A DNA stretch of 64,000 bases from a virus (IMGVR_UViG_3300021093_000047:1-64000), one strand, 5' to 3'. Numbered from the stretch's first letter, positions 1-64,000 are shown. Translations and numbers: made by a program. Notes: a model not told the origin generated them from the sequence alone.

Positions 1-137
1 CCCTTCTTTTCCTTTACTCTTTCATCAGTGTCAATACCTACACACAAATAGTCACCAAGACTTTTTGCATAGTTCAAAAGTTCAAGGTGACCTCTATGTA
101 GAATATCAAATGTTCCGTTTACAAAAACTGTTTTCAT
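1..137 (-). CDS. Cytidylyltransferase-fold nucleotidyltransferase (partial, N-terminus only)
   Basis: The first 45 codons of a gene that runs off the left edge. The visible product opens with a beta strand ([11 protein letters not shown]) followed by HRGH at residues 14-17, the HxGH nucleotide-binding motif of the cytidylyltransferase superfamily (RfaE/HldE C-terminal adenylyltransferase, TagD-type glycerol-3-phosphate cytidylyltransferase). Such enzymes activate a sugar or polyol phosphate by joining it to CMP or AMP. The ATG overlaps the TGA of the upstream carbamoyltransferase gene (ATGA), so the two are translationally coupled. Together with the GT9 glycosyltransferase next door, activation of heptose-1-phosphate is the likeliest role (inference); TagD-like or pantetheine-phosphate activity cannot be excluded from this fragment. 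Confidence 0.8.
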
Positions 138-1846
138 TTATTTGGAAAATATATAATTTTTTTTATTTCTGGTAGATACAAATATTCAATTTCACTGTTT
201 CTCATAGTTTTAAATGCATCATCTATATTTTCTACCATTGTATCACCAGCAAGATTGAATGAAGTATTAAAAAGTATAGGAACTTTAGTTAATTCATAAA
301 ACTCTGATATAAGATTATAGTAATTTTTATTTTGTTCTTTTTTGAGAGTTTGAATTCTACATGTTCCATCAACATGAGTAATTGCTGGAATTTTATCTTG
401 CTTTTCTTTCAATACATCAACAGCATACATCATATAGGGACTCTCATCAAGTCTATCCATATCAAACCAATCTGATGCATGTTCTAATAAGACAGTTCCA
501 GCAAAAGGTCTAAAATACTCTCTTCTTTTTACTTTATTTACAATATCTTTTCCATTAGAAACTCTAGGGTCAAATAATATTGAACGATTCCCTAATGCTC
601 TAGGACCTGATTCAGACTTTCCTTGTGCAATTGCAACAATGTTTCCTTGGACCAAAAGGTTTGCCACATCTTTAGGTGTTACTTTGTATTCAAATTCATT
701 ATTTGAAAGATTATATTGATATGTTAAACTTTGTCCCAAGTAGATATTATCATATTTTAAATTTGAATTTGGATTTACTTTTTGTATTAATTCAAAAGCA
801 GCACCTAAAGAAATACCAGAATCTGAAGATACTGGTTCTACAAAAAGATTAACATCTTTTGGTAAAGATTTTAATAGTTTATAATTTGCTACACAGTTTA
901 AAGCACATCCTCCTGTTAAAATTAAATTTCTAGAATTTGAAAGTGATAATGCTTTTTTGCATAGATTTATTAGATAATCTTCATATTCATTTTGTATTTT
1001 ATATGCAAGGTTTTGTCTTCTTCTTTCTAGTTCTTTATTACCATAATTAGCAGTCCCAGATAAAATCTTAATATCATCAGAGCACCAATGTGAATCGGAT
1101 GCTTCAATATAATCATATCCTTTTAAAATTATTCCAATATTTTCTACATTATGATAATTAATTATTCCACATCTTTCAAATAATCCACCATCTTTTGTTA
1201 ATATTGATTTTATATTTGAGTCTTCTTGTCCATATGGGGCAAGACCCATAGTTTTTCCACATTCTAAACTACCCCATCCCAACCATTCCGTAACTGCCGA
1301 ATAAACCATTCCAGCACCAATAACTTTTTGTTTTTTTACATAGTTTGGTACTAATGTTTTTCTTTTATTTGTGACTTCCTCATTCGGCATTCCAAAAATT
1401 GATTGTTGCAAAATTTTTAAGGCACAATCTTTTTTTGCTTCAAAAATAGTTTCATTTTCTTTTCCATAATCATAATCTGCTCCTGCCCCATCAATGACAA
1501 CAATTGTAGCATCATCAAAATTTGAATGCTTATAAGCACAATGTGCATGTAGATGGTGATGAGGAGATGGAGTAGAATAGTTTAAAACGACTATTCCACA
1601 AACATACTGAAGATATTTTACATATACTGTTGGGTCTGTATTAAAATCCCAAAGGTAAGTAAAGCAACAATAATCAATAACTTTAGTATATTCTTTTACT
1701 AAAGATAATCCATGAAGAGGAAATTTATCATTCTTTATATGAGTTAATCTCTCTTCTTCAAGATGAAGAACAATTTCATCATCTTTAAATAAAGTTATTG
1801 ATGCATCATGATGAATATTGAATGATAAAATCCACATAGTCATCAT
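134..1846 (-). CDS. NodU/CmcH-type carbamoyltransferase, copy A
   Basis: A 570-aa member of the NodU/CmcH/TobZ O-carbamoyltransferase family, which moves the carbamoyl group of carbamoyl phosphate to a hydroxyl group through a carbamoyl-adenylate. Visible motifs: LEEERL near residue 30, a histidine-rich metal site ([10 protein letters not shown]) around residues 96-105, [12 protein letters not shown] around 313, SGISLGAAF around 345, [16 protein letters not shown] around 415 (the YrdC-like ATP/carbamoyl site), and [10 protein letters not shown] near 530. The length is typical of the family. The start is one of three clustered ATGs (MMTM); no Shine-Dalgarno sequence decides between them. It lies 2 bp after its tandem paralogue and overlaps the nucleotidyltransferase. 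The substrate is not visible: a surface sugar is favoured by the neighbours, a modified DNA base is the alternative. Confidence 0.9.
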
Positions 1847-1848
1847 GT

Positions 1849-3531
1849 TTAATTGGGAATATAAACAAGTTTTTGAATTTCTGGTAGGTACATATATTCA
1901 ATATCACTCTGTTTTAAAGTATTAACACCATCTTCAACAGTTTCAACTAGAGGATCACCACCAAGATTGAAACTAGTATTGAACAGAATTGGAACTTCAC
2001 TTAACTTCTCAAAAGCATCAATGAGATTATAATAATGTTGATTTTGTTCAGGAGTTACAGTCTGAATGCGGCAAGTTCCATCAACGTGAATGACCGAAGG
2101 AATTTTATCTTCAACACCATCTTGACACTTTACTGCATACATCATGTGTGGAGTTTCATCACGACCAGTTAGGTCAAACCAATCATGTACACATTCTTTC
2201 TTGATAGTACATGCAAATGGACGGAACCATTCACGACGTTTTACTGTATTTACGATATCTTTACCGTCTTTAATAGTTGGATCAAACAAGATAGAACGGT
2301 TGCCCAAAGCACGAGGACCACCCTCAGAACGACCTTGGTACATAGTAACAATATTTCCTTCACGGATTAGTTTCGCAACTTCATCATATGAAGTATCAGT
2401 TACTTCAAGACCATCTAGAGCATCTTCATAGGTATCAGGGTTGTATTGAGGACCATAATAAACAGAAGCTTGTTTTAGAGGAGTTTTGTTTGATGTTACT
2501 TTATGCCAAACATATTTTGCACCTCCAATTGATGTTCCACCATCATGGGAAATTGGTTCACAATAGATATTCAAATCTGGGAACTCTTTCCAATACTTGT
2601 AATTGGCAACACAGTTTAGGCCATATCCACCACAGATAACAATATTTTTCTCTCCAGTTTCTTCATGTGCTTTACGAATCAGTTCGACCATTCTATCCGA
2701 AGTTGCTTCTTGAATAGCATATGCCATGTCCTTTTGAATTTCTGTATACTCATTTCTTTTATGATTTTCTACATCATTCATCAAAACTTCATATCTTCCA
2801 ACATTTATTTTTGCAGCATTTGGATATGTGGGGATAATTACTTCTCTGTTTCCCCATCCATTAGTGAAGAATTTAGGAAGTGTGTCATTAGGTTTTCCGT
2901 AAGGGGCAAGACCCATTAGTTTACCTGCTTCAATAGCAGGGAATCCACAATATTCAGTGACTGCTTCATACATTTTTGTATGACCAGGATACTCAGTAAT
3001 AAAAACTCCATCACTTACTTGATTGCATCCAATTGGTGCTTTTGTTCCTAAGTGTTTATAAACTACTTCAAAATTGTTTGGATATGATGCTTGGAAAATA
3101 GTTTCAAATTCAAATACAACATCATCCACACCCTCAAATTTGAGAAAACTTCCAGCACCATCAGCAATTACACAAGCAGCAGTTTCAAATCCTGAGTTAT
3201 AAAAACCACAAGCAGCGTGCATTTCGTGATGGACTGTATCAATGAAATGAACTTCAAAGTCAAATTTTTTCTTTGCAAGTTTTCTTACCCATCCATGATA
3301 CAGGTCTTCTCCAGTCCAATCCAATTGTGGACCATGCCTGTGGGTATGGCAAACAACCAAATGGTCAATATGGTCTACGTAATCAAATACCTTTTCAAGC
3401 CCCAATAGTGGAGAACCATCATATTTAAATTTGGACAATCTTTCTTCTTCTAGATAGAAAATAACTTCACCATCTTTTAAAAGAGTTGTGCTTCCATTAT
3501 GTCCACGAGCACATGCTGCAATAATAGTCAT
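1849..3531 (-). CDS. NodU/CmcH-type carbamoyltransferase, copy B
   Basis: A 560-aa carbamoyltransferase, clearly paralogous to the gene 2 bp downstream; the two align along their whole length. It has LEEERL near residue 28, the metal-site histidines in HHEMHAACGF around 103-112, [12 protein letters not shown] around 302, [16 protein letters not shown] around 406 and FNTSFNLGGDPLVE near the C-terminus. The ATG follows a good Shine-Dalgarno (GAGGAG, 6 nt away). The base composition looks a little less AT-rich than copy A, so the pair has diverged or one copy arrived separately. Either the two copies act on different acceptors or they form one heteromeric enzyme; the sequence does not tell. Confidence 0.9.
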   Translation of the reverse strand: MTIIAACARGHNGSTTLLKDGEVIFYLEEERLSKFKYDGSPLLGLEKVFDYVDHIDHLVVCHTHRHGPQLDWTGEDLYHGWVRKLAKKKFDFEVHFIDTVHHEMHAACGFYNSGFETAACVIADGAGSFLKFEGVDDVVFEFETIFQASYPNNFEVVYKHLGTKAPIGCNQVSDGVFITEYPGHTKMYEAVTEYCGFPAIEAGKLMGLAPYGKPNDTLPKFFTNGWGNREVIIPTYPNAAKINVGRYEVLMNDVENHKRNEYTEIQKDMAYAIQEATSDRMVELIRKAHEETGEKNIVICGGYGLNCVANYKYWKEFPDLNIYCEPISHDGGTSIGGAKYVWHKVTSNKTPLKQASVYYGPQYNPDTYEDALDGLEVTDTSYDEVAKLIREGNIVTMYQGRSEGGPRALGNRSILFDPTIKDGKDIVNTVKRREWFRPFACTIKKECVHDWFDLTGRDETPHMMYAVKCQDGVEDKIPSVIHVDGTCRIQTVTPEQNQHYYNLIDAFEKLSEVPILFNTSFNLGGDPLVETVEDGVNTLKQSDIEYMYLPEIQKLVYIPN

Positions 3532-3541
3532 AGTTTACTCC

Positions 3542-4702
3542 TCAAACTGTTTTCATTGTGTCCATAAATCCTAATGATTTTTTATTTCCATTAGATTTGA
3601 TGCCATTCTCTTCTAGGACTGCATCTATTGAATTAAGTGCTTTTTTTGTTTGCTCCGATGATGCTCCAGTAAGTTGAGGTGCTTGTTCCAACTTTGCGGG
3701 AGGCATACCACAAGATGCTTGTTGCTGTTCCATTGTTGGAAGAACAACAGAATCAGTCTTCTTTACATAATATCTATTCATCAATTTATCGACCGACTGA
3801 AGAATGACCGACTCAACTTTGTCATTCATTGCCATAATACCATCATTTGTTCTGCCACTTACTTCATCCATTGTAATACGAATTGGATCGTAGATTCTTA
3901 GACCTTCACCCATATCAAGAACTTCAAATTTATCACAATTTGGATAACTGATATTTTCTTTACAGGTTGCCCCAACTATAACTACAGCAGGAATATCCAA
4001 AGAATATGCCATATGCTGACCAACAGAATCGCACCCAATGAAAAGATCTGACTCTGCAATAATACCTGCCCATTGTCGTAAGTCAATACCTCTTGGGCAA
4101 GCAACTGGGTCTTTACAACCTTCTTTCTGGAAGTCTAGTTCAACTTCCCCCATATAAATTACGGAATATTTCTTTTGTAGTTTTTTTATGATTGATACAA
4201 CGTTAGTAAATTCAAAACTTCTACCACTAGAATCAGTAATGAAATTGCCCATCACCTGAGTTCCACGTCCAAATGGTTGGAAGACTACAACTTTTTCTTT
4301 CTTTGTTTTTTGCTTAACTTCCTCTACTACAAATTTACCATTAATCATTTCTTGTCTAGAAAGTTTAATGGTCGGTTTTTGAAGTTCTCGAACGCCTTTA
4401 TCATTGATTTGAATATCAAAAGCCTGAGATAGGTTACACTTTTGATTATAGTATTCCCAGATACGATATGGTTCTGTTGTAACGATGTCCATATCCTTCA
4501 GTTTATCTCTGAAGAGATTTTTGTGCCAATGGTCGTAAACTTTTTGGAAAAGAGTTGGGTGTCCTTTGAAGAAATCTGTGCCTCCTTCGCAGACAATCAA
4601 AAAGTCTTTATCTGGGTTTTCTTCTTGGTATTTTTCAAATGCTGGTATCGAGCAAATCACTCTGCCTGCCCCACCATTTACAAAAAATGCTTTTGATCTC
4701 AT
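3542..4702 (-). CDS. GT9-like (heptosyltransferase-type) glycosyltransferase
   Basis: A 386-aa protein with the two-Rossmann GT-B layout of family 9 (ADP-heptose:LPS heptosyltransferases, WaaF/WaaC). The N-terminal domain begins FFVNGGAGRVICSIPAFEKY, the usual glycine-rich loop followed by an acceptor-side helix. The C-terminal domain starts at VVVFQPFGRG and carries WAGIIAESDLFIGCDSVGQH, the family's donor-binding stretch in which a D/SxxxH pattern contacts the nucleotide sugar. The last ~80 residues (after LMNRYYVKK) are a polar, Q/P-rich tail not needed for the fold. The gene is separated from the fibre genes by a strong terminator and begins a three- or four-gene modification cassette. 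Likely acts on host or virion surface glycan; the actual sugar is unknown. Confidence 0.75.
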   Translation of the reverse strand: MRSKAFFVNGGAGRVICSIPAFEKYQEENPDKDFLIVCEGGTDFFKGHPTLFQKVYDHWHKNLFRDKLKDMDIVTTEPYRIWEYYNQKCNLSQAFDIQINDKGVRELQKPTIKLSRQEMINGKFVVEEVKQKTKKEKVVVFQPFGRGTQVMGNFITDSSGRSFEFTNVVSIIKKLQKKYSVIYMGEVELDFQKEGCKDPVACPRGIDLRQWAGIIAESDLFIGCDSVGQHMAYSLDIPAVVIVGATCKENISYPNCDKFEVLDMGEGLRIYDPIRITMDEVSGRTNDGIMAMNDKVESVILQSVDKLMNRYYVKKTDSVVLPTMEQQQASCGMPPAKLEQAPQLTGASSEQTKKALNSIDAVLEENGIKSNGNKKSLGFMDTMKTV

Positions 4703-4756
4703 TTTATCGCCTCAAACAAATGATGATGTTTTAATTATACAATTTTATTTATTATA

Positions 4757-4781
4757 CAAAAAAGGGAGGGGTTTCCTCCCT
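4757..4781 (-). terminator. Rho-independent terminator after the fibre/adhesin block
   Basis: Read on the minus strand, the hairpin AGGGAGG - AACC - CCTCCCT (7-bp, G/C-rich stem) is followed at once by a run of six T. It lies 36 bp past the stop of the 4817-5695 gene and so ends the late fibre operon before the glycosyltransferase gene. Confidence 0.85.
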
Positions 4782-4816
4782 CCTTTATTCTAACAGTTTA
4801 AAATTAAAACAGTCAA

Positions 4817-5695
4817 TTATTCGTTTTCTGATTCTTCTGTATTTTCTTCTTCTGCTGAATCACTAATTTGTTGTGGTTCTATAGTTGAGATATCAATTTC
4901 TTTTCCATCTCTATATGGTTTACCATCAACATACTCAACTGGACCTTCTGGTTTTGGAGGTGCTTCTGTTCCTGTTTTGTTATCAATACCAAATGCATTT
5001 CCATTTGATGCACTCCAATTATCCAATCCCATTGGATTCGATGGGAATGGAACCATCCAAGGAGTATCTAAATAATCTGCATATTTAACTGTAACATTAT
5101 CAAGAGCAGTTAAATATGCTGCCCATTTTGTCTTTTGTGTGGAAGTAAATCCAGTTGTTTCTGCTTTTTTTTCTAGTTTTTTGATTGACTCTAATGCATA
5201 CAAAAGTTCTTCTTTTGTAATATGTGGTTTTTTCCATGGGAATGGTTTTTTCCATTCTTTAGTTTCGAAATCAAATTCAACCTCTCCCACTTCAATTGTT
5301 TTATTTGGATATGGTGGATTTGGTCTAGTATAAAATGGTTCTGTCTCTCCATCCAAAGTATACGTCTTATGTGGTATTTCGTCTATAGATGGACCTATTG
5401 AATTACCAACAACTGCTGCTAAAAGTAAGGGTTCTTCTTCTACGTCAATCAAGGCATAATCATATCCTAAACCAGAGAAAGTATCTGCAGCTGCGTCATT
5501 TTCTTCTCTAGTTCTATCATCCTCATATAACATCCAACCCAACATACTATTAATTTTTTTGGTATCTTTAAGTATCATAACATAAACTTTATCTGGACCT
5601 TCATAAGTCCATTCAGCAGTCAGACCAAGTTTATTTGTTTGTAGCAAATAATCGTCTGGTATATTATATGTGAATTTTTTAGTCGTTTTTGCCAT
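4817..5695 (-). CDS. Tail-fibre assembly-chaperone-like protein (tentative)
   Basis: A 292-aa protein of no certain family. The N-terminal ~100 residues are mixed alpha/beta. The middle contains PNPPYPNKTIEVGEVEFDF and then a helical stretch ending WAAYLTALDNVTVKYADYLD followed by PWMVPFPSNP (residues ~195-228). This W-x2-Y-x3-L ... aromatic-P-x-P arrangement resembles the end of tail fibre assembly (Tfa/Caudo_TAP) proteins. The C-terminus is very acidic and low-complexity. It follows three adhesin-like genes directly, where T4 relatives place chaperones or gp38-like tips. The ATG is preceded by an AGGAGAAAGG ribosome-binding site. The function is inference from pattern and position. Confidence 0.6.
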   Translation of the reverse strand: MAKTTKKFTYNIPDDYLLQTNKLGLTAEWTYEGPDKVYVMILKDTKKINSMLGWMLYEDDRTREENDAAADTFSGLGYDYALIDVEEEPLLLAAVVGNSIGPSIDEIPHKTYTLDGETEPFYTRPNPPYPNKTIEVGEVEFDFETKEWKKPFPWKKPHITKEELLYALESIKKLEKKAETTGFTSTQKTKWAAYLTALDNVTVKYADYLDTPWMVPFPSNPMGLDNWSASNGNAFGIDNKTGTEAPPKPEGPVEYVDGKPYRDGKEIDISTIEPQQISDSAEEENTEESENE

Positions 5696-5720
5696 AATAC
5701 TTAACCTTTCTCCTGTTTTT

Positions 5721-5728
5721 TATTTATT
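5721..5728 (-). promoter_or_regulatory. Candidate T4-type late promoter (AATAAATA)
   Basis: One mismatch to the T4 late -10 octamer TATAAATA, 25 bp upstream of the ATG at 5695, in the short gap between two late genes. Confidence 0.4.
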
Positions 5729-5737
5729 TAAATCTAA

Positions 5738-6697
5738 TTAAACATATCTTACGGTTACACGTACTGCACCTGCCCAACCAGGATTTCCACAGCAACAACC
5801 ACCCCCACATACAGTTGCAGAAGCACCACCCAAACCAGGAACATAATTGTGGTCAATATAACCACCAAAACCCAAATTACCTGCTGCCCATGATTGATTC
5901 CAATTTCCGCAAGTAGAATTTTCACATTGGTGTGATGAGACCCAACCACCTTTTTGGTTTACTAATCCTCCTGGATAAGCAATGTGGTACATGTTCCAGC
6001 AACGGTTTTGGTGACAGAATAAACCATAAGCACCAGGAACACCAAATGCCCCGCCATCTGCACCAAAATAACGAGCACAGCAACCAACACATGAAGTATT
6101 GAGACCCACAACGTTACCAGTTCCACCAAATCCCTCAGAAGCTCCTATTGCGGTCTTCCAATAGCACTTATTACCACAGAACTGAGTAATACAGAAAGAG
6201 CAACCTCCCCATCCACCTTCAGCATAAAAACCAGTAAGTCCAGTTCCAGTTACTGTAGTGCATTCACCTCTTAAACCAGTATCATTAGGAACTTTACATG
6301 TTGGTGAACCAATTCTAAAGACATATGGTGTTCCAGATGCTACACCAACAACGGTTTTGAATGCATAAGCACCCGATCCTCCAGGAATTCCGTAAGCACA
6401 GCAGCAAGCACCTGCTCCACCGCCACCAGCACCCCAAATTTCAAAGGTAATTGCAGTTGTACCTGCTCCAGGATATGAAGGAACTTTCCAGCAACAATAT
6501 ACAAAATTGTTAAAACCCATCGTAAAGTCACCTGCTGGTGCTTGACAACAAGTGGTTTCGTAACTACCGTCGGTATTACCGCACATGTGTGCCATGAAAT
6601 AAGTTACTTGACCCTCTCGAAGTCTTCCAATTCCACCTGAATGTATTCCTGTAAAATTTGGTTCTGCTGAACCCAACAGAGTTCTAAGATTTGCCAT
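5738..6697 (-). CDS. Glycine/cysteine-rich adhesin-like virion protein, paralogue 1
   Basis: A 319-aa protein with about 25 cysteines (nearly 8%) and very high glycine. It opens MANLRTLL, like its two neighbours. A beta strand FEIWGAGGGG around residue 84 leads into a CCC motif and GGSGAYAFK; later come YAEGGWGG, FGADGGAFGVPG, AYPGGLVNQKGG, and the end GGGCCCGNPGWAGAVRVTVRY. The aromatic strand followed by polyglycine is seen in glycine-rich domains of phage tail-associated proteins, and glycine-rich motifs build the receptor-binding tip of T-even gp38 adhesins. A receptor-binding or fibre-tip role is inferred. The cysteine clusters (CC, CCC) are unusual for a phage capsid part and could bind metal or form disulphides after release. 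Confidence 0.8.
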   Translation of the reverse strand: MANLRTLLGSAEPNFTGIHSGGIGRLREGQVTYFMAHMCGNTDGSYETTCCQAPAGDFTMGFNNFVYCCWKVPSYPGAGTTAITFEIWGAGGGGAGACCCAYGIPGGSGAYAFKTVVGVASGTPYVFRIGSPTCKVPNDTGLRGECTTVTGTGLTGFYAEGGWGGCSFCITQFCGNKCYWKTAIGASEGFGGTGNVVGLNTSCVGCCARYFGADGGAFGVPGAYGLFCHQNRCWNMYHIAYPGGLVNQKGGWVSSHQCENSTCGNWNQSWAAGNLGFGGYIDHNYVPGLGGASATVCGGGCCCGNPGWAGAVRVTVRYV

Positions 6698-6719
6698 TTT
6701 TAATATTTCCTCTTAAAGG

Positions 6720-6727
6720 TATTTATC
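6720..6727 (-). promoter_or_regulatory. Candidate T4-type late promoter (GATAAATA)
   Basis: One mismatch to TATAAATA, 22 bp upstream of the ATG at 6697, overlapping the stop codon of the preceding adhesin-like gene. Confidence 0.4.
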
Positions 6728-7685
6728 TATAGGTGATTCTAATTAGACCAGCTGTTCCAGGTGCAGAAATACAGCAACCACCCGCACATGTAGTTACAGA
6801 AGGATGCCCTGAACCTCTCATTCCCATACTACAGTTACTATTTCCAGGCCATTCACCTAACCAACATTGTGCTCTTTCATTGCAGCAAGCATTTCCTGGA
6901 TTTCTGTGAATAATATATCTTACTTCTTTATCACGGACTCCACCTGGTTGAGGAATACCAAGTCTTACGAAACAGTTATTTCCACAAATACAATCTACAC
7001 GGAACCATCCCATTCTTCCAGGAACACCAAAATCTGCTCCATAATAGCAAGCACAATCACAAGCTCTACAACTACCAGGAACTGGATCTAATGAATAGCA
7101 ACCCAATGAACCTCTTGGTGTTGTTCCAGTTGTTCCTCCAGGACCATATGTTCCAGTTAAATTAGCACCATGCTCATTATAGAAAATAAAGCAACATGTT
7201 CTACCTGGCATTCCGCCTTCAGCACAGAAGTTAGTGAGACCACATCCAGTTATCCATGTTTTGCATCCAGTAGCACCTAAGCAGGATGATGAGCAAGTTG
7301 TTGTTGGACCAAGGCACCATAGATAACAAAGACCACCTAAGGTTTCTAGTCCCATGTCTCTTGCACAAAGTGTTTTCATTGCATATGCACCTGAACCACT
7401 TGGAGTTCCTTGCATACAGCAACATGATCCTGCACCACCTCCTCCACCACCCCAAATGTGGAATTGGACGGTAGTTACTCCAGGATAGACACAAAATCCA
7501 CCACACCACTGCCTGTAACTGGTATCACAGGAATTAAGCCAACAGCCTCCACCAAAAAATGTATCAAAACCATCTACAAGAGTATTGCCCCATCCATTTC
7601 CCCATTGGGTGGAACGGAATCCGCACACTCTTTGTTGGAGTTCAACTTGATTTTCTGTATTTAATAATTCTCTTAATCTAGCCAT
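6723..7685 (-). CDS. Glycine/cysteine-rich adhesin-like virion protein, paralogue 2
   Basis: A 320-aa protein starting MARLRELL at 7685. The reading frame is open for 60 more codons upstream, but those overlap the neighbouring gene, whereas the chosen ATG has an AGGAG box 7 nt upstream and matches the paralogues' MANLR start. Same architecture: FHIWGGGGGGAGSCCC near residue 80, GSGAYAMK, AEGGMPG, GADFGVPGRMG, PQPGGV and a C-terminal AGGCCI...GTAGLIRITYR. The order of the blocks matches paralogues 1 and 3 while the stretches between differ in length and sequence, as expected for variable receptor-contact loops on a conserved scaffold. Confidence 0.8.
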   Translation of the reverse strand: MARLRELLNTENQVELQQRVCGFRSTQWGNGWGNTLVDGFDTFFGGGCWLNSCDTSYRQWCGGFCVYPGVTTVQFHIWGGGGGGAGSCCCMQGTPSGSGAYAMKTLCARDMGLETLGGLCYLWCLGPTTTCSSSCLGATGCKTWITGCGLTNFCAEGGMPGRTCCFIFYNEHGANLTGTYGPGGTTGTTPRGSLGCYSLDPVPGSCRACDCACYYGADFGVPGRMGWFRVDCICGNNCFVRLGIPQPGGVRDKEVRYIIHRNPGNACCNERAQCWLGEWPGNSNCSMGMRGSGHPSVTTCAGGCCISAPGTAGLIRITYR

Positions 7686-7698
7686 TTGAAATCTCCTA

Positions 7699-8838
7699 TT
7701 AACCGTAAGTGATACGAACCATTCCAGAATGTCCTGGACCACCACAATAGCAGTTTCCACCTTCTGAAGAAGCTGATCTTCCACCCAACCCAACAATACC
7801 TTCTTCTGCACGTAGAGAACTATGTCCAAAGTAATCTGAGAATCTATACTGGGAAGAATCTGCACCAGAAAGATTCATAGATTGATATCTATATGGAAGA
7901 TAACCACCTCTAGTATTAATTAGTCCACCAGGGAATGGATGATACTGAACAATCATGCACCAGTCCATTGCTTGATTGCATGGTGAACCTAACAGTCCAG
8001 GAAGACCTCTTGCTCCACCATCAGCACCAAAGAAGGGAGCACAGTAAGCACATTGATTAGTACAAATACCACCAAAGCAAGGATTGAGAGCATGACCATA
8101 AGAAACTCTACGTCCATTTGACCCAAAGGTAGTTCCAGCACCAATTAAATCATATTGGAGTCTTGTTACGTCTTGATATTCAAGTGGATAATGTCCAATA
8201 CCACCACCAGGAGTAAAGCAAGAAAATCCACAATTTCCCCAATGACCACCACAAGCTTCACACATGTGTCCACCAAAAGGCATTGCTTGGCTTTCATTAC
8301 ATGAGTGACAATAATCACATATGCAATACATTTCAAAAGTGCTTTCTCTGTTCATACAGTTTGAACAGAATGATGCACCACCAAAACCACCTTCCGCACA
8401 GAAGTTATTCAATCCATATCCAACTACAAATGACTTACATCCACGAGAACCCCACTGGGCTGGGTTGCAACAAGAAGCAGATGCGGCACATATTTCGTAT
8501 GATTGTCCACCTAAATCAAATCCAGTGCAAATGCACTTATATGCATAAGCACCCGATCCTCCAGGAGTTCCCCACATGCAACAGCAAGTGCCAGGTCCTC
8601 CACCACCTCCTCCCCAAATTTCAAACTTGATAAAGGTAGTTCCCGCTGGTGGTCTCCAAACATAGCATTCAAAATATCTATGTCTATTTACAGCACAATG
8701 GGTTCTGAATTGTACTTGATGATACTCAGAACCAGGAAAACTAATAGGTGTTGTTGGGACCGTACTGATTCCTGTTGTTTGGAATGACGCAATTTGTTGT
8801 TGGTCAGTATAACTAATTAAATCTCTTAAATTTGCCAT
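7699..8838 (-). CDS. Glycine/cysteine-rich adhesin-like virion protein, paralogue 3
   Basis: A 379-aa protein, first of the three tandem paralogues to be transcribed, beginning MANLRDLI after a GGGGAG box. It carries FEIWGGGGGGPGTCCC around residue 74, GGSGAYAYK, FCAEGGFGGASFC, a long cysteine- and histidine-rich insert (CICDYCHSCNE, CEACGGHWGNCG) absent from the shorter paralogues, FGADGGARGLPG, PFPGGLINTRGG and the C-terminal GPGHSGMVRITY. The 60-residue insert explains its extra length. It probably forms a homologous or alternative fibre tip. Confidence 0.8.
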   Translation of the reverse strand: MANLRDLISYTDQQQIASFQTTGISTVPTTPISFPGSEYHQVQFRTHCAVNRHRYFECYVWRPPAGTTFIKFEIWGGGGGGPGTCCCMWGTPGGSGAYAYKCICTGFDLGGQSYEICAASASCCNPAQWGSRGCKSFVVGYGLNNFCAEGGFGGASFCSNCMNRESTFEMYCICDYCHSCNESQAMPFGGHMCEACGGHWGNCGFSCFTPGGGIGHYPLEYQDVTRLQYDLIGAGTTFGSNGRRVSYGHALNPCFGGICTNQCAYCAPFFGADGGARGLPGLLGSPCNQAMDWCMIVQYHPFPGGLINTRGGYLPYRYQSMNLSGADSSQYRFSDYFGHSSLRAEEGIVGLGGRSASSEGGNCYCGGPGHSGMVRITYG

Positions 8839-8868
8839 TTTATATCTCCCCTAATTTTTTGGCAATTA

Positions 8869-9207
8869 TCATGCGTTCAGAAGAACCCATCCATATTGTG
8901 ATCCAGAATAAAGAAGATCTACAGCATTGTTGGGAATATTTAATATTAGAGACTCATTCAAGTTAGCAATTTTTGTAGTTGTTGTATTGACTCCTACAGT
9001 GCAGAAATTTGTTTTCCAGTTCCCTGTTGGGTCAACGATAGAAACTCTATCTCCGATGTTTGCTGTATCAGCACTTGGGATATTGATTGTAATGGCATTA
9101 CTTGTCGTATCAACAAGATATGTTCTACCACTAGTTGCGGTATACGGTGTAGTACTTACAGTTACAACTTCTGTCGTAAATGTTGGTGCAGAAATGAAAC
9201 GTCCCAT
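8869..9207 (-). CDS. Small beta-rich fibre/virion protein
   Basis: 112 aa, no family recognised. It is rich in T, S, V and N with alternating strand-like stretches (TYLVDTTSNAITINIP, GDRVSIVDPTGNW) and ends WVLLNA. The central part resembles the repeated beta-prism or hydrophobic-core modules seen at the ends of phage fibres, including part of the Mtd-N-like protein at 13562-14011 (both have GDRVSIVD or GDYISLFD followed by an aromatic, an N-rich loop and a closing Y/WxV). A good AAGGAG box precedes the ATG. Likely a minor fibre component. Confidence 0.65.
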   Translation of the reverse strand: MGRFISAPTFTTEVVTVSTTPYTATSGRTYLVDTTSNAITINIPSADTANIGDRVSIVDPTGNWKTNFCTVGVNTTTTKIANLNESLILNIPNNAVDLLYSGSQYGWVLLNA

Positions 9208-9237
9208 TGTTCTAAATTACTCCTTTATGGTTGTTAA

Positions 9238-9558
9238 TTAAAGTGTGGATTGCTCAACACCGTAAACGTTAACGCTTACATTACTGGAATTAGAATATGC
9301 AATAAGTCTCTTACCAGCATCCAAAACTAATCCAGTTCTCTCCAGAACACCATTGGGTGCAATAAAAGAATTAAATTCGATGAATTCAGCATTTGTTGGT
9401 GTTGCGGTTGCTGCAAGTGCTACACGAACAGCAATATCTGTAGCATTTCTATTTGATACGTTAACATTAACGTATGCAAGTGTGCTAGTAGGAACAGTGT
9501 AAACTGTTGTATAAGTTGTAGAAGCAAGTGCTACTTGTCCTAGTACTCCAGATGCCAT
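9238..9558 (-). CDS. Small virion protein of unknown function
   Basis: 106 aa, beta-rich and hydrophobic, with STTYTTVYTVPTSTLAYVNVNVSN early and an NSFIAPNGVLERTGLVLDAGKRL segment that looks like a jelly-roll-type sandwich. It begins MASGVLGQVAL after a GGGAG box. A perfect late-promoter octamer sits 42 bp upstream, so it heads the transcription unit containing the three adhesin-like proteins. Function unknown; structural by context. Confidence 0.65.
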   Translation of the reverse strand: MASGVLGQVALASTTYTTVYTVPTSTLAYVNVNVSNRNATDIAVRVALAATATPTNAEFIEFNSFIAPNGVLERTGLVLDAGKRLIAYSNSSNVSVNVYGVEQSTL

Positions 9559-9599
9559 TTAAATCTCCCAATTTTTTTTGATTCAATCTTATATGCAAA

Positions 9600-9607
9600 T
9601 ATTTATA
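9600..9607 (-). promoter_or_regulatory. T4-type late promoter (exact TATAAATA)
   Basis: Exact match on the minus strand to the octamer recognised by the T4 late sigma factor gp55, placed 42 bp upstream of the ATG at 9558 in an intergenic gap. It would start a unit running through 9238-9558 and the adhesin genes to the terminator at 4757-4781. Confidence 0.65.
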
Positions 9608-9618
9608 ATGTACAATAA

Positions 9619-12600
9619 TCAAGAAGTAGCAACCCAATAGGTAAATGGTCTGCTCTTAATCAATGTGCCATCAACGTATGCTTTTACTGCTGCTTGTGTA
9701 GGAACTTTTTCGTTGCTATTTTGGGAAAGTGTAACATCAGTAGAGAATTCATTAATTTGAGCTCCCAACTGAGCACCAATAGAACCAAGTCTCAAGGATG
9801 TTAGACCAGAAAGGTCGAATGCAGATGCGTTCAATGTTGCTGCACCTGTTGCCTGGTTAACACGGAAGTACTTACCTACACGGAAGTTACCATTTTGGTC
9901 AGTAGAAACATAGTAAACACGACCAGGATAATCTTCTGTTACTTCTTTAGATGGAATTGGATCTACGGTTGGTACACCAGGCCAATTGGTTGTTGATGTT
10001 CCACCAGTACCAATCTGCAAGAAGTCGTGACCAGTCAATCTAACTTGTGAATACAAGTATCTAATTCTGAATGATTGCTCATCAAAAGTTTTATTTGCTT
10101 TTTCTTCTGCAAGAATCAATGTAGTTCTTCCTGTAGTATCAATTCCAATGGAAGTAACTTTCATGAATTCGTTATCAATCTTAATGAAGTTATCAGTTGA
10201 GAATCCACTTACGCTATTTACTCTTACAAATGTTTGTACAGGAGTTTGGTCTTTGATTACCTGAGTTGATGCAATAGTATTTGCAACTCCAATTGCTCGG
10301 AATACTGTTCCATTTGAATAACCAGTTGCGATTCCAGCACCTTCTTGTGCTCTTAAAACTGTCATTGCAATTGAAGAATCCAAGTTCACAATCTTCATTA
10401 ACTCATTTGCTGGTGTAAGAACAAATCCATTCTGGAAGAATCCAGCAGTTGAACTTACAACGATTTGTGTATCAGATGTACCGATTGGGGAAGCAACCGT
10501 TGCTGTAACATTAGTAAAAGGATAATTTCTAATATTATTATTTGTTCCAAAATGTTTTGCGGCAGTTGTGTTCAACTGTGCTCTATTTACGTTAACATTT
10601 CCTCTTCCATCAGGAGCAAGGAAACTTACATTCTGAATAACATAAGTAAATGGATCTGCACCAGTAATAGTTGTTGCAGCAGTTCCAATTGAACCACCAT
10701 TTCCACTACCTGTTACAAATTCAATACTTCCTCCAGTCTGTAAATTATTTTGAAGTCCTCTTACAACAATGGTAAATCCGCTTTGTCCTCTATTTGCATC
10801 AGTATTATTTGTCAAATATGCTTGAGTTCCAGATGTTTGTCCTGTGATGAGTTCATTTTGTCTGAAACCTGAACCACTTGGTCCAGAAGTAACAACACTA
10901 TAATAAAGTGCAGCAATTGATGTTTGAACAGAAGTTAGTTCTCCAACTGCACCAGAAGTTGCTCCAATCACTCTCTCTCCCTGAATAAATCCAGGTGCAG
11001 TAATTGTCTCAATATTATACTTTAACTGAAGACCTTCTACTGTTCCACTCAAGAATGCTTCATCGGTGTTATATCCAGAACTTACAATACCATAGTTACC
11101 CCATGAACTATTTCCTGCAAGAGAACGAATTCTTCCTCCACGAGTTGAACAGTAACTAACATGTGCATAATAAGTAAAGCAGGAAACCATTTCTGCTGCA
11201 GCATTATTGGTAACCCAGAAACCAACACCGTTATCATGAATATTTGTCCAAGAGTCAAAAACGATTGATTTATTAGATCTTTGTGGAGTATTATCGTATT
11301 GTTTGTGTACTTTTCCATCGACTACTGCTCCAACACCACCACTTGAAAACGCAGAACAGTTAGAAATGTATGGTGATTTTGTAATTGGTGAATTTGGATT
11401 CAGTTTTACAAATACACCACGAACTGTTGCATTATTTAAATCTCTATCACTAGCAGTAAATGTTACTGGAGTAGATGAAACTGTTTGTGCAGTATCTACT
11501 TCTACTTGTGTTGCGCTTATGTAAGTTACAACTTTAGTTCCAACTGTAATTCCAGTTCCACTAATGACGGTTCCAACCAAATCTGGTTCCATTTCTGCGG
11601 TTGAATTGGTTAAAATTGTCCCAGAAATTGAAGCAGTTGCAGTTTTGAGAGTACCAGCAGGAACAAATCCCGTCAAACCTTCCATAACAATGTCTTTAAG
11701 CATAGTTCTATCACTAAGCATAAACATTGTTGATTGGGAATTTGACAAAGTTACTGCATTATCTACAGTAATATCAGAGGCACCATTTTCCCAAGTATCA
11801 ACACCTGATATCCATAAACCACCAGTAAGTGGTTCGATTTCTACTTTTTTCTGAGAGAAGTTGAAATCTAAAATTCTAGCAGTTTTAGTTCCAGCACCAT
11901 TAGCAATAGTTGCACCATACTGCATAGCAGTTGATGGGGCAGAGTTTAGAGTCAATACTTGGTGATTTGCATTACCTGCTGCTGGTACAATTTTTGTAGT
12001 TCTTAGGTTATCTCCTACAATGGTTACGTTTGCTGGAACAGTAATTGGAAGTTGTTCTTCATATGTTCCTGCTTTTACATAAATTGTTGCTGGACCAGTT
12101 ACAATACCACAAGCATGTTTAATTGTAGCAAAAGCACGGTTAATATTCTTACCATCGTTACCGTCACTACCTTCTTCTGCTACATAGAAAACAGGATAAG
12201 TTACATTATTTGTTTCCCAAACTGGTACTCCTGCTGGAGAAACAGTCAATACTTTTCCATTAGTTCCAATTGGAAGAGCTGCTGGACCTGCACCAGATTG
12301 GTAAATAATATCACCAGTTGCAGAAAGAACGTTAGTTGCAGAACCTTGAGTTAATGGATTCCAATATGTACCAAGAGCATCTGTGGCAGGGTCATTATTA
12401 AAGTTAGTTGATGCTACACTAACATAACTATTGGAATTTCTATAAATTGTATCACCTTGTTCATATGTGGTGACAGATGACCAAGCACCTTTCCACTCAA
12501 ATCCTTTAATAATCAAGTCCCACTTATTAGGTACTTGAACTGGATTGCTGGTCATTCCCGCACCAACTTCTTCCTTGGCAACGTAAGAATAACCACCAAA

Positions 12601-13152
12601 ACGAATTACCTCACCTGGTAAGTAAGAGGTAGTAGTGGAATATGCACCAATAAAGTCAAATCCAGTGGAAAGAGTATCCCAATCAGAAGTATATGCACTT
12701 GGTGCTTTATTAGTATTTAATGTTTTAGAAACATAATTGTTTCCACCATATAGAACAACATCTCCTACTTGATATGCTGTTCCTGAGTTCCAAGTTCCTT
12801 CGTAATTGAAACCTCCAAAATATGGAGTTAGATAAGAAGAATTGAAATTAGAGGTTGAAGCAAAAGAGGTAACTACTCTGTATTGAGTGTTACCAAATTT
12901 TACTAAATCATTGACCTTGTAAAAAGTTGCTGGTGTCCAGTCACCTCTATTTGCAATACCTTCAACGTGCAAAGACCACTTTGCTAGATCCGTTGAATAC
13001 CAGTTTGTTTCTGATGCTACAGAAGTGTGATTCTGGGTACAGACATAAGTATTCGCACCGAACTTAACGATATCATCAATAACATAGTCTGTACTTGTTG
13101 TCCAAGCACCTCTCCAGTTAAATTTTAGTCTTCCTAATCTAAAATCAGCCAT
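9619..13152 (-). CDS. Large tail fibre with carbohydrate-binding-like repeats and a beta-helix
   Basis: 1177 aa. Residues ~13-250 hold five repeats of about 50 aa with the pattern W/Y-x-G-x-W/Y ... Y-x-x-x-D-x-V-x-(F/Y)-x-x-x-x-Y (WRGAWTTSTDYVIDDIVKFG, NRGDWTPATFYKVNDLVKFG, YEGTWNSGTAYQVGDVVLYG and two more), the look of carbohydrate-binding modules of the CBM5/12 type. From ~320 a pectate-lyase-like beta-helix begins (EEGSDGNDGKNINRAFATIKHA, then IYVKAGTYEEQLPI and a long S/N/G-rich solenoid). Later parts carry two ERVIGATSGAVGEL-type modules and two NEFMKV/NELMKI modules shared with other virion proteins here. The C-terminus contains SNEKVPTQAAVKAYVD, typical of a coiled tail before a fibre tip. 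Host-glycan binding is inferred. Confidence 0.85.
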   Translation of the reverse strand: MADFRLGRLKFNWRGAWTTSTDYVIDDIVKFGANTYVCTQNHTSVASETNWYSTDLAKWSLHVEGIANRGDWTPATFYKVNDLVKFGNTQYRVVTSFASTSNFNSSYLTPYFGGFNYEGTWNSGTAYQVGDVVLYGGNNYVSKTLNTNKAPSAYTSDWDTLSTGFDFIGAYSTTTSYLPGEVIRFGGYSYVAKEEVGAGMTSNPVQVPNKWDLIIKGFEWKGAWSSVTTYEQGDTIYRNSNSYVSVASTNFNNDPATDALGTYWNPLTQGSATNVLSATGDIIYQSGAGPAALPIGTNGKVLTVSPAGVPVWETNNVTYPVFYVAEEGSDGNDGKNINRAFATIKHACGIVTGPATIYVKAGTYEEQLPITVPANVTIVGDNLRTTKIVPAAGNANHQVLTLNSAPSTAMQYGATIANGAGTKTARILDFNFSQKKVEIEPLTGGLWISGVDTWENGASDITVDNAVTLSNSQSTMFMLSDRTMLKDIVMEGLTGFVPAGTLKTATASISGTILTNSTAEMEPDLVGTVISGTGITVGTKVVTYISATQVEVDTAQTVSSTPVTFTASDRDLNNATVRGVFVKLNPNSPITKSPYISNCSAFSSGGVGAVVDGKVHKQYDNTPQRSNKSIVFDSWTNIHDNGVGFWVTNNAAAEMVSCFTYYAHVSYCSTRGGRIRSLAGNSSWGNYGIVSSGYNTDEAFLSGTVEGLQLKYNIETITAPGFIQGERVIGATSGAVGELTSVQTSIAALYYSVVTSGPSGSGFRQNELITGQTSGTQAYLTNNTDANRGQSGFTIVVRGLQNNLQTGGSIEFVTGSGNGGSIGTAATTITGADPFTYVIQNVSFLAPDGRGNVNVNRAQLNTTAAKHFGTNNNIRNYPFTNVTATVASPIGTSDTQIVVSSTAGFFQNGFVLTPANELMKIVNLDSSIAMTVLRAQEGAGIATGYSNGTVFRAIGVANTIASTQVIKDQTPVQTFVRVNSVSGFSTDNFIKIDNEFMKVTSIGIDTTGRTTLILAEEKANKTFDEQSFRIRYLYSQVRLTGHDFLQIGTGGTSTTNWPGVPTVDPIPSKEVTEDYPGRVYYVSTDQNGNFRVGKYFRVNQATGAATLNASAFDLSGLTSLRLGSIGAQLGAQINEFSTDVTLSQNSNEKVPTQAAVKAYVDGTLIKSRPFTYWVATS

Positions 13153-13166
13153 TTTTGTTTAATTCC

Positions 13167-13565
13167 TTACTTAGGTCCTGCGGTATTGTAATCGTATGTG
13201 CCACCAACTCTGGCAACAAAGTATCCATCATCATCGATGAAATAAGAAATTCTTCGAAAATCAAACCTGAACTGTTGATATTTATCAGCAGGGTGGTTGG
13301 TATATGATTTTTCTTCTGTAGTTTCTTCAACGTAATCAATTCCTTCCAAAAAGTCGGGATATTGACTACCATCTTTTCTGTAAAAATCACCAACTACATT
13401 AGAATCAGTTGATCTTACTTGTGTGTAATAAAGCATTCCACTAGAATCTCTGCGAACAGCATGAATATACCAATCATTTTCTTTTTTTAGAGTAGAAGTA
13501 TCGTTAAACGAACTGCCTGCACTAGAAGAAGATGATGCCATACTTCCGCTTAAGAACATTGTCAT
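13167..13565 (-). CDS. Virion-associated protein of unknown function
   Basis: 132 aa, starting inside the end of the upstream gene (ATGA overlap), hence translationally coupled. After a serine-rich N-terminus it has a globular part containing WYIHAVRRDSSGMLYYTQV, DFYRKDGSQYPDFLEG and RFDFRRISYFIDDDGYFVARVG. These aromatic, beta-hairpin-rich segments look like a small fibre or collar protein. No family recognised. Confidence 0.65.
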   Translation of the reverse strand: MTMFLSGSMASSSSSAGSSFNDTSTLKKENDWYIHAVRRDSSGMLYYTQVRSTDSNVVGDFYRKDGSQYPDFLEGIDYVEETTEEKSYTNHPADKYQQFRFDFRRISYFIDDDGYFVARVGGTYDYNTAGPK

Positions 13566-14011
13566 ACAGAGACCCTCCAGTAAGTACCTTCCCAGATCAA
13601 TTCGACACTAGCACCAGAAACATCACATACAAGTGGGGCATCAATTAACCCCGAAGCATTTTTAAATTTCTGATTATTTTGAGTGACTACTATAAGATTA
13701 TTTATGCTCCATAAAGATTTTGAATCAAACAGGCTGATATAGTCACCCGTGTTTATTAGGGTTGGCAAAGTAACAGAGTATTCAGAGTTAGAAGTATCTA
13801 CATGATATTTTGTGTTTGCTTTTAGTGAGGTTGCTGATGAAATTAGTGTGTATCTTGCTTTTGATACTTCAAATCCCCCTGTAGTTAAACCATCATGTAC
13901 TCTTATTACACTCTTATCTGTATCAACGGTAACTTCAGCCAAAGCACCAGTAAACGAAGCATGTTCTTGCTCAGTACCTTTTCTGAGTTGAACTCGTTTT
14001 GTATTTGCCAT
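13562..14011 (-). CDS. Fibre protein with Mtd/phage-hyaluronidase-like N-terminal domain
   Basis: 149 aa. Residues 1-50 (KRVQLRKGTEQEHASFTGAL, EVTVDTDKSVIRVHDG, TGG) match the short N-terminal beta-prism found in major tropism determinant proteins and many phage fibres: an R-x-G-T start, an A-E-x-x-x-D-T strand and a V-H-D-G-x-T turn. The rest is beta-rich and closes with ELIWEGTYWRVSV. Such proteins trimerise at the virion end of a fibre. It follows the 1710-aa repeat protein and overlaps the next gene by 4 bp. Confidence 0.75.
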   Translation of the reverse strand: MANTKRVQLRKGTEQEHASFTGALAEVTVDTDKSVIRVHDGLTTGGFEVSKARYTLISSATSLKANTKYHVDTSNSEYSVTLPTLINTGDYISLFDSKSLWSINNLIVVTQNNQKFKNASGLIDAPLVCDVSGASVELIWEGTYWRVSV

Positions 14012-14033
14012 TTATATAAAGATTGTATATCTT

Positions 14034-14041
14034 TATTTATC
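14034..14041 (-). promoter_or_regulatory. Candidate T4-type late promoter (GATAAATA) with adjoining hairpin
   Basis: One mismatch to TATAAATA, 22 bp upstream of the ATG at 14011. A small AT-only dyad (TAAAGAT/ATCTTTA, 14017-14035) lies between octamer and start; it has no T-run and is too weak to call a terminator. Confidence 0.4.
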
Positions 14042-17000
14042 AAATTATGTAAATTCTGATTGGTTTTGGTGAATCAAATTCAATATATCTATTGGTTGAT
14101 ATACCATTAAATTGTGCTTGTGTAATTCCAACATAACCTGCACGACCAAACATCTCTTTAGATGCACCAGATAGTCTAAAGAGTATTTGTGTTCTGTCGT
14201 AAGGAACAACTCTTGCGATACCTGCAGATTGGAATCCAAATATTCTTCCTGTTCCAAGATATGCCTCGGTATTCTTCTCGACAGCATTTCCTGTAAACTT
14301 GAATAGGTTTGTTGTTGGTGGAGAGAATGTAACAGATTCTGTCTTGCTGACGAATGCAAAGAGAGATCCAGTACCAACATAAGTTGCTGGAATTACAGAT
14401 TCTTTTGCAGAACCCGTAATTCTGAATAGTCCACCAGTTGTGCTGACAACTGCAGAAGATTCTGCAGCACCAATAAATCCAAATAGAGAACCAGATCCAG
14501 CATAACTCTTGCTCTTTCTTTCTTGAGCAGTTCCAACAAAGTCAAATAGTGTTGTGGAAATTGCTGGAGTGAAGGATACTCTTTCTGCACCACCACCAAA
14601 ACCAAATAGTGTTCCAGTAGTAGTCCAGTTTGTATTTCTCTCTGTTTTTGCTGCTCCACCAAACTTGAATAGTGTAGTTGAAGTTGGAGGTACAACAGTA
14701 GAAGATTCCTGAGCACTGACAAAAATGACTTTGCCGTTGATATCGAGAATTGAATCTTTGGTACGGAATCGAACAAGACCAGAACCAGTATAAGATTCTG
14801 TATTACTTTCTGCCGCAGATCCAGCAAACTTGAATAGTGTTGTTTTTGTTTCTGCTGAACTAGTTGTTTCTGTCTTGCTGACAAACGTGAAGAGTGAACC
14901 AGTACCAACGTGAGTATAAAGATTGCGTACTGTGCCAGAACCAGTAATTCTGAATAAAGTCTTGAATTCTGGTAGTTTTCTACCAACAGATTCTGCTCCA
15001 CCAGTGAATCCAAAGATACGTCCAGATCCAATATAAGATTCTGTATTCTTCTCGATTGCAGAACCAAATATAGTTGTTTTTCCAGATCCAATATGCTTCA
15101 GTCTTGCAATTATATTTGCATTTCCAGAGAGTTTTGCCTCTGTTAAACCAGTATAAGATTCTGTATTTCTCTCTGATGCAGCACCAGTAATTCTGAATAG
15201 TGTTCCACTTACTGGTGGTCTGCTTGCTGAAACAGTTACTGAAGAAATTAAACCAAAGAGTGAACCAGTTCCAATATATGGTCTTGTTCTTGGTGTTTCT
15301 GCACTACCATTAATTGAAAGTAGACCTTCTCCAAGATGAACTGGTTTTGTCTGTGTTCTTGCATTTCCAGCAAGAGTAATAGTACCAGAACCAACTTCTC
15401 CGTAAATAAAGAATAGTGTAACAACACCAGTTGCCCTGAATAGAGCACCATCTGTTGGTGGAACAATGGTTTTTCTTTCAATTCCAGAGATATAACGTTG
15501 CTTACTACGTGCATCAAGTCCAGAAACTCTTTGTCTGAGATTTAATACACCGCTTCCAATTTCAGATAGTGAAGATACGACTATAGAAGAACCATTGAGT
15601 TTAAATAGTACTCCATCTGAACGCAATCTTCCTACAACAACAGATGTTGCACTATCAAATGTAAATATGCGTCCAGAACCAAAGTATGATTCTGTATTCT
15701 TCTCGATTGCATTTCCTGCAAACTTGAAGAGTCCTGTTGAAACCTTAGTTGCTGCAGAAGACTCGGTGGAACTGATAAAGGTAAAGAGTGAACCAGAACC
15801 AAAGTATGATTCTGTATTCTTCTCGATTGCATTTCCTGCAAACTTGAAGAGACCTGTTGCTGATGGAGCATTGGATTTGACTTCTGTTTTGGTTCCAAAT
15901 GCAAAGAGTGAACCAGAACCAACATAAGATTCTGCATTCTTCTCGATTGCATTTCCTGCAAACTTGAAGAGTACTGTTGCAACAAGAGAACTTGTAGTAG
16001 ATTCTGCCGATCCAGTGAAGGCAAAAATACGTCCAGAACCAATATGTGGTGCGGGAGTAATTGCTTGTGGAGAAGAACCAAAGAACTTGAAGAGACCTGT
16101 TGCTGATGGAGCATTGGATTTGACTTCTGTTTTGGTTCCAAATGCAAAGAGTGAACCAGAACCAACATAAGATTCTGCATTCTTCTCGACTGCCGCACCA
16201 GAAATAGTAAGTTTTCCAGAACCAATTTGTGGTTTTGGAGTAACAGATTCTCGACCATCAACAATTGCAAAGAGAGAACCAGAACCAACGTGAACTAGAC
16301 TAAAACCAATAGTTGCAGAACTAATTCTGGTTATTTGTAGGTTTCCACTACCATTATATCCAAATAATCTATGTACAGATACTGGTGTTGAGAATACTTT
16401 TGCTCGACCAGAACCAACATAAGATTCTGCATTCTTCTCGACTGCCGCACCAGAAATAGTAAGTTTTCCAGAACCAATTTGTGGTTTTGGAGTAACAGAT
16501 TCTTGACCACCAACAATTGCAAAGAGAGAACCAGAACCAACGTGAGATAGTAAAGCTCTTAATTGTGAAGAACCAAGGAACTTGAATAGTCCTGTTGCTG
16601 ATGGAATATTTGCTCTTGCTTCTCCAGCACCAGTAAATGCAAATATACGTCCAGAACCAATATGAGATAGTGATGCTTTAATTGCTGCCTTGTCATCACT
16701 AAATCTAAATCTTCCATATGGGAATCTATTTTCAACATCAGTAATGTAACCATAATTACGTTTTTGTTGTCCGTAATTTGTTGGTTGTGTAATAAATCCA
16801 TAATCATCTGGATTATCAACACCAAATTGAGATACAATTTGGTTTCCATAAGTACTAATTTGGTCATTAGCATAATCAAATATTACATTACTATTGCTGA
16901 TATTAATTGGAGTTTCTGTTAAGAAACCATAATCAAGGGACTCTAGATTTACTACAGAAGACTCATTATAATCATATGCAACTCTTTCTGCATGACCGAC

Positions 17001-19172
17001 AAATCCAAAGAGTGAACCAGAACCAACATAAGATTCTGCATTCTTCTCTGTCGCAGCACCAATAAACTTGAATAGTCCTGTTGCTGATGGAATATTTGCT
17101 CTTGCTTCTCCAGCACCAGTAAATGCAAATATACGTCCAGAACCAATATGTGGTGCTGGAGCAAATGCTTGATTTGCAGAACCATTAATTTTGAATAGTT
17201 CTGTTGATTCTGGTGGATTTGCTCCAAGTGATTCTGCAGATCCAGTAAATGCGAAGATACGTCCAGAACCAACATGGGATAGAGATGCTTTTAGTTCCGC
17301 ACTTCCACCAAGAACAAATTGACCAGTTCCAACGTGTATTGGTAATACAAATATTCTTGAGAAACCAGAAATTGATATTTGTACAGAACCAGAAATAAGT
17401 GGTGATTGGGAAACTTGAGTAGATGATTCTAATTTTAGTTTTCCGAATGGGAAAATATTATCTGTTTCTGTTATAAATCCATAATCAACTTTGTTCCATG
17501 GTTTTTGTGGACTTGGAATTTCAGTTATCGTTCCATAGTCATCTTCTAGATTTTCAATTCCAAACTGCGATACAATTTGGTTTCCATAAGTACTAATTTG
17601 GTCATTAGCATAATCAAATATTACATTACTATTACTAATATTAACTGGAGAATCAGATATGAATCCATAATCTAACGAATCAATAGTTACTATTGAAGAC
17701 TCGTTGTAATCATAAGTAACTCTTTCTGCATGACCAACAAATCCAAATAGTGAACCAGATGCAGAATAAGATTCTACATTCTTCTCGACTGCAGAACCAC
17801 TGAAAGCAAATAGATTTGTTTCTGGTTTTGTGATGATAACTCTTGAGTATCCCGAACCAGTAAATGCAGAAAACTGTCCAGAACCAATATGTGGTGCTGG
17901 TGTAACTGTCTCTTTGGCAGAACCATTAATTTTGAATAGTTCTGTTGATTCTGGTGGATTTGCTCCAAGTGATTCTGCAGATCCAGTAAATGCGAAGATA
18001 CGCCCAGAACCAACATGGGATAGAGATGCTTTTAGCTCAGAATCACCACTAATGTTAAATACACCAGAACCAATATGTATTGGTAATACGAATATACGTA
18101 CAACACCAGATATAGATATTTCCGCAGAACCGAAAATAGATGGTGATTGAGAAACTGCAGTTAATGATGATAGTTTTAACTGACCAAATGGAAGTCTAGT
18201 ATCATTATCAGTAATAAATCCATAATTAACTTTGTTCCATGGTTTTTGTGGACTTGGAATTTCAGTTATCGTTCCATAGTCATCTTCTAAATTAGATACA
18301 CCAAATTGAGATACAATTTGGTTTCCATAAGTACTAATTTGGTCATTAGCATAATCAAATATTACATTACTATTGCTGATATTGATTGGAGAATCAGATA
18401 TAAATCCATAATCTAATCCTTCTGGTCTTATTACCGAAGACTCATTATAATCGTATGTAACTTTCTCTGCATGACCAACAAATCCAAATAGTGAACCAGA
18501 ACCAACATAAGATTCTGCATTCTTCTCGACTGCAGAACCTATAAACTTGAATATATTTGTTTCTGCTTTTGTAATGATAACTCTTGATAATCCTGCACCA
18601 GTAAATGTAGAGAAAAGACCAGTTGCAGAATAGTTCCCTCTTGAGAACGCATGAAAAGCACCACCAGAAAAGACGATAATACGATTTTTGCTTTCTGATG
18701 GTGCGTTAGTTGTTGTATATGTTGAACTACTAAATCCGAATAGTTTTCCAATACCATTTTGATTAGCAATTCTGGATTGTTCTGCAGAACCATCTGCTCG
18801 AATTCTTCCAGACCCAACGTGTATTGGTAATACAAATATTTTTGCTTTTCCACTTACGAGGAAAGACAATCCACCAACACTTCTTCTTACTAAAGAAACG
18901 TCAGCAAACTCAGTAGATATACTTAGTTTTCCAAATGGTATATTTTGACGAAGTATTGTTATACTTCCATAATTGAATATTTGCTTCTCACTGGTGATAC
19001 TATCTGTAATTAAACCAAAATCGTCATAATAACTAACAAATTCTCCAATTAATCCATAATCTTCACTTTCAAAAAATATAATGGAGCTAGTGTTATACGA
19101 AAAAACACCTCTCTCTTCTAACTCGCCAGAAGAAAGAGAAGTGTTTTTTCCAGTATAACTAAATACTGCCAT
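14040..19172 (-). CDS. 1710-aa GSG-repeat virion protein
   Basis: A giant repetitive structural protein. Almost the whole chain is built from units of roughly 22-30 residues with the core GSGxLFxFxGxAE... or GSGRIFAFTGSAES..., repeated about fifty times. Longer units with DYGFI and NSNVIFDYANDQISTYGNQI interrupt the series. Three near-identical blocks of ~246 residues follow one another (marker positions at 16831, 17569 and 18310), and many short segments are identical at DNA level, so recent recombination is visible. No catalytic motif. The regular strand-turn periodicity suggests a fibrous beta solenoid. AAGGAG precedes the ATG. Its position among fibre genes suggests a long tail fibre shaft or whisker. 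Confidence 0.85.
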   Translation of the reverse strand: MAVFSYTGKNTSLSSGELEERGVFSYNTSSIIFFESEDYGLIGEFVSYYDDFGLITDSITSEKQIFNYGSITILRQNIPFGKLSISTEFADVSLVRRSVGGLSFLVSGKAKIFVLPIHVGSGRIRADGSAEQSRIANQNGIGKLFGFSSSTYTTTNAPSESKNRIIVFSGGAFHAFSRGNYSATGLFSTFTGAGLSRVIITKAETNIFKFIGSAVEKNAESYVGSGSLFGFVGHAEKVTYDYNESSVIRPEGLDYGFISDSPINISNSNVIFDYANDQISTYGNQIVSQFGVSNLEDDYGTITEIPSPQKPWNKVNYGFITDNDTRLPFGQLKLSSLTAVSQSPSIFGSAEISISGVVRIFVLPIHIGSGVFNISGDSELKASLSHVGSGRIFAFTGSAESLGANPPESTELFKINGSAKETVTPAPHIGSGQFSAFTGSGYSRVIITKPETNLFAFSGSAVEKNVESYSASGSLFGFVGHAERVTYDYNESSIVTIDSLDYGFISDSPVNISNSNVIFDYANDQISTYGNQIVSQFGIENLEDDYGTITEIPSPQKPWNKVDYGFITETDNIFPFGKLKLESSTQVSQSPLISGSVQISISGFSRIFVLPIHVGTGQFVLGGSAELKASLSHVGSGRIFAFTGSAESLGANPPESTELFKINGSANQAFAPAPHIGSGRIFAFTGAGEARANIPSATGLFKFIGAATEKNAESYVGSGSLFGFVGHAERVAYDYNESSVVNLESLDYGFLTETPINISNSNVIFDYANDQISTYGNQIVSQFGVDNPDDYGFITQPTNYGQQKRNYGYITDVENRFPYGRFRFSDDKAAIKASLSHIGSGRIFAFTGAGEARANIPSATGLFKFLGSSQLRALLSHVGSGSLFAIVGGQESVTPKPQIGSGKLTISGAAVEKNAESYVGSGRAKVFSTPVSVHRLFGYNGSGNLQITRISSATIGFSLVHVGSGSLFAIVDGRESVTPKPQIGSGKLTISGAAVEKNAESYVGSGSLFAFGTKTEVKSNAPSATGLFKFFGSSPQAITPAPHIGSGRIFAFTGSAESTTSSLVATVLFKFAGNAIEKNAESYVGSGSLFAFGTKTEVKSNAPSATGLFKFAGNAIEKNTESYFGSGSLFTFISSTESSAATKVSTGLFKFAGNAIEKNTESYFGSGRIFTFDSATSVVVGRLRSDGVLFKLNGSSIVVSSLSEIGSGVLNLRQRVSGLDARSKQRYISGIERKTIVPPTDGALFRATGVVTLFFIYGEVGSGTITLAGNARTQTKPVHLGEGLLSINGSAETPRTRPYIGTGSLFGLISSVTVSASRPPVSGTLFRITGAASERNTESYTGLTEAKLSGNANIIARLKHIGSGKTTIFGSAIEKNTESYIGSGRIFGFTGGAESVGRKLPEFKTLFRITGSGTVRNLYTHVGTGSLFTFVSKTETTSSAETKTTLFKFAGSAAESNTESYTGSGLVRFRTKDSILDINGKVIFVSAQESSTVVPPTSTTLFKFGGAAKTERNTNWTTTGTLFGFGGGAERVSFTPAISTTLFDFVGTAQERKSKSYAGSGSLFGFIGAAESSAVVSTTGGLFRITGSAKESVIPATYVGTGSLFAFVSKTESVTFSPPTTNLFKFTGNAVEKNTEAYLGTGRIFGFQSAGIARVVPYDRTQILFRLSGASKEMFGRAGYVGITQAQFNGISTNRYIEFDSPKPIRIYII
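16829..18374 (-). repeat. Three tandem ~740-bp coding repeats inside the GSG-repeat gene
   Basis: The segment beginning GATACAATTTGGTTTCCATA (plus strand) occurs at 16830, 17568 and 18309 (to within a base), with spacings of about 738 and 741 bp (246 and 247 codons), each time followed by the same ~65-bp stretch. Other blocks in the gene, for example around 15700, 15820 and 15940 and around 16590 and 17075, are also almost identical. All spacings keep the reading frame. Confidence 0.8.
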
Positions 19173-19184
19173 TATGACTCCTTT

Positions 19185-19547
19185 TTAGGTCACTTGAACA
19201 GTGCTTAACGTTCCAGTAGTACTAACACTTAATCTCCACCTTGTACCGTTTGATGCAGTTAGTATTACTCCCTGTGATGTATTTATACCAACTTGTACAT
19301 CACCCAATACATCCAAAGTTGCTCTTGGTACTGTACTTCCAACTCCAACAGCAAATCCAGGAGAAACAATTAAATCACTTGCAACTTGTCCATTTATATC
19401 TAAGTTTTTACTTAATTGGACAGTATCTGCATTTAAATTAATAAAAGCAGGAGAATTAATGTCTATTGTTCCATCTGAAGTAACAGATGAGTATCCATTG
19501 GTGCTTATTAATTTTAGATTTTTTGTCGTAAAATCGGTATCTGCCAT
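19185..19547 (-). CDS. Small fibre-like protein
   Basis: 120 aa. Segments such as TSDGTIDINSPAFINLNADTVQLSKNLDINGQV and VGVGSTVPRATLDVLGDVQVG (each shortened here) match the fibre-head style of the 452-aa and 876-aa proteins in this window (xGTTNPTSKLTVIGDTKI type). It ends with a short beta-hairpin WRLSVSTTGTLSTVQV. It is probably a structural partner or capping piece of a fibre; no enzymatic motif. Confidence 0.65.
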   Translation of the reverse strand: MADTDFTTKNLKLISTNGYSSVTSDGTIDINSPAFINLNADTVQLSKNLDINGQVASDLIVSPGFAVGVGSTVPRATLDVLGDVQVGINTSQGVILTASNGTRWRLSVSTTGTLSTVQVT

Positions 19548-19559
19548 TTTTTTAAATAT

Positions 19560-22139
19560 TTAGGAGTTTGTTCTTGGGTTATATATTACTCTAGATTTCC
19601 CACCTTCAAGACTATTTAAATCTTCCCAATTTGGATCATTTGCTGTTCTTGACTCATTTCCTTGATAAAATCTTCCAGTAGATGTTTGTGTAATAATTGA
19701 ACTCTTCAAATATTTTCTGACATCTCTCCAAGTCCAATTCCTATTATCTTGCATAAGAGTTGATATAAAACCAGCAGCAACTGGACATGCAGCACTTGTT
19801 CCACCAAAACTAGCATCAGATGCTTGAGATATTTTTCCATTAGCACCAATTTGCAAATCTATTTGTGCTGGGGTGTTTTCATAAAAAATCATTTCCCATA
19901 CAACTGTTGGAGATCCAAGAACACCCCCATAATAGGTTGTATGTCCTTCATACCTCACTCTAAAAGTTCTATTTGGAGATAAACCAGAGGTTAGATAATA
20001 TATTCTTTGACAAGAAGCATCTGATGCCGTTATATAAATTTTTGGATATGCGACTCCAGTTGCATTGTAATCATAACTAATTTCCTGATCATAATTTGGT
20101 ACAGAAGACCTTGCTCCAAAAGTTACATAAGAATTTGAATTAACATAAATTTCATTTGTTGTCACACTTCCGAAATTAATATTCCATGGAATTGTAATAT
20201 CCCAAAAACCATCATCATTTCCACCGTATTGAGGATGACCAATTGATGCAGTTACTGTGCTAACTCCTGAAGGACCTACTATTGTATTTGCGATAGAGAC
20301 GATAGTAGCAGAATTATTGACTGTTGTTGTTATTCTACGTCCAGTATTGCTACCAAATGTTAAAGTATCTCCACTCATATATGCAGCAGTTACGGCAATT
20401 CCAATTGCCCCATTAATAACTAAGGATAAACCAGGATATGTATCTGCTCTCACACCAACAGCAGGATATCCACCACGATTTGCTGCCAATGTTCCATCTG
20501 CTGCAGCATAAATGTCAATTTCATTTCCCATATCACTATAGTCTACTTTTCTTTCCTTTCCATCGGGTTGATAATCATCGTCCAATGCACCTACATTTAT
20601 GACTGGGTATTCTCCTGAAGCAGTTTTTCCCAATTGTTGTGGAAATCCTCTTCTATTTGTTGTGTTGTATGCGGTGTAACCAAACTCAGTATGAGTTGCA
20701 GAAATTAGTGAAACTCCAATTCCTTGGGCAGTTGTTGCCCAATAATTATTATAATCTGGATGTGATGGACTTACTTGTTTTTGATTGCTATTTCCTGCAG
20801 CTCCAATAAAAATAACTCCAGAATTAACACATTCATTGCCTGCAGTTACAATAGAACTTGGAGCATGTTCTCCTTTCATTCTTCCACTATCACCAGTAGT
20901 ACCGACATATTTAAAATAACCTGGTGCTGTTCCAGATGTATATGTTACTCCTATTCCACCACTAGTACCTTGTCTATAAAAATAAAATCCATTTGTTAGA
21001 TGTCCTATTGCACGATACCCCCAACTATTACTACTTACTGTTGGATTTCTATTTCCATACTTTGGATTGACTGGTTTATTTTGATGAAAAATTTTTAATA
21101 TATCAAAATATATTTCAATTGCTGGAGAAAAACCACCAATTGAATCAATTAAGAATTTATTTGAATTATACGCCCAACCCATAGTTCTTCCATAGGTTAA
21201 GGCACAGCAAGGAGTTCCATGATCTCCTTCTGCGGAAACTGTACTATTTGAACCGTTGCAATTTGCTCTAGTATAATTAGCAGGAATATTAACAGTACCA
21301 ATTGAAGAAAATTTTGCTGATCTTTGATTAGAAGTTGACCACCAAGATTTTGCAACAGATTCGACTGGTACTGTCGTTCCGTCCCAACGGGTTATTAATC
21401 TACTTCCAGGAGAACCCTCAAACCATTCTGGGTCAATATAGTATGGTGCATCTAGAATTAAATCTAGTAAATCACATGTTCCAGTTGTAGCAGATACTGC
21501 TGCTGGATGCCAACCTGCCTTTAATACATTTCCCCCGATATAATCCACTGGAGAATTTGAAGTTCCAGCATTACTTTGAAATTCTGGATGCCCAAACCAA
21601 CAACCATCATCAGAAACTATTACATCGACATCAAATCCACTTGCATGTCCAGGAACTCTACTCGTTAAAACCTGTCTTGCTCCAGTAGATAAACCAGTTT
21701 GCCAACTATCATTTTTTTGAGAATGTCTTAATAGAGAATATCCACATCTACTAATGTCGGTAGAGTCTGGTGATGCTGGCAATAAATTTCCACCATTAAA
21801 AAAATCTCTATATTGTTTTGTATTATTGTTGTATCTAAATTCTGGTATTACCCCAATTGGGAGATTATATAATTCTCTTGGTCGTGGTTTTGGATATGCC
21901 TCTGTATGTACTTGAGGATCCAAATGAATGTAATGAATTGAGGGGTGATTCTTCAATTCTACTGCTTCTTCATCAGTTAGAAGATAAGATGCTCTTGTTT
22001 CACTAAATTCCTTTAAATCAGCACATTCAACACATCTTGATGGAATGCATGAGTCTATACAACCATCATTTATTAGTTCCTGATGTAATTGTTGCCATTC
22101 TTCTGCCGTACTGCAACCAAGTGTGTATTGATTTTCCAT
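19560..22139 (-). CDS. Subtilisin-like (S8) serine protease, virion-associated
   Basis: 859 aa from the ATG at 22139, chosen because an AGGAGG box lies 11 nt upstream; the frame stays open to a TTG 24 bp earlier. The S8 catalytic triad is readable: Asp in VIVSDDG (~177), His in GDHGTPCC (~307) and Ser in GGTSAACPVAAG (~782), plus the oxyanion Asn in GAAGNSNQ. NSWGYRAIG and VINVGALDDD are further family strands. Two features are unusual: a cysteine-rich N-terminal region, and ~250 residues of beta-rich sequence inserted between the oxyanion Asn and the Ser. Placed in the late fibre operon, it may mature fibre proteins or act on the host surface; both are inferences. Confidence 0.85.
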   Translation of the reverse strand: MENQYTLGCSTAEEWQQLHQELINDGCIDSCIPSRCVECADLKEFSETRASYLLTDEEAVELKNHPSIHYIHLDPQVHTEAYPKPRPRELYNLPIGVIPEFRYNNNTKQYRDFFNGGNLLPASPDSTDISRCGYSLLRHSQKNDSWQTGLSTGARQVLTSRVPGHASGFDVDVIVSDDGCWFGHPEFQSNAGTSNSPVDYIGGNVLKAGWHPAAVSATTGTCDLLDLILDAPYYIDPEWFEGSPGSRLITRWDGTTVPVESVAKSWWSTSNQRSAKFSSIGTVNIPANYTRANCNGSNSTVSAEGDHGTPCCALTYGRTMGWAYNSNKFLIDSIGGFSPAIEIYFDILKIFHQNKPVNPKYGNRNPTVSSNSWGYRAIGHLTNGFYFYRQGTSGGIGVTYTSGTAPGYFKYVGTTGDSGRMKGEHAPSSIVTAGNECVNSGVIFIGAAGNSNQKQVSPSHPDYNNYWATTAQGIGVSLISATHTEFGYTAYNTTNRRGFPQQLGKTASGEYPVINVGALDDDYQPDGKERKVDYSDMGNEIDIYAAADGTLAANRGGYPAVGVRADTYPGLSLVINGAIGIAVTAAYMSGDTLTFGSNTGRRITTTVNNSATIVSIANTIVGPSGVSTVTASIGHPQYGGNDDGFWDITIPWNINFGSVTTNEIYVNSNSYVTFGARSSVPNYDQEISYDYNATGVAYPKIYITASDASCQRIYYLTSGLSPNRTFRVRYEGHTTYYGGVLGSPTVVWEMIFYENTPAQIDLQIGANGKISQASDASFGGTSAACPVAAGFISTLMQDNRNWTWRDVRKYLKSSIITQTSTGRFYQGNESRTANDPNWEDLNSLEGGKSRVIYNPRTNS

Positions 22140-22140
22140 A

Positions 22141-23499
22141 TTAGAGCAATCCTCCTCTTGCAAATCTGTATGTGGTTAAACCAGAAATAGTGGATGCTGG
22201 AGTAATTCTGAGTTGGCAAACTCCAGATGATATCGTTGCTCCGAATGAAACAACAGGAGTATTATTAAAGATAATTGAATATTCTTGTGAATATGCTGTA
22301 GTCCCTCCGACCATTACCACACATTTCTGTGTTTGAATATTGAGACCATTTTCAACATGGATTAAATATTCTAATGATTTAAATGACTTTGTTGAAACTG
22401 GGAATGAATCAAAGGTAAATGCTACTCCAACAGTAGCACTAAATGTTCCTACACCTGTAGATACTGCATATCTCTCGATTTGTAATTTTTCTAATGGATT
22501 TGTGGTTCCTATGCCAACATTAGAGAGAGTGTGGATTCCTATTCCTGTAGATGTCCAATATGATTCTCCCCCTCCTCCTCCTCCTCCAGTGGCACTAATA
22601 GTTACTTGTCCTGTAGAACCACTAAGAATTATATTTGAACCCGCAACTAGTGAAGTTACCACTCCTGATAAATTTACTCCAGAACCACTAAAAGTCGTTG
22701 CAGTTAAAATACCGACAATTTTGGTATCACCTATTACTGTAAGTTTTGATGTTGGATTTATTGTCCCTATACCTACCTTAGAAATTCCATTTATGTAAAT
22801 GTCACTAGTGTATCTTGCCTTTCCTGTTTGATCTACACTAACTATTTGTCCAGGAAGACCAGTAGTTGTTCCTAATCCAACAGATCCCTCTGCATAAAGT
22901 GCAGTTCTTGATTTTAAATGCCAGGCATCAACCCATCCAGGATTGAGAGATGTATTATCATTAATTCCACCAATAGTAACTGTAGGATAACCACCAGAAG
23001 TATCACCAATTCTTAACCAACCTCTTTCATTATTTGATGAATCTTGAATCTTTACAGTTCCACTAACTTGAAATTTTGCTGAAGGATTTGTAATTCCAAT
23101 ACCAACACTTGAAGTAGTATTAATTCCAGAACCAGTTATTGCCCATGGGTTGATAAGACCAGGGATATTATAAAGACCAGATGCATCTCCAATAAATTTA
23201 AAAGCAGTTATTATTCCTGTAGTGTTTATGTTTGCAGTTGATGTTAATGCTGAAGAAATTCCAGAACTTGCAGAATATATTGCGTATGCAGATAAACCAG
23301 AATTATTGGAATATGATGAGATACCAGAAAGAGCAGCATATGAAGAAATACCAGCAGAAGAAGCATAAGTTGCCACTCCTGCTGTTGTTGCATATCCCGA
23401 AGCATTCAAATTTTGAAGTTGTTCTACGTCAACAGCAATAGAATTAATTACTAATCTCTGTTGTTCAAAAGTTGAATTAATACCTACATTTCTAGCCAT
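22141..23499 (-). CDS. Fibre-like protein with YASSAGIS repeats and Gly-stalk
   Basis: 452 aa. After MARNVGINSTFEQQRLVINSIA, residues ~35-85 are repeats of the type ATYASSAGISSYA, like those in the 876-aa protein at 42413-45043. They are followed by VGIGTTNP-type short units, a GGGGGGGES linker (~305) and a compact C-terminal domain (SYWTSTGIG ... YRFARGGL). The pattern is that of a trimeric fibre: repeat shaft, flexible glycine stalk, head. The gene ends 2 bp before the protease start and is preceded by a terminator, so it begins a new transcription unit. Confidence 0.8.
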   Translation of the reverse strand: MARNVGINSTFEQQRLVINSIAVDVEQLQNLNASGYATTAGVATYASSAGISSYAALSGISSYSNNSGLSAYAIYSASSGISSALTSTANINTTGIITAFKFIGDASGLYNIPGLINPWAITGSGINTTSSVGIGITNPSAKFQVSGTVKIQDSSNNERGWLRIGDTSGGYPTVTIGGINDNTSLNPGWVDAWHLKSRTALYAEGSVGLGTTTGLPGQIVSVDQTGKARYTSDIYINGISKVGIGTINPTSKLTVIGDTKIVGILTATTFSGSGVNLSGVVTSLVAGSNIILSGSTGQVTISATGGGGGGGESYWTSTGIGIHTLSNVGIGTTNPLEKLQIERYAVSTGVGTFSATVGVAFTFDSFPVSTKSFKSLEYLIHVENGLNIQTQKCVVMVGGTTAYSQEYSIIFNNTPVVSFGATISSGVCQLRITPASTISGLTTYRFARGGLL

Positions 23500-23534
23500 A
23501 ATTCCTTTTAGTCTATTGATAAAAAATTATAAAG

Positions 23535-23565
23535 AAAAAATAAGGGGATTACATTTGCAATCCCC
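23535..23565 (-). terminator. Rho-independent terminator after the 459-aa structural gene
   Basis: On the minus strand GGGGATT ... AATCCCC (7-bp stem, 8-nt loop) is followed by TTATTTTTT, 31 bp past the stop of the 23596-24975 gene. Confidence 0.8.
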
Positions 23566-23595
23566 ACATGATAAATATATTCTTTTTTTGAAAAA

Positions 23596-24975
23596 TCAGT
23601 CGAGGCTGATGTTTAGAGTAACCTTAATTTGGTCTCCGTTGTTCTGAATGTTGTATGGACCGTTTGTAAATCTTTCAGCAAACATGATGCTACTGTAAAG
23701 AGTTGCACTTCCAACTCCAGCAAGTGCGGGAGATGTTCTGAAAACGTTTGTTCCTACAGTCTCAAAAATTGTATATGTTGAAGATGAAGTTGTAGTGTTT
23801 GCTGTTCCTGCTGCAATGTAAATTACATCTCCACGGACTAATCCGTGGTTTAAAGCGGTTACTTCACTGAAATTGAAATAGACAGTAGCACCAGTAGCAG
23901 CCTGAATGTTGTTTACTAGGTTATTGCTTAAGTAAACAATTCTCTGACTTTCATCAAAACCAGTTACTAAAGTATTTGATGGGATTGCATTAACTTCCCC
24001 AACAACGTTTCCGTGAGTAACTGCCATACCCACAGTAATGTTTTCTCCAACATTTTCTGTAAAGGTAACAATTCCAGTAACTGTGGTTGTGTTTCCTTTA
24101 TCTAGTACAATAGTATTAGTACCAGCAACACCTACAACTCTTGCGTTTGCTGCAACTCCAGTTCCAACAACTCTCTGATTTGTTGTGATGCCAGTTGGAT
24201 TGTCAACTGTTACTATGAACTGTCCAGTTGAACCAACTCCAGTTGGACTATATTTTTTATCAAACAGGGTTACGTAGTTTCTACCAATAGTTCCTGTTGT
24301 CTGAGTTTTCGCAACTGCTACTGCGGTTGAAACTGATGCAGCATCTTGAACACCATGAATTTCAACAGGCATATTATTTGCTCTTACCAAATAATAACCA
24401 TACTGATTATTAGCAGCAGAACTAAATGTAAATGTTTGCTCTGGATATGATGCAGTGGTTGTTCCTCTACCAAATTCTAATGATTGGTTTAAGAATGTAC
24501 CAGTGTTTGGAACGGTTAGGACGATTGTGTTTCCATCAATAGCAGCAACTGTAGCACGGTTGCCAACACCACCACCAGAAACGTAATGACCAACTGCGAT
24601 GTTTGTGGTTGATGATACGGTGATTGTATACTGGTTTACAGTTCCAGAACCATTTGTAGTAACAATTGGAGTAGTAATTGTTCTAACATTCCATGAGTTT
24701 CCATTGAGCAAAATACCAAATTGCTCTGAATAATCTTGGTCAAATCTATTATTGATTACTCTTGGATATCCGTTAGATGGATCAGTTCCGTAACCAACGT
24801 TACCAGAAGCATTAAATGGTTCATAATATTTAATTTGATCAGGAACATCAGATTCCGCTGGGGTTGTGTCACTTGAATATAGCTTAAGAATTAAATTTCT
24901 TGGGATTTCGTGATTGCTATTTACAAGGTATCTTAGGGATTGAAGTTCGCCACAATCTGGTACTAATAGTGCCAT
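23596..24975 (-). CDS. Conserved-looking structural protein (459 aa)
   Basis: Starts MALLVPDCGELQSLRYLVNS; the N-terminal ~90 residues form an alpha/beta head (NLILKLYSSDTTPAESD, IKYYEPFNASG). The rest is beta-rich with repeated TVSSTTNIAVGHYVSGGGVG and IVTVDNPTGITTNQRVVGTGV-type units of ~60 residues. The C-terminus returns to MFAERFTNGPYNIQNNGDQI. I know this layout only as an unnamed virion protein of cyanomyoviruses. It has a TAGGAG box and a perfect late-promoter octamer 44 bp upstream. Confidence 0.75.
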   Translation of the reverse strand: MALLVPDCGELQSLRYLVNSNHEIPRNLILKLYSSDTTPAESDVPDQIKYYEPFNASGNVGYGTDPSNGYPRVINNRFDQDYSEQFGILLNGNSWNVRTITTPIVTTNGSGTVNQYTITVSSTTNIAVGHYVSGGGVGNRATVAAIDGNTIVLTVPNTGTFLNQSLEFGRGTTTASYPEQTFTFSSAANNQYGYYLVRANNMPVEIHGVQDAASVSTAVAVAKTQTTGTIGRNYVTLFDKKYSPTGVGSTGQFIVTVDNPTGITTNQRVVGTGVAANARVVGVAGTNTIVLDKGNTTTVTGIVTFTENVGENITVGMAVTHGNVVGEVNAIPSNTLVTGFDESQRIVYLSNNLVNNIQAATGATVYFNFSEVTALNHGLVRGDVIYIAAGTANTTTSSSTYTIFETVGTNVFRTSPALAGVGSATLYSSIMFAERFTNGPYNIQNNGDQIKVTLNISLD

Positions 24976-25018
24976 TGATAATGTCTCCTAACTCGTTTAT
25001 GAATTAACGTTATATTCT

Positions 25019-25026
25019 TATTTATA
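25019..25026 (-). promoter_or_regulatory. T4-type late promoter (exact TATAAATA)
   Basis: Exact octamer on the minus strand, 44 bp upstream of the ATG at 24975, in the gap after the 235-aa gene. Confidence 0.65.
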
Positions 25027-25038
25027 TATTGTTAAAAA

Positions 25039-25746
25039 TTAAATTTTTAACTTCAAAAATACTGAGCATCTCTGTATTCCAACACAACTCAGCACTTGAA
25101 ATCTCAATACATCACCAAGTTCTAGTGATTTTGTCCATGTCGTAAGATTATCATCTTTATTCTTGTTTTGATTATTTAGTATAGGATACTCGTTTCCTAC
25201 AATAGAACTAAAATTATTTGGAAAATTAGTATAAGATGATTTTTCAATATTAAATGCTATTGTTCCTGTTGTTTCTGATAATATTGTCCACGATTCTAAT
25301 GTTCCCGTAGCATCCAGTGTTAAATATCCCTTATTTCCAGGAGTAATATCTTGAGACCCATTATCAACCATAAAAATAATGGTCCTTGTTAAATCTGCCG
25401 TTGTTTGTAGTGCTATTCCAGAAAAATTTGATCCAGATACTGGGGGATTTGTAAAATATAAAGTATTTCCAGATACTTGATAATCAACAATTGGTCTTAA
25501 AACTATTCCATTAATTGAAATCACCAACTGCTGCTCATTTGCTGGTCTATATGGTTGACCATTTACTGTTAATAAAAAAGATTTAGTGGACCCATTAAAT
25601 TGTACTGATATATTATCCAATATTAAATTAGTATATTGGATACTTCTTAGTGGTGCCTCATAATTTACACCAATATTATATTGGTCTTCTGGAACTAAAT
25701 TAACATTAAAATTGGGAGATGATACTACTACATCGTAGTTGCTCAT
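25039..25746 (-). CDS. Structural protein (235 aa), unknown
   Basis: Overlaps the upstream 111-aa gene by 4 bp (ATGA). Beta-rich, with LLTVNGQPYRPANEQQLVISINGIVLRP and DYQVSGNTLYFTNPPVSGSNF (shortened here), a module that recurs in the 1613-aa protein (FVLINDVLQEP ... LTFTEAPKENS). It ends in a stretch with four cysteine or aromatic residues (CVGIQRCSVFLKLKI). Probably an adaptor within the tail or baseplate periphery; no closer identification. Confidence 0.65.
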   Translation of the reverse strand: MSNYDVVVSSPNFNVNLVPEDQYNIGVNYEAPLRSIQYTNLILDNISVQFNGSTKSFLLTVNGQPYRPANEQQLVISINGIVLRPIVDYQVSGNTLYFTNPPVSGSNFSGIALQTTADLTRTIIFMVDNGSQDITPGNKGYLTLDATGTLESWTILSETTGTIAFNIEKSSYTNFPNNFSSIVGNEYPILNNQNKNKDDNLTTWTKSLELGDVLRFQVLSCVGIQRCSVFLKLKI

Positions 25747-26078
25747 ATACTAACTCCAGGAGTAACTAAAAGACTTCCTTGAACAACTCTTGTATTATAA
25801 TTTGATGGAGATGTAATTACAACATCATAAACATATCTTCCTCCTTCCATTAATGAGGTTTCTGTTTTTGCCATTGAAACCATTATCTTTCCCTGTGGTC
25901 TATCAGGGAAAGAAATAGTAAATGGGTATGTTTTTGATGAATATGGACTCTTTTTGATATAACTTATTGCAGTATAGTTGAATAAGTTCAATCTTGAACC
26001 ATTTTCATTATAAATCGTGAAGGTACTTTGAAAATCTGTACCTTGTTCTAAAACGAGATTTATAATCTTAGCAGACAT
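25743..26078 (-). CDS. Small structural protein (111 aa)
   Basis: INLVLEQGTDFQSTFTIYNENGS at the N-terminus, then AISYIKKSPYSSK and PQGKIMVSMAKTETSLMEGGRYVYDVVI. This is a compact beta-sandwich pattern like that of small baseplate-associated or fibre-attachment proteins in cyanophages. Translationally coupled to the next gene. Function unknown. Confidence 0.65.
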   Translation of the reverse strand: MSAKIINLVLEQGTDFQSTFTIYNENGSRLNLFNYTAISYIKKSPYSSKTYPFTISFPDRPQGKIMVSMAKTETSLMEGGRYVYDVVITSPSNYNTRVVQGSLLVTPGVSI

Positions 26079-26094
26079 TGCAAGAAGTTACTTT

Positions 26095-26298
26095 TTAGTT
26101 ATTTATTCTTTCTACCAATAATTTTAGGCAATCTTTTATTTCTTGGATATCTGATTTTATGTTATCCAATTCTTGCTTTTCTTGTAACTTTCTATTCTTT
26201 ATTTTCATATACTCATTGTATTCGTGTTCATTGCAATTCAAAACTGCATTGGTCTCTTCATCTCTAAAGAGACCATTACTATCTTTTATTGGTATCAT
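26095..26298 (-). CDS. 67-aa coiled-coil protein
   Basis: A small hydrophilic protein: MIPIKDSNGLFRDEETNAV, then a charged helix (EYMKIKNRKLQEKQELDNIK...) with heptad-like spacing to the end. It starts within the stop of the giant 2516-aa gene (4-bp overlap). Possibly a connector between larger structural parts; no family recognised. Confidence 0.6.
   Translation of the reverse strand: MIPIKDSNGLFRDEETNAVLNCNEHEYNEYMKIKNRKLQEKQELDNIKSDIQEIKDCLKLLVERINN
26100..26107 (-). promoter_or_regulatory. Candidate T4-type late promoter (AATAAATA)
   Basis: One mismatch to TATAAATA, 21 bp upstream of the ATG at 26078, inside the end of the 67-aa gene. Confidence 0.35.
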
Positions 26299-29200
26299 AA
26301 TACTGCGATTGCTCTTAGATCTTTAATTTTTGGTACAACTGATTGATTTCTTCCTGCCATAATAATTTTTATTTGGAACCCATTGAATAATGGTAGGTCT
26401 TTGGCAGTATATTCATAACTTCTATATTCTGATTCCGAAGAAGAAGGTAAAACATTGATATCTGGAGTACCATCATTATTTTTTGGATCAATCACATTGC
26501 CATTTAAATCTACATTTCTAAAACCAGGGAACAATTCAAATAGTTGTTGGTCATCTGGAGTATCAGATCTCAACAAACGATACATTACTATAATTTCATT
26601 TGAAACATCTCTATAAGCATCAAAGTAAACTTTGAGGCTATCTGCACCTTTTTGTAATCTAATTATTTTAGAAATATAAATTGCAGAAGTTGGGTCATCA
26701 TAAAGACTATTGACTCTAGGATCAGTTACATAATTTGCAACTGGTCTATCAAGTCTATTCATTGTTGTAATAATATTAACTCTATCTAAATCTATAATTG
26801 GTGAAACTTTAGTATCACTAGTAGAAAGAGTCATTTCCATAACAAAGGACTTATATCCGAGGTAACTCTGGAGATTTGCAACTTCATTGACCCTTGATGC
26901 AATAATTCTTGGATTATCAAAGTAATTATTTGAGTTCAATGATATTGATTCAAATTCTTTAGCACTGAATGGTAGTTCAGTTCCATTTACACTCTTCCCA
27001 GTCACTGTTCTGATTTTTGCATCAAGTGATGTTGTTTCTGGAAGAAGTGATTGAATATTTGGTCTTAAACTATCAAATTGTATATTTTGAGATGCCTTTG
27101 GTCCAGAAATAGTATTTGCTCCAGGAGCAACAACATTCAAATCATATGTTCCACCTGTCTTTGTTTCACTAAAGAATAATTTTGGTGGACCAAATCTTCT
27201 ATCTTTTCCTTTCTCGTCAGTTTTTACTTTAACATGATAACTATCAAGAGTGATTGGGTACTTATTGATATCTACATCTGCAAATGAGTGTGTTCGATTT
27301 ATTCTTCTTAAAGAAATACCATTAAATTCATATTTAAATACTGGAGAACCAGAGAAGTGGTATGGTATAACTGTGACATTAAAAACACCAGGATTGTTAA
27401 TATCAATTCCTCTAGTTATACCAGTAAGTGTATTTGCAGCAGAGTCATATCCAGTGTATTTGATTATTTCATTACTTACCTTGATATATCCTGGATTATC
27501 CGATGATACTCCAATATTTTCAAAACTAGTAAAAATTCCAACGGAAGATACTTGTATACTTCCAGTTGCAGCCTGATTGAAGTCACTTACTAATTTTTGT
27601 GGAGGAACATCCGATTCAATTCCATAAAGAGTAACCATATTATTATCAGAATACATTCCATGATTATTATGATTTACTTTGAAATGCAATCCATCAGTTA
27701 AGAGTTCAGAGTAATTTACAAGTCCATTTGAAATTGTTGATATTCCATTGCTTGGATTTACATAAGAAATCTCATTAGCAACATTCGATGTATTAATTTC
27801 ATCTTGAACTCGATCTATAATCAATGAATTGAATGATGAAATGATTCCAACTGAATTTGGGATTGTTAATACCAAGTTTCTACCAAATCCACCAGTTTGA
27901 CTGCTCGGAACAGTTAATGTATCACCAATAGCATAACCTGTTCCACCAATAGATACTGTTGCTGCAATTGCAACTCCAGATTGGATAGTTAAATTAACTT
28001 TAGCACCAGATCCTCTACCTGATAATGTAGTTAATGGGAGGTTATTGTATACTCTATTTTCAGTGTATCCAACTCCAGGATTTGTTATGCTGAGGTTTGA
28101 GTTAATTCCTACCGCACCTACAATGCTTGATAACTTTCCAGAGAAATTAGGATAGTTAGATTGTAATATTGTGGTTCCAGGCACTAAATTAGTAACATCA
28201 TAAGTAGATAATGTTCCTGAAAGACCGACTATAATTTTCTTAGAATATGCAACTATTGGATTTGGTCGTAAAGAAGCAATTTGTCTATTTCCTACACCCA
28301 AATCGGGGTTGTAGAATCGGAAGCTTCCAGTGGTTGAAGTGAATTCTGCTCTATGTAGAATGAATTTTAGATCTTCCAACTGAGATGGTTCCCATGTAGC
28401 ACCATTTTGTGATTTAAATAATGAACCAAGAGTTGGTTGCTGGGAAACGATGATTTTTTCTGCCTCTGGTTTGTTAATTGTTGATACATCAACCTCAGTC
28501 ATTCTCGAAATCCAAACATTATATGAGTTTGAATTTGAAATTAATACAATAGCATAATCATTGCCACCTTCTAAAAATACTGGAGATGGGAAAGTAAATG
28601 TTGTTGAGACAGAAGCATCTTCAGATTTTTGAATTTGATCTGGATTTAAAACCACTTCACCAAATGGAAGAATTTCCTGTGATGGTAAACCAAGATATGA
28701 TGTTCTTATCTGTAAAGTTATAGGGATATTTGCTTCGTCTTTAGTTCTGAAGAAAATTTCACATTTAGTTATGAATACACCATTGTTATCATTTACTTCA
28801 AATGTTTGAGCAAGTGGGTCTACCCATCTTCTCTGAATTACTCTAGTTGATATGACCGATCTATTAGTGAGAGTTGTATTTGCAACAAGTCTATCTTCAG
28901 TTTCTGTTAAAGTTCTAGAATCTGTTCTAATATTTCTTTCAATATCAGCATTCCTTACTCTCAAAGTCAAACTTTCTACATTATCTACTGTTCCACTAGA
29001 AGTAAAGTTTGCTTCAGCAATACTATCGACGGAACCACCAACAGTCGAATTTGTTGAACTTGTTGTCAATGCTAATGTTTTTGTTCCAGATTCAAATGTT
29101 GGATTTGATGGGATAGTTGGATCTGGAATGAATAAAGCACCAATAAATGTTCCAGAAGAATCAGTAACAAGTCTAATGTCTGTTACTGTTGCAATCGCAT

Positions 29201-32200
29201 TACTCAATGCTCCAACTAGTTGCATTGAAGGGGCAACAGATCCAAAGAATCTTGAATCTGCTTGGTTTTCTAAACTAGCAGTATCAACATTTAAGATGGT
29301 TGTTGTTGATGAATATGAACCAGATAATGAACTTGTTGGATTATATGGATTTTCCTTATAGAATTCTGTTGGTTGATTATAAGGTCCATATTTGTGATTT
29401 TGCTTAGCAAGTCTAAATGTAATTGCACGATTTACCCCAGTAACTGGCATAAATCCAGTTATAGTTTCACCTTCAATAAAGGTTCCGCTGGTCATTCTAA
29501 CTTCAAGAAGTTTAGGGACCATGAATGTGGTCATATCCCTATTATCAAAGAATGCGTAGAATCTTGTTGATGGTTTTAATCTTCTTGCCAGAATTTCAAT
29601 ATTTCTAGACCTCATTAAGGTTAGGATTGCTCTAGACACAACTCTGTCCCCAAGACTGGTTGTATCAAATCTTTCACTGACTCCAAATTGTATACCTTGT
29701 CTAGTTTGTTCTGTTCTTGTTGTTACTGTATTATTTCTAAATTGAGTTAAGGAATCTTGGAAAATATCAGTAGTTGTAATTACATCGCCAGAAGTTACTG
29801 TTGTTGAAGATAATAAAGTTGATGGATTTTGTATCTGTGTGATTACAGGACCTTCAACGGTTGAGGTTCCTGTCCAGTTTGTTTCCCATGCATTCCAATT
29901 AATTGGAGATAGACCAGTATTGGTATCAACTCCAAGCATTTGAATTGCAGTATTGTAGTTGCCCTCTACATCTTGTGTTCTTTCAGTTCTTCTTGTTTCT
30001 ATCCAAGTATCTGTAGATGGATTTAATTCAATAGTTCCAACCCAACTTGGAGTATTGAATGGGTTTACATTTTCCGATCTAGTTGCAAATCTGTTTTCTG
30101 TATAAACTACATCGGTATAATCTAAGCAAACAATGTCACCGATACGTTTTACATTTTTAGAACCAAGATCATTGGCAAATCTTAAATCCACATTTGGATT
30201 TGATGTTGTTCCAATACCAATGATTGCCTCAGACCCAAGTATTAAATCAACAGAAGTTGTATAATGCTGAGGTCTTAAAACACCAAGTGCAGTATCAACA
30301 CTTGCTTTATAAGATTGATTTGAAATATCTCCACCATAATAAGATTTGAAGTTATCCACAAAAAATCCAGATTTGAATTTATCAAGACCAGTTTGTGGAT
30401 CCCTGATAGAAAGATTTTTAGTATCTGTTTCCAACAAAGACAGTGAGCTGTAATATTCTACGTTTGATAATCTATTTTCAAGTCTTGAGATATCTTTCAT
30501 TGTATATCTCTTATGACTAGAAAGAGAAACTCTAACATCTTTCATATCATAAAGATATGGTGGATAGTAGAATGTTGCAATCTCTAGAGCAGAATCTAAA
30601 TTATTTGGTGCCTTTGGAAAATTTGATGAAACACCATTGTTAATGACGAATGTTCCTTCTTTAGTTAGGAATAATTTATCTATTCTTGGTAGATAATAAT
30701 TGTAAGAAAGGTTTATTATCCTATCTTTGGTTAAAATATGATTCGATGCGTTTGCATTCAATGAAAATCTTCTGGATGAATATTCAAAAGGAGATTTTGT
30801 AGCAGTCAAAACATCAAATTGTGAAACTCTTGGTCTTAAATCGATAATATCAGTGTTTCTATACCCGTCAATAATTGGGACATCTTTACTGTATCTATCC
30901 TTATCAAATGAATCCGCAGAAACAAAGTCACCAGGGTCAGAAGAATTAATTGTATAATGGTTGAATATAACTTTTATTTTTTTAGTTGGTGATGAAACTT
31001 CTTTTTTTCTAATTATTCTCGAATAATCATAATACTCTGGTCTCTGACCATTATCCAAAATATAATTATCTTTAATATTTTTATCACCAATAGAAACCGC
31101 ATTAATAGTACCAGAGATATTAGTCTCTGAAGACGTTACTCTTTCACCTAATGAAAATCTATTTTCATTTAAGTAGACAATCTCAATGCTGTTTACTCCA
31201 TCATTTCCTACATAAGAAGCAACGGCACCACTAGTGCTTCCAATTATTCTCTCACCTTTAATAAAATTATTTAAACTTGAATTTAGAGATGTAAAATAAA
31301 TTCTAGGTAGTGATGGTTCTGATGTTGCCGAAGATTCATAAATTCCAAGAATATTAACCACATCTGGAACATTTAAAGATATTGTTTTATCTTGAACTCT
31401 AAGACCATATGGTTTTCTATATGTAAGTCCATCATTTAATGTGGTTTTCCCAATTCCAGATGAAACTAGTGATGAACCATCAATAACTATGCTTGAGCAT
31501 CTATTGAATAGTTTTTTCTTTAATTTTGTATTTACTTTTTTGTATGTTACCGTTAGTATTGCTTGACCATTTTGACTTAAATTGACTAAACTAACTGTTC
31601 TTCCAGAAACATATACTTTTTGATTATCCAAAGACTCTATGTTTCCATTTAAAACATATGAAAGACTATAATCCTCTTCATCGAATGGTTCTAAATTTAA
31701 ATCAACATTTGTTTCCAAATTACCATTAAATGAATTGTTAACTACTGTTACAATATACGATTTTCTTATAGAAATATCCGATGAACTTAGATCTAAATTG
31801 GAAATATTATTATTTCCAATTTTAGCATACAAAAATGCATTAGAGGTATTTAAAACATCTAATGTTACTTTTTTGAAATCATTAGCAGTAATCACAGCAG
31901 AAGGCAATGTTCCATCAGAAACACCAGGAACTGTGTTAGTTGGTATCAGGATTAGTTTTTTCTCTGAAGTATTAATACTTACAACTTCATTATATGTTGG
32001 TACAACATTCCCTTGCTTTGTATAAGAAACAATATCCCCAGTTTTTATGCCAACATAAAAATTGTTGGTTGAAGTTGTTACTGTACTGATTCCTGATGTC
32101 CCACTAGTAATGGTATATTGGACACCAGATTCTGTTAGGGATATTTTTTTGTTTAAAATTGGGTCAGCAGTAAAAGATCCAATTCCAGCAGCAGTGTTTA

Positions 32201-33845
32201 TACCAACAATTTGATGGACATCTGTTAAATTATAATCTCTAACTCTTGTTATGACTCTTCCATCTTCTATACCATCAATGATTAGACCTTCATCTTGCTT
32301 GAAAGAACCAGAAACTTGATATAATTTAACTATGTTTGAATTGATTACATCAGAAACAACATATCCACTGGAAGAACTATTTTTACCTTCAATAAATGTA
32401 GACTCACTTAAAGTTATTGAAGCACTTAACTCTATGACTGTGTATGTCTGAATGTCATATAGTGAACAATCAAATTCACTTAAAGTATTCGCATATCCAG
32501 CATTCCTTAGTTTTAAATCATAAACTCTTGCAACACCAATCTTTTCTCCAGATGAAAGACCAGGAGTTTGTGTTCTCCTAGAATAAAGAGAAATTTGAGA
32601 TGTAGATCCAAAACCAACAGGAAGAGACCCAAAAACATTATTTACTAAGATTTGTCTACCAACACTAAATGGTATAGATTGATTAACTACTTTTTCTGTT
32701 GTTCTTGGTTTTTGGAAATCCACAATAGTGGTATCAATAGTTTCAATATCATATCCTCTTACAACTGCTTTTCCTGGAGAAACTAAGATACAACCTACAG
32801 AATCATTTGGAACATTGCCTTGCTTTGTCTGTTGATTCTCTACAAACAAACCATTATTTCCAATTTGATCATTCAAAGATTCTTTTATTGAAATGTTGAA
32901 TGGTCTTACATAGTAATCACCAGACTCATCATAAGTCCTTCTTGCTAGTTCATCCTTGATTAAATCATAATTAGTAGTTTTAACAAATTTTTGTAGAACA
33001 CCCCTTTCTACACGCAGCAATTCTACAAAATTCTCATCATTAAAATCACTTAATTCTTTCTTAATTAAAGTTACATCAAATTTTAATCTATCTGCACCAG
33101 GTGCAGAAAAGTTAGAAAATCCTTGAGCATTATCAAACAAATCATTATACGAGTTTGATGCTACTGCTAATTCTTCATTAATAAGTAACCCGACTCTATA
33201 TGAAGGTGAATTTGAGTATTGGTCTAATATTACAGTCTGTGGTTCTACAGTCACAAAGAAACCACGAATAAAATATACACCAGATGCTATTTTTGCTGCA
33301 GAACCAATAGCAGTTGAATTTGAAATAATTGAAGTAGCAAAAGAAGATCCGCTTCTGATAGCAGAAATTCCATAAGTTATATCATTAACTGCTAGTAAAT
33401 TTTCACCATCAATAAATGTATTGGTTGAAAAGTTAGTGTCACTTGAACTTTGGTACTTAATATAAAGAGTATAATTTTTCCTGTCTGAAGTTGAATTTGA
33501 AATATAATTTTCTACTTTTGCGGTTACACCACTTGATTCACCCTTAATCAATTTTCCAACTAAACTACTAATATACAAAGATACTGGTATCCCAAGATGT
33601 GTTTCATCAATTTGGACACAAGTATAATTTGAATCATAAGAAATTTGTCCAGGAATAACCATTGCACCTTCTTTAAAAAAGTGCTGTCCAAACTTTTCAA
33701 TCTGATTCTGGAGAATTGTTTGTAATGTTGTTAATTCTCTTGCTTGTATTGGAGTTGCTGGTTTAAATAGAACTCTTTGATAATTTTTCTTTGGATCAAA
33801 ATCATCAAAGTATGGAGATACATTTAAATTAGTATTCTGAGGCAT
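26295..33845 (-). CDS. 2516-aa DUF4815-type virion structural protein
   Basis: The N-terminus (YFDDFDPKKNYQRVLFKPATPIQARELTTLQTILQNQIEKFG in full; key groups F-D-P, R-V-L-F-K-P and Q-A-R-E-L) is the signature of the DUF4815 family of large phage structural proteins. The remaining ~2400 residues are beta-rich and modular. They include a KGERIIGSTSGAVASYVG module near residue 860, a GxGY module with SGRGSGAKV near 1925, and a SNEIIKYTG...ITRG module near 2120. The end (EYRSYEYTAKDLPLFNGFQIKIIMAG) looks like a compact cap. No enzymatic motif. It lies directly after gp8 and is probably a major part of the enlarged baseplate or a fibre base; the exact place is unknown. Confidence 0.8.
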   Translation of the reverse strand: MPQNTNLNVSPYFDDFDPKKNYQRVLFKPATPIQARELTTLQTILQNQIEKFGQHFFKEGAMVIPGQISYDSNYTCVQIDETHLGIPVSLYISSLVGKLIKGESSGVTAKVENYISNSTSDRKNYTLYIKYQSSSDTNFSTNTFIDGENLLAVNDITYGISAIRSGSSFATSIISNSTAIGSAAKIASGVYFIRGFFVTVEPQTVILDQYSNSPSYRVGLLINEELAVASNSYNDLFDNAQGFSNFSAPGADRLKFDVTLIKKELSDFNDENFVELLRVERGVLQKFVKTTNYDLIKDELARRTYDESGDYYVRPFNISIKESLNDQIGNNGLFVENQQTKQGNVPNDSVGCILVSPGKAVVRGYDIETIDTTIVDFQKPRTTEKVVNQSIPFSVGRQILVNNVFGSLPVGFGSTSQISLYSRRTQTPGLSSGEKIGVARVYDLKLRNAGYANTLSEFDCSLYDIQTYTVIELSASITLSESTFIEGKNSSSSGYVVSDVINSNIVKLYQVSGSFKQDEGLIIDGIEDGRVITRVRDYNLTDVHQIVGINTAAGIGSFTADPILNKKISLTESGVQYTITSGTSGISTVTTSTNNFYVGIKTGDIVSYTKQGNVVPTYNEVVSINTSEKKLILIPTNTVPGVSDGTLPSAVITANDFKKVTLDVLNTSNAFLYAKIGNNNISNLDLSSSDISIRKSYIVTVVNNSFNGNLETNVDLNLEPFDEEDYSLSYVLNGNIESLDNQKVYVSGRTVSLVNLSQNGQAILTVTYKKVNTKLKKKLFNRCSSIVIDGSSLVSSGIGKTTLNDGLTYRKPYGLRVQDKTISLNVPDVVNILGIYESSATSEPSLPRIYFTSLNSSLNNFIKGERIIGSTSGAVASYVGNDGVNSIEIVYLNENRFSLGERVTSSETNISGTINAVSIGDKNIKDNYILDNGQRPEYYDYSRIIRKKEVSSPTKKIKVIFNHYTINSSDPGDFVSADSFDKDRYSKDVPIIDGYRNTDIIDLRPRVSQFDVLTATKSPFEYSSRRFSLNANASNHILTKDRIINLSYNYYLPRIDKLFLTKEGTFVINNGVSSNFPKAPNNLDSALEIATFYYPPYLYDMKDVRVSLSSHKRYTMKDISRLENRLSNVEYYSSLSLLETDTKNLSIRDPQTGLDKFKSGFFVDNFKSYYGGDISNQSYKASVDTALGVLRPQHYTTSVDLILGSEAIIGIGTTSNPNVDLRFANDLGSKNVKRIGDIVCLDYTDVVYTENRFATRSENVNPFNTPSWVGTIELNPSTDTWIETRRTERTQDVEGNYNTAIQMLGVDTNTGLSPINWNAWETNWTGTSTVEGPVITQIQNPSTLLSSTTVTSGDVITTTDIFQDSLTQFRNNTVTTRTEQTRQGIQFGVSERFDTTSLGDRVVSRAILTLMRSRNIEILARRLKPSTRFYAFFDNRDMTTFMVPKLLEVRMTSGTFIEGETITGFMPVTGVNRAITFRLAKQNHKYGPYNQPTEFYKENPYNPTSSLSGSYSSTTTILNVDTASLENQADSRFFGSVAPSMQLVGALSNAIATVTDIRLVTDSSGTFIGALFIPDPTIPSNPTFESGTKTLALTTSSTNSTVGGSVDSIAEANFTSSGTVDNVESLTLRVRNADIERNIRTDSRTLTETEDRLVANTTLTNRSVISTRVIQRRWVDPLAQTFEVNDNNGVFITKCEIFFRTKDEANIPITLQIRTSYLGLPSQEILPFGEVVLNPDQIQKSEDASVSTTFTFPSPVFLEGGNDYAIVLISNSNSYNVWISRMTEVDVSTINKPEAEKIIVSQQPTLGSLFKSQNGATWEPSQLEDLKFILHRAEFTSTTGSFRFYNPDLGVGNRQIASLRPNPIVAYSKKIIVGLSGTLSTYDVTNLVPGTTILQSNYPNFSGKLSSIVGAVGINSNLSITNPGVGYTENRVYNNLPLTTLSGRGSGAKVNLTIQSGVAIAATVSIGGTGYAIGDTLTVPSSQTGGFGRNLVLTIPNSVGIISSFNSLIIDRVQDEINTSNVANEISYVNPSNGISTISNGLVNYSELLTDGLHFKVNHNNHGMYSDNNMVTLYGIESDVPPQKLVSDFNQAATGSIQVSSVGIFTSFENIGVSSDNPGYIKVSNEIIKYTGYDSAANTLTGITRGIDINNPGVFNVTVIPYHFSGSPVFKYEFNGISLRRINRTHSFADVDINKYPITLDSYHVKVKTDEKGKDRRFGPPKLFFSETKTGGTYDLNVVAPGANTISGPKASQNIQFDSLRPNIQSLLPETTSLDAKIRTVTGKSVNGTELPFSAKEFESISLNSNNYFDNPRIIASRVNEVANLQSYLGYKSFVMEMTLSTSDTKVSPIIDLDRVNIITTMNRLDRPVANYVTDPRVNSLYDDPTSAIYISKIIRLQKGADSLKVYFDAYRDVSNEIIVMYRLLRSDTPDDQQLFELFPGFRNVDLNGNVIDPKNNDGTPDINVLPSSSESEYRSYEYTAKDLPLFNGFQIKIIMAGRNQSVVPKIKDLRAIAVL

Positions 33846-33851
33846 TTTTCT

Positions 33852-35417
33852 TTAGAACTCCAATACGATTTTAATATCTTCTTTTTGACTTGCTGATCTT
33901 GGAATTGCCTTTCTGTTATCGATATAAATTATATCACCAGATTTTTTGTTATACTCTGCCGATGATATTCCAGCAACAAAATTGCTTCCCAACTGGTATG
34001 TCCTACTATTTATTACTGTACTAATACCCGTAAAGTTTCTATCAATTGATAATGCTGGACCAACAATATTGGGACAATCTATTGTATATGAACCACCAGC
34101 AATAGCAGATGATGTAAACCCATAGATTTTATATCCAACACCGACTGTTGCAAGACCAACTGGTTGGTAATATTTTAAAACACCAGTTACATTATCCCAG
34201 GAAGCAACAAATCCAATTGCTGTCAATCCTGTCCCAATTGTTTGTCTAATTACAGAGTCTACTGGATATGTAGTTTGAGTTGTTAAACCAGAAAGTTTTA
34301 TGGAATTCAAAGCGCTTACCTGTCCCAAACTTAGTCTTTCTGTATCACTACCAAAAATTGTTGGATTTTTTATAATCCCAATTCTAGCAAAGTCGTTTCC
34401 AAGAATAATATCTGGATTTTGTTCATCGGTTAAATATCTGGAATAAACTAATACTCGATGTGCTCCAAGTTCCCTGTAAATATTATATCCATGTCCTCCT
34501 TTTGGTGGAATAATGACATCAAATGTTGCAATCCTTCCATCATTCGACAATTCTGATGGAATTCCAGGAGCACCAGGTTGAAATTTGATAATTCCTCTTG
34601 TGTATCCAGATCCACCATCTGTAACAAAGACTTCCGATACTTTTCCAAAAGAATCTACTGTTATTGTTGCTTTTCCTCCAACTCCATCACCAAGGATGGG
34701 AATATTTGTAAATGATTTTGAAATTGGTTGATAATTTATTCCTCTATCCGTAATTGTAACAATCTCGACTTTACCATTAACGGCATTATTTTTTGTTGCA
34801 ATTGTTTCACCAACTTCTCCCCAACTTTCTGGAACTGGAATGAATTCGATAGAATCAAATTTTACAATTTCAGATGGTTTAATGGTGAATAGATATTTCC
34901 AAATATACCCATCACCACTTGTTCCTGCTGGTCTTGCCTCTAAGTCAATAAATACTGGTTGGTCAAATGATGGTCTTCCCTTTGGGTTTTCTGGATCAGT
35001 TCCATTTTGAAGACAAATATAGACTCTAAAATCTTCATTAATTACATAAAAATTTGATTCATATAAACTTGGTTGATTTGTTACTGGAGTTTTCTTATAA
35101 ATTGAATAATCATGTCTGTACATTTCATATGTTGTTCCAGAAGTCCACTGGACTTTTCTAATCATCCTCCTCACATCATCATTTGTAATTTTTTTCATAG
35201 CAATGATGGTTTCTTTGACCTGATTTTCTTCGTCAAATCCGTCCAATGGAGTCAATCCATCACCCCAAATAGCAGATCCACCTGCCTGTGGATTTAGACT
35301 ATTTGGTTGACCAATAAAGGTATAATAATTATTTGCAGTATTACCAACTGAAACTAGACTTTTCACAAAAGTTTCAGCATTCATCACCCTAAATTGTTCA
35401 GTTATGATAGCAGGCAT
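33852..35417 (-). CDS. 8: Baseplate wedge protein gp8
   Basis: 521 aa from the ATG at 35417 (MPAIITEQFRVM); the frame stays open to a TTG three codons earlier. It compares well with T4 gp8 (334 aa): an early SVGNTANNYYTFIGQP matches the T4 IGSG...FITFG region, GTSGDGYIWKYLFTI matches T4 EPGDGYVWEYLFEI, and the end GDIIYIDNRKAI...EDIKIVLEF matches T4 GEMIYMENRPPI...EEINILFTF. The ~190 extra residues are a beta-rich insertion (residues ~225-400) containing a GxGY module (DGGSGYTRGIIKFQPG). gp8 dimers bind gp10, gp7 and gp6 in the wedge. A CTAAATA motif lies upstream. Confidence 0.85.
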   Translation of the reverse strand: MPAIITEQFRVMNAETFVKSLVSVGNTANNYYTFIGQPNSLNPQAGGSAIWGDGLTPLDGFDEENQVKETIIAMKKITNDDVRRMIRKVQWTSGTTYEMYRHDYSIYKKTPVTNQPSLYESNFYVINEDFRVYICLQNGTDPENPKGRPSFDQPVFIDLEARPAGTSGDGYIWKYLFTIKPSEIVKFDSIEFIPVPESWGEVGETIATKNNAVNGKVEIVTITDRGINYQPISKSFTNIPILGDGVGGKATITVDSFGKVSEVFVTDGGSGYTRGIIKFQPGAPGIPSELSNDGRIATFDVIIPPKGGHGYNIYRELGAHRVLVYSRYLTDEQNPDIILGNDFARIGIIKNPTIFGSDTERLSLGQVSALNSIKLSGLTTQTTYPVDSVIRQTIGTGLTAIGFVASWDNVTGVLKYYQPVGLATVGVGYKIYGFTSSAIAGGSYTIDCPNIVGPALSIDRNFTGISTVINSRTYQLGSNFVAGISSAEYNKKSGDIIYIDNRKAIPRSASQKEDIKIVLEF

Positions 35418-35438
35418 TTTATACAACCGTTTTTTCTT

Positions 35439-35445
35439 TATTTAG
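35439..35445 (-). promoter_or_regulatory. Candidate late promoter (CTAAATA)
   Basis: CTAAATA on the minus strand, 22 bp upstream of the gp8 ATG at 35417. This is the form I recall as a cyanophage late motif; it differs from T4 TATAAATA in the first bases. Confidence 0.35.
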
Positions 35446-35447
35446 TT

Positions 35448-38400
35448 CTATTTTAGTCCACGAGTTCTATATACGTCTGGAGCAGTCGATAATCCAATCA
35501 ATCCATTATTAGTGTTTACAGGGAAATTTCTTGGTTGGAATCTTGTTCTATTTTGGAAATCATAGATTTTACCCCAAGTGTATTTTCCATAAATTCCATT
35601 TTCATTGGTGTTAGTATCTACTTGAATCGGAATGTTTCCTGGTCCAGTTGTAAAGTAGCATCTTACCGTAACTATTCCAGAAACAGCAGGTGAAACTGTA
35701 CCAACTCTATAAACACCATCAAGATAAGAAGTTGCAGTTCCAACTCTTGATGCTGGATAATTGTTCATTCCTCCCATTGAAGTGGTAATTCCAGTTAATG
35801 CATGACCAACTGTGGAATTACTATTGTAAATCACAAAATAATCATCCACTTCCAATTGACTATTTGTTACTCCAAATGTATTCAGTGAGGAATAACCAAT
35901 ACCTAAAGTCACATTATCATATTGTTCACTCTTCAGCACAAAATCAATATGGGTAACACCAACACCAACATAAGTAATTACACCAAAATCACCTTTAGAT
36001 TTGATTGAATATATCTTTTCACTGACTGAATCATTACCTTCAAGAAGAACTGGTGGGGGAGTTGATTGAGAATAACCAAATCCAGGATTTACGACCTGAA
36101 TTGAAGATACAGCACCAGTTGTTACTGTAGAAACTCCTGTTGCCCTATTGTAAATTGGTTCTGCATACATTGTGGTTCCAGAAGTTCCAACGAGTAAATA
36201 CCTACCTTCCTCAGCAATAATTGGTCCAATTGGTCTTATTTCTGGAGGCAATGGAGCAGGTATGAATGCGAGATCTTTTACTACATTATTTTGGTTTGTT
36301 ACCCTTTGTGTCCAATATTGTAAATCCAATGAGAATAATAATTGATTTGTTCCAGTTAAAGCGACATATACCCCATACTCGTATTTTATATTGATTAGGT
36401 CATCTGATATATTTGGAATTATTCTTTCCCAACCAGTATTTCCAATTCTAGAGACAAAAATTGTTGCATTTTGACCAACAGCAACAAATTGAGTTCCTGT
36501 CCATATAATTTTTTCAAAATTTCTGGTTGTTGGTAAAGAAACGATTCTATCCCAAATATTCCCATCAGTAGAATGAATAATTGTTCCACTATCACCAACT
36601 ACAACAAATCGTGCATTATTGTTGGCAACACCATTTAGATTGGTAAAGACTGGTGGATTTTTCTTAAAGAATGCGGTAGTTCCTATTCCTACACCAGTAA
36701 ATAGACCAGTTCCGTCACCAACTGCAACAGCAGTTCTTCTTAATGAAGAATAACTAACATCATTAAATGTATTATAATAACTACTAAAGTTGATGATAGG
36801 ATTTGGAAGTCCAACAACAACTTGCTCTTCAAGTAACTTTATTTCTGTCCATGCAGATAAAGTGGTATTAATACCAACTGAGGTTACAATCTTTGCGAAT
36901 TCACCAACAACATAATAACGATTAGATTCTGCAACAGATACAGAGTTGAAGGATATTGTCTGTCCATAACCTATGGATGATTGAGACCATTTTATTCCAT
37001 TCGTAGATATTGCGACTACTCCACTTGAACCAACAGAAATAATTGGGTTTCCGATTGCAATCTTATTTAAGGTATATGAGGAAGAGATTCCATTATTTGA
37101 ACCCTTCCAATTATAAATTGGGTCTTTTCTTTGTATAAATGCAGAAGATATTGCAACAATTGGATTCGTTAATGTATTATAACCAGTTCCTGCATATGAA
37201 ACAGATAGACTCGAAATTGTTGATGCAGAAGAAACAATAGCAGTAGATATTGCTGGTTGAATATCAGTTACATCTACAATGATAATATCTCTTAAGTTCT
37301 CACTCAGCAAATCAACTTCACTGAAAAGTGGGAATGCATTATTGACATATATCTTCTCATCTTCAGAGAAAACATTTGTAATTAACTTTGTATTTGGAGT
37401 TACTCTTGATTTCAAGTCTGGTCTAGATTTGGAATACAAGACACCATTAATAATTCTATCTACAGTTTGTTTTGCCCATCTCAATGGTCTTTCTTTTGTT
37501 ACATCGGTGTTTATACCAATGCTATCATAAGTAAATGTATCTAAAGCATCAGAAGATATAATCTTTTTGACAATTCTCTCAAATTGGGGTCTATCACCAG
37601 GATCTAAAATGTTTTCACCAATTTGTATAGTATCACCTTCTTTTATTGTTTTTGGTGGGTCAATCTGTTCAACATCCAAGTCAGACCCTCTAAAGAATAG
37701 TATAGTACATTTTGAATTCTCTTTTGGTGCTTCAGTGAAAGTAAGTCTAGATCCATTAAATGTGTATGATTTTACTGGTTCCTGTAATACATCATTTATA
37801 AGCACAAATAGATTATTTTCAATCTGAACATCTGTGCTAGGGTCAGATTTTAGGCTCAATACTTCTGTTGTTCCACCTTGGGTTATAGTCAGTGTGAATT
37901 TTTTCTTTGAACCAGTAAAGTATTTTGATATATCATCAAATTGTATAAATTGACCTGGATAGAAACCACTAAACTTATCTGTTAGTGTTTCTTCTACTGT
38001 AATTCTAAACTCACTGAATCCAATTCCAATTGATGGATTTGTTGTTACACCAACAACTTTTAACACATCACCTACCTTATAATATAATCCTGGTTCTTCA
38101 ATAACAAATTCAATTACATTTCCTTGATTTCCCACAGTAATTGATGCCTTTGCCCCAAATCCATTTCCTGCTGAACCAGAAATATACTCTAAAGGCAAAT
38201 CACTATAACTTGATGGAATTCCAATTGATACTCTTGGAACTGGTGATGTCGTATATCCAGTTCCTGGATTGACAATAGAAATAGAAGTAATAGTTCCTCC
38301 AGTTCCTATTGTTGCAACTAAAGATGCACCAATGCCAACATTTGATAAAATTTGAATTTTTGGGGGTCTTCTATATCCACTACCAAAACCTTTTATAGTT

Positions 38401-40289
38401 ACTGCCGATATTGTTCCCGCAGCAGAAACTGTTACTGTTGCACCAGCTCCAACTAAAGGTTGATAACCATATCCAGTGTTAATACCAGTTCTGACAATTT
38501 TTCCTGCACCTGGTGTTCCAGTCAAGAATTTGATTCTATTTCTTGCCGCATTATCAATAACAAAATCAGTATTTGATATCTGAGGAACATTATTGATTAG
38601 TACAATTGGATTATTGTTGATATCAATTGAACTTGCTAAAACTGTATTGGTATTTGTATAAATTCCTACAATATCTTGATCATAGTTCTGGAGGAAAAAT
38701 TCTGTTGAAGAAGCACCAACAAATTTTGTCGATATGTCATCGAAAATGACATTTTTATCATTAGGTGTTCCTGGGTCAAACTTTCTTGTAAATGCTCTTC
38801 CAGAAAAACTAGAAGTTACTTTAAGACCTTCGTATCCAGATGGTCCATATGGTGGTGTAGTAAAATGAATTTCATCCTTAGATATATTAAAATCACCTCT
38901 AAGGATAGTAACAGCAGCACCAACTGTATGATAACCAACCCTTGAACCCAAATACCCTCTTGTTACATTAAAGGCATTTGTAGAACCTATTCCAATGGTA
39001 TTAATTTTCAAATACTCAGAATCAATTTGGATTGTATCTAATGATGTGATTGATGAGATTCCTGAAAGATAGATTATGTTTGTAGTGACACCAACTGTTG
39101 AAACTAAAGATACAGATAAATTTCTCTTATATAAAGGACTTTGAATGATATTATCTATTGATATAATTGCACTGGCATTTGGATTATTAAATGTGAATGA
39201 CTGATATCCTGTGCCATAAGAAATTATATCTAATTCATTTGATGTTGATAGTCCAGATACTTTATAATTATCATTATCTATCTTAGAGACATACAGTGTT
39301 GATGGTAATTTATCTGTTCCTAAAACTTTCGGAGTCAAATACAAATCATCAGCAGGAGTGACTCCACCAACTAAAGAACCTAATATTTTAATCTTATCAG
39401 TTAGAGCATATCCAACACCACCATTTGCAACAGTGATAGAAGATACATCACCAAATGAATTTCTTGATACATTAAATCTAGCATTAGATCCAAATCCAAT
39501 TATTGTTGAACTTGGGAGATTTGAATATGAACTTCCTGCTTGACCAACAATCCTAGTATTAGCAACAGAAGAAACAGTAAATGACAAATCATTTGTTGGA
39601 CTTGTTCCATTCATGAAGGTTCCAGAAATTGAAACCGTATCACCAACTGCATATCCTCTTCCACCTTCTCTCAAAACTAAAGATGTTGAAATGGGATATC
39701 CAGTAGATGAGTTGTAAACAATGAAGACATTGAATTTTGCTCCAGTTCCAACACCACTTGTAGAGTATGCTGGGAATGGGTCAAAAAATCCGTAGAATCT
39801 ATTTTGGTTAAGAGAAAGGTCTGGGGTTATTGACGCAGAAGTACCAACAATTGTAGTTGAAATCGCAACATTATAACCATTTTCAAAAATAGAAGTTCCA
39901 TTTCCACCCTCAACTTGCATAATGATTGAAGATTCTGTAGATGCTACAGACAGATATGGAGCAGTATCTGGACCTTTTCTAACTATTAATGAACTTTCAA
40001 CATATGAAGTGGTTGCAATTCCAACTCGTGTTCCTAAATCTTCAGTTGTTGGAAAATATCCAGACCCAGAATTTATAATAGCAATTCTTCTAATTGAACC
40101 ACCAACAATCACTGGATAAAATAAACCCTCAACAAGAGGTGGTTTAGTTCCAAATATTTCTATTTTTGGTGGGTCAGTCGAGGCATAACCCGCACCACTA
40201 TTCAAGACATCTATGGATGAAACACCATACTCTAAATTAAAGTTAGGTCTTAAAATAGCACCTGAACCTGGAACTTCTCTTGTTGACAT
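35448..40289 (-). CDS. 1613-aa modular virion protein with GxGY repeats and a BNR-like propeller segment
   Basis: Starts MSTREVPGSGAILRPNFNLE. Residues ~20-780 are rich in GxGY modules (VLNSGAGYASTDPPKIEIFG, IINSGSGYFPTTEDLG, FGSGYRRPPKIQILSN, VNPGTGYTTSPVPRVSI). A SEYLKINTIG...TRGYLGS module lies near 430. Around 1095-1330 is a run of short repeats with GNRYYVVGEFAKIV, FVVVGDSGTIIHSTDG-NIWDRI, FVAVGQNATIF and WERI, the four-strand blade and S/T-x-D-G-x-x-W Asp-box style of BNR/Ycf48-type beta-propellers. The C-terminus (YGKYTWGKIYDFQNR ... NGLIGLSTAPDVYRTRGLK) is distinct. Positioned between the gp7-like and gp8 genes, it is probably baseplate; function unknown. Confidence 0.8.
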   Translation of the reverse strand: MSTREVPGSGAILRPNFNLEYGVSSIDVLNSGAGYASTDPPKIEIFGTKPPLVEGLFYPVIVGGSIRRIAIINSGSGYFPTTEDLGTRVGIATTSYVESSLIVRKGPDTAPYLSVASTESSIIMQVEGGNGTSIFENGYNVAISTTIVGTSASITPDLSLNQNRFYGFFDPFPAYSTSGVGTGAKFNVFIVYNSSTGYPISTSLVLREGGRGYAVGDTVSISGTFMNGTSPTNDLSFTVSSVANTRIVGQAGSSYSNLPSSTIIGFGSNARFNVSRNSFGDVSSITVANGGVGYALTDKIKILGSLVGGVTPADDLYLTPKVLGTDKLPSTLYVSKIDNDNYKVSGLSTSNELDIISYGTGYQSFTFNNPNASAIISIDNIIQSPLYKRNLSVSLVSTVGVTTNIIYLSGISSITSLDTIQIDSEYLKINTIGIGSTNAFNVTRGYLGSRVGYHTVGAAVTILRGDFNISKDEIHFTTPPYGPSGYEGLKVTSSFSGRAFTRKFDPGTPNDKNVIFDDISTKFVGASSTEFFLQNYDQDIVGIYTNTNTVLASSIDINNNPIVLINNVPQISNTDFVIDNAARNRIKFLTGTPGAGKIVRTGINTGYGYQPLVGAGATVTVSAAGTISAVTIKGFGSGYRRPPKIQILSNVGIGASLVATIGTGGTITSISIVNPGTGYTTSPVPRVSIGIPSSYSDLPLEYISGSAGNGFGAKASITVGNQGNVIEFVIEEPGLYYKVGDVLKVVGVTTNPSIGIGFSEFRITVEETLTDKFSGFYPGQFIQFDDISKYFTGSKKKFTLTITQGGTTEVLSLKSDPSTDVQIENNLFVLINDVLQEPVKSYTFNGSRLTFTEAPKENSKCTILFFRGSDLDVEQIDPPKTIKEGDTIQIGENILDPGDRPQFERIVKKIISSDALDTFTYDSIGINTDVTKERPLRWAKQTVDRIINGVLYSKSRPDLKSRVTPNTKLITNVFSEDEKIYVNNAFPLFSEVDLLSENLRDIIIVDVTDIQPAISTAIVSSASTISSLSVSYAGTGYNTLTNPIVAISSAFIQRKDPIYNWKGSNNGISSSYTLNKIAIGNPIISVGSSGVVAISTNGIKWSQSSIGYGQTISFNSVSVAESNRYYVVGEFAKIVTSVGINTTLSAWTEIKLLEEQVVVGLPNPIINFSSYYNTFNDVSYSSLRRTAVAVGDGTGLFTGVGIGTTAFFKKNPPVFTNLNGVANNNARFVVVGDSGTIIHSTDGNIWDRIVSLPTTRNFEKIIWTGTQFVAVGQNATIFVSRIGNTGWERIIPNISDDLINIKYEYGVYVALTGTNQLLFSLDLQYWTQRVTNQNNVVKDLAFIPAPLPPEIRPIGPIIAEEGRYLLVGTSGTTMYAEPIYNRATGVSTVTTGAVSSIQVVNPGFGYSQSTPPPVLLEGNDSVSEKIYSIKSKGDFGVITYVGVGVTHIDFVLKSEQYDNVTLGIGYSSLNTFGVTNSQLEVDDYFVIYNSNSTVGHALTGITTSMGGMNNYPASRVGTATSYLDGVYRVGTVSPAVSGIVTVRCYFTTGPGNIPIQVDTNTNENGIYGKYTWGKIYDFQNRTRFQPRNFPVNTNNGLIGLSTAPDVYRTRGLK

Positions 40290-40295
40290 ATTTTT

Positions 40296-40526
40296 TTACT
40301 TATTATAAACACCACGGGGGAATAATTGTCCTTTTGCTGGTCTTCTTCCTGTAAGATATCCAGGAGTAGATAAGTCTTCATCTCTTAATGAAAGATTTCC
40401 AATAGAAATCGTTCCATTTGTTTCTGGAATTACAAATGGTGTCGTTGCGGAATCAAATGTATATTCAACATCTACATTTGTTCCAGAAACTTGAGTCTCT
40501 AGTGAAATGAAAGTAAATTCGGGCAT
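40296..40526 (-). CDS. 76-aa structural protein
   Basis: MPEFTFISLETQVSGTNVDVEYTFDSATTPFVIP ... SIGNLSLRDEDLSTPGYLTGRRPAKGQLFPRGVYNK in outline: a beta-rich N-terminus with a basic, proline- and glycine-containing tail. It overlaps the stop of the 626-aa gene by 1 bp and ends 6 bp before the 1613-aa gene. Unknown; likely a small linker between baseplate proteins. Confidence 0.6.
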   Translation of the reverse strand: MPEFTFISLETQVSGTNVDVEYTFDSATTPFVIPETNGTISIGNLSLRDEDLSTPGYLTGRRPAKGQLFPRGVYNK

Positions 40527-42406
40527 TAGATATACCTCGCACAGAATAGAATACCAGTTGTTCTTATTGATTGAACATAAGATCCAGCAATTACTTTATA
40601 AACTTCTGATGGACTTACCGTAATTGTGTCATTTTGTTGAATATTTACACCAGGTAAATTGTAAGAAAAATCAATTAAAACAAAATCATCAGGCATATAA
40701 TAAGGTACAGGAATCAATTGTCCATTTATTGGCACCCCTTTAATTACAGCATTAAAGTCTGCAGTAGATGCTATTTGTCTATTACTATTGGTTCCACCTT
40801 TGCCTCTTTCTGGTGCTTGGGATGCACTTCTATAATAGATTCTTTTATGTGTGCTATTTGATGAATAATAACTCTCAGAAGGATTGTATGCAGAACTAGA
40901 AACATATACATCATCAACCCAAGTGTTTGTCCAACTAGATGCACCATTCATGGTAGTATACCCAAACTCTGCTGCTCTTTTAGAATGTTGAAAATTACCA
41001 TCTTGATTTGTGTTTCCTGAAGTATAAGTTCTAAAATTTATGGATGGTCTGAAATTTCCTGTGCCTGATGAACCTGAAATAACATGAGTGAATCCACTTA
41101 CAAATAATTCATCCAAATCCCATATATTTGATGATTCAAAATTATGTAAAATAAAAGTTCCATATGTATTATCAGAAATTTTTTGACTAGAAAGAGTAGG
41201 TGCTTTATATGATAATACAGAGAAAGATGGATCAATACCTGAACGATAGATATTTAAATCTAACTTATACCCAGTATTTGAACCAGTAGATATTTTACTA
41301 TATCCATTTTGACTGGTAAATCTAAACAACCCATAAACAGACTCAAAACTACTATGATTGTCTCCTGTTGGCCTTCTTGGATTATCAAGCATATCTGTAC
41401 CAACCCATCTTCTGGAGTATGACATTGCCCCAAAAGTCAAAGAACCAGCAGCATATGGATGGAATCCACTTCCTGCACCTAAAATTAAATTATAATCATC
41501 ATGAAATAAGAACATTCTATATGTTGTTCCGTATTTTTTTTCTGGATTTATTGTTTGTTTTAATATAGCACCACTATTGTATCCACTTGATGTGAGTTGC
41601 TTATAATAAAATGAACTTGTTGTGCCATATCCAATTGGATTTACATCTGCAGTGTCTGCTGGAAGAACAACAATAGTGCCTCCGTTTTGACCAGCATTAG
41701 TATTATCTTTAATATAATATGTTCCTGCCTGACCAGGAAGAGGTGACCATGTTAAACTAGAACCATTATGTATATTATATGGTGCATTAAATACAAGAGA
41801 GTGCATAGCATATGCATATCCAGGAGTAGTTGTTTTTGAAATTCCTACTGTAAAACCATAATTATTAGTTAATACTAATGTATCTCCTTCCTTAATTGTT
41901 ATTGTTGTATTTGCTCCACCAACAACGCCATTTCTATCTTGTCCATTTATAATCCAATTAAAACTACCCTCACGAGAAACAATTGTAGATGCATATGATG
42001 CACGATTAGTTACAGTTGCTGCTATTGATACTTTAACTTGGAAATCAGCAGCTCCATTTGCTGCACCACCAATATCTGCTGCGGATACTGTTACTATTTC
42101 TCCTGCAGTATATCCATATCCTGGTCTATTAACATAAATGTTATCTATTAGTCCATTAGTTCTAAAGACATCTAACGTTAATCCAGTACCAATTTCAGAT
42201 ACTGAAGTTGTAGGAACGTCCTGAAAATCATCATTATTAGTGGTGGTTCCACCAATACCAGGAGCAAATGTTGTAACTCCAACGACAAGACCACTATCAG
42301 TCGAGCCATGAAGACCCAACCAATCAAAAGCACTTTCTAGTTGATTGATTAAACTACTGGATGCCCATCCAGGATTTATAGAAATTGTTGTGGTTGTGAT
42401 TGCCAT
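40526..42406 (-). CDS. 626-aa virion structural protein
   Basis: MAITTTTISINPGWASSSLINQLESAFDWLGLHG at the N-terminus. A GxGY module (YVNRPGYGYTAGEIVTVSAADIGG) sits near residue 95, followed by a cupredoxin-like run (TITIKEGDTLVLTNNYGFTVGIS ... YAMHSLVFNAPYNIHNGSS ... PGQAGTYYIKDNTN, residues ~165-245). The last resembles a plastocyanin-type beta barrel but lacks a clear Cys ligand. The C-terminal half has many S, Y and N residues. A GGAG box precedes the ATG. Function unknown; structural by context. Confidence 0.75.
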   Translation of the reverse strand: MAITTTTISINPGWASSSLINQLESAFDWLGLHGSTDSGLVVGVTTFAPGIGGTTTNNDDFQDVPTTSVSEIGTGLTLDVFRTNGLIDNIYVNRPGYGYTAGEIVTVSAADIGGAANGAADFQVKVSIAATVTNRASYASTIVSREGSFNWIINGQDRNGVVGGANTTITIKEGDTLVLTNNYGFTVGISKTTTPGYAYAMHSLVFNAPYNIHNGSSLTWSPLPGQAGTYYIKDNTNAGQNGGTIVVLPADTADVNPIGYGTTSSFYYKQLTSSGYNSGAILKQTINPEKKYGTTYRMFLFHDDYNLILGAGSGFHPYAAGSLTFGAMSYSRRWVGTDMLDNPRRPTGDNHSSFESVYGLFRFTSQNGYSKISTGSNTGYKLDLNIYRSGIDPSFSVLSYKAPTLSSQKISDNTYGTFILHNFESSNIWDLDELFVSGFTHVISGSSGTGNFRPSINFRTYTSGNTNQDGNFQHSKRAAEFGYTTMNGASSWTNTWVDDVYVSSSAYNPSESYYSSNSTHKRIYYRSASQAPERGKGGTNSNRQIASTADFNAVIKGVPINGQLIPVPYYMPDDFVLIDFSYNLPGVNIQQNDTITVSPSEVYKVIAGSYVQSIRTTGILFCARYI

Positions 42407-42412
42407 TTAAAC

Positions 42413-45043
42413 TTATGCCTCCAGTTGAAGAATGGTTAGATCTGCTGTAATGGATTGGGTAGTTCCCGATAAATTTTTAATTGATGCGTAAATTATAATA
42501 TCTTCAGGATTATCCATATTACCACCCATAACAAATGGAGATATAATTTGTGTGGTAGAAATTCCAGTGGTGATAACCTCAGCAATCACACCACTTCCAG
42601 GTAATGGATCAGTACCAACACTTCTATTGGCATCATTTTGCCTTGATGTGCTATCAGTATATAGACGTAACCAACCTGCAGTGGAAAGACCAACGTTCAT
42701 CAAAGCATATGATTTAAATCCAAAGATATCGGTATTTCCAATGCCATTATTTGCAATGGATGTAGTTATACCAGTAACTACAACTCTTGATTGTAATGAA
42801 CCACCAGAAGAAGTTACAGTAACAACACCAGCAGAAACTGGTGAGACATCCAAACCTAAACCAAAATTAATTGTTCCTGCAGTACCTACTATTGCATTAT
42901 CATCCTTAATTTCAATACCAGTTCCTGATGCAATAACACCAAATAAGGCACTTCCATCAATTGCAGGTAGTGCTCCCACCAATGCTCCCGAATTAAGATT
43001 AGTTAGATTTGCTCCAGAACCAGAGAATGATGCTGCTGTAATAAAACCAATAGTGTTAATATCAATCGTTGTCGAAACTGCACTAGATATTCCAGCAGTG
43101 GCAGCATAACCAGCAGTTCCTGATGACGTAGATACTCCAGCAATTGCTGCATAATTAGAAGTTACAGATGCTGTCGATATTCCAGCAGTTGCTGCATAAG
43201 TTGCAATACCAGATACATTTGCATAAGTTGCTAATCCACTTCCAGTAACAGTAGCAATACCAGAAGCAAAAGAAACATTCAGATTAGAACCAAAGTTAAT
43301 CGTTCCTGCAGTTCCAACTGGAGTTGCATCATCTTGAATTACGACTCCACTACCACTGCCAACGACATTAATTAGTGCAGAACCATCAATTGCAGGTAAT
43401 GTTCCTGTAAGTTGTCCAGCATTTAGAGTTCCGTAGAATCCAGTAGCAGATACGATACCAGCAATTGTAAGTGCTTCTGTAACTACTGTAGTCTTAATAC
43501 CAACATTACCAGATGCATTGGCATATAACTTAATGTTACCCTCACCATCAGAAAGAATAACATTATTTGAAGAGGTTCTAATATCTAAACTAGTATTATT
43601 TCCATCATAAGAACCTAAGATTACATTATAATTTCCAGTTGTTATTTCCTTTCCTGCCCTATCACCAACAGCAACATTATATTGACCACTAGTTGTGTCG
43701 TATAATGTAAATTCACCAATTGCAATATTATGTCCCAATCCAGAATTTAGAGTAAATAATGACTGGTCTCCGATTGAAATATTTCTAGTTGCACCAGAAC
43801 CCATACTCAAATTACCAATTCTGATATTATCAGTACCAGCAAATTGAATTCTTCCAGAATTTATGGTAGTTACACCAGAAATAGTTACTCCAGTATTAAT
43901 TAATATATTACCATTAAAATCTGCATTGCCAAATAATGATAATGTTGAAGTTGGATTGGTTGTTCCCAGACCAACTTTTGCAAAAGTGTGAACACCAGCA
44001 TTGGTTGTAACCCAAGATGAATCTGAGTTTACATCAATAGTAACTCTACCAAATGAAGTTGTTATACTGACATTTGTACCAGCAACAAGAGATGTCACAA
44101 TACCTGTTAAATTGGCCCCAGACCCATTGAAAGTATTTGCTGTTATACTACCACTTGCTATTATGTTATTAGTTGTTGTGATACCAGAAATCCCAAGGTC
44201 ACCAGTAATACTTACGCCATTAGAAAGGGTCTGTAATTTTTTGCTGCCATTGTAATATAACAATGAACCTTCACCAGCAACAGCACTAAAAACATTGTTG
44301 ACTCCATCACCAATTCTAATTGATGATGCAGTATCAATTCTTAAATCAACAGAGTCGTAATAAATTGATGCGTCAACTGCACCACTAGAACCAAGATTTA
44401 TTCTTAAACCATCGTTTATTTGTACTCCACCACCAGCACCAGTAATACTAAAAAGTCCACTATGCAAATTTAAAGCAGAAATTGGATTTACTGTTCCAAT
44501 TCCAACTCTAGATGATGTTACAATTCCACTGGCAACTGTTGTCCATTGAGTCGAAACAGCACTTTGTGCAGTGGAATTTATAGTTACATTTCCACCACTT
44601 CTATTAATGGATACATTAGAACCAGCAAGAATAGTTGTAACAACCCCAGTTAAATTAACTCCAGAACCATTGTAAGAAGTTGCTGTTACGACCCCAACTG
44701 TAATATCTGGAATTGATGAAAAATTACCAGCAAAAAGAGCAACTGTTGCAATTCCTGCATTTGTTGCATAAGAAGATAATGAAGAAAGACCAGAAATGAC
44801 AGAATACGATGAGATTCCCGCAGTTACTGCAAAAGTTGCAATTCCAGCAGTAGATGCATAACCAGATAATGTAGATATACCAGCAGTTCTTGCAAAACCA
44901 ATAGAATTAGTTATCGTAGTTCCATTTCCAATGGCATTATAAATTTCATTAAAATTACTATTAATTTTAATAGCACCTTGTAATATGGAATCTCCAGTAC
45001 CATCATTCGGAGCGGAACCTGTATTTATTCCTAATTTCGCCAT
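42413..45043 (-). CDS. 876-aa trimeric-fibre-like protein with YadA-head-type repeats
   Basis: Begins MAKLGINTGSAPNDGTGDSILQGAIKINSNFNEIYNAIGNG, a common cyanophage fibre start. Then come repeats of the type AGISTLSGYASTAGIATFA, several GSGANLTGIVTSLVAGTNVSI units, and at ~415-470 a series NISIGDQSLFTL, NIAIGEFTLYD, NVAVGDRAGKEI, NVILGSYDG, which is the left-handed roll repeat of YadA-type trimeric heads. The end (NPEDIIIYASIKNLSGTTQSI...) is a compact domain. The plan matches the 452-aa protein at 22141-23499. Probably a fibre attached to the baseplate. Confidence 0.8.
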   Translation of the reverse strand: MAKLGINTGSAPNDGTGDSILQGAIKINSNFNEIYNAIGNGTTITNSIGFARTAGISTLSGYASTAGIATFAVTAGISSYSVISGLSSLSSYATNAGIATVALFAGNFSSIPDITVGVVTATSYNGSGVNLTGVVTTILAGSNVSINRSGGNVTINSTAQSAVSTQWTTVASGIVTSSRVGIGTVNPISALNLHSGLFSITGAGGGVQINDGLRINLGSSGAVDASIYYDSVDLRIDTASSIRIGDGVNNVFSAVAGEGSLLYYNGSKKLQTLSNGVSITGDLGISGITTTNNIIASGSITANTFNGSGANLTGIVTSLVAGTNVSITTSFGRVTIDVNSDSSWVTTNAGVHTFAKVGLGTTNPTSTLSLFGNADFNGNILINTGVTISGVTTINSGRIQFAGTDNIRIGNLSMGSGATRNISIGDQSLFTLNSGLGHNIAIGEFTLYDTTSGQYNVAVGDRAGKEITTGNYNVILGSYDGNNTSLDIRTSSNNVILSDGEGNIKLYANASGNVGIKTTVVTEALTIAGIVSATGFYGTLNAGQLTGTLPAIDGSALINVVGSGSGVVIQDDATPVGTAGTINFGSNLNVSFASGIATVTGSGLATYANVSGIATYAATAGISTASVTSNYAAIAGVSTSSGTAGYAATAGISSAVSTTIDINTIGFITAASFSGSGANLTNLNSGALVGALPAIDGSALFGVIASGTGIEIKDDNAIVGTAGTINFGLGLDVSPVSAGVVTVTSSGGSLQSRVVVTGITTSIANNGIGNTDIFGFKSYALMNVGLSTAGWLRLYTDSTSRQNDANRSVGTDPLPGSGVIAEVITTGISTTQIISPFVMGGNMDNPEDIIIYASIKNLSGTTQSITADLTILQLEA

Positions 45044-45064
45044 TATACACTAGATGTTTATTTT

Positions 45065-45072
45065 TATTTATC
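45065..45072 (-). promoter_or_regulatory. Candidate T4-type late promoter (GATAAATA)
   Basis: One mismatch to TATAAATA, 21 bp upstream of the ATG at 45043, in the gap after the giant gp7-like gene. Confidence 0.45.
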
Positions 45073-45074
45073 GT

Positions 45075-48000
45075 TTAATTGGAAGACATCTTTATGATGC
45101 TTGAATCAAAACTAACAATAGGACTATCAAAATATGATGAAATGCCAGGATAACTAAATCCAGCATCAACCACAGTATTTACCCTAACGTTAGCAGTACC
45201 ATCTGCCTTAACAACACTGTAGAAAAGTTTTTGTCCAGATTGGAAATTATTGTTTCTTAACTTAAATTTATTATTGGACAAATCAATCACGGAAGAATCA
45301 TTTCCTTGGAATTCTCTATAAAATAGTGGTGTACCTCTATTTTTTAATTTGAAGGTGGTTAATCCAACTATTTGTCCACCAGTCGTAGTTGTAAAACCAG
45401 TAAATTGACCACTAATATTATCAATAGGGACAACTTTATTTGTTTTGTTTAAAATATATGATTTTAAACTTACACCTGTTGGGAAAAATACTCTCTCTAT
45501 AGATCCATCTGGGAGAAGTTCATCTTCAGTCACCATACTAAAGTTGTAACGATTATACATCGATTCAACACTGTCTACATTAATTAAAACGTTTAGTGAT
45601 GAATCGCCAACTCCAACTTTCATATTGTTGGATGCTTTTCCTATAATGTCTAAATCAGAGAACTCTTTGAAACCTGCTGGGTGAACTAATGACCTAATAG
45701 GTTCTTTCCAATCTGTGTATGGAATTTGTGATTTAATCGAATAAGAGAATTTTTGATAATAATCGTTATCAGAAATTCTTTGCTGATAATCATTTAAATA
45801 ACCAATTTTATCGGTAAAATCATTAATTTTATCTCTAGTTACATTAAGAGATGAAATTAAATTAAATTGATTTACATTTTCGACTATTCCATTTAGCAAT
45901 GACCTAGTTCCAAGTAATCTATTTCCTACTTCCAATTCACCTTTTGAATCAATAAGTCTTAATTGATTTATGTCATTATCCCATCCACTTTCCATGACAA
46001 CTGCAGAAAATACTGCAAGACCATTAGAATCATATCCAACAACGTTTTCTCCAGAATAGTAACCCAAATCATCAATCAATTTCATTTCAAATTTTGCCAT
46101 AACATTTTCGTTTATGACATAACCATAATTATTATCTGTAGTATATTCACCTAGATTATTTGATATCCCGTTCATACTATAGGTTATGGTAAAGTTTGTA
46201 GTGCTTATACCAGTAATAGTAAAGAATTTATAACTATGATTTGCAGAATTATAGTTATTCTTTTGATTTCCATCGGTTATTCTGCAGTTTTCTACAAAAA
46301 TTTTATCTCCGACTTTAAATGGGAATACTACTTCTTGATTTCCATATTGATTTGCAATTAATGGGTATATTTGATTGTCACTATTAACAAGCTCCAGTGT
46401 AACTTGATTGGTTGATGGATTGTAAACAATATCATCTATATCATAACCATTGGAGTTTCTAGTTGGAATGACAGATAGAGGAGCACTCATATTAGTGACA
46501 TTCTCTAAAATATCCACGGAAGTAACTGTACCACCCTGTATATTTGCTTTTGATTTAATATTATCATTACCCACTACTTTAAGTACTGGGGCAGTATTAT
46601 ACCCCTTTCCTCCAGTAGTAATACCAATATAATCAACTCTTGATATATTTTTTATTTGGCATACTGTTGGAACACTTAATACAGGTTTTAAAGTTGGATC
46701 TGTAGGATAGTCAAATCCATCTTTTACTCTTTCAATGTAATCAATTTTTCCAATAGAATTGGAGAATGCCTTTAAAATTGCATCCTTTCCTGACACTGAA
46801 GTTATTGAAGAAATTCTAGGAACTTTTTTGTATCCTTTTCCTCCAAAATTTAATTTTATATTTGATATTGGGCCACTAGTATTTTTGGAATCTGTATCAT
46901 AAAATATTGTAGTTATACCAGAGTTTGCATTATACTCAAAGTATTCTGGTTTTTGGTTTAAAATAAATTTAAATGAAGTGCTTCCAGTAGAAACTACAGA
47001 ATAACTTTGGTTATAGATACTTGGATTTAATGATATTTTATTGTATCCAATTACTTCTTTGTCAATTGAAATTTGATACTTTTCAAGAACACTAGGTGAT
47101 AATGGTATTAAATTATAAAATAAAGTATTTGTGATACTCTTATCTGTTGTGTCTATTCTTAACTTAGCACCAGAAACTCCAGCATCAATTGCATTTCTAG
47201 TATATTTGTATGATTCAACCTCAATTAAGATATTGCCATCTTTATATAATTTGAGATCCATTCCACTCAAAGAAGAATCAGATAAATCAAATTCAATAAT
47301 ATTTCCTTTTGTTGATGTTAGTGGTGGATTTACAAGAGCAATTGATTGTACTCCACTTCCTTTAGATGTTAATGGAATATTTACTCCAGACTTTGAACTA
47401 TCATAATAGTTTGATAATTTGATATAGTCTGGTTTTTGCTTAATTATATAATATGTCTCATTATGCTGTAATCCACCAATTGTTGTATTCCCATCATTAT
47501 AATATACAATTTTATCTCCAGTAACATAATTATTTTTTGGTAAATATATTTCAGAAGTTTCTGTACTAATTGCTACAGAAGTATTGAAAGATTTAATTTC
47601 TGTTGTAATCTTTCTGATGTTTGTATCATATCTAAGTTTAAATGTATCAACCAATCTTGGTAAGAGATTAAACGTAATTTCGTCGGAATTACCTAATCCA
47701 TGAGTTTCTGTGGTTTCTACATTCAAACTGAAATTTTCTACTTTTCCGACAACTTTTTCATACGTTGTTGATAATGAATGTGCAAGTCCAGTTACAGAGA
47801 TGTCATCAAAGAAATATAATGAATTTAATGATGAACCAATTCCAGTTGAAGTGGTATAACCAACAGTAGATAAACCAATATAATCTTGACCTTTATTTAC
47901 AATGTAAATATTCTGGTTATCTTGTAGAGTAAATGCATCTGCCTGAGTGATTGTATTTGAAACAATCATTCCAGTTCCAGCAAATCCAACGTTATACTTT

Positions 48001-51000
48001 ACTAGTTGTCCTGTATAAAAATTGTGATTTTTGATATAGATTGATCTATCAGGAACATTTAGATTTCTTTGGTCTGATAAAGTATAATTTTTTCCTGTCG
48101 AGCCAAACCCAACAAAAGTTTTTGGATTAAAATATACAACATCATTTTTCTTTATTGGATATTTTTGGTCAGCAACGGAGAACGTAAACTTTCTTGGTAA
48201 TAATTTTACTGAATCAATTCCTACTGTATGAACACCAGTATTTTGTAATCTATTTACTATTAACTCGGATTTCTCTGCTGATATATTAGTTACTTTTAAT
48301 ATTTCAGAACCAATAGAAATAAAGTCATCAACTTCAAATCCAGATACATCATTTACTACAATAGAAGTAGTTTCTCCACTAACAACTAAAACTGGAATAT
48401 TGGTAGATATCCCAACTGTTTTTTGAGAAACAAAAACATCTTTTATTCCTTCAAAATATGAATAATTTGAATTTGAAATTGCAGTTATTGTAATTTTATC
48501 TCCAGTTATTAATTGGTGCGGTTCTTGAGTAAAACCAATAACATTGTTTCCATATGTATGAAAACTCACATCTAAAGAAGTTTTTACACCAACAACTATA
48601 CTTTTTATTGGTTTTCCTTTGATTCTTGATACAACGGCAGATGCTCCAGATCCACTAGTATTACTATTATCAAATACTATATTGTCTCCAACCTTATAAC
48701 CAGTTCCATCGGAATATATTTGAACCCCATCTATAGATGATGAAAGTGTTTTTGTTATAGTAAATTCTTGTTTATATTTTTTGTCAGTATTACTAATTAA
48801 ATCATAATTAGAATTTCCAGAATTGATATAGTATGGTCCGATATTTCTAATTAGATTCAAACTTTCCAAATCAATATCTTGATTGAATATTGAAGCATAA
48901 TTTTCGGGAATTACATAATCCCTGAAATAATTTCCAATCATGTATGGGAATTCTGGTATCGAAATTGCACTATTATCAATAGTTGCAAAATACGCATAAA
49001 TTCCATCTGGATAATCTGGAGTTTTGCAGAATCTTCCATTATGTTCATCCAAATCACCAATTGCTCTATCATAATAAAAATCTTGAATGAAGAAACCATC
49101 AGGTAGGTTTGGTCTAATATTTTTATCTGGTTCTACTTTTTTTGTATAACTAGACCTTATTTTTCTAATTTCAGAACCAACTTGTCCATATGGTCCATAA
49201 ATTGGATTGCCATCATACGCCCACCCAATGATTGGTGAATGAACATTGTTTAGTGTTTCTCTATTAGAACTATCAAGATGGTCTTTAATAGACTTTCTAA
49301 GCAGTCTTGGCGGATAGAAGTTTACTACTTGCAATCCAAGATCTTTATTCTTACTTGGAACAATAAATGCCTGATCTTGTATTTCAAGTAATTTCTTATT
49401 TTTTTCTACCTGGTTTATTTTCCATTCAAATACATCACCAATGAATTTTGCATCAGAACCTCTTCTTTTGATTGTAATTGATGTAGTATCTTTATCATAT
49501 CCAATACCACCATTCGCAATATTTACCGCAACCAATCTGCCATTTTCTATAACAGGTCTTATATCTGCAAAACTTCCTTTTCCATTTACAATAATATCAA
49601 TTCCTTTATCATAACCAGAACCGTAACTCAAGAATTGAATATCAACTATAGTTCCATTCAAAACTATTGGTTTTAAAAGTGCTTCTGATACAATTGGTTT
49701 TACTCTAATATCTGGTCTTCTATGGAAGTTTACTATGTTAGAAACCCCATAACCAACACCACTATTTTCTAAGAAAATACTTTCAATCGAACCCAAAACA
49801 ATAGGTTCAAATTGTGGTTCAATTACACTTGTTGCTCCTATTCCAGATAGTGTCTCAACGACAAGTCTAATTGGTGGATAAGAAAATGTATGAGTGCCAG
49901 TTCCTAGAGAATTGAATCTTATATATCTTTTATTTTCGTAATTAATATCATAAAATTGTGTTCCAATACCAATAGTTGATAATTTAAATTTATTATTATC
50001 AACTACTGTGACTACATATTCTGAAGATGTAGATAATCCACTTACAGATGTTCCTGTTGTTGAATATCTTAGAATATCTTTATCTTTGAGACCATGATTT
50101 TTAGCAAATACATAGTGATCAAATGTATTAACACCATTGGTTTTTTCATCAAATGCTAATATTGATGGAATCTTAATAATTCTGTTTGAATAACCAGTTC
50201 CAGAATTTTTTACACGAATTTCTGTAATAGTATTTTTTGATTTTAGTGTTATGAAAGAATGGAATCCAGAACTAATCCCAACCAAATTTACTTCGTTAGA
50301 TTTCTTATAAGCATCTTCCAGTCTTTCATATAATCTAATCTGGGTAGGACTTATTACTCCAGCATAATAATTTGAATTTGTTTTTAACGGGAAAATCTCA
50401 GCATTAAAATTGGCATTATATGAAATTTCTTCTCCATCATCAAAATTGTGATTTTGTGAAAAAGTTATAGTATTTGTTGTTGGATTTACTCCAGAACCAT
50501 CACCCTTAAATCCTGCATTAATTTTAGATTTTACTAAATTTGGTTCAACTACTGCTCCAGAACCATTTCCACCAATCAAAGTAATTTTTGGCTTTATTTG
50601 ATAACCTACACCTGGAGTTACAATTTTTACTTCAGAAAGACCACCAACGATATTAGCATATCCTTTAGCATTTCTTCCCGAAACATCAGTTATTTCTATT
50701 TCTGGTGGATTTATAATATCGTAACCTTTACCTGGATTAGTTACTGTTATGCCATCTAATTTACCATAGTAAATATTTTCATCAAATAGAGTTGGTGAAT
50801 AAATTTCAACACCATTAATTAAAATACCTACTTGTCTATTATTTGTTGTTCTATCCGCAACCTGCTTTAGTGTACTATCACCTTTTACGTAATTGAATTT
50901 TTTAAATAATTTTTGATTCTCTACTACTTTATTCTCATAATCTAATTTAACAAAAGAATCAGATACTATATTTCTGTCAAAGTTGACATAAACACTTGAA

Positions 51001-52925
51001 TATAAATCACTTTTACTTAAAGATAGTTTAATTTTTTTACTATCTTTATTGTCACCTATTGTTGTAACATGATAGATTCCAGTTTTTATGCCAGAATTGT
51101 TTTGTGGGAAATAATAAATTTTTTCTCCAGTGTAAAAATTATGAACAATGTCAGTTTCTAGAGTATCTGTTTTTCCAACACCAGAAGTTGTTGATGTTTT
51201 TACAGTTTGATTTTTTGCATAAAGTGGATAATTCGATATGCCAGATGCTGCAACATAAAATGATTTATATGAATCATCAATATAAGTATTTTGTACTGCA
51301 ACTGGAAGGGAATTTACCGATGGTGTGTGATTGGTATCACTAGATCCGAGTAAAATTACTTCTTTTAATAATGTCTTTTTAGTTGCATCCAAATTAGATG
51401 ACAATTCAATTGTATTTTTAGAAATTATATTTACTATTTCTGCATCAATTTCTAAATCGTTTGATATATCAAGATTTACTAATTTAACTTTTTGTTCAAT
51501 ATAAAGTTTGACATTATCATAAAAGGAAACAGTATATATTTTTCCACTAGTATCACCAGATTTGATTATAGATTTAATTTTGTGATTTGTAGATACATTG
51601 TACAACCAACTATAAAATTCTGGTTTATCACTTAGTTCTGCACCAAATGAAGACAAAGATATTTTATCATTTACCAATAGATTAGAAGTATTTTGGAAAT
51701 TTACTTTTCCTATTACATTAATTAATCTAAATTCTATTTTTTGATTATCTTTATCGTAAGTATAAACAAAATTAGTTTCAAAAACTTCATCACCATACTC
51801 TAAACCAACAATTAACCCAGTAATCCCTAAGAATTGAGTATTTGTTTTGTCTGTATATGTAAGTTTAACAGTAGTATTAGCAGTATTTTTTCCTTTTACT
51901 AGAATAGTTCCTGATTTTGGGAATCCTGCTGTAGAATCAACATAAAGTGTACTTGAAAACCCATTGACTTTCCTTGTAATATTTGTTTTTTTAGTGCTGA
52001 CAAAATTAGAAATAAAAGAAGTACTATCTAAATAAATCTCATAAAGATTTTTTTCATCTACAGGTCTAAATTCAATTGAGTAAATTGAAGCACTGGTAGA
52101 ACCAATGTCTCCATTATCTTGAAATAATGATGCTCTATTTGGACCACTAATTAGGAGTGGATCTGATCCACTTACTTTTTCAACAAGAATATTTTTTGTT
52201 ACAAAGAAATTATCATCAGATGGCCTTAAAATATAATCTTGTGGTTTGATTGCACTGATATCAGCATTAAAAAGAATTTTAAAAAGTATCTTATATGAAG
52301 TATCTGTTCCTTTTGTTGTATAGAAATCAATAGATCTTGATAAAATATTTTTTATCTTTACTTGAGGAATAAAATTTCTATTCTCAAATCCTGGTAAAAA
52401 TTGTGCTTTGAATTTTGTAAATAATTCTTGATAGAATAAAAGGTTTAAATTATTAACTACACTACCATTAGCATGTTCTTCTGACTGAGTTGTAGCGAAA
52501 TTAAGAGCGTTTGAACTGCTTAAAGTGTTTAATTGATCAATTCCAGAAAATCCACGAGAGCATCCAGTAAATGATGTGGCAGTTTTTCCAGTATATGTAA
52601 TTATTTCATTGTTGATTTTTAACAGACCGTATGATTTTGGAAATCCTACAGTATGATTAACTTCAATTGTGTCATCAAAAGTCAAAAGACTTTCAGTTAA
52701 TTGGCATGGAACAAATAAAGTAAAGAATAATTCGTTGTTATATGTTCTTATATCTTTATATCTATCAAGATTTGCTGCAATATCTGTTATCCCTGTTGGA
52801 TATTCTTGTGAGATATAATATTGATTTAAAAATTCTTTGAACAAAGGGGAATCTTCGTTCAAAAAAGAAGGAACTTGTGACTCAATAATATCTTGAATCC
52901 TTACTCTATCGTTAATATCTGCCAT
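45075..52925 (-). CDS. 7: Giant baseplate wedge protein, gp7-like, with a YHYH-type domain
   Basis: 2616 aa, far longer than T4 gp7 (1032 aa). It is named by position directly after gp25 and gp6 and by a start (MADINDRVRIQDIIESQVPS ... FLNQYYISQEYPTG) that I associate with cyanophage wedge initiators. NEIITYTGKTATSFTGCSRG occurs near residue 105. At least five ~70-residue units of the style HNFYTGEKIYY ... GIYHVTTI ... KIKLS occur, and about eight GxGY modules (VTNPGKGYDIINPPEIEI, VTPGVGYQIKPKITLIGG). Residues ~1235-1325 form a YHYH-type domain (IIGWAYDGNPIYGPYG ... NGRF ... YPDGIYAYFATID ... FPYMIGNYF). The C-terminus resembles a globular cap. It should organise the wedge around gp6 and gp25. 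Confidence 0.75.
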   Translation of the reverse strand: MADINDRVRIQDIIESQVPSFLNEDSPLFKEFLNQYYISQEYPTGITDIAANLDRYKDIRTYNNELFFTLFVPCQLTESLLTFDDTIEVNHTVGFPKSYGLLKINNEIITYTGKTATSFTGCSRGFSGIDQLNTLSSSNALNFATTQSEEHANGSVVNNLNLLFYQELFTKFKAQFLPGFENRNFIPQVKIKNILSRSIDFYTTKGTDTSYKILFKILFNADISAIKPQDYILRPSDDNFFVTKNILVEKVSGSDPLLISGPNRASLFQDNGDIGSTSASIYSIEFRPVDEKNLYEIYLDSTSFISNFVSTKKTNITRKVNGFSSTLYVDSTAGFPKSGTILVKGKNTANTTVKLTYTDKTNTQFLGITGLIVGLEYGDEVFETNFVYTYDKDNQKIEFRLINVIGKVNFQNTSNLLVNDKISLSSFGAELSDKPEFYSWLYNVSTNHKIKSIIKSGDTSGKIYTVSFYDNVKLYIEQKVKLVNLDISNDLEIDAEIVNIISKNTIELSSNLDATKKTLLKEVILLGSSDTNHTPSVNSLPVAVQNTYIDDSYKSFYVAASGISNYPLYAKNQTVKTSTTSGVGKTDTLETDIVHNFYTGEKIYYFPQNNSGIKTGIYHVTTIGDNKDSKKIKLSLSKSDLYSSVYVNFDRNIVSDSFVKLDYENKVVENQKLFKKFNYVKGDSTLKQVADRTTNNRQVGILINGVEIYSPTLFDENIYYGKLDGITVTNPGKGYDIINPPEIEITDVSGRNAKGYANIVGGLSEVKIVTPGVGYQIKPKITLIGGNGSGAVVEPNLVKSKINAGFKGDGSGVNPTTNTITFSQNHNFDDGEEISYNANFNAEIFPLKTNSNYYAGVISPTQIRLYERLEDAYKKSNEVNLVGISSGFHSFITLKSKNTITEIRVKNSGTGYSNRIIKIPSILAFDEKTNGVNTFDHYVFAKNHGLKDKDILRYSTTGTSVSGLSTSSEYVVTVVDNNKFKLSTIGIGTQFYDINYENKRYIRFNSLGTGTHTFSYPPIRLVVETLSGIGATSVIEPQFEPIVLGSIESIFLENSGVGYGVSNIVNFHRRPDIRVKPIVSEALLKPIVLNGTIVDIQFLSYGSGYDKGIDIIVNGKGSFADIRPVIENGRLVAVNIANGGIGYDKDTTSITIKRRGSDAKFIGDVFEWKINQVEKNKKLLEIQDQAFIVPSKNKDLGLQVVNFYPPRLLRKSIKDHLDSSNRETLNNVHSPIIGWAYDGNPIYGPYGQVGSEIRKIRSSYTKKVEPDKNIRPNLPDGFFIQDFYYDRAIGDLDEHNGRFCKTPDYPDGIYAYFATIDNSAISIPEFPYMIGNYFRDYVIPENYASIFNQDIDLESLNLIRNIGPYYINSGNSNYDLISNTDKKYKQEFTITKTLSSSIDGVQIYSDGTGYKVGDNIVFDNSNTSGSGASAVVSRIKGKPIKSIVVGVKTSLDVSFHTYGNNVIGFTQEPHQLITGDKITITAISNSNYSYFEGIKDVFVSQKTVGISTNIPVLVVSGETTSIVVNDVSGFEVDDFISIGSEILKVTNISAEKSELIVNRLQNTGVHTVGIDSVKLLPRKFTFSVADQKYPIKKNDVVYFNPKTFVGFGSTGKNYTLSDQRNLNVPDRSIYIKNHNFYTGQLVKYNVGFAGTGMIVSNTITQADAFTLQDNQNIYIVNKGQDYIGLSTVGYTTSTGIGSSLNSLYFFDDISVTGLAHSLSTTYEKVVGKVENFSLNVETTETHGLGNSDEITFNLLPRLVDTFKLRYDTNIRKITTEIKSFNTSVAISTETSEIYLPKNNYVTGDKIVYYNDGNTTIGGLQHNETYYIIKQKPDYIKLSNYYDSSKSGVNIPLTSKGSGVQSIALVNPPLTSTKGNIIEFDLSDSSLSGMDLKLYKDGNILIEVESYKYTRNAIDAGVSGAKLRIDTTDKSITNTLFYNLIPLSPSVLEKYQISIDKEVIGYNKISLNPSIYNQSYSVVSTGSTSFKFILNQKPEYFEYNANSGITTIFYDTDSKNTSGPISNIKLNFGGKGYKKVPRISSITSVSGKDAILKAFSNSIGKIDYIERVKDGFDYPTDPTLKPVLSVPTVCQIKNISRVDYIGITTGGKGYNTAPVLKVVGNDNIKSKANIQGGTVTSVDILENVTNMSAPLSVIPTRNSNGYDIDDIVYNPSTNQVTLELVNSDNQIYPLIANQYGNQEVVFPFKVGDKIFVENCRITDGNQKNNYNSANHSYKFFTITGISTTNFTITYSMNGISNNLGEYTTDNNYGYVINENVMAKFEMKLIDDLGYYSGENVVGYDSNGLAVFSAVVMESGWDNDINQLRLIDSKGELEVGNRLLGTRSLLNGIVENVNQFNLISSLNVTRDKINDFTDKIGYLNDYQQRISDNDYYQKFSYSIKSQIPYTDWKEPIRSLVHPAGFKEFSDLDIIGKASNNMKVGVGDSSLNVLINVDSVESMYNRYNFSMVTEDELLPDGSIERVFFPTGVSLKSYILNKTNKVVPIDNISGQFTGFTTTTGGQIVGLTTFKLKNRGTPLFYREFQGNDSSVIDLSNNKFKLRNNNFQSGQKLFYSVVKADGTANVRVNTVVDAGFSYPGISSYFDSPIVSFDSSIIKMSSN

Positions 52926-52926
52926 T

Positions 52927-54813
52927 TTATCTAGTATATGCTCCGTTTGAATAACTTGAAGTTACAATATGTTCAGTTGCAGAAGTATTTTCTCCTGAAC
53001 TAATTCTATCTTCAATCATATTAACTACAAGATTATCAATGCTTAATTCTAAGTATATATCTTGCAATGCAATCACATCATTTGACTCTGGTATTGCTTG
53101 GACTTCAATACCATTTGGTTTCAAAGAACTAGTAATATTGACTGTATCTAAGTATACTTCACCTTTCTTATAATAAACAATACCTGCATTATTTTTAACA
53201 ATAAATGGAAGATTGTCTTTCAATGTAAAGTAAAAAATGGTTCCACTTGTTTCATCAATTGGAACATCACTCATGTATACAGTTCCATCCACATCTTTAA
53301 TTGTGAAACCAGAAGATTTTATATTATAACCTCTATTGTCTAAAGGATTATTTTTCTTAATATGAAAAGAATTACCAAAACAAAGTTCATAAGTAGCAAA
53401 GTTATTAAATGCTGGTTGCAAATCTCTTCTCATTCTAACTTTTGTGATGTTAGATGTTATTGAAGAACTTATATCATCAATCAATGCATTTACTTTACTG
53501 TATTTAAATCTTCCACCAAAATTATTTAAGTCATACGATTTACCATAAGCAGTAAGAGTTTCAATAATTTTATTTCTAAGTACTGATGTATCTGCAACTG
53601 AACTCTTGTCATAATATACACTTGTATTGAGTTCTACATACAAATATTTCAAATCAACTAATTCTGGTTTTATTCCTGCAATCGAATATTGTTTTAACTG
53701 TTTCTTAATCTCTTCTTTTGATATTCTTGATAAAAATTTTCCTTGTCTTGGTTTTACTGATATAAAAACTTTTCCATATTGTGGTGGATCTAATTCATCA
53801 CCACCATAAGCAGTTACAGATTCAACATTAGGGAATATAAAAGGAATTAATCCTTTGTAATCATTTGCAGTAACTGCTCTATACTGAGATGAATAAACTC
53901 TTGGTGCAAGATATTTAATAGAGTCAATTTTTTCAATGTCGTCACCGTTCTCAGATGGTAACGTTGTAGTAAGTGGTGATATTCCCGATGTGATTCTATT
54001 TTGGTTATTATCTTCTAAAATTCCAGAGAAGTTGAAGTTAGCACATCCATTTCCTGCTTTTCCATTTGTAAGAATATAACTTACAAAAATAGAACTTCCA
54101 GATGCTGGTCTTTTACCAAATACATTGTCACCAAACAATAATTCATATTTTTCATCTTCAACTTCTTGAACTAAAAATATTTTAGAATTAGCATCAACGT
54201 TTAAGATATTTGAGTATTGATTATATTCTTCATTTGCTAAGTCAGTTACAAACACACGAATACTTGTAGTATCAACAGATGGATTTGGAATAACAAATTT
54301 TTGATCTGGTTGTGAACTATCTACGATAAAACTCTTTGTTAAAAATGTTCCTTCACATAATTCAATATCTGTAAAGTATGCATACCCTGCTGCATCTACT
54401 GTTACAGTAATATCTTCTGGTATTGAAAACACATAATTTCCACTTTCAATCGCACCTAAACCAATTGCTCCTGCTTTGAGTGTAACTGATTTTACATCTA
54501 AAAATCCAGAGGTATTTACAGAAAAACTAACTCTTGCTTTTGATGCTCTTCTTGACCTTGGAACATATCCAATATTACGTGCCAAAGAAACAACATTCTC
54601 TCGTAAAGTCGCACTATCAAGAAACGACTCATTCACCGTCATATTCGTATTGAATGACGTAATGTAAGAATTATATGCTAAGATATCAATCAATACAGAA
54701 AAGTTAGAACCCTCAAAGTCAAAATCTGTAAAATTACTATTTGCTCTTAGATAATCTTTGATTTGTGTTCTTAGATCCTGAAAATCTAAGTTTGTAAATT
54801 GATTGAATGACAT
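52927..54813 (-). CDS. 6: Baseplate wedge protein gp6
   Basis: 628 aa, close to T4 gp6 (660 aa). The N-terminus (FQDLRTQIKDYLRANSNFTDFDFEGSN and IDILAYNSYITSFNTNMTVNESFLDSATLRENVVSLARNIGYVPRSRRAS, both shortened in reading) is the gp6/gpJ-type pattern of contractile-tail baseplates. The middle has the RVYSSQYRAVTANDYKGLIPFIFPNVESVTAYGG segment typical of this family, where a partner-binding strand follows the AVTxxDY motif. gp6 dimers form the continuous inner ring of the baseplate. It overlaps the gp25 stop by 1 bp. Confidence 0.9.
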   Translation of the reverse strand: MSFNQFTNLDFQDLRTQIKDYLRANSNFTDFDFEGSNFSVLIDILAYNSYITSFNTNMTVNESFLDSATLRENVVSLARNIGYVPRSRRASKARVSFSVNTSGFLDVKSVTLKAGAIGLGAIESGNYVFSIPEDITVTVDAAGYAYFTDIELCEGTFLTKSFIVDSSQPDQKFVIPNPSVDTTSIRVFVTDLANEEYNQYSNILNVDANSKIFLVQEVEDEKYELLFGDNVFGKRPASGSSIFVSYILTNGKAGNGCANFNFSGILEDNNQNRITSGISPLTTTLPSENGDDIEKIDSIKYLAPRVYSSQYRAVTANDYKGLIPFIFPNVESVTAYGGDELDPPQYGKVFISVKPRQGKFLSRISKEEIKKQLKQYSIAGIKPELVDLKYLYVELNTSVYYDKSSVADTSVLRNKIIETLTAYGKSYDLNNFGGRFKYSKVNALIDDISSSITSNITKVRMRRDLQPAFNNFATYELCFGNSFHIKKNNPLDNRGYNIKSSGFTIKDVDGTVYMSDVPIDETSGTIFYFTLKDNLPFIVKNNAGIVYYKKGEVYLDTVNITSSLKPNGIEVQAIPESNDVIALQDIYLELSIDNLVVNMIEDRISSGENTSATEHIVTSSYSNGAYTR

Positions 54814-55214
54814 TATATTCTAGTTGGTAGTAAAAGAAACTCTATGTTTTGCTTGGGAAATCCTAGACCAACAATATCATATTCAACTTCAACATTTATT
54901 TGATTATCATCTGGTAGAGGTATTACTTTGATATCTCTTAATACAATTCTTGGTTCAAAGTTTTTTAACACACTCATGACTTCTTCTCTCATGATGATTC
55001 CGATTTCTTCGTCAACCATCTCGAATAAATTTCTTGTTACGGAAGTTCCGAGTAAAGGGTTAAAATACCTCTCACCAAGAATTGTTCTAACCAAGTTTGT
55101 AACAGATTTCTTGATAGCATCCTCGTTTTTGATGACTAAAATATCATTAGTTACAGGATGCTTAGCAAAAGATAAACTAATATCTTTAAATGCTCTAGAA
55201 ATCCTTGTGGCCAT
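54813..55214 (-). CDS. 25: Baseplate wedge protein gp25
   Basis: 133 aa, the same size as T4 gp25 (132 aa). It has the family core: an N-terminal FAKHPVTNDILVIKNEDAI, the helix SVTNLVRTILGERYFNPLLGTSVTRNLFEMVD and the strands PRIVLRDIKVIPLPDDNQINVEVEYDIVG (key groups T-x-x-G-E-R, P-x-x-G, E-P-R). gp25 is the lysozyme-like fold protein of the wedge core that binds gp6 and the sheath. It is the first gene of the baseplate block. Confidence 0.95.
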   Translation of the reverse strand: MATRISRAFKDISLSFAKHPVTNDILVIKNEDAIKKSVTNLVRTILGERYFNPLLGTSVTRNLFEMVDEEIGIIMREEVMSVLKNFEPRIVLRDIKVIPLPDDNQINVEVEYDIVGLGFPKQNIEFLLLPTRI

Positions 55215-55251
55215 TAAGATTAAAAGTGTATTTAATATATCTATAACACTT

Positions 55252-55494
55252 TTAGATCACTTTTTTGCCATATGAAGGTTCTGTTCCATATTCCCAATCA
55301 TCATAATCTTCATCATTTCTAATCTTTTCATGCAATTCAGTTTGCTTCTTTAAATCATGCTTCATCATATCATCATGCATGATTTCTGAAATGACTCTTG
55401 GTTGCACTGATTCTTTGTAATCTGTAATCAAATGTGTAGTGCCCCACATTTGATACATGTAGTTTTTGTCTCTATCAACTGGTAGGTTGGACAT
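55252..55494 (-). CDS. 80-aa protein of unknown function
   Basis: MSNLPVDRDKNYMYQMWGTTHLITDY then a His/Met-rich helix (EIMHDDMMKHDLKKQTELHEK) and an acidic, aromatic stretch (DEDYDDWEYGTEPSYGKKVI). An AGGAG box lies 8 nt before the ATG. Charged and soluble; possibly a small structural or assembly factor because it directly precedes gp25, but no family recognised. Confidence 0.7.
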   Translation of the reverse strand: MSNLPVDRDKNYMYQMWGTTHLITDYKESVQPRVISEIMHDDMMKHDLKKQTELHEKIRNDEDYDDWEYGTEPSYGKKVI

Positions 55495-55563
55495 TTTAGC
55501 TCCTGTTTTTTAGTAAAAACAGAACTTTTTTTTGTAGGAGGTTGCTATCTCCCCTAACCCTAT

Positions 55564-55890
55564 TTAACGTAGCACATGCCTTAAAGTATAATTTTCTGAA
55601 TTTAAATATTTCAACATCTCTAATGCGATTAATTTTGGATTTCCTGGTCCACAAGTATAAACATCAACGGCAATACAACCTTCTTCTGGCCAAGTATGGC
55701 ATGAAACATGACTTTCTGACAGTGCCATTACGATTGTAACACCTTGAGGTACAAAACAATGCTGATAAATGTTAAGAATTGTCATTTCAGCACGTTTGAC
55801 TCCACTTTCCATTGCCCCTTGAATGGAAATTCCATCGTTAAGTAAGTCAAACTTAACGTCATAGACCTCCAACAGGAGGTGATTTCCCAT
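55564..55890 (-). CDS. speD: S-adenosylmethionine decarboxylase proenzyme
   Basis: 108 aa from the ATG at 55890, chosen because GGAG lies 9 nt upstream; the frame also stays open to a TTG 15 bp earlier. The bacterial short-form AdoMetDC signature is complete: LSESHVSCHTWPE, with the Ser (about residue 60) that becomes the pyruvoyl group after self-cleavage, His ~65 and Cys ~80 in YTCG. The enzyme makes decarboxylated SAM for spermidine synthesis. No spermidine synthase gene lies nearby, so the phage must feed a host pathway. speD is known as an auxiliary metabolic gene of cyanophages. An AATAAATA late-type octamer lies upstream. Confidence 0.95.
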   Translation of the reverse strand: MGNHLLLEVYDVKFDLLNDGISIQGAMESGVKRAEMTILNIYQHCFVPQGVTIVMALSESHVSCHTWPEEGCIAVDVYTCGPGNPKLIALEMLKYLNSENYTLRHVLR

Positions 55891-55936
55891 CGAAAATTTC
55901 TCCAACTCGCATAAATCTCCAAAAATGGCACAAATA

Positions 55937-56419
55937 CTATTTATTTCTAATATTTTGGACTACTTCGTAGTCATAGTCAAGGATTTTTTGCAAATATTCA
56001 TCATCCCAAGCATCATAATAAGACGTTGTGGCAAGTTTTTTTCTTAATTTTGTCAAAAATTCCTTATCTTGATACAAAATTAAATTATATTTTTGATTAT
56101 TTGTCTGTTTTTCACCAAGAAATGTTGGTTGAGATGCACAATCTTCAAAAAAAGTATATTTTGGATATTTTTTTGAGAGATTTTTACATTTTTCTTTAAT
56201 AGAATCTAATTCTAGGTCGTCTTCAACAATAAAAATAACGACACCATACTCTTCAGAAAGAAGTTTGATGTCGTTAATTGGTGATTCTACAATTTTATAA
56301 GATTTTTGTCCGTAAATTTTAGCAAATGGACATAAAGAGAACCCGTTTAAGTCTGGATGATGAACTGAAACTCTTTCAATCCAGTCTAAAACGTGACTTT
56401 CTTTATTTTCCTTGTCCAC
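55937..56419 (-). CDS. DUF1415-like protein
   Basis: 160 aa if translation starts at the GTG at 56419. This start is chosen because the codons further upstream coincide with the coding frame of the small basic gene, and the GTG overlaps that gene's end with an AAGGAA-type box ~8-13 nt upstream. No ATG is available. The product has HPDLNGFSLCPFAK near residue 20, the N/S-L-C-P-F-A core that I know from DUF1415, and later VVIFIVEDDLELDSIKEKC and ASQPTFLG. The biochemical role of DUF1415 is unknown. Family assignment is tentative. Confidence 0.65.
   Translation of the reverse strand: MDKENKESHVLDWIERVSVHHPDLNGFSLCPFAKIYGQKSYKIVESPINDIKLLSEEYGVVIFIVEDDLELDSIKEKCKNLSKKYPKYTFFEDCASQPTFLGEKQTNNQKYNLILYQDKEFLTKLRKKLATTSYYDAWDDEYLQKILDYDYEVVQNIRNK
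55938..55945 (-). promoter_or_regulatory. Candidate T4-type late promoter (AATAAATA) upstream of speD
   Basis: One mismatch to TATAAATA, 47 bp upstream of the speD ATG, overlapping the end of the DUF1415-like gene. Confidence 0.35.
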
Positions 56420-56546
56420 GATACTTTTTCCTTGCCTTATTACGACTCGTTGCACTATATTTAGTATTACGTCCTGCACCCTGAAGAGTTAGTTTTGGTT
56501 TGCTTTCAACTTTAACTCCACCTTTCGCACTTTTCTTCACTGCCAT
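56403..56546 (-). CDS. 47-aa basic protein
   Basis: MAVKKSAKGGVKVESKPKL ... GAGRNTKYSATSRNKARKKYRGQGK: strongly basic, lysine- and glycine-rich, with no hydrophobic core. GGAG lies 8 nt before the ATG and the stop overlaps the next gene, so it is translated. It may bind DNA or RNA; no family recognised. Confidence 0.75.
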   Translation of the reverse strand: MAVKKSAKGGVKVESKPKLTLQGAGRNTKYSATSRNKARKKYRGQGK

Positions 56547-56608
56547 TGTAAAAATCTCCTAGTTGGTTTTCGTTTACGGTTTTTTAACGGGTTTTTTAAG
56601 AATTAAAA

Positions 56609-56648
56609 ATGCCCTTAAAGGACTCCTAAAAATCTTTCAAGGGCATTC
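56609..56648 (-). terminator. Likely terminator after the glycosyltransferase gene
   Basis: Minus-strand hairpin AATGCCCTTGAA ... TTTAAGGGCATT (12 pairs with one G-U, 16-nt loop) followed by TTTAATTC, 50 bp downstream of the stop at 56698. The T-run is short, so strength is uncertain. Confidence 0.6.
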
Positions 56649-56697
56649 TATCAAAAGTTTCTTAGAACGTCAAGAAGACACTCTCAGAAGGGGTACA

Positions 56698-57450
56698 TCA
56701 GATGATTCGAGTCTTCTCGTGACCAACACGAATCTTTGGATCACACCAAATCTCAAATCCTGCTTCCTTCGCATCAAGACAGAAGGAAACATCCTCTCCA
56801 CACATATCTTGAACTTCTCCAGATTCAAATTGTTGCATCTTAGGTGCAAACCAAGGATACTCAAGAGATTCAAAGACACCTTTCTTAATTAATACCCAAC
56901 CAAATCCAGTATAATCAACTGTAAATGGTTTACGACGATTCTGCATCGTCTCTCCAGTTTCATGATTCATCACTCCACCGTTAGTACGGAAGTCTTCTTC
57001 CTCTAACCAGTGTGCAACAGACGTGGTGTGACCATCTTCAGTCATGTACCAACCTGCAGCAATATCTTTGTCCATTGCTACAAGACGATAGAACTTCTCA
57101 GTGTCAAACACAATGTCGTTATCAATCCAGAGTTGATAATCATATTCAAGTTTACCATCCCAAGGTTTCTGTCTGGGTCCTCTGAGAACATTTGCTCCAA
57201 GACACTTGCAACGTGCAAAGTTTACCATGGAACTATAGTCCTGTGAAATCTGAATACTTGCTCCTGCCTGTACCAAATCAAAACACAATTGAACAAATGC
57301 TTTCAGAAAAATATATGAACAACCTCTACCTGGTAAACAAAAAACAATGGACTTTCCTTTTACCATTGCTCTTGCTTCTTCTAAATTAAATTCGTCAACA
57401 ACTTTCTTAGTCGTCGGTGCGTTTGCTTTAATCGTAAATCCTTTTGCCAT
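56698..57450 (-). CDS. GT-A-type glycosyltransferase
   Basis: 250 aa. GKSIVFCLPGRGCSYIFLKAF opens a nucleotide-sugar fold, LWIDNDIVFD (about residues 107-116) supplies the D-x-D metal site, and CGEDVSFCLDAKEAGFEIWCDP near the C-terminus is the E-D-x-x-x-x acceptor/acid-base helix of family-2-like enzymes; GVMNHETGE and a final GHEKTRI follow. It has its own near-consensus sigma70 promoter and a terminator, so it is a single-gene unit probably expressed early. Substrate unknown: host surface sugar or modified DNA base are both possible. Confidence 0.75.
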   Translation of the reverse strand: MAKGFTIKANAPTTKKVVDEFNLEEARAMVKGKSIVFCLPGRGCSYIFLKAFVQLCFDLVQAGASIQISQDYSSMVNFARCKCLGANVLRGPRQKPWDGKLEYDYQLWIDNDIVFDTEKFYRLVAMDKDIAAGWYMTEDGHTTSVAHWLEEEDFRTNGGVMNHETGETMQNRRKPFTVDYTGFGWVLIKKGVFESLEYPWFAPKMQQFESGEVQDMCGEDVSFCLDAKEAGFEIWCDPKIRVGHEKTRII

Positions 57451-57473
57451 AAAAAAATAATTTCGACGTTAAC

Positions 57474-57502
57474 ATTATACCACTACAAATCAATCATTGC
57501 AA
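57474..57502 (-). promoter_or_regulatory. Sigma70-type promoter for the glycosyltransferase
   Basis: On the minus strand TTGCAA - 17 bp - TATAAT, with the -10 ending 23 bp before the ATG at 57450. The -10 is perfect, the -35 matches 4 of 6. Confidence 0.6.
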
Positions 57503-57661
57503 TGGGTCTTCCCTATTATTTAGAATCACTTTGATATCCTCATTATTTCCACCAGAAGTCCACACAAGTCCTCTGACCTGATTTAAAGTCACCTCTAAAT
57601 CTTCTGGATTTACCTTTTCTACAATTGTAACACCATTTACTTCAATATTATACGTATTCAT
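57494..57661 (-). CDS. 55-aa unknown protein
   Basis: MNTYNIEVNGVTIVEKVNP, then EDLEVTLNQVRGLVWTSGGN and DIKVILNNREDPLQ. Beta-strand/helix/strand pattern, no family recognised. It overlaps the end of the previous small gene by 14 bp in another frame, which supports coupling. Its 3' end contains the -35 box of the glycosyltransferase promoter. Confidence 0.6.
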   Translation of the reverse strand: MNTYNIEVNGVTIVEKVNPEDLEVTLNQVRGLVWTSGGNNEDIKVILNNREDPLQ

Positions 57662-57800
57662 CAGAATCTTCTACCTTGAAGAGTAATTCTTCTAATTCTT
57701 CCCTGAGAATCTCATTTGAATTTGCTGTCTTGTCCGTTTCGAGTCGGAATTGTATGCATTCAATCAACAACTCTCTCTCATAGTCTGTAACTTCTAACAT
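57648..57800 (-). CDS. 50-aa acidic unknown protein
   Basis: MLEVTDYERELLIECIQFRL, then a very acidic amphipathic helix (NEILREELEELLFKVEDSDEYV). AGGA sits just before the ATG. The start (MLEVTDYERELLIE) resembles helical proteins that pack as a two-helix bundle. Unknown. Confidence 0.55.
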   Translation of the reverse strand: MLEVTDYERELLIECIQFRLETDKTANSNEILREELEELLFKVEDSDEYV

Positions 57801-57826
57801 ATCCTGTCATATTATTCTTTTTCCAT

Positions 57827-58003
57827 TTATATATCAACCTTTTGAGATTTTTTTGCTGCCCGAAAATTTTTTCTAAGATTTTTCACCATAATTCTCATAA
57901 GTTCTCCGAGGGTCACTCCGATATACTCAAACTCTTCCTTATGGGTGGTTTTCGTACTTAGAGAATTTTTTTTTCTCAAAGACAAATTCAATGGCACAAT
58001 CAT
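57827..58003 (-). CDS. 58-aa basic protein (tentative)
   Basis: An ATG-initiated open frame whose C-terminal half (EYIGVTLGELMRIMVKNLRKNFRAAKKSQK) reads like a basic amphipathic helix. There is no Shine-Dalgarno sequence and the N-terminal third contains an AAAAAAAAA run, so the start is uncertain; the M at codon 36 is an alternative. It is the first open frame after the strong promoter at 58272-58300. Confidence 0.4.
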   Translation of the reverse strand: MIVPLNLSLRKKNSLSTKTTHKEEFEYIGVTLGELMRIMVKNLRKNFRAAKKSQKVDI

Positions 58004-58098
58004 ACTTTTATAGATTAGGGTAGTTATGCGTTTTTATTTTTAGGGGGGCATCGGTTCTTAATACTTTATACCATCAATCGCAATATACTGTCTATAAG

Positions 58099-58440
58099 AA
58101 TTAAACAACACTGTTTAATTATAATAAACGAACAATAACGAATAATAATAAAACTATACTGGATATAAAGAATAATAAACTATTACGGGGGTATAAGTAT
58201 ACCGAATCGGGCAGATATAACGAATTAAGTAACACTGAGGAATTAGAATAATAAACTATACCCCAGGTATCATAATACTCGAAGACGGCACAGTTGTCAA
58301 CAGATAAGGACAAAACATAAGGCACTATACAACACTGTGTGATTGTTATAAGAAACTGTATCCCAGGTATGATACCTGTGGAAAACTCTTATACTTTTTC
58401 CACAACCCTGTGGAAAAAGTATTGTGGAAACTGTGGAAAA
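58099..58440. other. Candidate replication origin: AT-rich repeats, dyads and DnaA-box-like cluster
   Basis: No gene is visible here. From left to right: a hairpin with 9-bp arms (AATTAAACA/TGTTTAATT, 58099-58120); a 14-bp direct repeat GAATAATAAACTAT at 58170 and 58246; the dyad GGTATA-AG-TATACC (58190-58203); the 15-bp palindrome CAGGTAT-G-ATACCTG (58364-58378). Then come four exact copies of TTTTCCACA or its complement (58377-58385, 58396-58404, 58409-58417, 58432-58440) and one 8/9 copy (58423-58431). Two of the copies form an 11-bp-arm hairpin (58394-58419). TTTTCCACA differs by one base from the E. coli DnaA box and, as I recall, is the form described for cyanobacterial origins. Confidence 0.5.
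58272..58300 (-). promoter_or_regulatory. Strong sigma70-type promoter
   Basis: Minus strand: TTGACA - 17 bp - TATTAT, i.e. a perfect -35, optimal spacing and 5 of 6 in the -10. It points at the small genes 58003-57494. A leader of ~260 nt would precede the first open frame and contain the 58099-58120 hairpin. Confidence 0.7.
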
Positions 58441-58537
58441 CTTTATATCAACCCCTGTGCAATTCTTATAAGCATTAGGTGTTTATAACGAATTCCCTCT
58501 CCTCCCGCCCTATAAATCTAGCACGAACTGCATAAGA

Positions 58538-58662
58538 CTCATAAGACGAATGGACAGTTCTCAGAGTGTCCTTGGACGAATGAAACGCATAAGTCTTTTG
58601 AGTCTCATGGACGAACAAATAAAAATCCTCCGAGTCTCATAAGACGTATGAGTTCTCAGAGT
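58538..58662. repeat. Noncoding direct-repeat block
   Basis: CTCATAAGACG(A/T)ATG at 58538 and 58636, and AGTTCTCAGAGT at 58556 and 58651, i.e. a composite unit repeated at 95-98 bp. Variants (GCATAAGACT, GCATAAGTCT, GGACGAA twice) fill the space between. A 12-bp palindrome GTATTATAATAC follows at 58671-58682. No open frame fits. Confidence 0.6.
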
Positions 58663-58758
58663 CTTATTAAGTATTATAATACACGAAACCCCTTGACATA
58701 ACTGTAAAGTTGTGCTGGGGAATTATCGTGTGCCAGTTTTTGGAGTGTCTTATAGTGC

Positions 58759-58787
58759 TTGACTTTTCTGAGGTTTTATGATACAAT
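58759..58787 (+). promoter_or_regulatory. Plus-strand sigma70-type promoter
   Basis: TTGACT - 17 bp - TACAAT on the plus strand (5/6 and 5/6). It is the only convincing plus-strand signal in a window whose genes are all on the minus strand. Downstream are three GATT(T)AGAGA repeats (58814-58825, 58837-58846, 58848-58859) and no open frame, so the product would be a noncoding or antisense RNA. Confidence 0.5.
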
Positions 58788-58981
58788 GCACGCTTAGACG
58801 GCAATAACTAGAAGGATTTAGAGAGTATAAGAACAGGGATTAGAGACCGATTAGAGAGGCATACAATAAGGAGAGAAAGGGTATTTATAACACTTTTCAA
58901 CCTCTTATTCTAATCAACACAAAACACAAACATATGTTTTTTAATACATTTTTTTTAATTATCTCTTATTACACAATCACA

Positions 58982-59005
58982 TAAAAAAAGATAATTATCT
59001 CTTAT
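58982..59005 (-). terminator. Likely terminator of the nine-gene operon
   Basis: Minus strand AAGAGAT-AATT-ATCTTTT (7 pairs, one G-U) runs into a T tract, about 35 bp past the stop at 59040. The stem is A/T-rich, hence moderate confidence. The surrounding TAATTATCTCTTATT occurs twice (58956 and 58992). Confidence 0.45.
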
Positions 59006-59039
59006 TCTTACTGATTCATCTCTTGTTTCTTGAATTGTA

Positions 59040-59336
59040 TTAGTAAGAAGCAGCTTCGAGTGTAATGTTTTCTTTTCTTGAGAGTTGATCGACTTGATAA
59101 GAGATTTCTTCATTCATACAATTATACACAGTCTCATAGATTACATCATAACAATCTAAATTAGAAAGAACTTCCTCTGCAAGTTCATCATTGTATGGAT
59201 AAACAATTTCATTTGTAACTGGGTCATAATGCTCTAATTCTTTTACATCTTGTTTTGTATAAAGAAGAGAAAAGACCGTATCATTCGGATTCATCTTTTC
59301 CAGTTGATGAATAACGTCTTTGACTGTTTGTTTCAT
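59040..59336 (-). CDS. 98-aa unknown protein
   Basis: MKQTVKDVIHQLEKMNPNDTVFSLLYTKQDV, then acidic and tyrosine-rich (DELAEEVLSNLDCYDVIYETVYNCMNEEI) and ending LSRKENITLEAASY. Soluble and mostly helical. It is the last gene of the nine-gene operon and overlaps the previous gene by 4 bp. No family recognised; the acidic composition is like that of phage-encoded inhibitors, which is only a suggestion. Confidence 0.7.
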   Translation of the reverse strand: MKQTVKDVIHQLEKMNPNDTVFSLLYTKQDVKELEHYDPVTNEIVYPYNDELAEEVLSNLDCYDVIYETVYNCMNEEISYQVDQLSRKENITLEAASY

Positions 59337-59527
59337 TTGTTTAGGGCAATCAGTTCTTGATGAATAGTAAGTACATCATATTCATCATCTACTTCGTTTA
59401 GATCAACAGGTGCAAATTCAGAAAGATTTACAGTGTTGTCTGCGTAGATAGGAGCATAATACAACTCTTGAGAATCAGTGTCAAGAGTGAAAATGCAACC
59501 GTAATCTTCTTTGCGAATGAGAATCAT
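59333..59527 (-). CDS. 64-aa unknown protein
   Basis: MILIRKEDYGCIFTLDTDSQELYYAPIYADN ... ending EYDVLTIHQELIALNK. Beta-hairpin start and acidic middle. Overlaps both neighbours by 4 bp (ATGA junctions). A near-perfect promoter sequence lies inside the coding region (59456-59484). Function unknown. Confidence 0.7.
   Translation of the reverse strand: MILIRKEDYGCIFTLDTDSQELYYAPIYADNTVNLSEFAPVDLNEVDDEYDVLTIHQELIALNK
59456..59484 (-). promoter_or_regulatory. Intragenic sigma70-like promoter
   Basis: Minus strand TTGACA - 17 bp - TATTAT within codons for LDTDSQELYYAP. It has the same quality as the promoter at 58272-58300. If active it would express the 98-aa gene separately. Confidence 0.4.
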
Positions 59528-59607
59528 TTGAAGGAATTAAGAATAATCAGAAGTTCGTTACCGTCGATTGCTCTAGACAGCAATTCGATTTTAGTTTTCT
59601 TTTTCAT
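59524..59607 (-). CDS. 27-aa micro-protein
   Basis: MKKKTKIELLSRAIDGNELLIILNSFK. It starts in a TGATG junction with the previous gene and ends in an ATGA junction with the next, so it fits exactly between two coupled genes. A lysine-rich start and one amphipathic helix. It may serve only to keep ribosomes moving, or be functional. Confidence 0.5.
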   Translation of the reverse strand: MKKKTKIELLSRAIDGNELLIILNSFK

Positions 59608-59747
59608 CAGTTGGACATTACTTTGTTGAACAGAGAATCATAAGCATCTTCATTCATCCAATCAGGAATGTCTCCATCAATGAATTGAAGAACAGATTGA
59701 AGAACTTCTAATTCTTCAGGAGTGAATCGGAAAATCATTTCTTCCAT
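59607..59747 (-). CDS. 46-aa acidic unknown protein
   Basis: MEEMIFRFTPEELEVLQSVLQFIDGDIPDWMNEDAYDSLFNKVMSN in outline: an acidic helix-loop-helix. It begins inside the last codons of the membrane micro-protein and ends in TGATG. No family recognised. Confidence 0.6.
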   Translation of the reverse strand: MEEMIFRFTPEELEVLQSVLQFIDGDIPDWMNEDAYDSLFNKVMSN

Positions 59748-59854
59748 TTGATTTCTTGTGCTTTGAAATACTTGTATTCTCGAATAAAAACTTTAATTGC
59801 CCAGATTGCAGTTGCAGTCTTACCAATTAAAAGTATCCAACCAACTGTTACCAT
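59735..59854 (-). CDS. 39-aa single-pass membrane micro-protein
   Basis: MVTVGWILLIGKTATAIWAIKVF forms one hydrophobic helix (residues ~3-23) followed by a short basic, aromatic tail (IREYKYFKAQEIKWKK), as expected for a membrane peptide with a cytoplasmic positive end. It overlaps the next gene by 13 bp. It could act on the host membrane; inference only. Confidence 0.55.
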   Translation of the reverse strand: MVTVGWILLIGKTATAIWAIKVFIREYKYFKAQEIKWKK

Positions 59855-59855
59855 T

Positions 59856-60017
59856 TTAGTTACTCACTTGACGTTGATTCAATCGAGCAGGAGATCCACA
59901 AGAACGGTAAAACTCTACCATTCTTTCTGCTTCCTCAAGAGTGTTAAAATATTGACTTCTCCACTCACAATCATTGTAAGGAATTTGATAAGAAACTTCA
60001 AACATTTGTTTAGACAT
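59856..60017 (-). CDS. 53-aa protein, paralogue of its upstream neighbour
   Basis: MSKQMFEVSYQIPYNDCEWRSQYF, then TLEEAERMVEFYRSCGSPARLNQ. From MFEVSY onward it aligns with the preceding gene product (MYQISFQVPY...WRTRFYDTLQEAEDAVEFYNS), so the start could also be the ATG at 60005. The overlap ATGTCTAA with the upstream stop favours 60017. Small alpha/beta protein, function unknown. Confidence 0.65.
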   Translation of the reverse strand: MSKQMFEVSYQIPYNDCEWRSQYFNTLEEAERMVEFYRSCGSPARLNQRQVSN

Positions 60018-60156
60018 TTTGAGTGTTGATAACTTGAGCAGGAAAACCAATAAAAGAATTATAAAACTCTACGGCATCTTCTGCTTCTTGAAGTGTATCA
60101 TAGAATCGAGTTCTCCACTCATTTGTATATGGAACTTGAAAAGAGATTTGATACAT
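60010..60156 (-). CDS. 48-aa protein, paralogue of its downstream neighbour
   Basis: MYQISFQVPYTNEWRTRFYDTLQEAEDAVEFYNSF in outline, with a strand-strand-helix pattern (Q-x-P-Y, W-R-x-x-(F/Y), T-L-x-E-A-E) shared with the next gene, indicating a tandem duplication. It begins 1 nt after the previous stop. Too short for the usual length cut-off but strongly supported by the paralogy. Confidence 0.7.
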   Translation of the reverse strand: MYQISFQVPYTNEWRTRFYDTLQEAEDAVEFYNSFIGFPAQVINTQNV

Positions 60157-60157
60157 T

Positions 60158-60322
60158 TCAGGCATTGATCAGAGTTTGCAGTTGATTGAAATCTTTACAT
60201 TGTGCTGCTTGAATTGCTTTGGTGATGGAATAAGTCACAAAACCACAACGTTCAGTCTTGGTTTCACACACAGCATAAACAGGTTGTTTCGTCTGAATGT
60301 CGAAAACAGTCTTAATCAGCAT
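60158..60322 (-). CDS. 54-aa unknown protein
   Basis: MLIKTVFDIQTKQPVYAVCETKTERCGF ... then a helix SITKAIQAAQCKDFNQLQTL. Three cysteines. Second gene of the operon that begins at the 60573-60665 module. No family recognised. Confidence 0.6.
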   Translation of the reverse strand: MLIKTVFDIQTKQPVYAVCETKTERCGFVTYSITKAIQAAQCKDFNQLQTLINA

Positions 60323-60355
60323 TGGTTGTTTGTTTATGTGGGACAGATGAAAGAT

Positions 60356-60529
60356 TTAGATGCGAGCAAGAGCATCTTTCTTTTGCTTCGGATTGGAAAC
60401 TTTCTTCACCCAAGAAGATTTACGATGCGATTGAATCTGCGAAGGAAGTTTTTGCTTACCCTGAACTTCATCAATCAGTTGAATGAAGTGAATGAAGAAT
60501 TGCTTTTCCATCCGTTGTGCAGCAGTCAT
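60356..60529 (-). CDS. 57-aa basic unknown protein
   Basis: MTAAQRMEKQFFIHFIQLIDE, then a lysine/serine-rich tail (QIQSHRKSSWVKKVSNPKQKK). First gene after the 60573-60665 promoter module. The bases around the start (AATCAAGATGACTGCTG) recur at the first gene after the third module (62998), so start region and promoter were probably duplicated together. No Shine-Dalgarno. Confidence 0.6.
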   Translation of the reverse strand: MTAAQRMEKQFFIHFIQLIDEVQGKQKLPSQIQSHRKSSWVKKVSNPKQKKDALARI

Positions 60530-60572
60530 CTTGATTCAAATAAAGAATTAGACTTAGGTGGGACAGTGCGAC

Positions 60573-60665
60573 CTGCTCCCTCCACCCTCTTAATATAGCA
60601 CCTTTTGGGGTCTGTGCTCTTTTAGTGTGCCACTAGAACAAGTGGCACATCGCATAGTTGGACTC
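60573..60665 (-). promoter_or_regulatory. 93-bp promoter module, copy 1
   Basis: Minus-strand order: GAGTCCAACTATGCGA, inverted repeat TGTGCCACT-TGTTCT-AGTGGCACA (60626-60649), CTAAAAGAGCAC, 16 variable bases, TATATT (60592-60597), then AAGAGGGTGGAGGGAGCAG. It heads the nine-gene operon 60529-59040. Distances are identical in all three copies. Confidence 0.65.
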
Positions 60666-60689
60666 ACATGAGTTGATGCTACCTTTGAA

Positions 60690-60974
60690 TCAAAGGTGAG
60701 AGAGAACTTTCATCATTGCAGAAACTTCTGCTTTTGTATTCCAACCCATTACATCTTCTGTCATATTACCATTCGGTCGGAAGATTGCAACCTCATAAGT
60801 ATTCTCATTGATATTACCATACAAACCACAGTTCGGAGGACCAGCAACAACAGAAATACTCCAATCATTCTCAAACTTATGTCGTGCAGCAATCGCACCA
60901 GAAATACCATTCAGATGCGGTTGAAATTGAAGAAGGTCAAACATTGTATCAAACAAGTTGTTGGGACAGTGCAT
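60690..60974 (-). CDS. 94-aa unknown protein
   Basis: From the ATG at 60974 (an upstream TTG is also in frame): MHCPNNLFDTMFDLLQFQPHL, then GAIAARHKFENDWSISVVAGPPNCGLYG, NTYEVAIFRPNG and a C-terminal helix. A compact alpha/beta fold is likely. The last codons and stop lie in a perfect dyad (ACCTTTG-AAT-CAAAGGT). Overlaps the previous gene by 26 bp. Function unknown. Confidence 0.65.
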   Translation of the reverse strand: MHCPNNLFDTMFDLLQFQPHLNGISGAIAARHKFENDWSISVVAGPPNCGLYGNINENTYEVAIFRPNGNMTEDVMGWNTKAEVSAMMKVLSHL

Positions 60975-61281
60975 ACTTAACAATCTCAGTGCGATTGTCT
61001 TTATATTGAATCAGCAAATCAATAATTGGTTTGTAATCATTTGGGTCTTGAATTTCTGGGTCACACTCATCATCGGCAAGTGCAGTAAAAATAGTTGCAA
61101 TTTCAAAGTCCGACTCAAACAAATGCTCCCGATGCTCGTCAATTAGTAGATAATCTTCAATAGCATTAGAACTCAGTTTCAGTGGAATGTCAGGACCAAT
61201 CAAACCAAGAGTTGCAAGTCGTTCCAATGCACCAACAACCCACATTACTTTACACTCACCAACAGACATTTGTGCGTTCAT
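60949..61281 (-). CDS. 110-aa unknown protein
   Basis: Start at the ATG at 61281 (MNAQMSVGECKVMWVVGALERLATLG); the frame extends to a TTG 15 bp upstream and another ATG lies 12 bp downstream. Helical, acidic in the middle (ALADDECDPEIQDPNDYKPII), ending KYALSQQLV. No family recognised. Second gene of the operon that starts with the DUF2786 gene. Confidence 0.65.
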   Translation of the reverse strand: MNAQMSVGECKVMWVVGALERLATLGLIGPDIPLKLSSNAIEDYLLIDEHREHLFESDFEIATIFTALADDECDPEIQDPNDYKPIIDLLIQYKDNRTEIVKYALSQQLV

Positions 61282-61322
61282 TGTATCAAGAATCAAAGGG
61301 GAAAAAAGAAAGGGTGTTTAAC

Positions 61323-61997
61323 TCACACCCCACAGAGTTGTTTAGTCACAGAACCAGATGCTTGACGGTTCAAAGAAACACCAGCACCAACATTGGAACC
61401 AGCATAAGCACCAGCACCGTTAGCACCATTCATCTTCTTTGCACGTCCAAATCGCATCGTGGAGAGTTTGCTCTTCACTGCATCAGCATCATCATGCACT
61501 CGACCTTCTGCTTCTTTCATTTCACGCAGACGTTCTGCAACCTTATCAGCAAATGCTTTACGGAAGTTCAATTTGAAACTGCGGGAAACAGTTTTACCAG
61601 TCAAATCTGCCATAACTTTTTCTGCTTTATGTGCAACATCTGCCTCTTTCTCCATCACCTGCACCAGGTAATCATAATAGAGACGCACTTGGATTTGTTG
61701 TGCTTCACTACCAATCACTTGCAGAGACTTAGTATCACCATTCTTCAGGTATGCCATTGCATCATAGAACTTTGCAATCGCATTAGCAATCGTAGTCAGA
61801 GCAACATTAGTTTTCTTGAAAGAGATAAAAGACTCATCAAGAACTTGAGTTTCAGTTGCTTCAGAGATTGTTACACCATACTGCTTGCACAGTTTATCAA
61901 TCATCTTAGCAGCAGCATCTGCTTCACCCTCAAAAGAAGTTCCATTCTGAAGTTTCAGGATGGATTGAATCTTTGCGATGACTTGCTGACGATCCAT
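61323..61997 (-). CDS. DUF2786-like protein
   Basis: 224 aa from the ATG at 61997. The N-terminal ~45 residues (RQQVIAKIQSILKL ... EADAAAKMIDKLCKQYGV) match DUF2786: a helix with KIxxILxLA-type spacing, then an E-A-x-x-A-x-x-x-A/I motif and K-Y-G-V/I. The rest is a long helical domain (YYDYLVQVMEKEADVAHKAEKV ... NFRKAFADKVAERLREMKEAEGRVHDD) and a glycine/alanine-rich, basic tail (KKMNGANGAGAYAGSNVGAG). DUF2786 proteins occur in phages and bacteria without known biochemistry; a DNA- or ribosome-related role has not been shown. First gene after module copy 2. Confidence 0.8.
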   Translation of the reverse strand: MDRQQVIAKIQSILKLQNGTSFEGEADAAAKMIDKLCKQYGVTISEATETQVLDESFISFKKTNVALTTIANAIAKFYDAMAYLKNGDTKSLQVIGSEAQQIQVRLYYDYLVQVMEKEADVAHKAEKVMADLTGKTVSRSFKLNFRKAFADKVAERLREMKEAEGRVHDDADAVKSKLSTMRFGRAKKMNGANGAGAYAGSNVGAGVSLNRQASGSVTKQLCGV

Positions 61998-62027
61998 AAT
62001 CAAATAAAGAATGGGACTCGGGTGGGA

Positions 62028-62120
62028 CTGCTCCCTCCACCCTCTTAATCTACCAGAAAAAAGTTCCAGTGCTCTTTTAGTGTGCCACTAGAACAAGTGG
62101 CACGTCTCAACACTGGACTC
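62028..62120 (-). promoter_or_regulatory. 93-bp promoter module, copy 2
   Basis: Same arrangement: GAGTCC, inverted repeat GTGCCACT-TGTTCT-AGTGGCAC (62082-62103), CTAAAAGAGCAC, 16 variable bases, TAGATT (62047-62052), AAGAGGGTGGAGGGAGCAG. It heads the DUF2786 operon. The flank between GAGTCC and the inverted repeat differs from copies 1 and 3, while the hairpin and leader are identical to copy 1. Confidence 0.65.
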
Positions 62121-62232
62121 ACCGAGTTGTGCTGATAATGTCAGCAACAGTGTAAAGAGTATTTGCAGTTAGGTTTCTCACACTAGGAGAGAAAATAAAT
62201 GCAACTGCAAAGATGAGAATTATAGTTTTCAT
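62119..62232 (-). CDS. 37-aa exported or membrane micro-protein
   Basis: MKTIILIFAVAFIFSPSV then RNLTANTLYTVADIISTTR: a lysine, a ~13-residue hydrophobic core and small residues, the shape of a signal peptide or a short membrane anchor. Its stop codon lies in the first bases of promoter module 2. No Shine-Dalgarno sequence is seen, so existence rests on composition and position. Confidence 0.45.
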   Translation of the reverse strand: MKTIILIFAVAFIFSPSVRNLTANTLYTVADIISTTR

Positions 62233-62261
62233 CTTATTTGGTGCCTTAAATGTTAATGTCT

Positions 62262-62483
62262 TCACTTATCAATCAGTTCGGTACGACCCTCATCCATCAA
62301 ATCACCGAAAGCATACATCACATCTTTCTCAATGCGAGCAAGATTATCTAAAGTCCAGTTATCCCAAATCTCATCATCACCATCATACAACTCTTCAATC
62401 CAATAGTGAAAGCAATTCACATCCCAGTTATACAGATTATTGAGTGCTTCACAGATAGCATCAGACAGTTCTGCTTGAGTCAT
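62262..62483 (-). CDS. 73-aa acidic unknown protein
   Basis: MTQAELSDAICEALNNLYNWDVNCFHYWIEELYDGDDEIWDNWTLDN in outline, then IEKDVMYAFGDLMDEGRTELIDK. Highly acidic, many tryptophans and tyrosines; a DNA-mimic-like composition, which is only a remark. No family recognised. Confidence 0.65.
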   Translation of the reverse strand: MTQAELSDAICEALNNLYNWDVNCFHYWIEELYDGDDEIWDNWTLDNLARIEKDVMYAFGDLMDEGRTELIDK

Positions 62484-62511
62484 TGTTTTACTTTAGTTGT
62501 GATGGAAAAAA

Positions 62512-62700
62512 TCAGGCACAGATGGAATAGAGTTTATCAAACTCGTATTCACCATCTTCACCCTCAACTGCCTGATAAACAATCACAGTTTCACCAGACA
62601 GTTCAACACTCCAATCAAGAGCATCTTCTTTGGCATTATCTACATCTTGATACCACTCAGCATCAATCAGGTCAAAAGAGACAGGGCAAGAAAGAAACAT
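62512..62700 (-). CDS. 62-aa acidic unknown protein
   Basis: Start at the ATG at 62700 (MFLSCPVSFDLIDAEWYQDVDNAKEDALDW); a GTG 48 bp upstream is in frame but reads through a hairpin. A beta-strand, acidic helix, then ETVIVYQAVEGEDGEYEFDKLY. Small and very acidic. No family recognised. Confidence 0.6.
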   Translation of the reverse strand: MFLSCPVSFDLIDAEWYQDVDNAKEDALDWSVELSGETVIVYQAVEGEDGEYEFDKLYSICA

Positions 62701-62731
62701 CGGAGTCAAAAACAAATGAATTAGTTTGATG

Positions 62732-62776
62732 GTGCAAGTGTGATACACCTCATCAGGATGTAACAGGGACTTGCAC
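62732..62776 (-). other. Intercistronic hairpin
   Basis: GTGCAAGT (62732-62739) pairs with ACTTGCAC (62769-62776), and an inner TACACC/GG(A)TGTA stem continues the fold. It lies 30 bp upstream of the 62700 start and has no T-run, so it could affect mRNA stability or translation rather than termination. Confidence 0.5.
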
Positions 62777-62794
62777 TCTATCGTTTCTATTTAA

Positions 62795-62998
62795 TCAGAC
62801 TGCGGCAAGATAAGCAGCAATCTCATCATCATTCTCGGGACAATCAGCAATTCCCAGGTCTTCACAAACTTGCTCACGAGTGAGTTCAGTTTGCTCAGGA
62901 ACCAGAACATTCAGAATGTCAAGAATCTGAGTTCCAGTCTGCCCCTTGCGAAGCATACCGAGCATCACATCAGCAGAAAAAGTAGCAACAGCAGTCAT
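62795..62998 (-). CDS. 67-aa unknown protein
   Basis: MTAVATFSADVMLGMLRKGQTGTQILDIL, then VPEQTELTREQVCEDLGIADCPENDDEIAAYLAAV. Two or three helices, acidic C-terminus; the first half has the look of a helix-turn-helix-like or dimerisation helix but no clear motif. First gene after module copy 3, with a ~95-nt leader. Confidence 0.65.
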   Translation of the reverse strand: MTAVATFSADVMLGMLRKGQTGTQILDILNVLVPEQTELTREQVCEDLGIADCPENDDEIAAYLAAV

Positions 62999-63091
62999 TT
63001 TGATTAAGATAGAGTTTGAGTTGAAGTGATGAGGTTAGATAACAGCATACTTGCCAAGATGCCATTTGACGTTATCGAGGTGGTCTTATTG

Positions 63092-63184
63092 CCTCCCTCA
63101 CCACCCCTATACAATACCACATTTTGGACCCCGTGCTCATTTACTGTGCCACTAGAACAAGTGGCACATCGCATAGTTGGACTC
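63092..63184 (-). promoter_or_regulatory. 93-bp promoter module, copy 3
   Basis: GAGTCCAACTATGCGA and the inverted repeat TGTGCCACT-TGTTCT-AGTGGCACA (63145-63168) are identical to copy 1 over 40 bp. GTAAATGAGCAC, 16 variable bases, TATTGT (63111-63116) and a diverged leader ATAGGGGTGGTGAGGGAGG follow. It heads 62998-62119. Confidence 0.6.
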
Positions 63185-63229
63185 GGTGAGAATGGATTTT
63201 GCTCGGAAGCACCAACCCCCTGAGTCCTA

Positions 63230-63430
63230 TGCGGGACACATAATGAGACCGAGAAGAGTTTTTGTTTCTTCTCTGATTCTACCTGCAACCTAGGCACCCC
63301 TCCCCGCAGGATGCAGTCCCATTGCAGTCTCGTGTGAAACTGTTGATTTGGGATTTTTCCGCAATCTGGGGTTCAGGTGCCCTAGGTCATTGGCAGCAGT
63401 CTCATCGACGGTCTATCTGAAACTGTTGAG
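63230..63430. other. Noncoding GC-richer repeat/structure region
   Basis: About 200 bp between the stop at 63433 and module 3, with clearly higher GC than its surroundings and no plausible gene. It holds a direct repeat TGAAACTGTTGA at 63334 and 63418, several (A/G)GACTGC repeats on the minus strand, an inverted repeat CCTAGGCACC (63289-63298)/GGTGCCCTAGG (63376-63386), and a hairpin GAGAAGA/TCTTCTC (63251-63273). It could be a structured RNA or a recombination scar. Confidence 0.4.
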
Positions 63431-63432
63431 AA

Positions 63433-63618
63433 TCAGGCAGATTCCAGCAGTTCGGGATTGTATTCCTCAACTTCAGTGAGAAGTTCCTCATCAGTGTAGG
63501 CAGAAAGATTCTCTTTCAGAGAACTATAAACAAAACACTCCATTGTTTTATAATCCATATTCTCAATGAGTGTTTGGATGTAGTCTTCAGTGAGTTGTGC
63601 GCGGTTAAAATCAGACAT
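63433..63618 (-). CDS. 61-aa acidic unknown protein
   Basis: MSDFNRAQLTEDYIQTLIENMDYKTMECFVYSSLKENLSAYTDEELLTEVEEYNPELLESA in outline: three acidic helices. It begins 1 nt after the previous gene ends. The helical, acidic plan is like that of several small cyanophage proteins, all without function. Confidence 0.65.
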   Translation of the reverse strand: MSDFNRAQLTEDYIQTLIENMDYKTMECFVYSSLKENLSAYTDEELLTEVEEYNPELLESA

Positions 63619-63619
63619 T

Positions 63620-63826
63620 TCAGTAGGATTCAGAAATTACAAGGTAATCAAGTGAATTGACACACCAACCAGTTTGGTCGGAAATCAAATCAGCAAGTTC
63701 ATCTTCATTATCAACTTCAAAGACTTCACCAATCACAGATTTAGCAACTGCAACCTGCTCATCATAGGGAAGTTCATCTTCCCCATCATAAAAGTCAAAC
63801 TCAATGTCAGTTAGTTTCAGAAGCAT
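63620..63826 (-). CDS. 68-aa acidic unknown protein
   Basis: MLLKLTDIEFDFYDGEDELPYDEQVAVAKSVIGEVFEVD in outline, then DELADLISDQTGWCVNSLDYLVI. A pattern of strand, acidic loop, helix, strand, helix, strand suggests a small ferredoxin-like fold. Start in a TAATG junction with the gene upstream. Function unknown. Confidence 0.7.
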   Translation of the reverse strand: MLLKLTDIEFDFYDGEDELPYDEQVAVAKSVIGEVFEVDNEDELADLISDQTGWCVNSLDYLVISESY

Positions 63827-64000
63827 TAGACTGCACCATGGAAAGGATTGGCAAGTTGTGGAATCGTATTAAAATCTATAACTTCATAAGGAACATTATG
63901 ATTGAGATACTCATTGATTTCTCTGTTCATCTCAACTTTATTGAGAAACTTCTTGGATTGACTTTGACCCATAAAGGTCAATACTTTCAAAAACCAAGTT
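63826..64000 (-). CDS. Unknown protein (partial, C-terminus)
   Basis: Frame open to the right edge. The visible end is TWFLKVLTFMGQSQSKKF, then EMNREINEYLNHNVPYEVIDFNTIPQLANPFHGAV. An internal ATG at 63973 (MGQSQSKK) could be the real start, giving a short complete protein. The stop overlaps the next ATG by one base. No family recognised. Confidence 0.55.
   Translation of the reverse strand, partial: TWFLKVLTFMGQSQSKKFLNKVEMNREINEYLNHNVPYEVIDFNTIPQLANPFHGAV

Follow-up and report, generated by a model that had tools for sequence, protein, structure and literature searches.

A 64,000-nucleotide stretch of viral DNA (IMGVR_UViG_3300021093_000047, here called the window) contains three modules that very probably belong to a large family of promoters found across the T4-like cyanophages. 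Each of them carries a tag that precedes one small-RNA gene in the host, so that a host regulator is probably co-opted by the virus to turn on many of its small genes.

All three modules lie on the minus strand, where an initial annotation of the window had placed them. A search of the window with the palindrome GTGCCACTTGTTCTAGTGGCAC at up to three mismatches gave three matches (60627-60648, 62082-62103 and 63146-63167), whereas none was expected from shuffled sequence. Counting from the outer edge of GAGTCC, every copy spans 74 bp up to the last base of the hexamer (60665-60592, 62120-62047 and 63184-63111). The inverted repeat has 9-bp arms in copies 1 and 3; those of copy 2 are 8 bp long. 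These values, together with the block TAAA(A/T)GAGCAC and the hexamers TATATT, TAGATT and TATTGT, are as first described, and the runs of nine, three and four small genes noted behind copies 1, 2 and 3 agree with the gene calls (Table 1). A scan of the window for the TTGACA/TATAAT consensus picked up none of the modules, and an ordinary host-like TTGACA at 16 to 18 nt from the -10 is lacking in each of them. This fits the earlier view of GAGCAC as a non-host -35, from which it had been argued that a phage or host factor binding the inverted repeat may be needed. We infer from the sequence that transcription starts at the modules.

Table 1. Features of the promoter modules in the window and of further members in the same phage record.
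Feature	Position	Strand	Basis
Copy 1 operator, 24-bp palindrome TGTGCCACTTGTTCTAGTGGCACA	60626..60649	-	window sequence and pattern searches
Copy 1 GAGCAC in -35 place, 16 bp from -10	60614..60619	-	subclass feature
Copy 1 -10 hexamer TATATT, preceded by TGC (extended -10)	60592..60597	-	sequence
Small-gene run behind copy 1, first start codon 60529	59040..60529	-	gene calls
Copy 2 operator, 24-bp palindrome CGTGCCACTTGTTCTAGTGGCACA	62081..62104	-	window sequence and pattern searches
Copy 2 GAGCAC in -35 place	62069..62074	-	sequence
Copy 2 -10 hexamer TAGATT	62047..62052	-	sequence
Three genes behind copy 2	60690..61997	-	gene calls
Copy 3 operator, 24-bp palindrome TGTGCCACTTGTTCTAGTGGCACA	63145..63168	-	window sequence and pattern searches
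Copy 3 GAGCAC in -35 place	63133..63138	-	sequence
Copy 3 -10 hexamer TATTGT	63111..63116	-	sequence
Four small genes behind copy 3	62119..62998	-	gene calls
Fourth member: degenerate palindrome TGTGCCAGTTTTTGGAGTGTCTTA (2 mismatches) at 58729-58752, then TTGACT-17-TACAAT	58729..58787	+	degenerate search
Six more members outside the window	64686, 66275, 67780, 71095, 74811, 76256	-	same record

The phage record is a virus contig of 78,020 bp. Besides genes 25 and 6, its window part encodes a 47-aa basic protein that is conserved among seven T4-like cyanophages, and the modules are located in the micro-gene region beyond gene 25. The three copies first described are real, but the family is larger, with a fourth member in the window and six beyond it. 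In the fourth, the -35 and -10 stand at the canonical distance from the palindrome and point into a stretch without a plus-strand gene. Each of the other six has a -10-like hexamer 41 to 42 bp from the palindrome centre. Other searches in the window concerned RNA elements: Rfam families were not found, and GGGTGG..CCACCC hairpins at the 5' ends of window transcripts were dropped because shuffled sequences fold about as well (z -0.35 to -0.79).

The core of the family is a 24-bp palindrome, TGTGMCAST-N6-ASTGKCACA, with its centre at about -53. A sigma70-type -10 starts 40 to 43 bp from this centre, and the start codon usually follows 22 to 35 nt later. Three things are constant across members: the arms of the palindrome, the spacing of 10 bp that separates TGTGMCA from TGKCACA, and the -10 distance. 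GAGTCC and the loop TGTTCT, initially counted as parts of the module, are present in the window copies but are restricted to a subclass and fall outside the core. Likewise GAGCAC is present but, rather than being a generally conserved -35-like block, it is a feature of the subclass only (133 distinct promoters in the fetched contigs). As a guess, it may represent a partial third half-site (GCACA) over the -35 position.

Scanning IMG/VR for the palindrome yielded 66 stretches, nearly all with the same architecture, with GAGCAC or other spacers and with varied -10s. Relaxed scans with the arms TGTGMCA and TGKCACA gave at least 1083 distinct site-directions. Among the matches listed, exact TATAAT peaks 40 to 43 bp out from the centre, where 135 of the roughly 177 occurrences within 12 to 74 bp lie; TTGAC peaks at 18 to 19 bp (105), and TAnnnT is found at 40 to 43 bp in 631 cases. 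The isolate genomes show the same pattern. When arm gaps of 6 to 14 bp are compared, only the 10-bp gap is enriched, with 94 strand-counts at up to one mismatch against 0 to 4 for each other gap. Half-sites paired convergently with a 6-bp gap amount to 90 pairs, against at most three for any other convergent spacing. For seven isolates, 31 of the 47 sites have a -10 at 40 to 43 bp on at least one side and eight have it on both sides, compared to a single one at a control offset. Behind such a -10, 21 of the 25 start codons found in isolates are 22 to 35 nt away. The palindrome is seen in both orientations relative to the -10 as well as between divergent -10s. The promoter reading of the initial annotation is therefore supported by a fixed distance in hundreds of sites, by divergent -10s that share one palindrome and by the position of the start codons.

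A pattern search of the phage record and of related genomes gave further members and shows that the family spans the T4-like cyanophages. Copies, mostly clustered, are present in 10 of the 11 isolates of this group that were tested. Counted at up to one mismatch, there are 11 sites in P-SSM2, S-CRM01 and S-SSM7 each, 9 in P-RSM4, 7 in S-SKS1, 6 in S-PM2 and P-HM2 each, 4 in Syn9, 3 in P-SSM4, 2 in S-RSM4 and none in S-SM2. No sites were found in T4 or in P-SSP7, Syn5 and PSS2 (two cyanopodoviruses and one cyanosiphovirus), and Ma-LMM01 has none at up to two mismatches. Most sites of P-SSM2 are in the micro-gene region just before gene 25, as in S-SKS1, and several of those in S-CRM01 lie ahead of tRNA runs. 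The larger size of the regulon, its span and the apparent identity of its operator with one of the host had not been seen initially.

The strict palindrome matched six contigs in 84,980 bacterial and archaeal genomes, which is close to our chance expectation. Its exact general form occurs eight times in 121 picocyanobacterial genomes against a chance estimate of about four, and these eight settings are not promoter-like. A picocyanobacterial host regulon using the exact phage palindrome was rejected on these grounds. A more specific pattern gave, phylum-wide, 11 sites in 292 cyanobacterial genomes against approximately 0.1 expected. Eight of the nine inspected sites are ahead of a small RNA, at a spacing to a -10-like hexamer that equals or approximates the phage spacing. 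In all eight cases this RNA is Cyano-1 RNA (RF01701, identified with Infernal), which we take to be the sRNA Yfr2, judging from its 5' GTGTGTGAGGAG and GAAACA loop. The 5' GTGTGTGAGGAG is complementary to the Yfr1 motif. Two conserved motifs of Yfr1 and Yfr2 are described as nearly complementary in PMC6778093.

Another set, of 56 Cyano-1 promoters, was assembled without regard to the palindrome. A half-site within two mismatches is found in 39 of them (against 22% of shuffles), at preferred positions, and TGTGMCA(G/C)T is common to the phage arms and this unselected set. Promoters from outside the picocyanobacteria keep the proximal half as in phages, and in several of them half-site order, spacing and -10 distance are phage-like. 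Picocyanobacterial promoters often have the divergent order instead (AACTGKCAC-GTGMCAGTT in 9 of 28, convergent in 0). The best reading is that the phage operator would be the same element as in the cyanobacterial yfr2 promoter. Its identity with CGRE1 is provisional, the match having been made via half-sites and their spacing.

PMC6778093 describes PMM1637 (PlmA), a GntR regulator shared by all cyanobacteria: it binds those yfr2 promoters that carry CGRE1, an element present nowhere else in the MED4 genome, and mediates the induction of Yfr2 in high light and late nitrogen starvation. Reported partners of PlmA are the PII-PipX complex and thioredoxin (PMC6243067). Of 26 picocyanobacterial genomes searched for GntR domains, 22 gave exactly one match above the cut-off. 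The 16 phage records gave none, and Cyano-1 RNA was not found in them either.

In our proposal, each module is a T4-like cyanophage promoter of the sigma70 type. Its 24-bp operator, just upstream of the -35 position, would be bound by a dimer of the host GntR-family protein PlmA/PMM1637. Bound PlmA would help the host RNA polymerase to start at promoters mostly without a good -35. Centred at -53, the dimer would lie next to the polymerase, within possible reach of the alpha C-terminal domain or of sigma region 4; such an arrangement agrees with the weak -35 found in most members. As an outcome, cassettes of small phage genes would be switched on, and in S-CRM01 tRNAs as well. That PlmA is the factor at the phage operators seems fairly probable, and on balance we favour the whole reading, in which host PlmA activates these phage promoters via a borrowed operator. 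PlmA would presumably act as an activator, and the cassette genes would presumably be early ones. In the main text of PMC5082946, on expression in P-HM2, genes of this region are not assigned to individual classes. Some observations run against PlmA: picocyanobacteria are the hosts of most such phages and their yfr2 half-sites are often divergent, their genomes contain the exact phage palindrome about as often as chance predicts, and S-SM2 is a T4-like cyanophage without a site.

It is unlikely that the promoters are real but that the palindrome is bound by a factor of the phage itself, such as a small DNA-binding protein made early, which recognises the same half-site. The near-chance count of the exact convergent palindrome in picocyanobacteria would fit, and a small HTH-like family (phrog_1308/1920) is present in six of seven isolates. 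However, this family is missing from P-HM2, which has sites, and was rejected as a universal regulator. Comparison of ten small core families with Pfam and PHROGs gave no convincing DNA-binding regulator. Also, tandem arrays of the operator are found in G023, an almost unrelated phage contig that has almost no proteins common to Kyanoviridae: PhoH and a weak reductase were the sole matches to the core families, and a phage regulator common to Kyanoviridae and G023 was rejected accordingly. If the common factor comes from the host, an operator without common proteins is what one would expect. Finally, host yfr2 promoters bear the same half-site.

We consider it similarly improbable that PlmA binds as a repressor or mainly as cargo, so that the genes would be off until PlmA leaves, or PlmA would be titrated from yfr2. 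A -35 matching at least four of six positions in 15 of 39 isolate members (background 14%) means that an activator is not necessarily required in these members, and PlmA is scarce in S. elongatus, with about 400 chains per cell (PMC6243067) against up to 36 sites in single phages. Nonetheless, binding around -53 leaves the -35/-10 core free, a good -35 is absent from most members, and PMM1637 is reported to mediate Yfr2 induction (PMC6778093).

Near-identical blocks recur beside different flanking genes, in a region that is strongly variable between phages. This could suggest mobile cassettes or recombination sites that include a promoter by chance, with the similarity due to recent copying and no factor bound. 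Such an origin is very unlikely, given that interior and flanking bases diverge whereas arms, gap and -10 distance stay fixed, and that the same geometry is found ahead of a host sRNA gene.

Least credible of all is that the inverted repeat is an RNA hairpin, be it a processing site, the alternative that had been offered initially, or a terminator, in the manner of PeSLs from other T4-like phages. The window class has perfect 8-9-bp arms, two S-CRM01 palindromes are annotated as rho-independent terminators, and in some members (e.g. S-SKS1 161420) the palindrome is separated from the -10 by a terminator-like hairpin, but many arm variants cannot pair. At arm position 8, C/C or G/G (469) outnumber Watson-Crick combinations (302) among the IMG/VR matches listed, even though one contributing scan favoured the paired form. 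Correlated changes at position 5 are left uninterpreted because the collection scans fixed that base. Furthermore, the palindrome occurs in both orientations and between divergent -10s and, being upstream of the -10, lies outside the transcript it would start. In a scan of the window, none of the three palindromes received a terminator-like call or was followed by a T-run.

If host PlmA does act at these promoters, phages without Alt, MotA and AsiA would have a control switch; early and middle gene control in T4-like cyanophages lacking these T4 factors has been described as unclear (PMC2984593). T4-like cyanophages are among the commonest marine viruses, and the operator-plus-minus-10 architecture offers a concrete, testable candidate mechanism. 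PlmA would be a possible link from the nitrogen and redox state of the host to phage transcription. Its regulon is said to remain undefined (PMC6243067), and the phage promoters form a large set of candidate targets. More tentatively, an operator of a host sRNA may have been reused for a small-gene regulon, with PlmA, as nitrogen/carbon and redox regulator, licensing transcription and the phage copies drawing it off yfr2.

Several known systems resemble the module in part. The PeSL (promoter early stem-loop) elements of T4-like phages are small sigma70 promoter cassettes with an inverted repeat in hyperplastic regions. Here too, sigma70-type promoters lie between cassettes in a plastic gene region. 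The PeSL repeat is a terminator, however, whereas ours is a DNA site whose sequence is conserved and which precedes the -10 at a constant spacing; the stem plus T-run of such a terminator is absent from the three palindromes, and the arm variants are unpaired. PeSL cassettes are cited in PMC4503421. NtcA and Pho boxes, predicted in cyanophage promoters before some metabolic genes (PMC3037559), are likewise operators of host regulators ahead of phage genes. They differ in regulator and motif, are predictions, and show no repeated architecture across a micro-gene region.

The mode of working resembles that of the P2 Ogr and P4 Delta late promoters, in which a dyad operator near -55 and a weak -35 are combined and an activator aids the sigma70 polymerase. 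Unlike the proposed host factor, Ogr is encoded by a phage; it recognises TGT-N12-ACA and its targets are late genes. We claim no membership. The middle promoters of T4 that use MotA/AsiA share a non-consensus -35 and an activator-bound element beside a good -10, although the MotA box overlaps -30 and is not palindromic. Both motA and asiA are absent from cyanomyoviruses (PMC2984593). T4 late promoters consist of TATAAATA with no upstream element, in contrast to the hexamers TATATT, TAGATT and TATTGT with their conserved upstream palindrome.

No palindrome of this type is described in PMC2984593 or PMC3037559. The closest relative is the yfr2/CGRE1-PlmA promoter, with its half-site in host and phage alike and, in several non-picocyanobacterial genomes, matching convergent order and palindrome-to-minus-10 distance. 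Unlike the phage copies, which precede many protein and tRNA genes, the host element serves essentially one sRNA gene, and in picocyanobacteria its half-sites are often in divergent order. Phage promoters with the operator of a host regulator are of a kind already known; what appears, provisionally, to be new is this widespread set with a probable PlmA operator.

Tandem copies of the operator are found in sequences other than the window. On two contigs, G023 (77001-96000) and G027, the palindrome plus TTGACA is repeated with a period of about 57 bp, and allowing at most one mismatch yields 36 and 34 operator sites, respectively. Genes resembling those of Ma-LMM01 occur on both contigs, and Kyanoviridae proteins are nearly absent from them. 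P-SSM2 contains three minus-strand promoter members in tandem (66336-66614), each with TATAAT, followed by a stretch lacking any annotated minus-strand gene; an unannotated RNA possibly lies behind them. The public record of S-CRM01 labels two of its operator copies as rho-independent terminators (see table).

Within the window, the GGGTGG/CCACC segments of the three subclass modules do not fold better than shuffled sequences. The fourth promoter member sits in a gene-poor, AT-rich region of about 950 bases (58004-58955) without a convincing gene, which also holds several DnaA-box-like TTTTCCACA repeats and the three copies of a 58-nt repeat (see table). It may be an origin of replication or a locus that encodes an RNA.

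As for small conserved proteins, the phrog_516 protein is kept in all seven T4-like cyanophages compared and the phrog_1308/1920 protein in six of the seven. The latter looks like a helix-turn-helix protein; it has no Pfam match.

Positions of operator copies, repeats and small genes
Feature	Sequence	Position	Strand
Operator copy annotated as terminator	S-CRM01	125862-125891	
Operator copy annotated as terminator	S-CRM01	154634-154661	
GGGTGG directly past -10, CCACC shortly afterwards	Window	60569-60597, 62024-62052, 63092-63116	minus
58-nt repeat, three copies	Window	58141, 58217, 58317	
47-aa lysine/arginine-rich protein, phrog_516	Window	56403-56546	
Small conserved protein, phrog_1308/1920	Syn9 (plus homologues)	57929-58093	

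Picocyanobacterial Cyano-1/Yfr2 promoters (L485-L513) often have divergent half-sites (AACTGKCAC-GTGMCAGTT), and their half-site order is often opposite to that in the phages and in other cyanobacteria.
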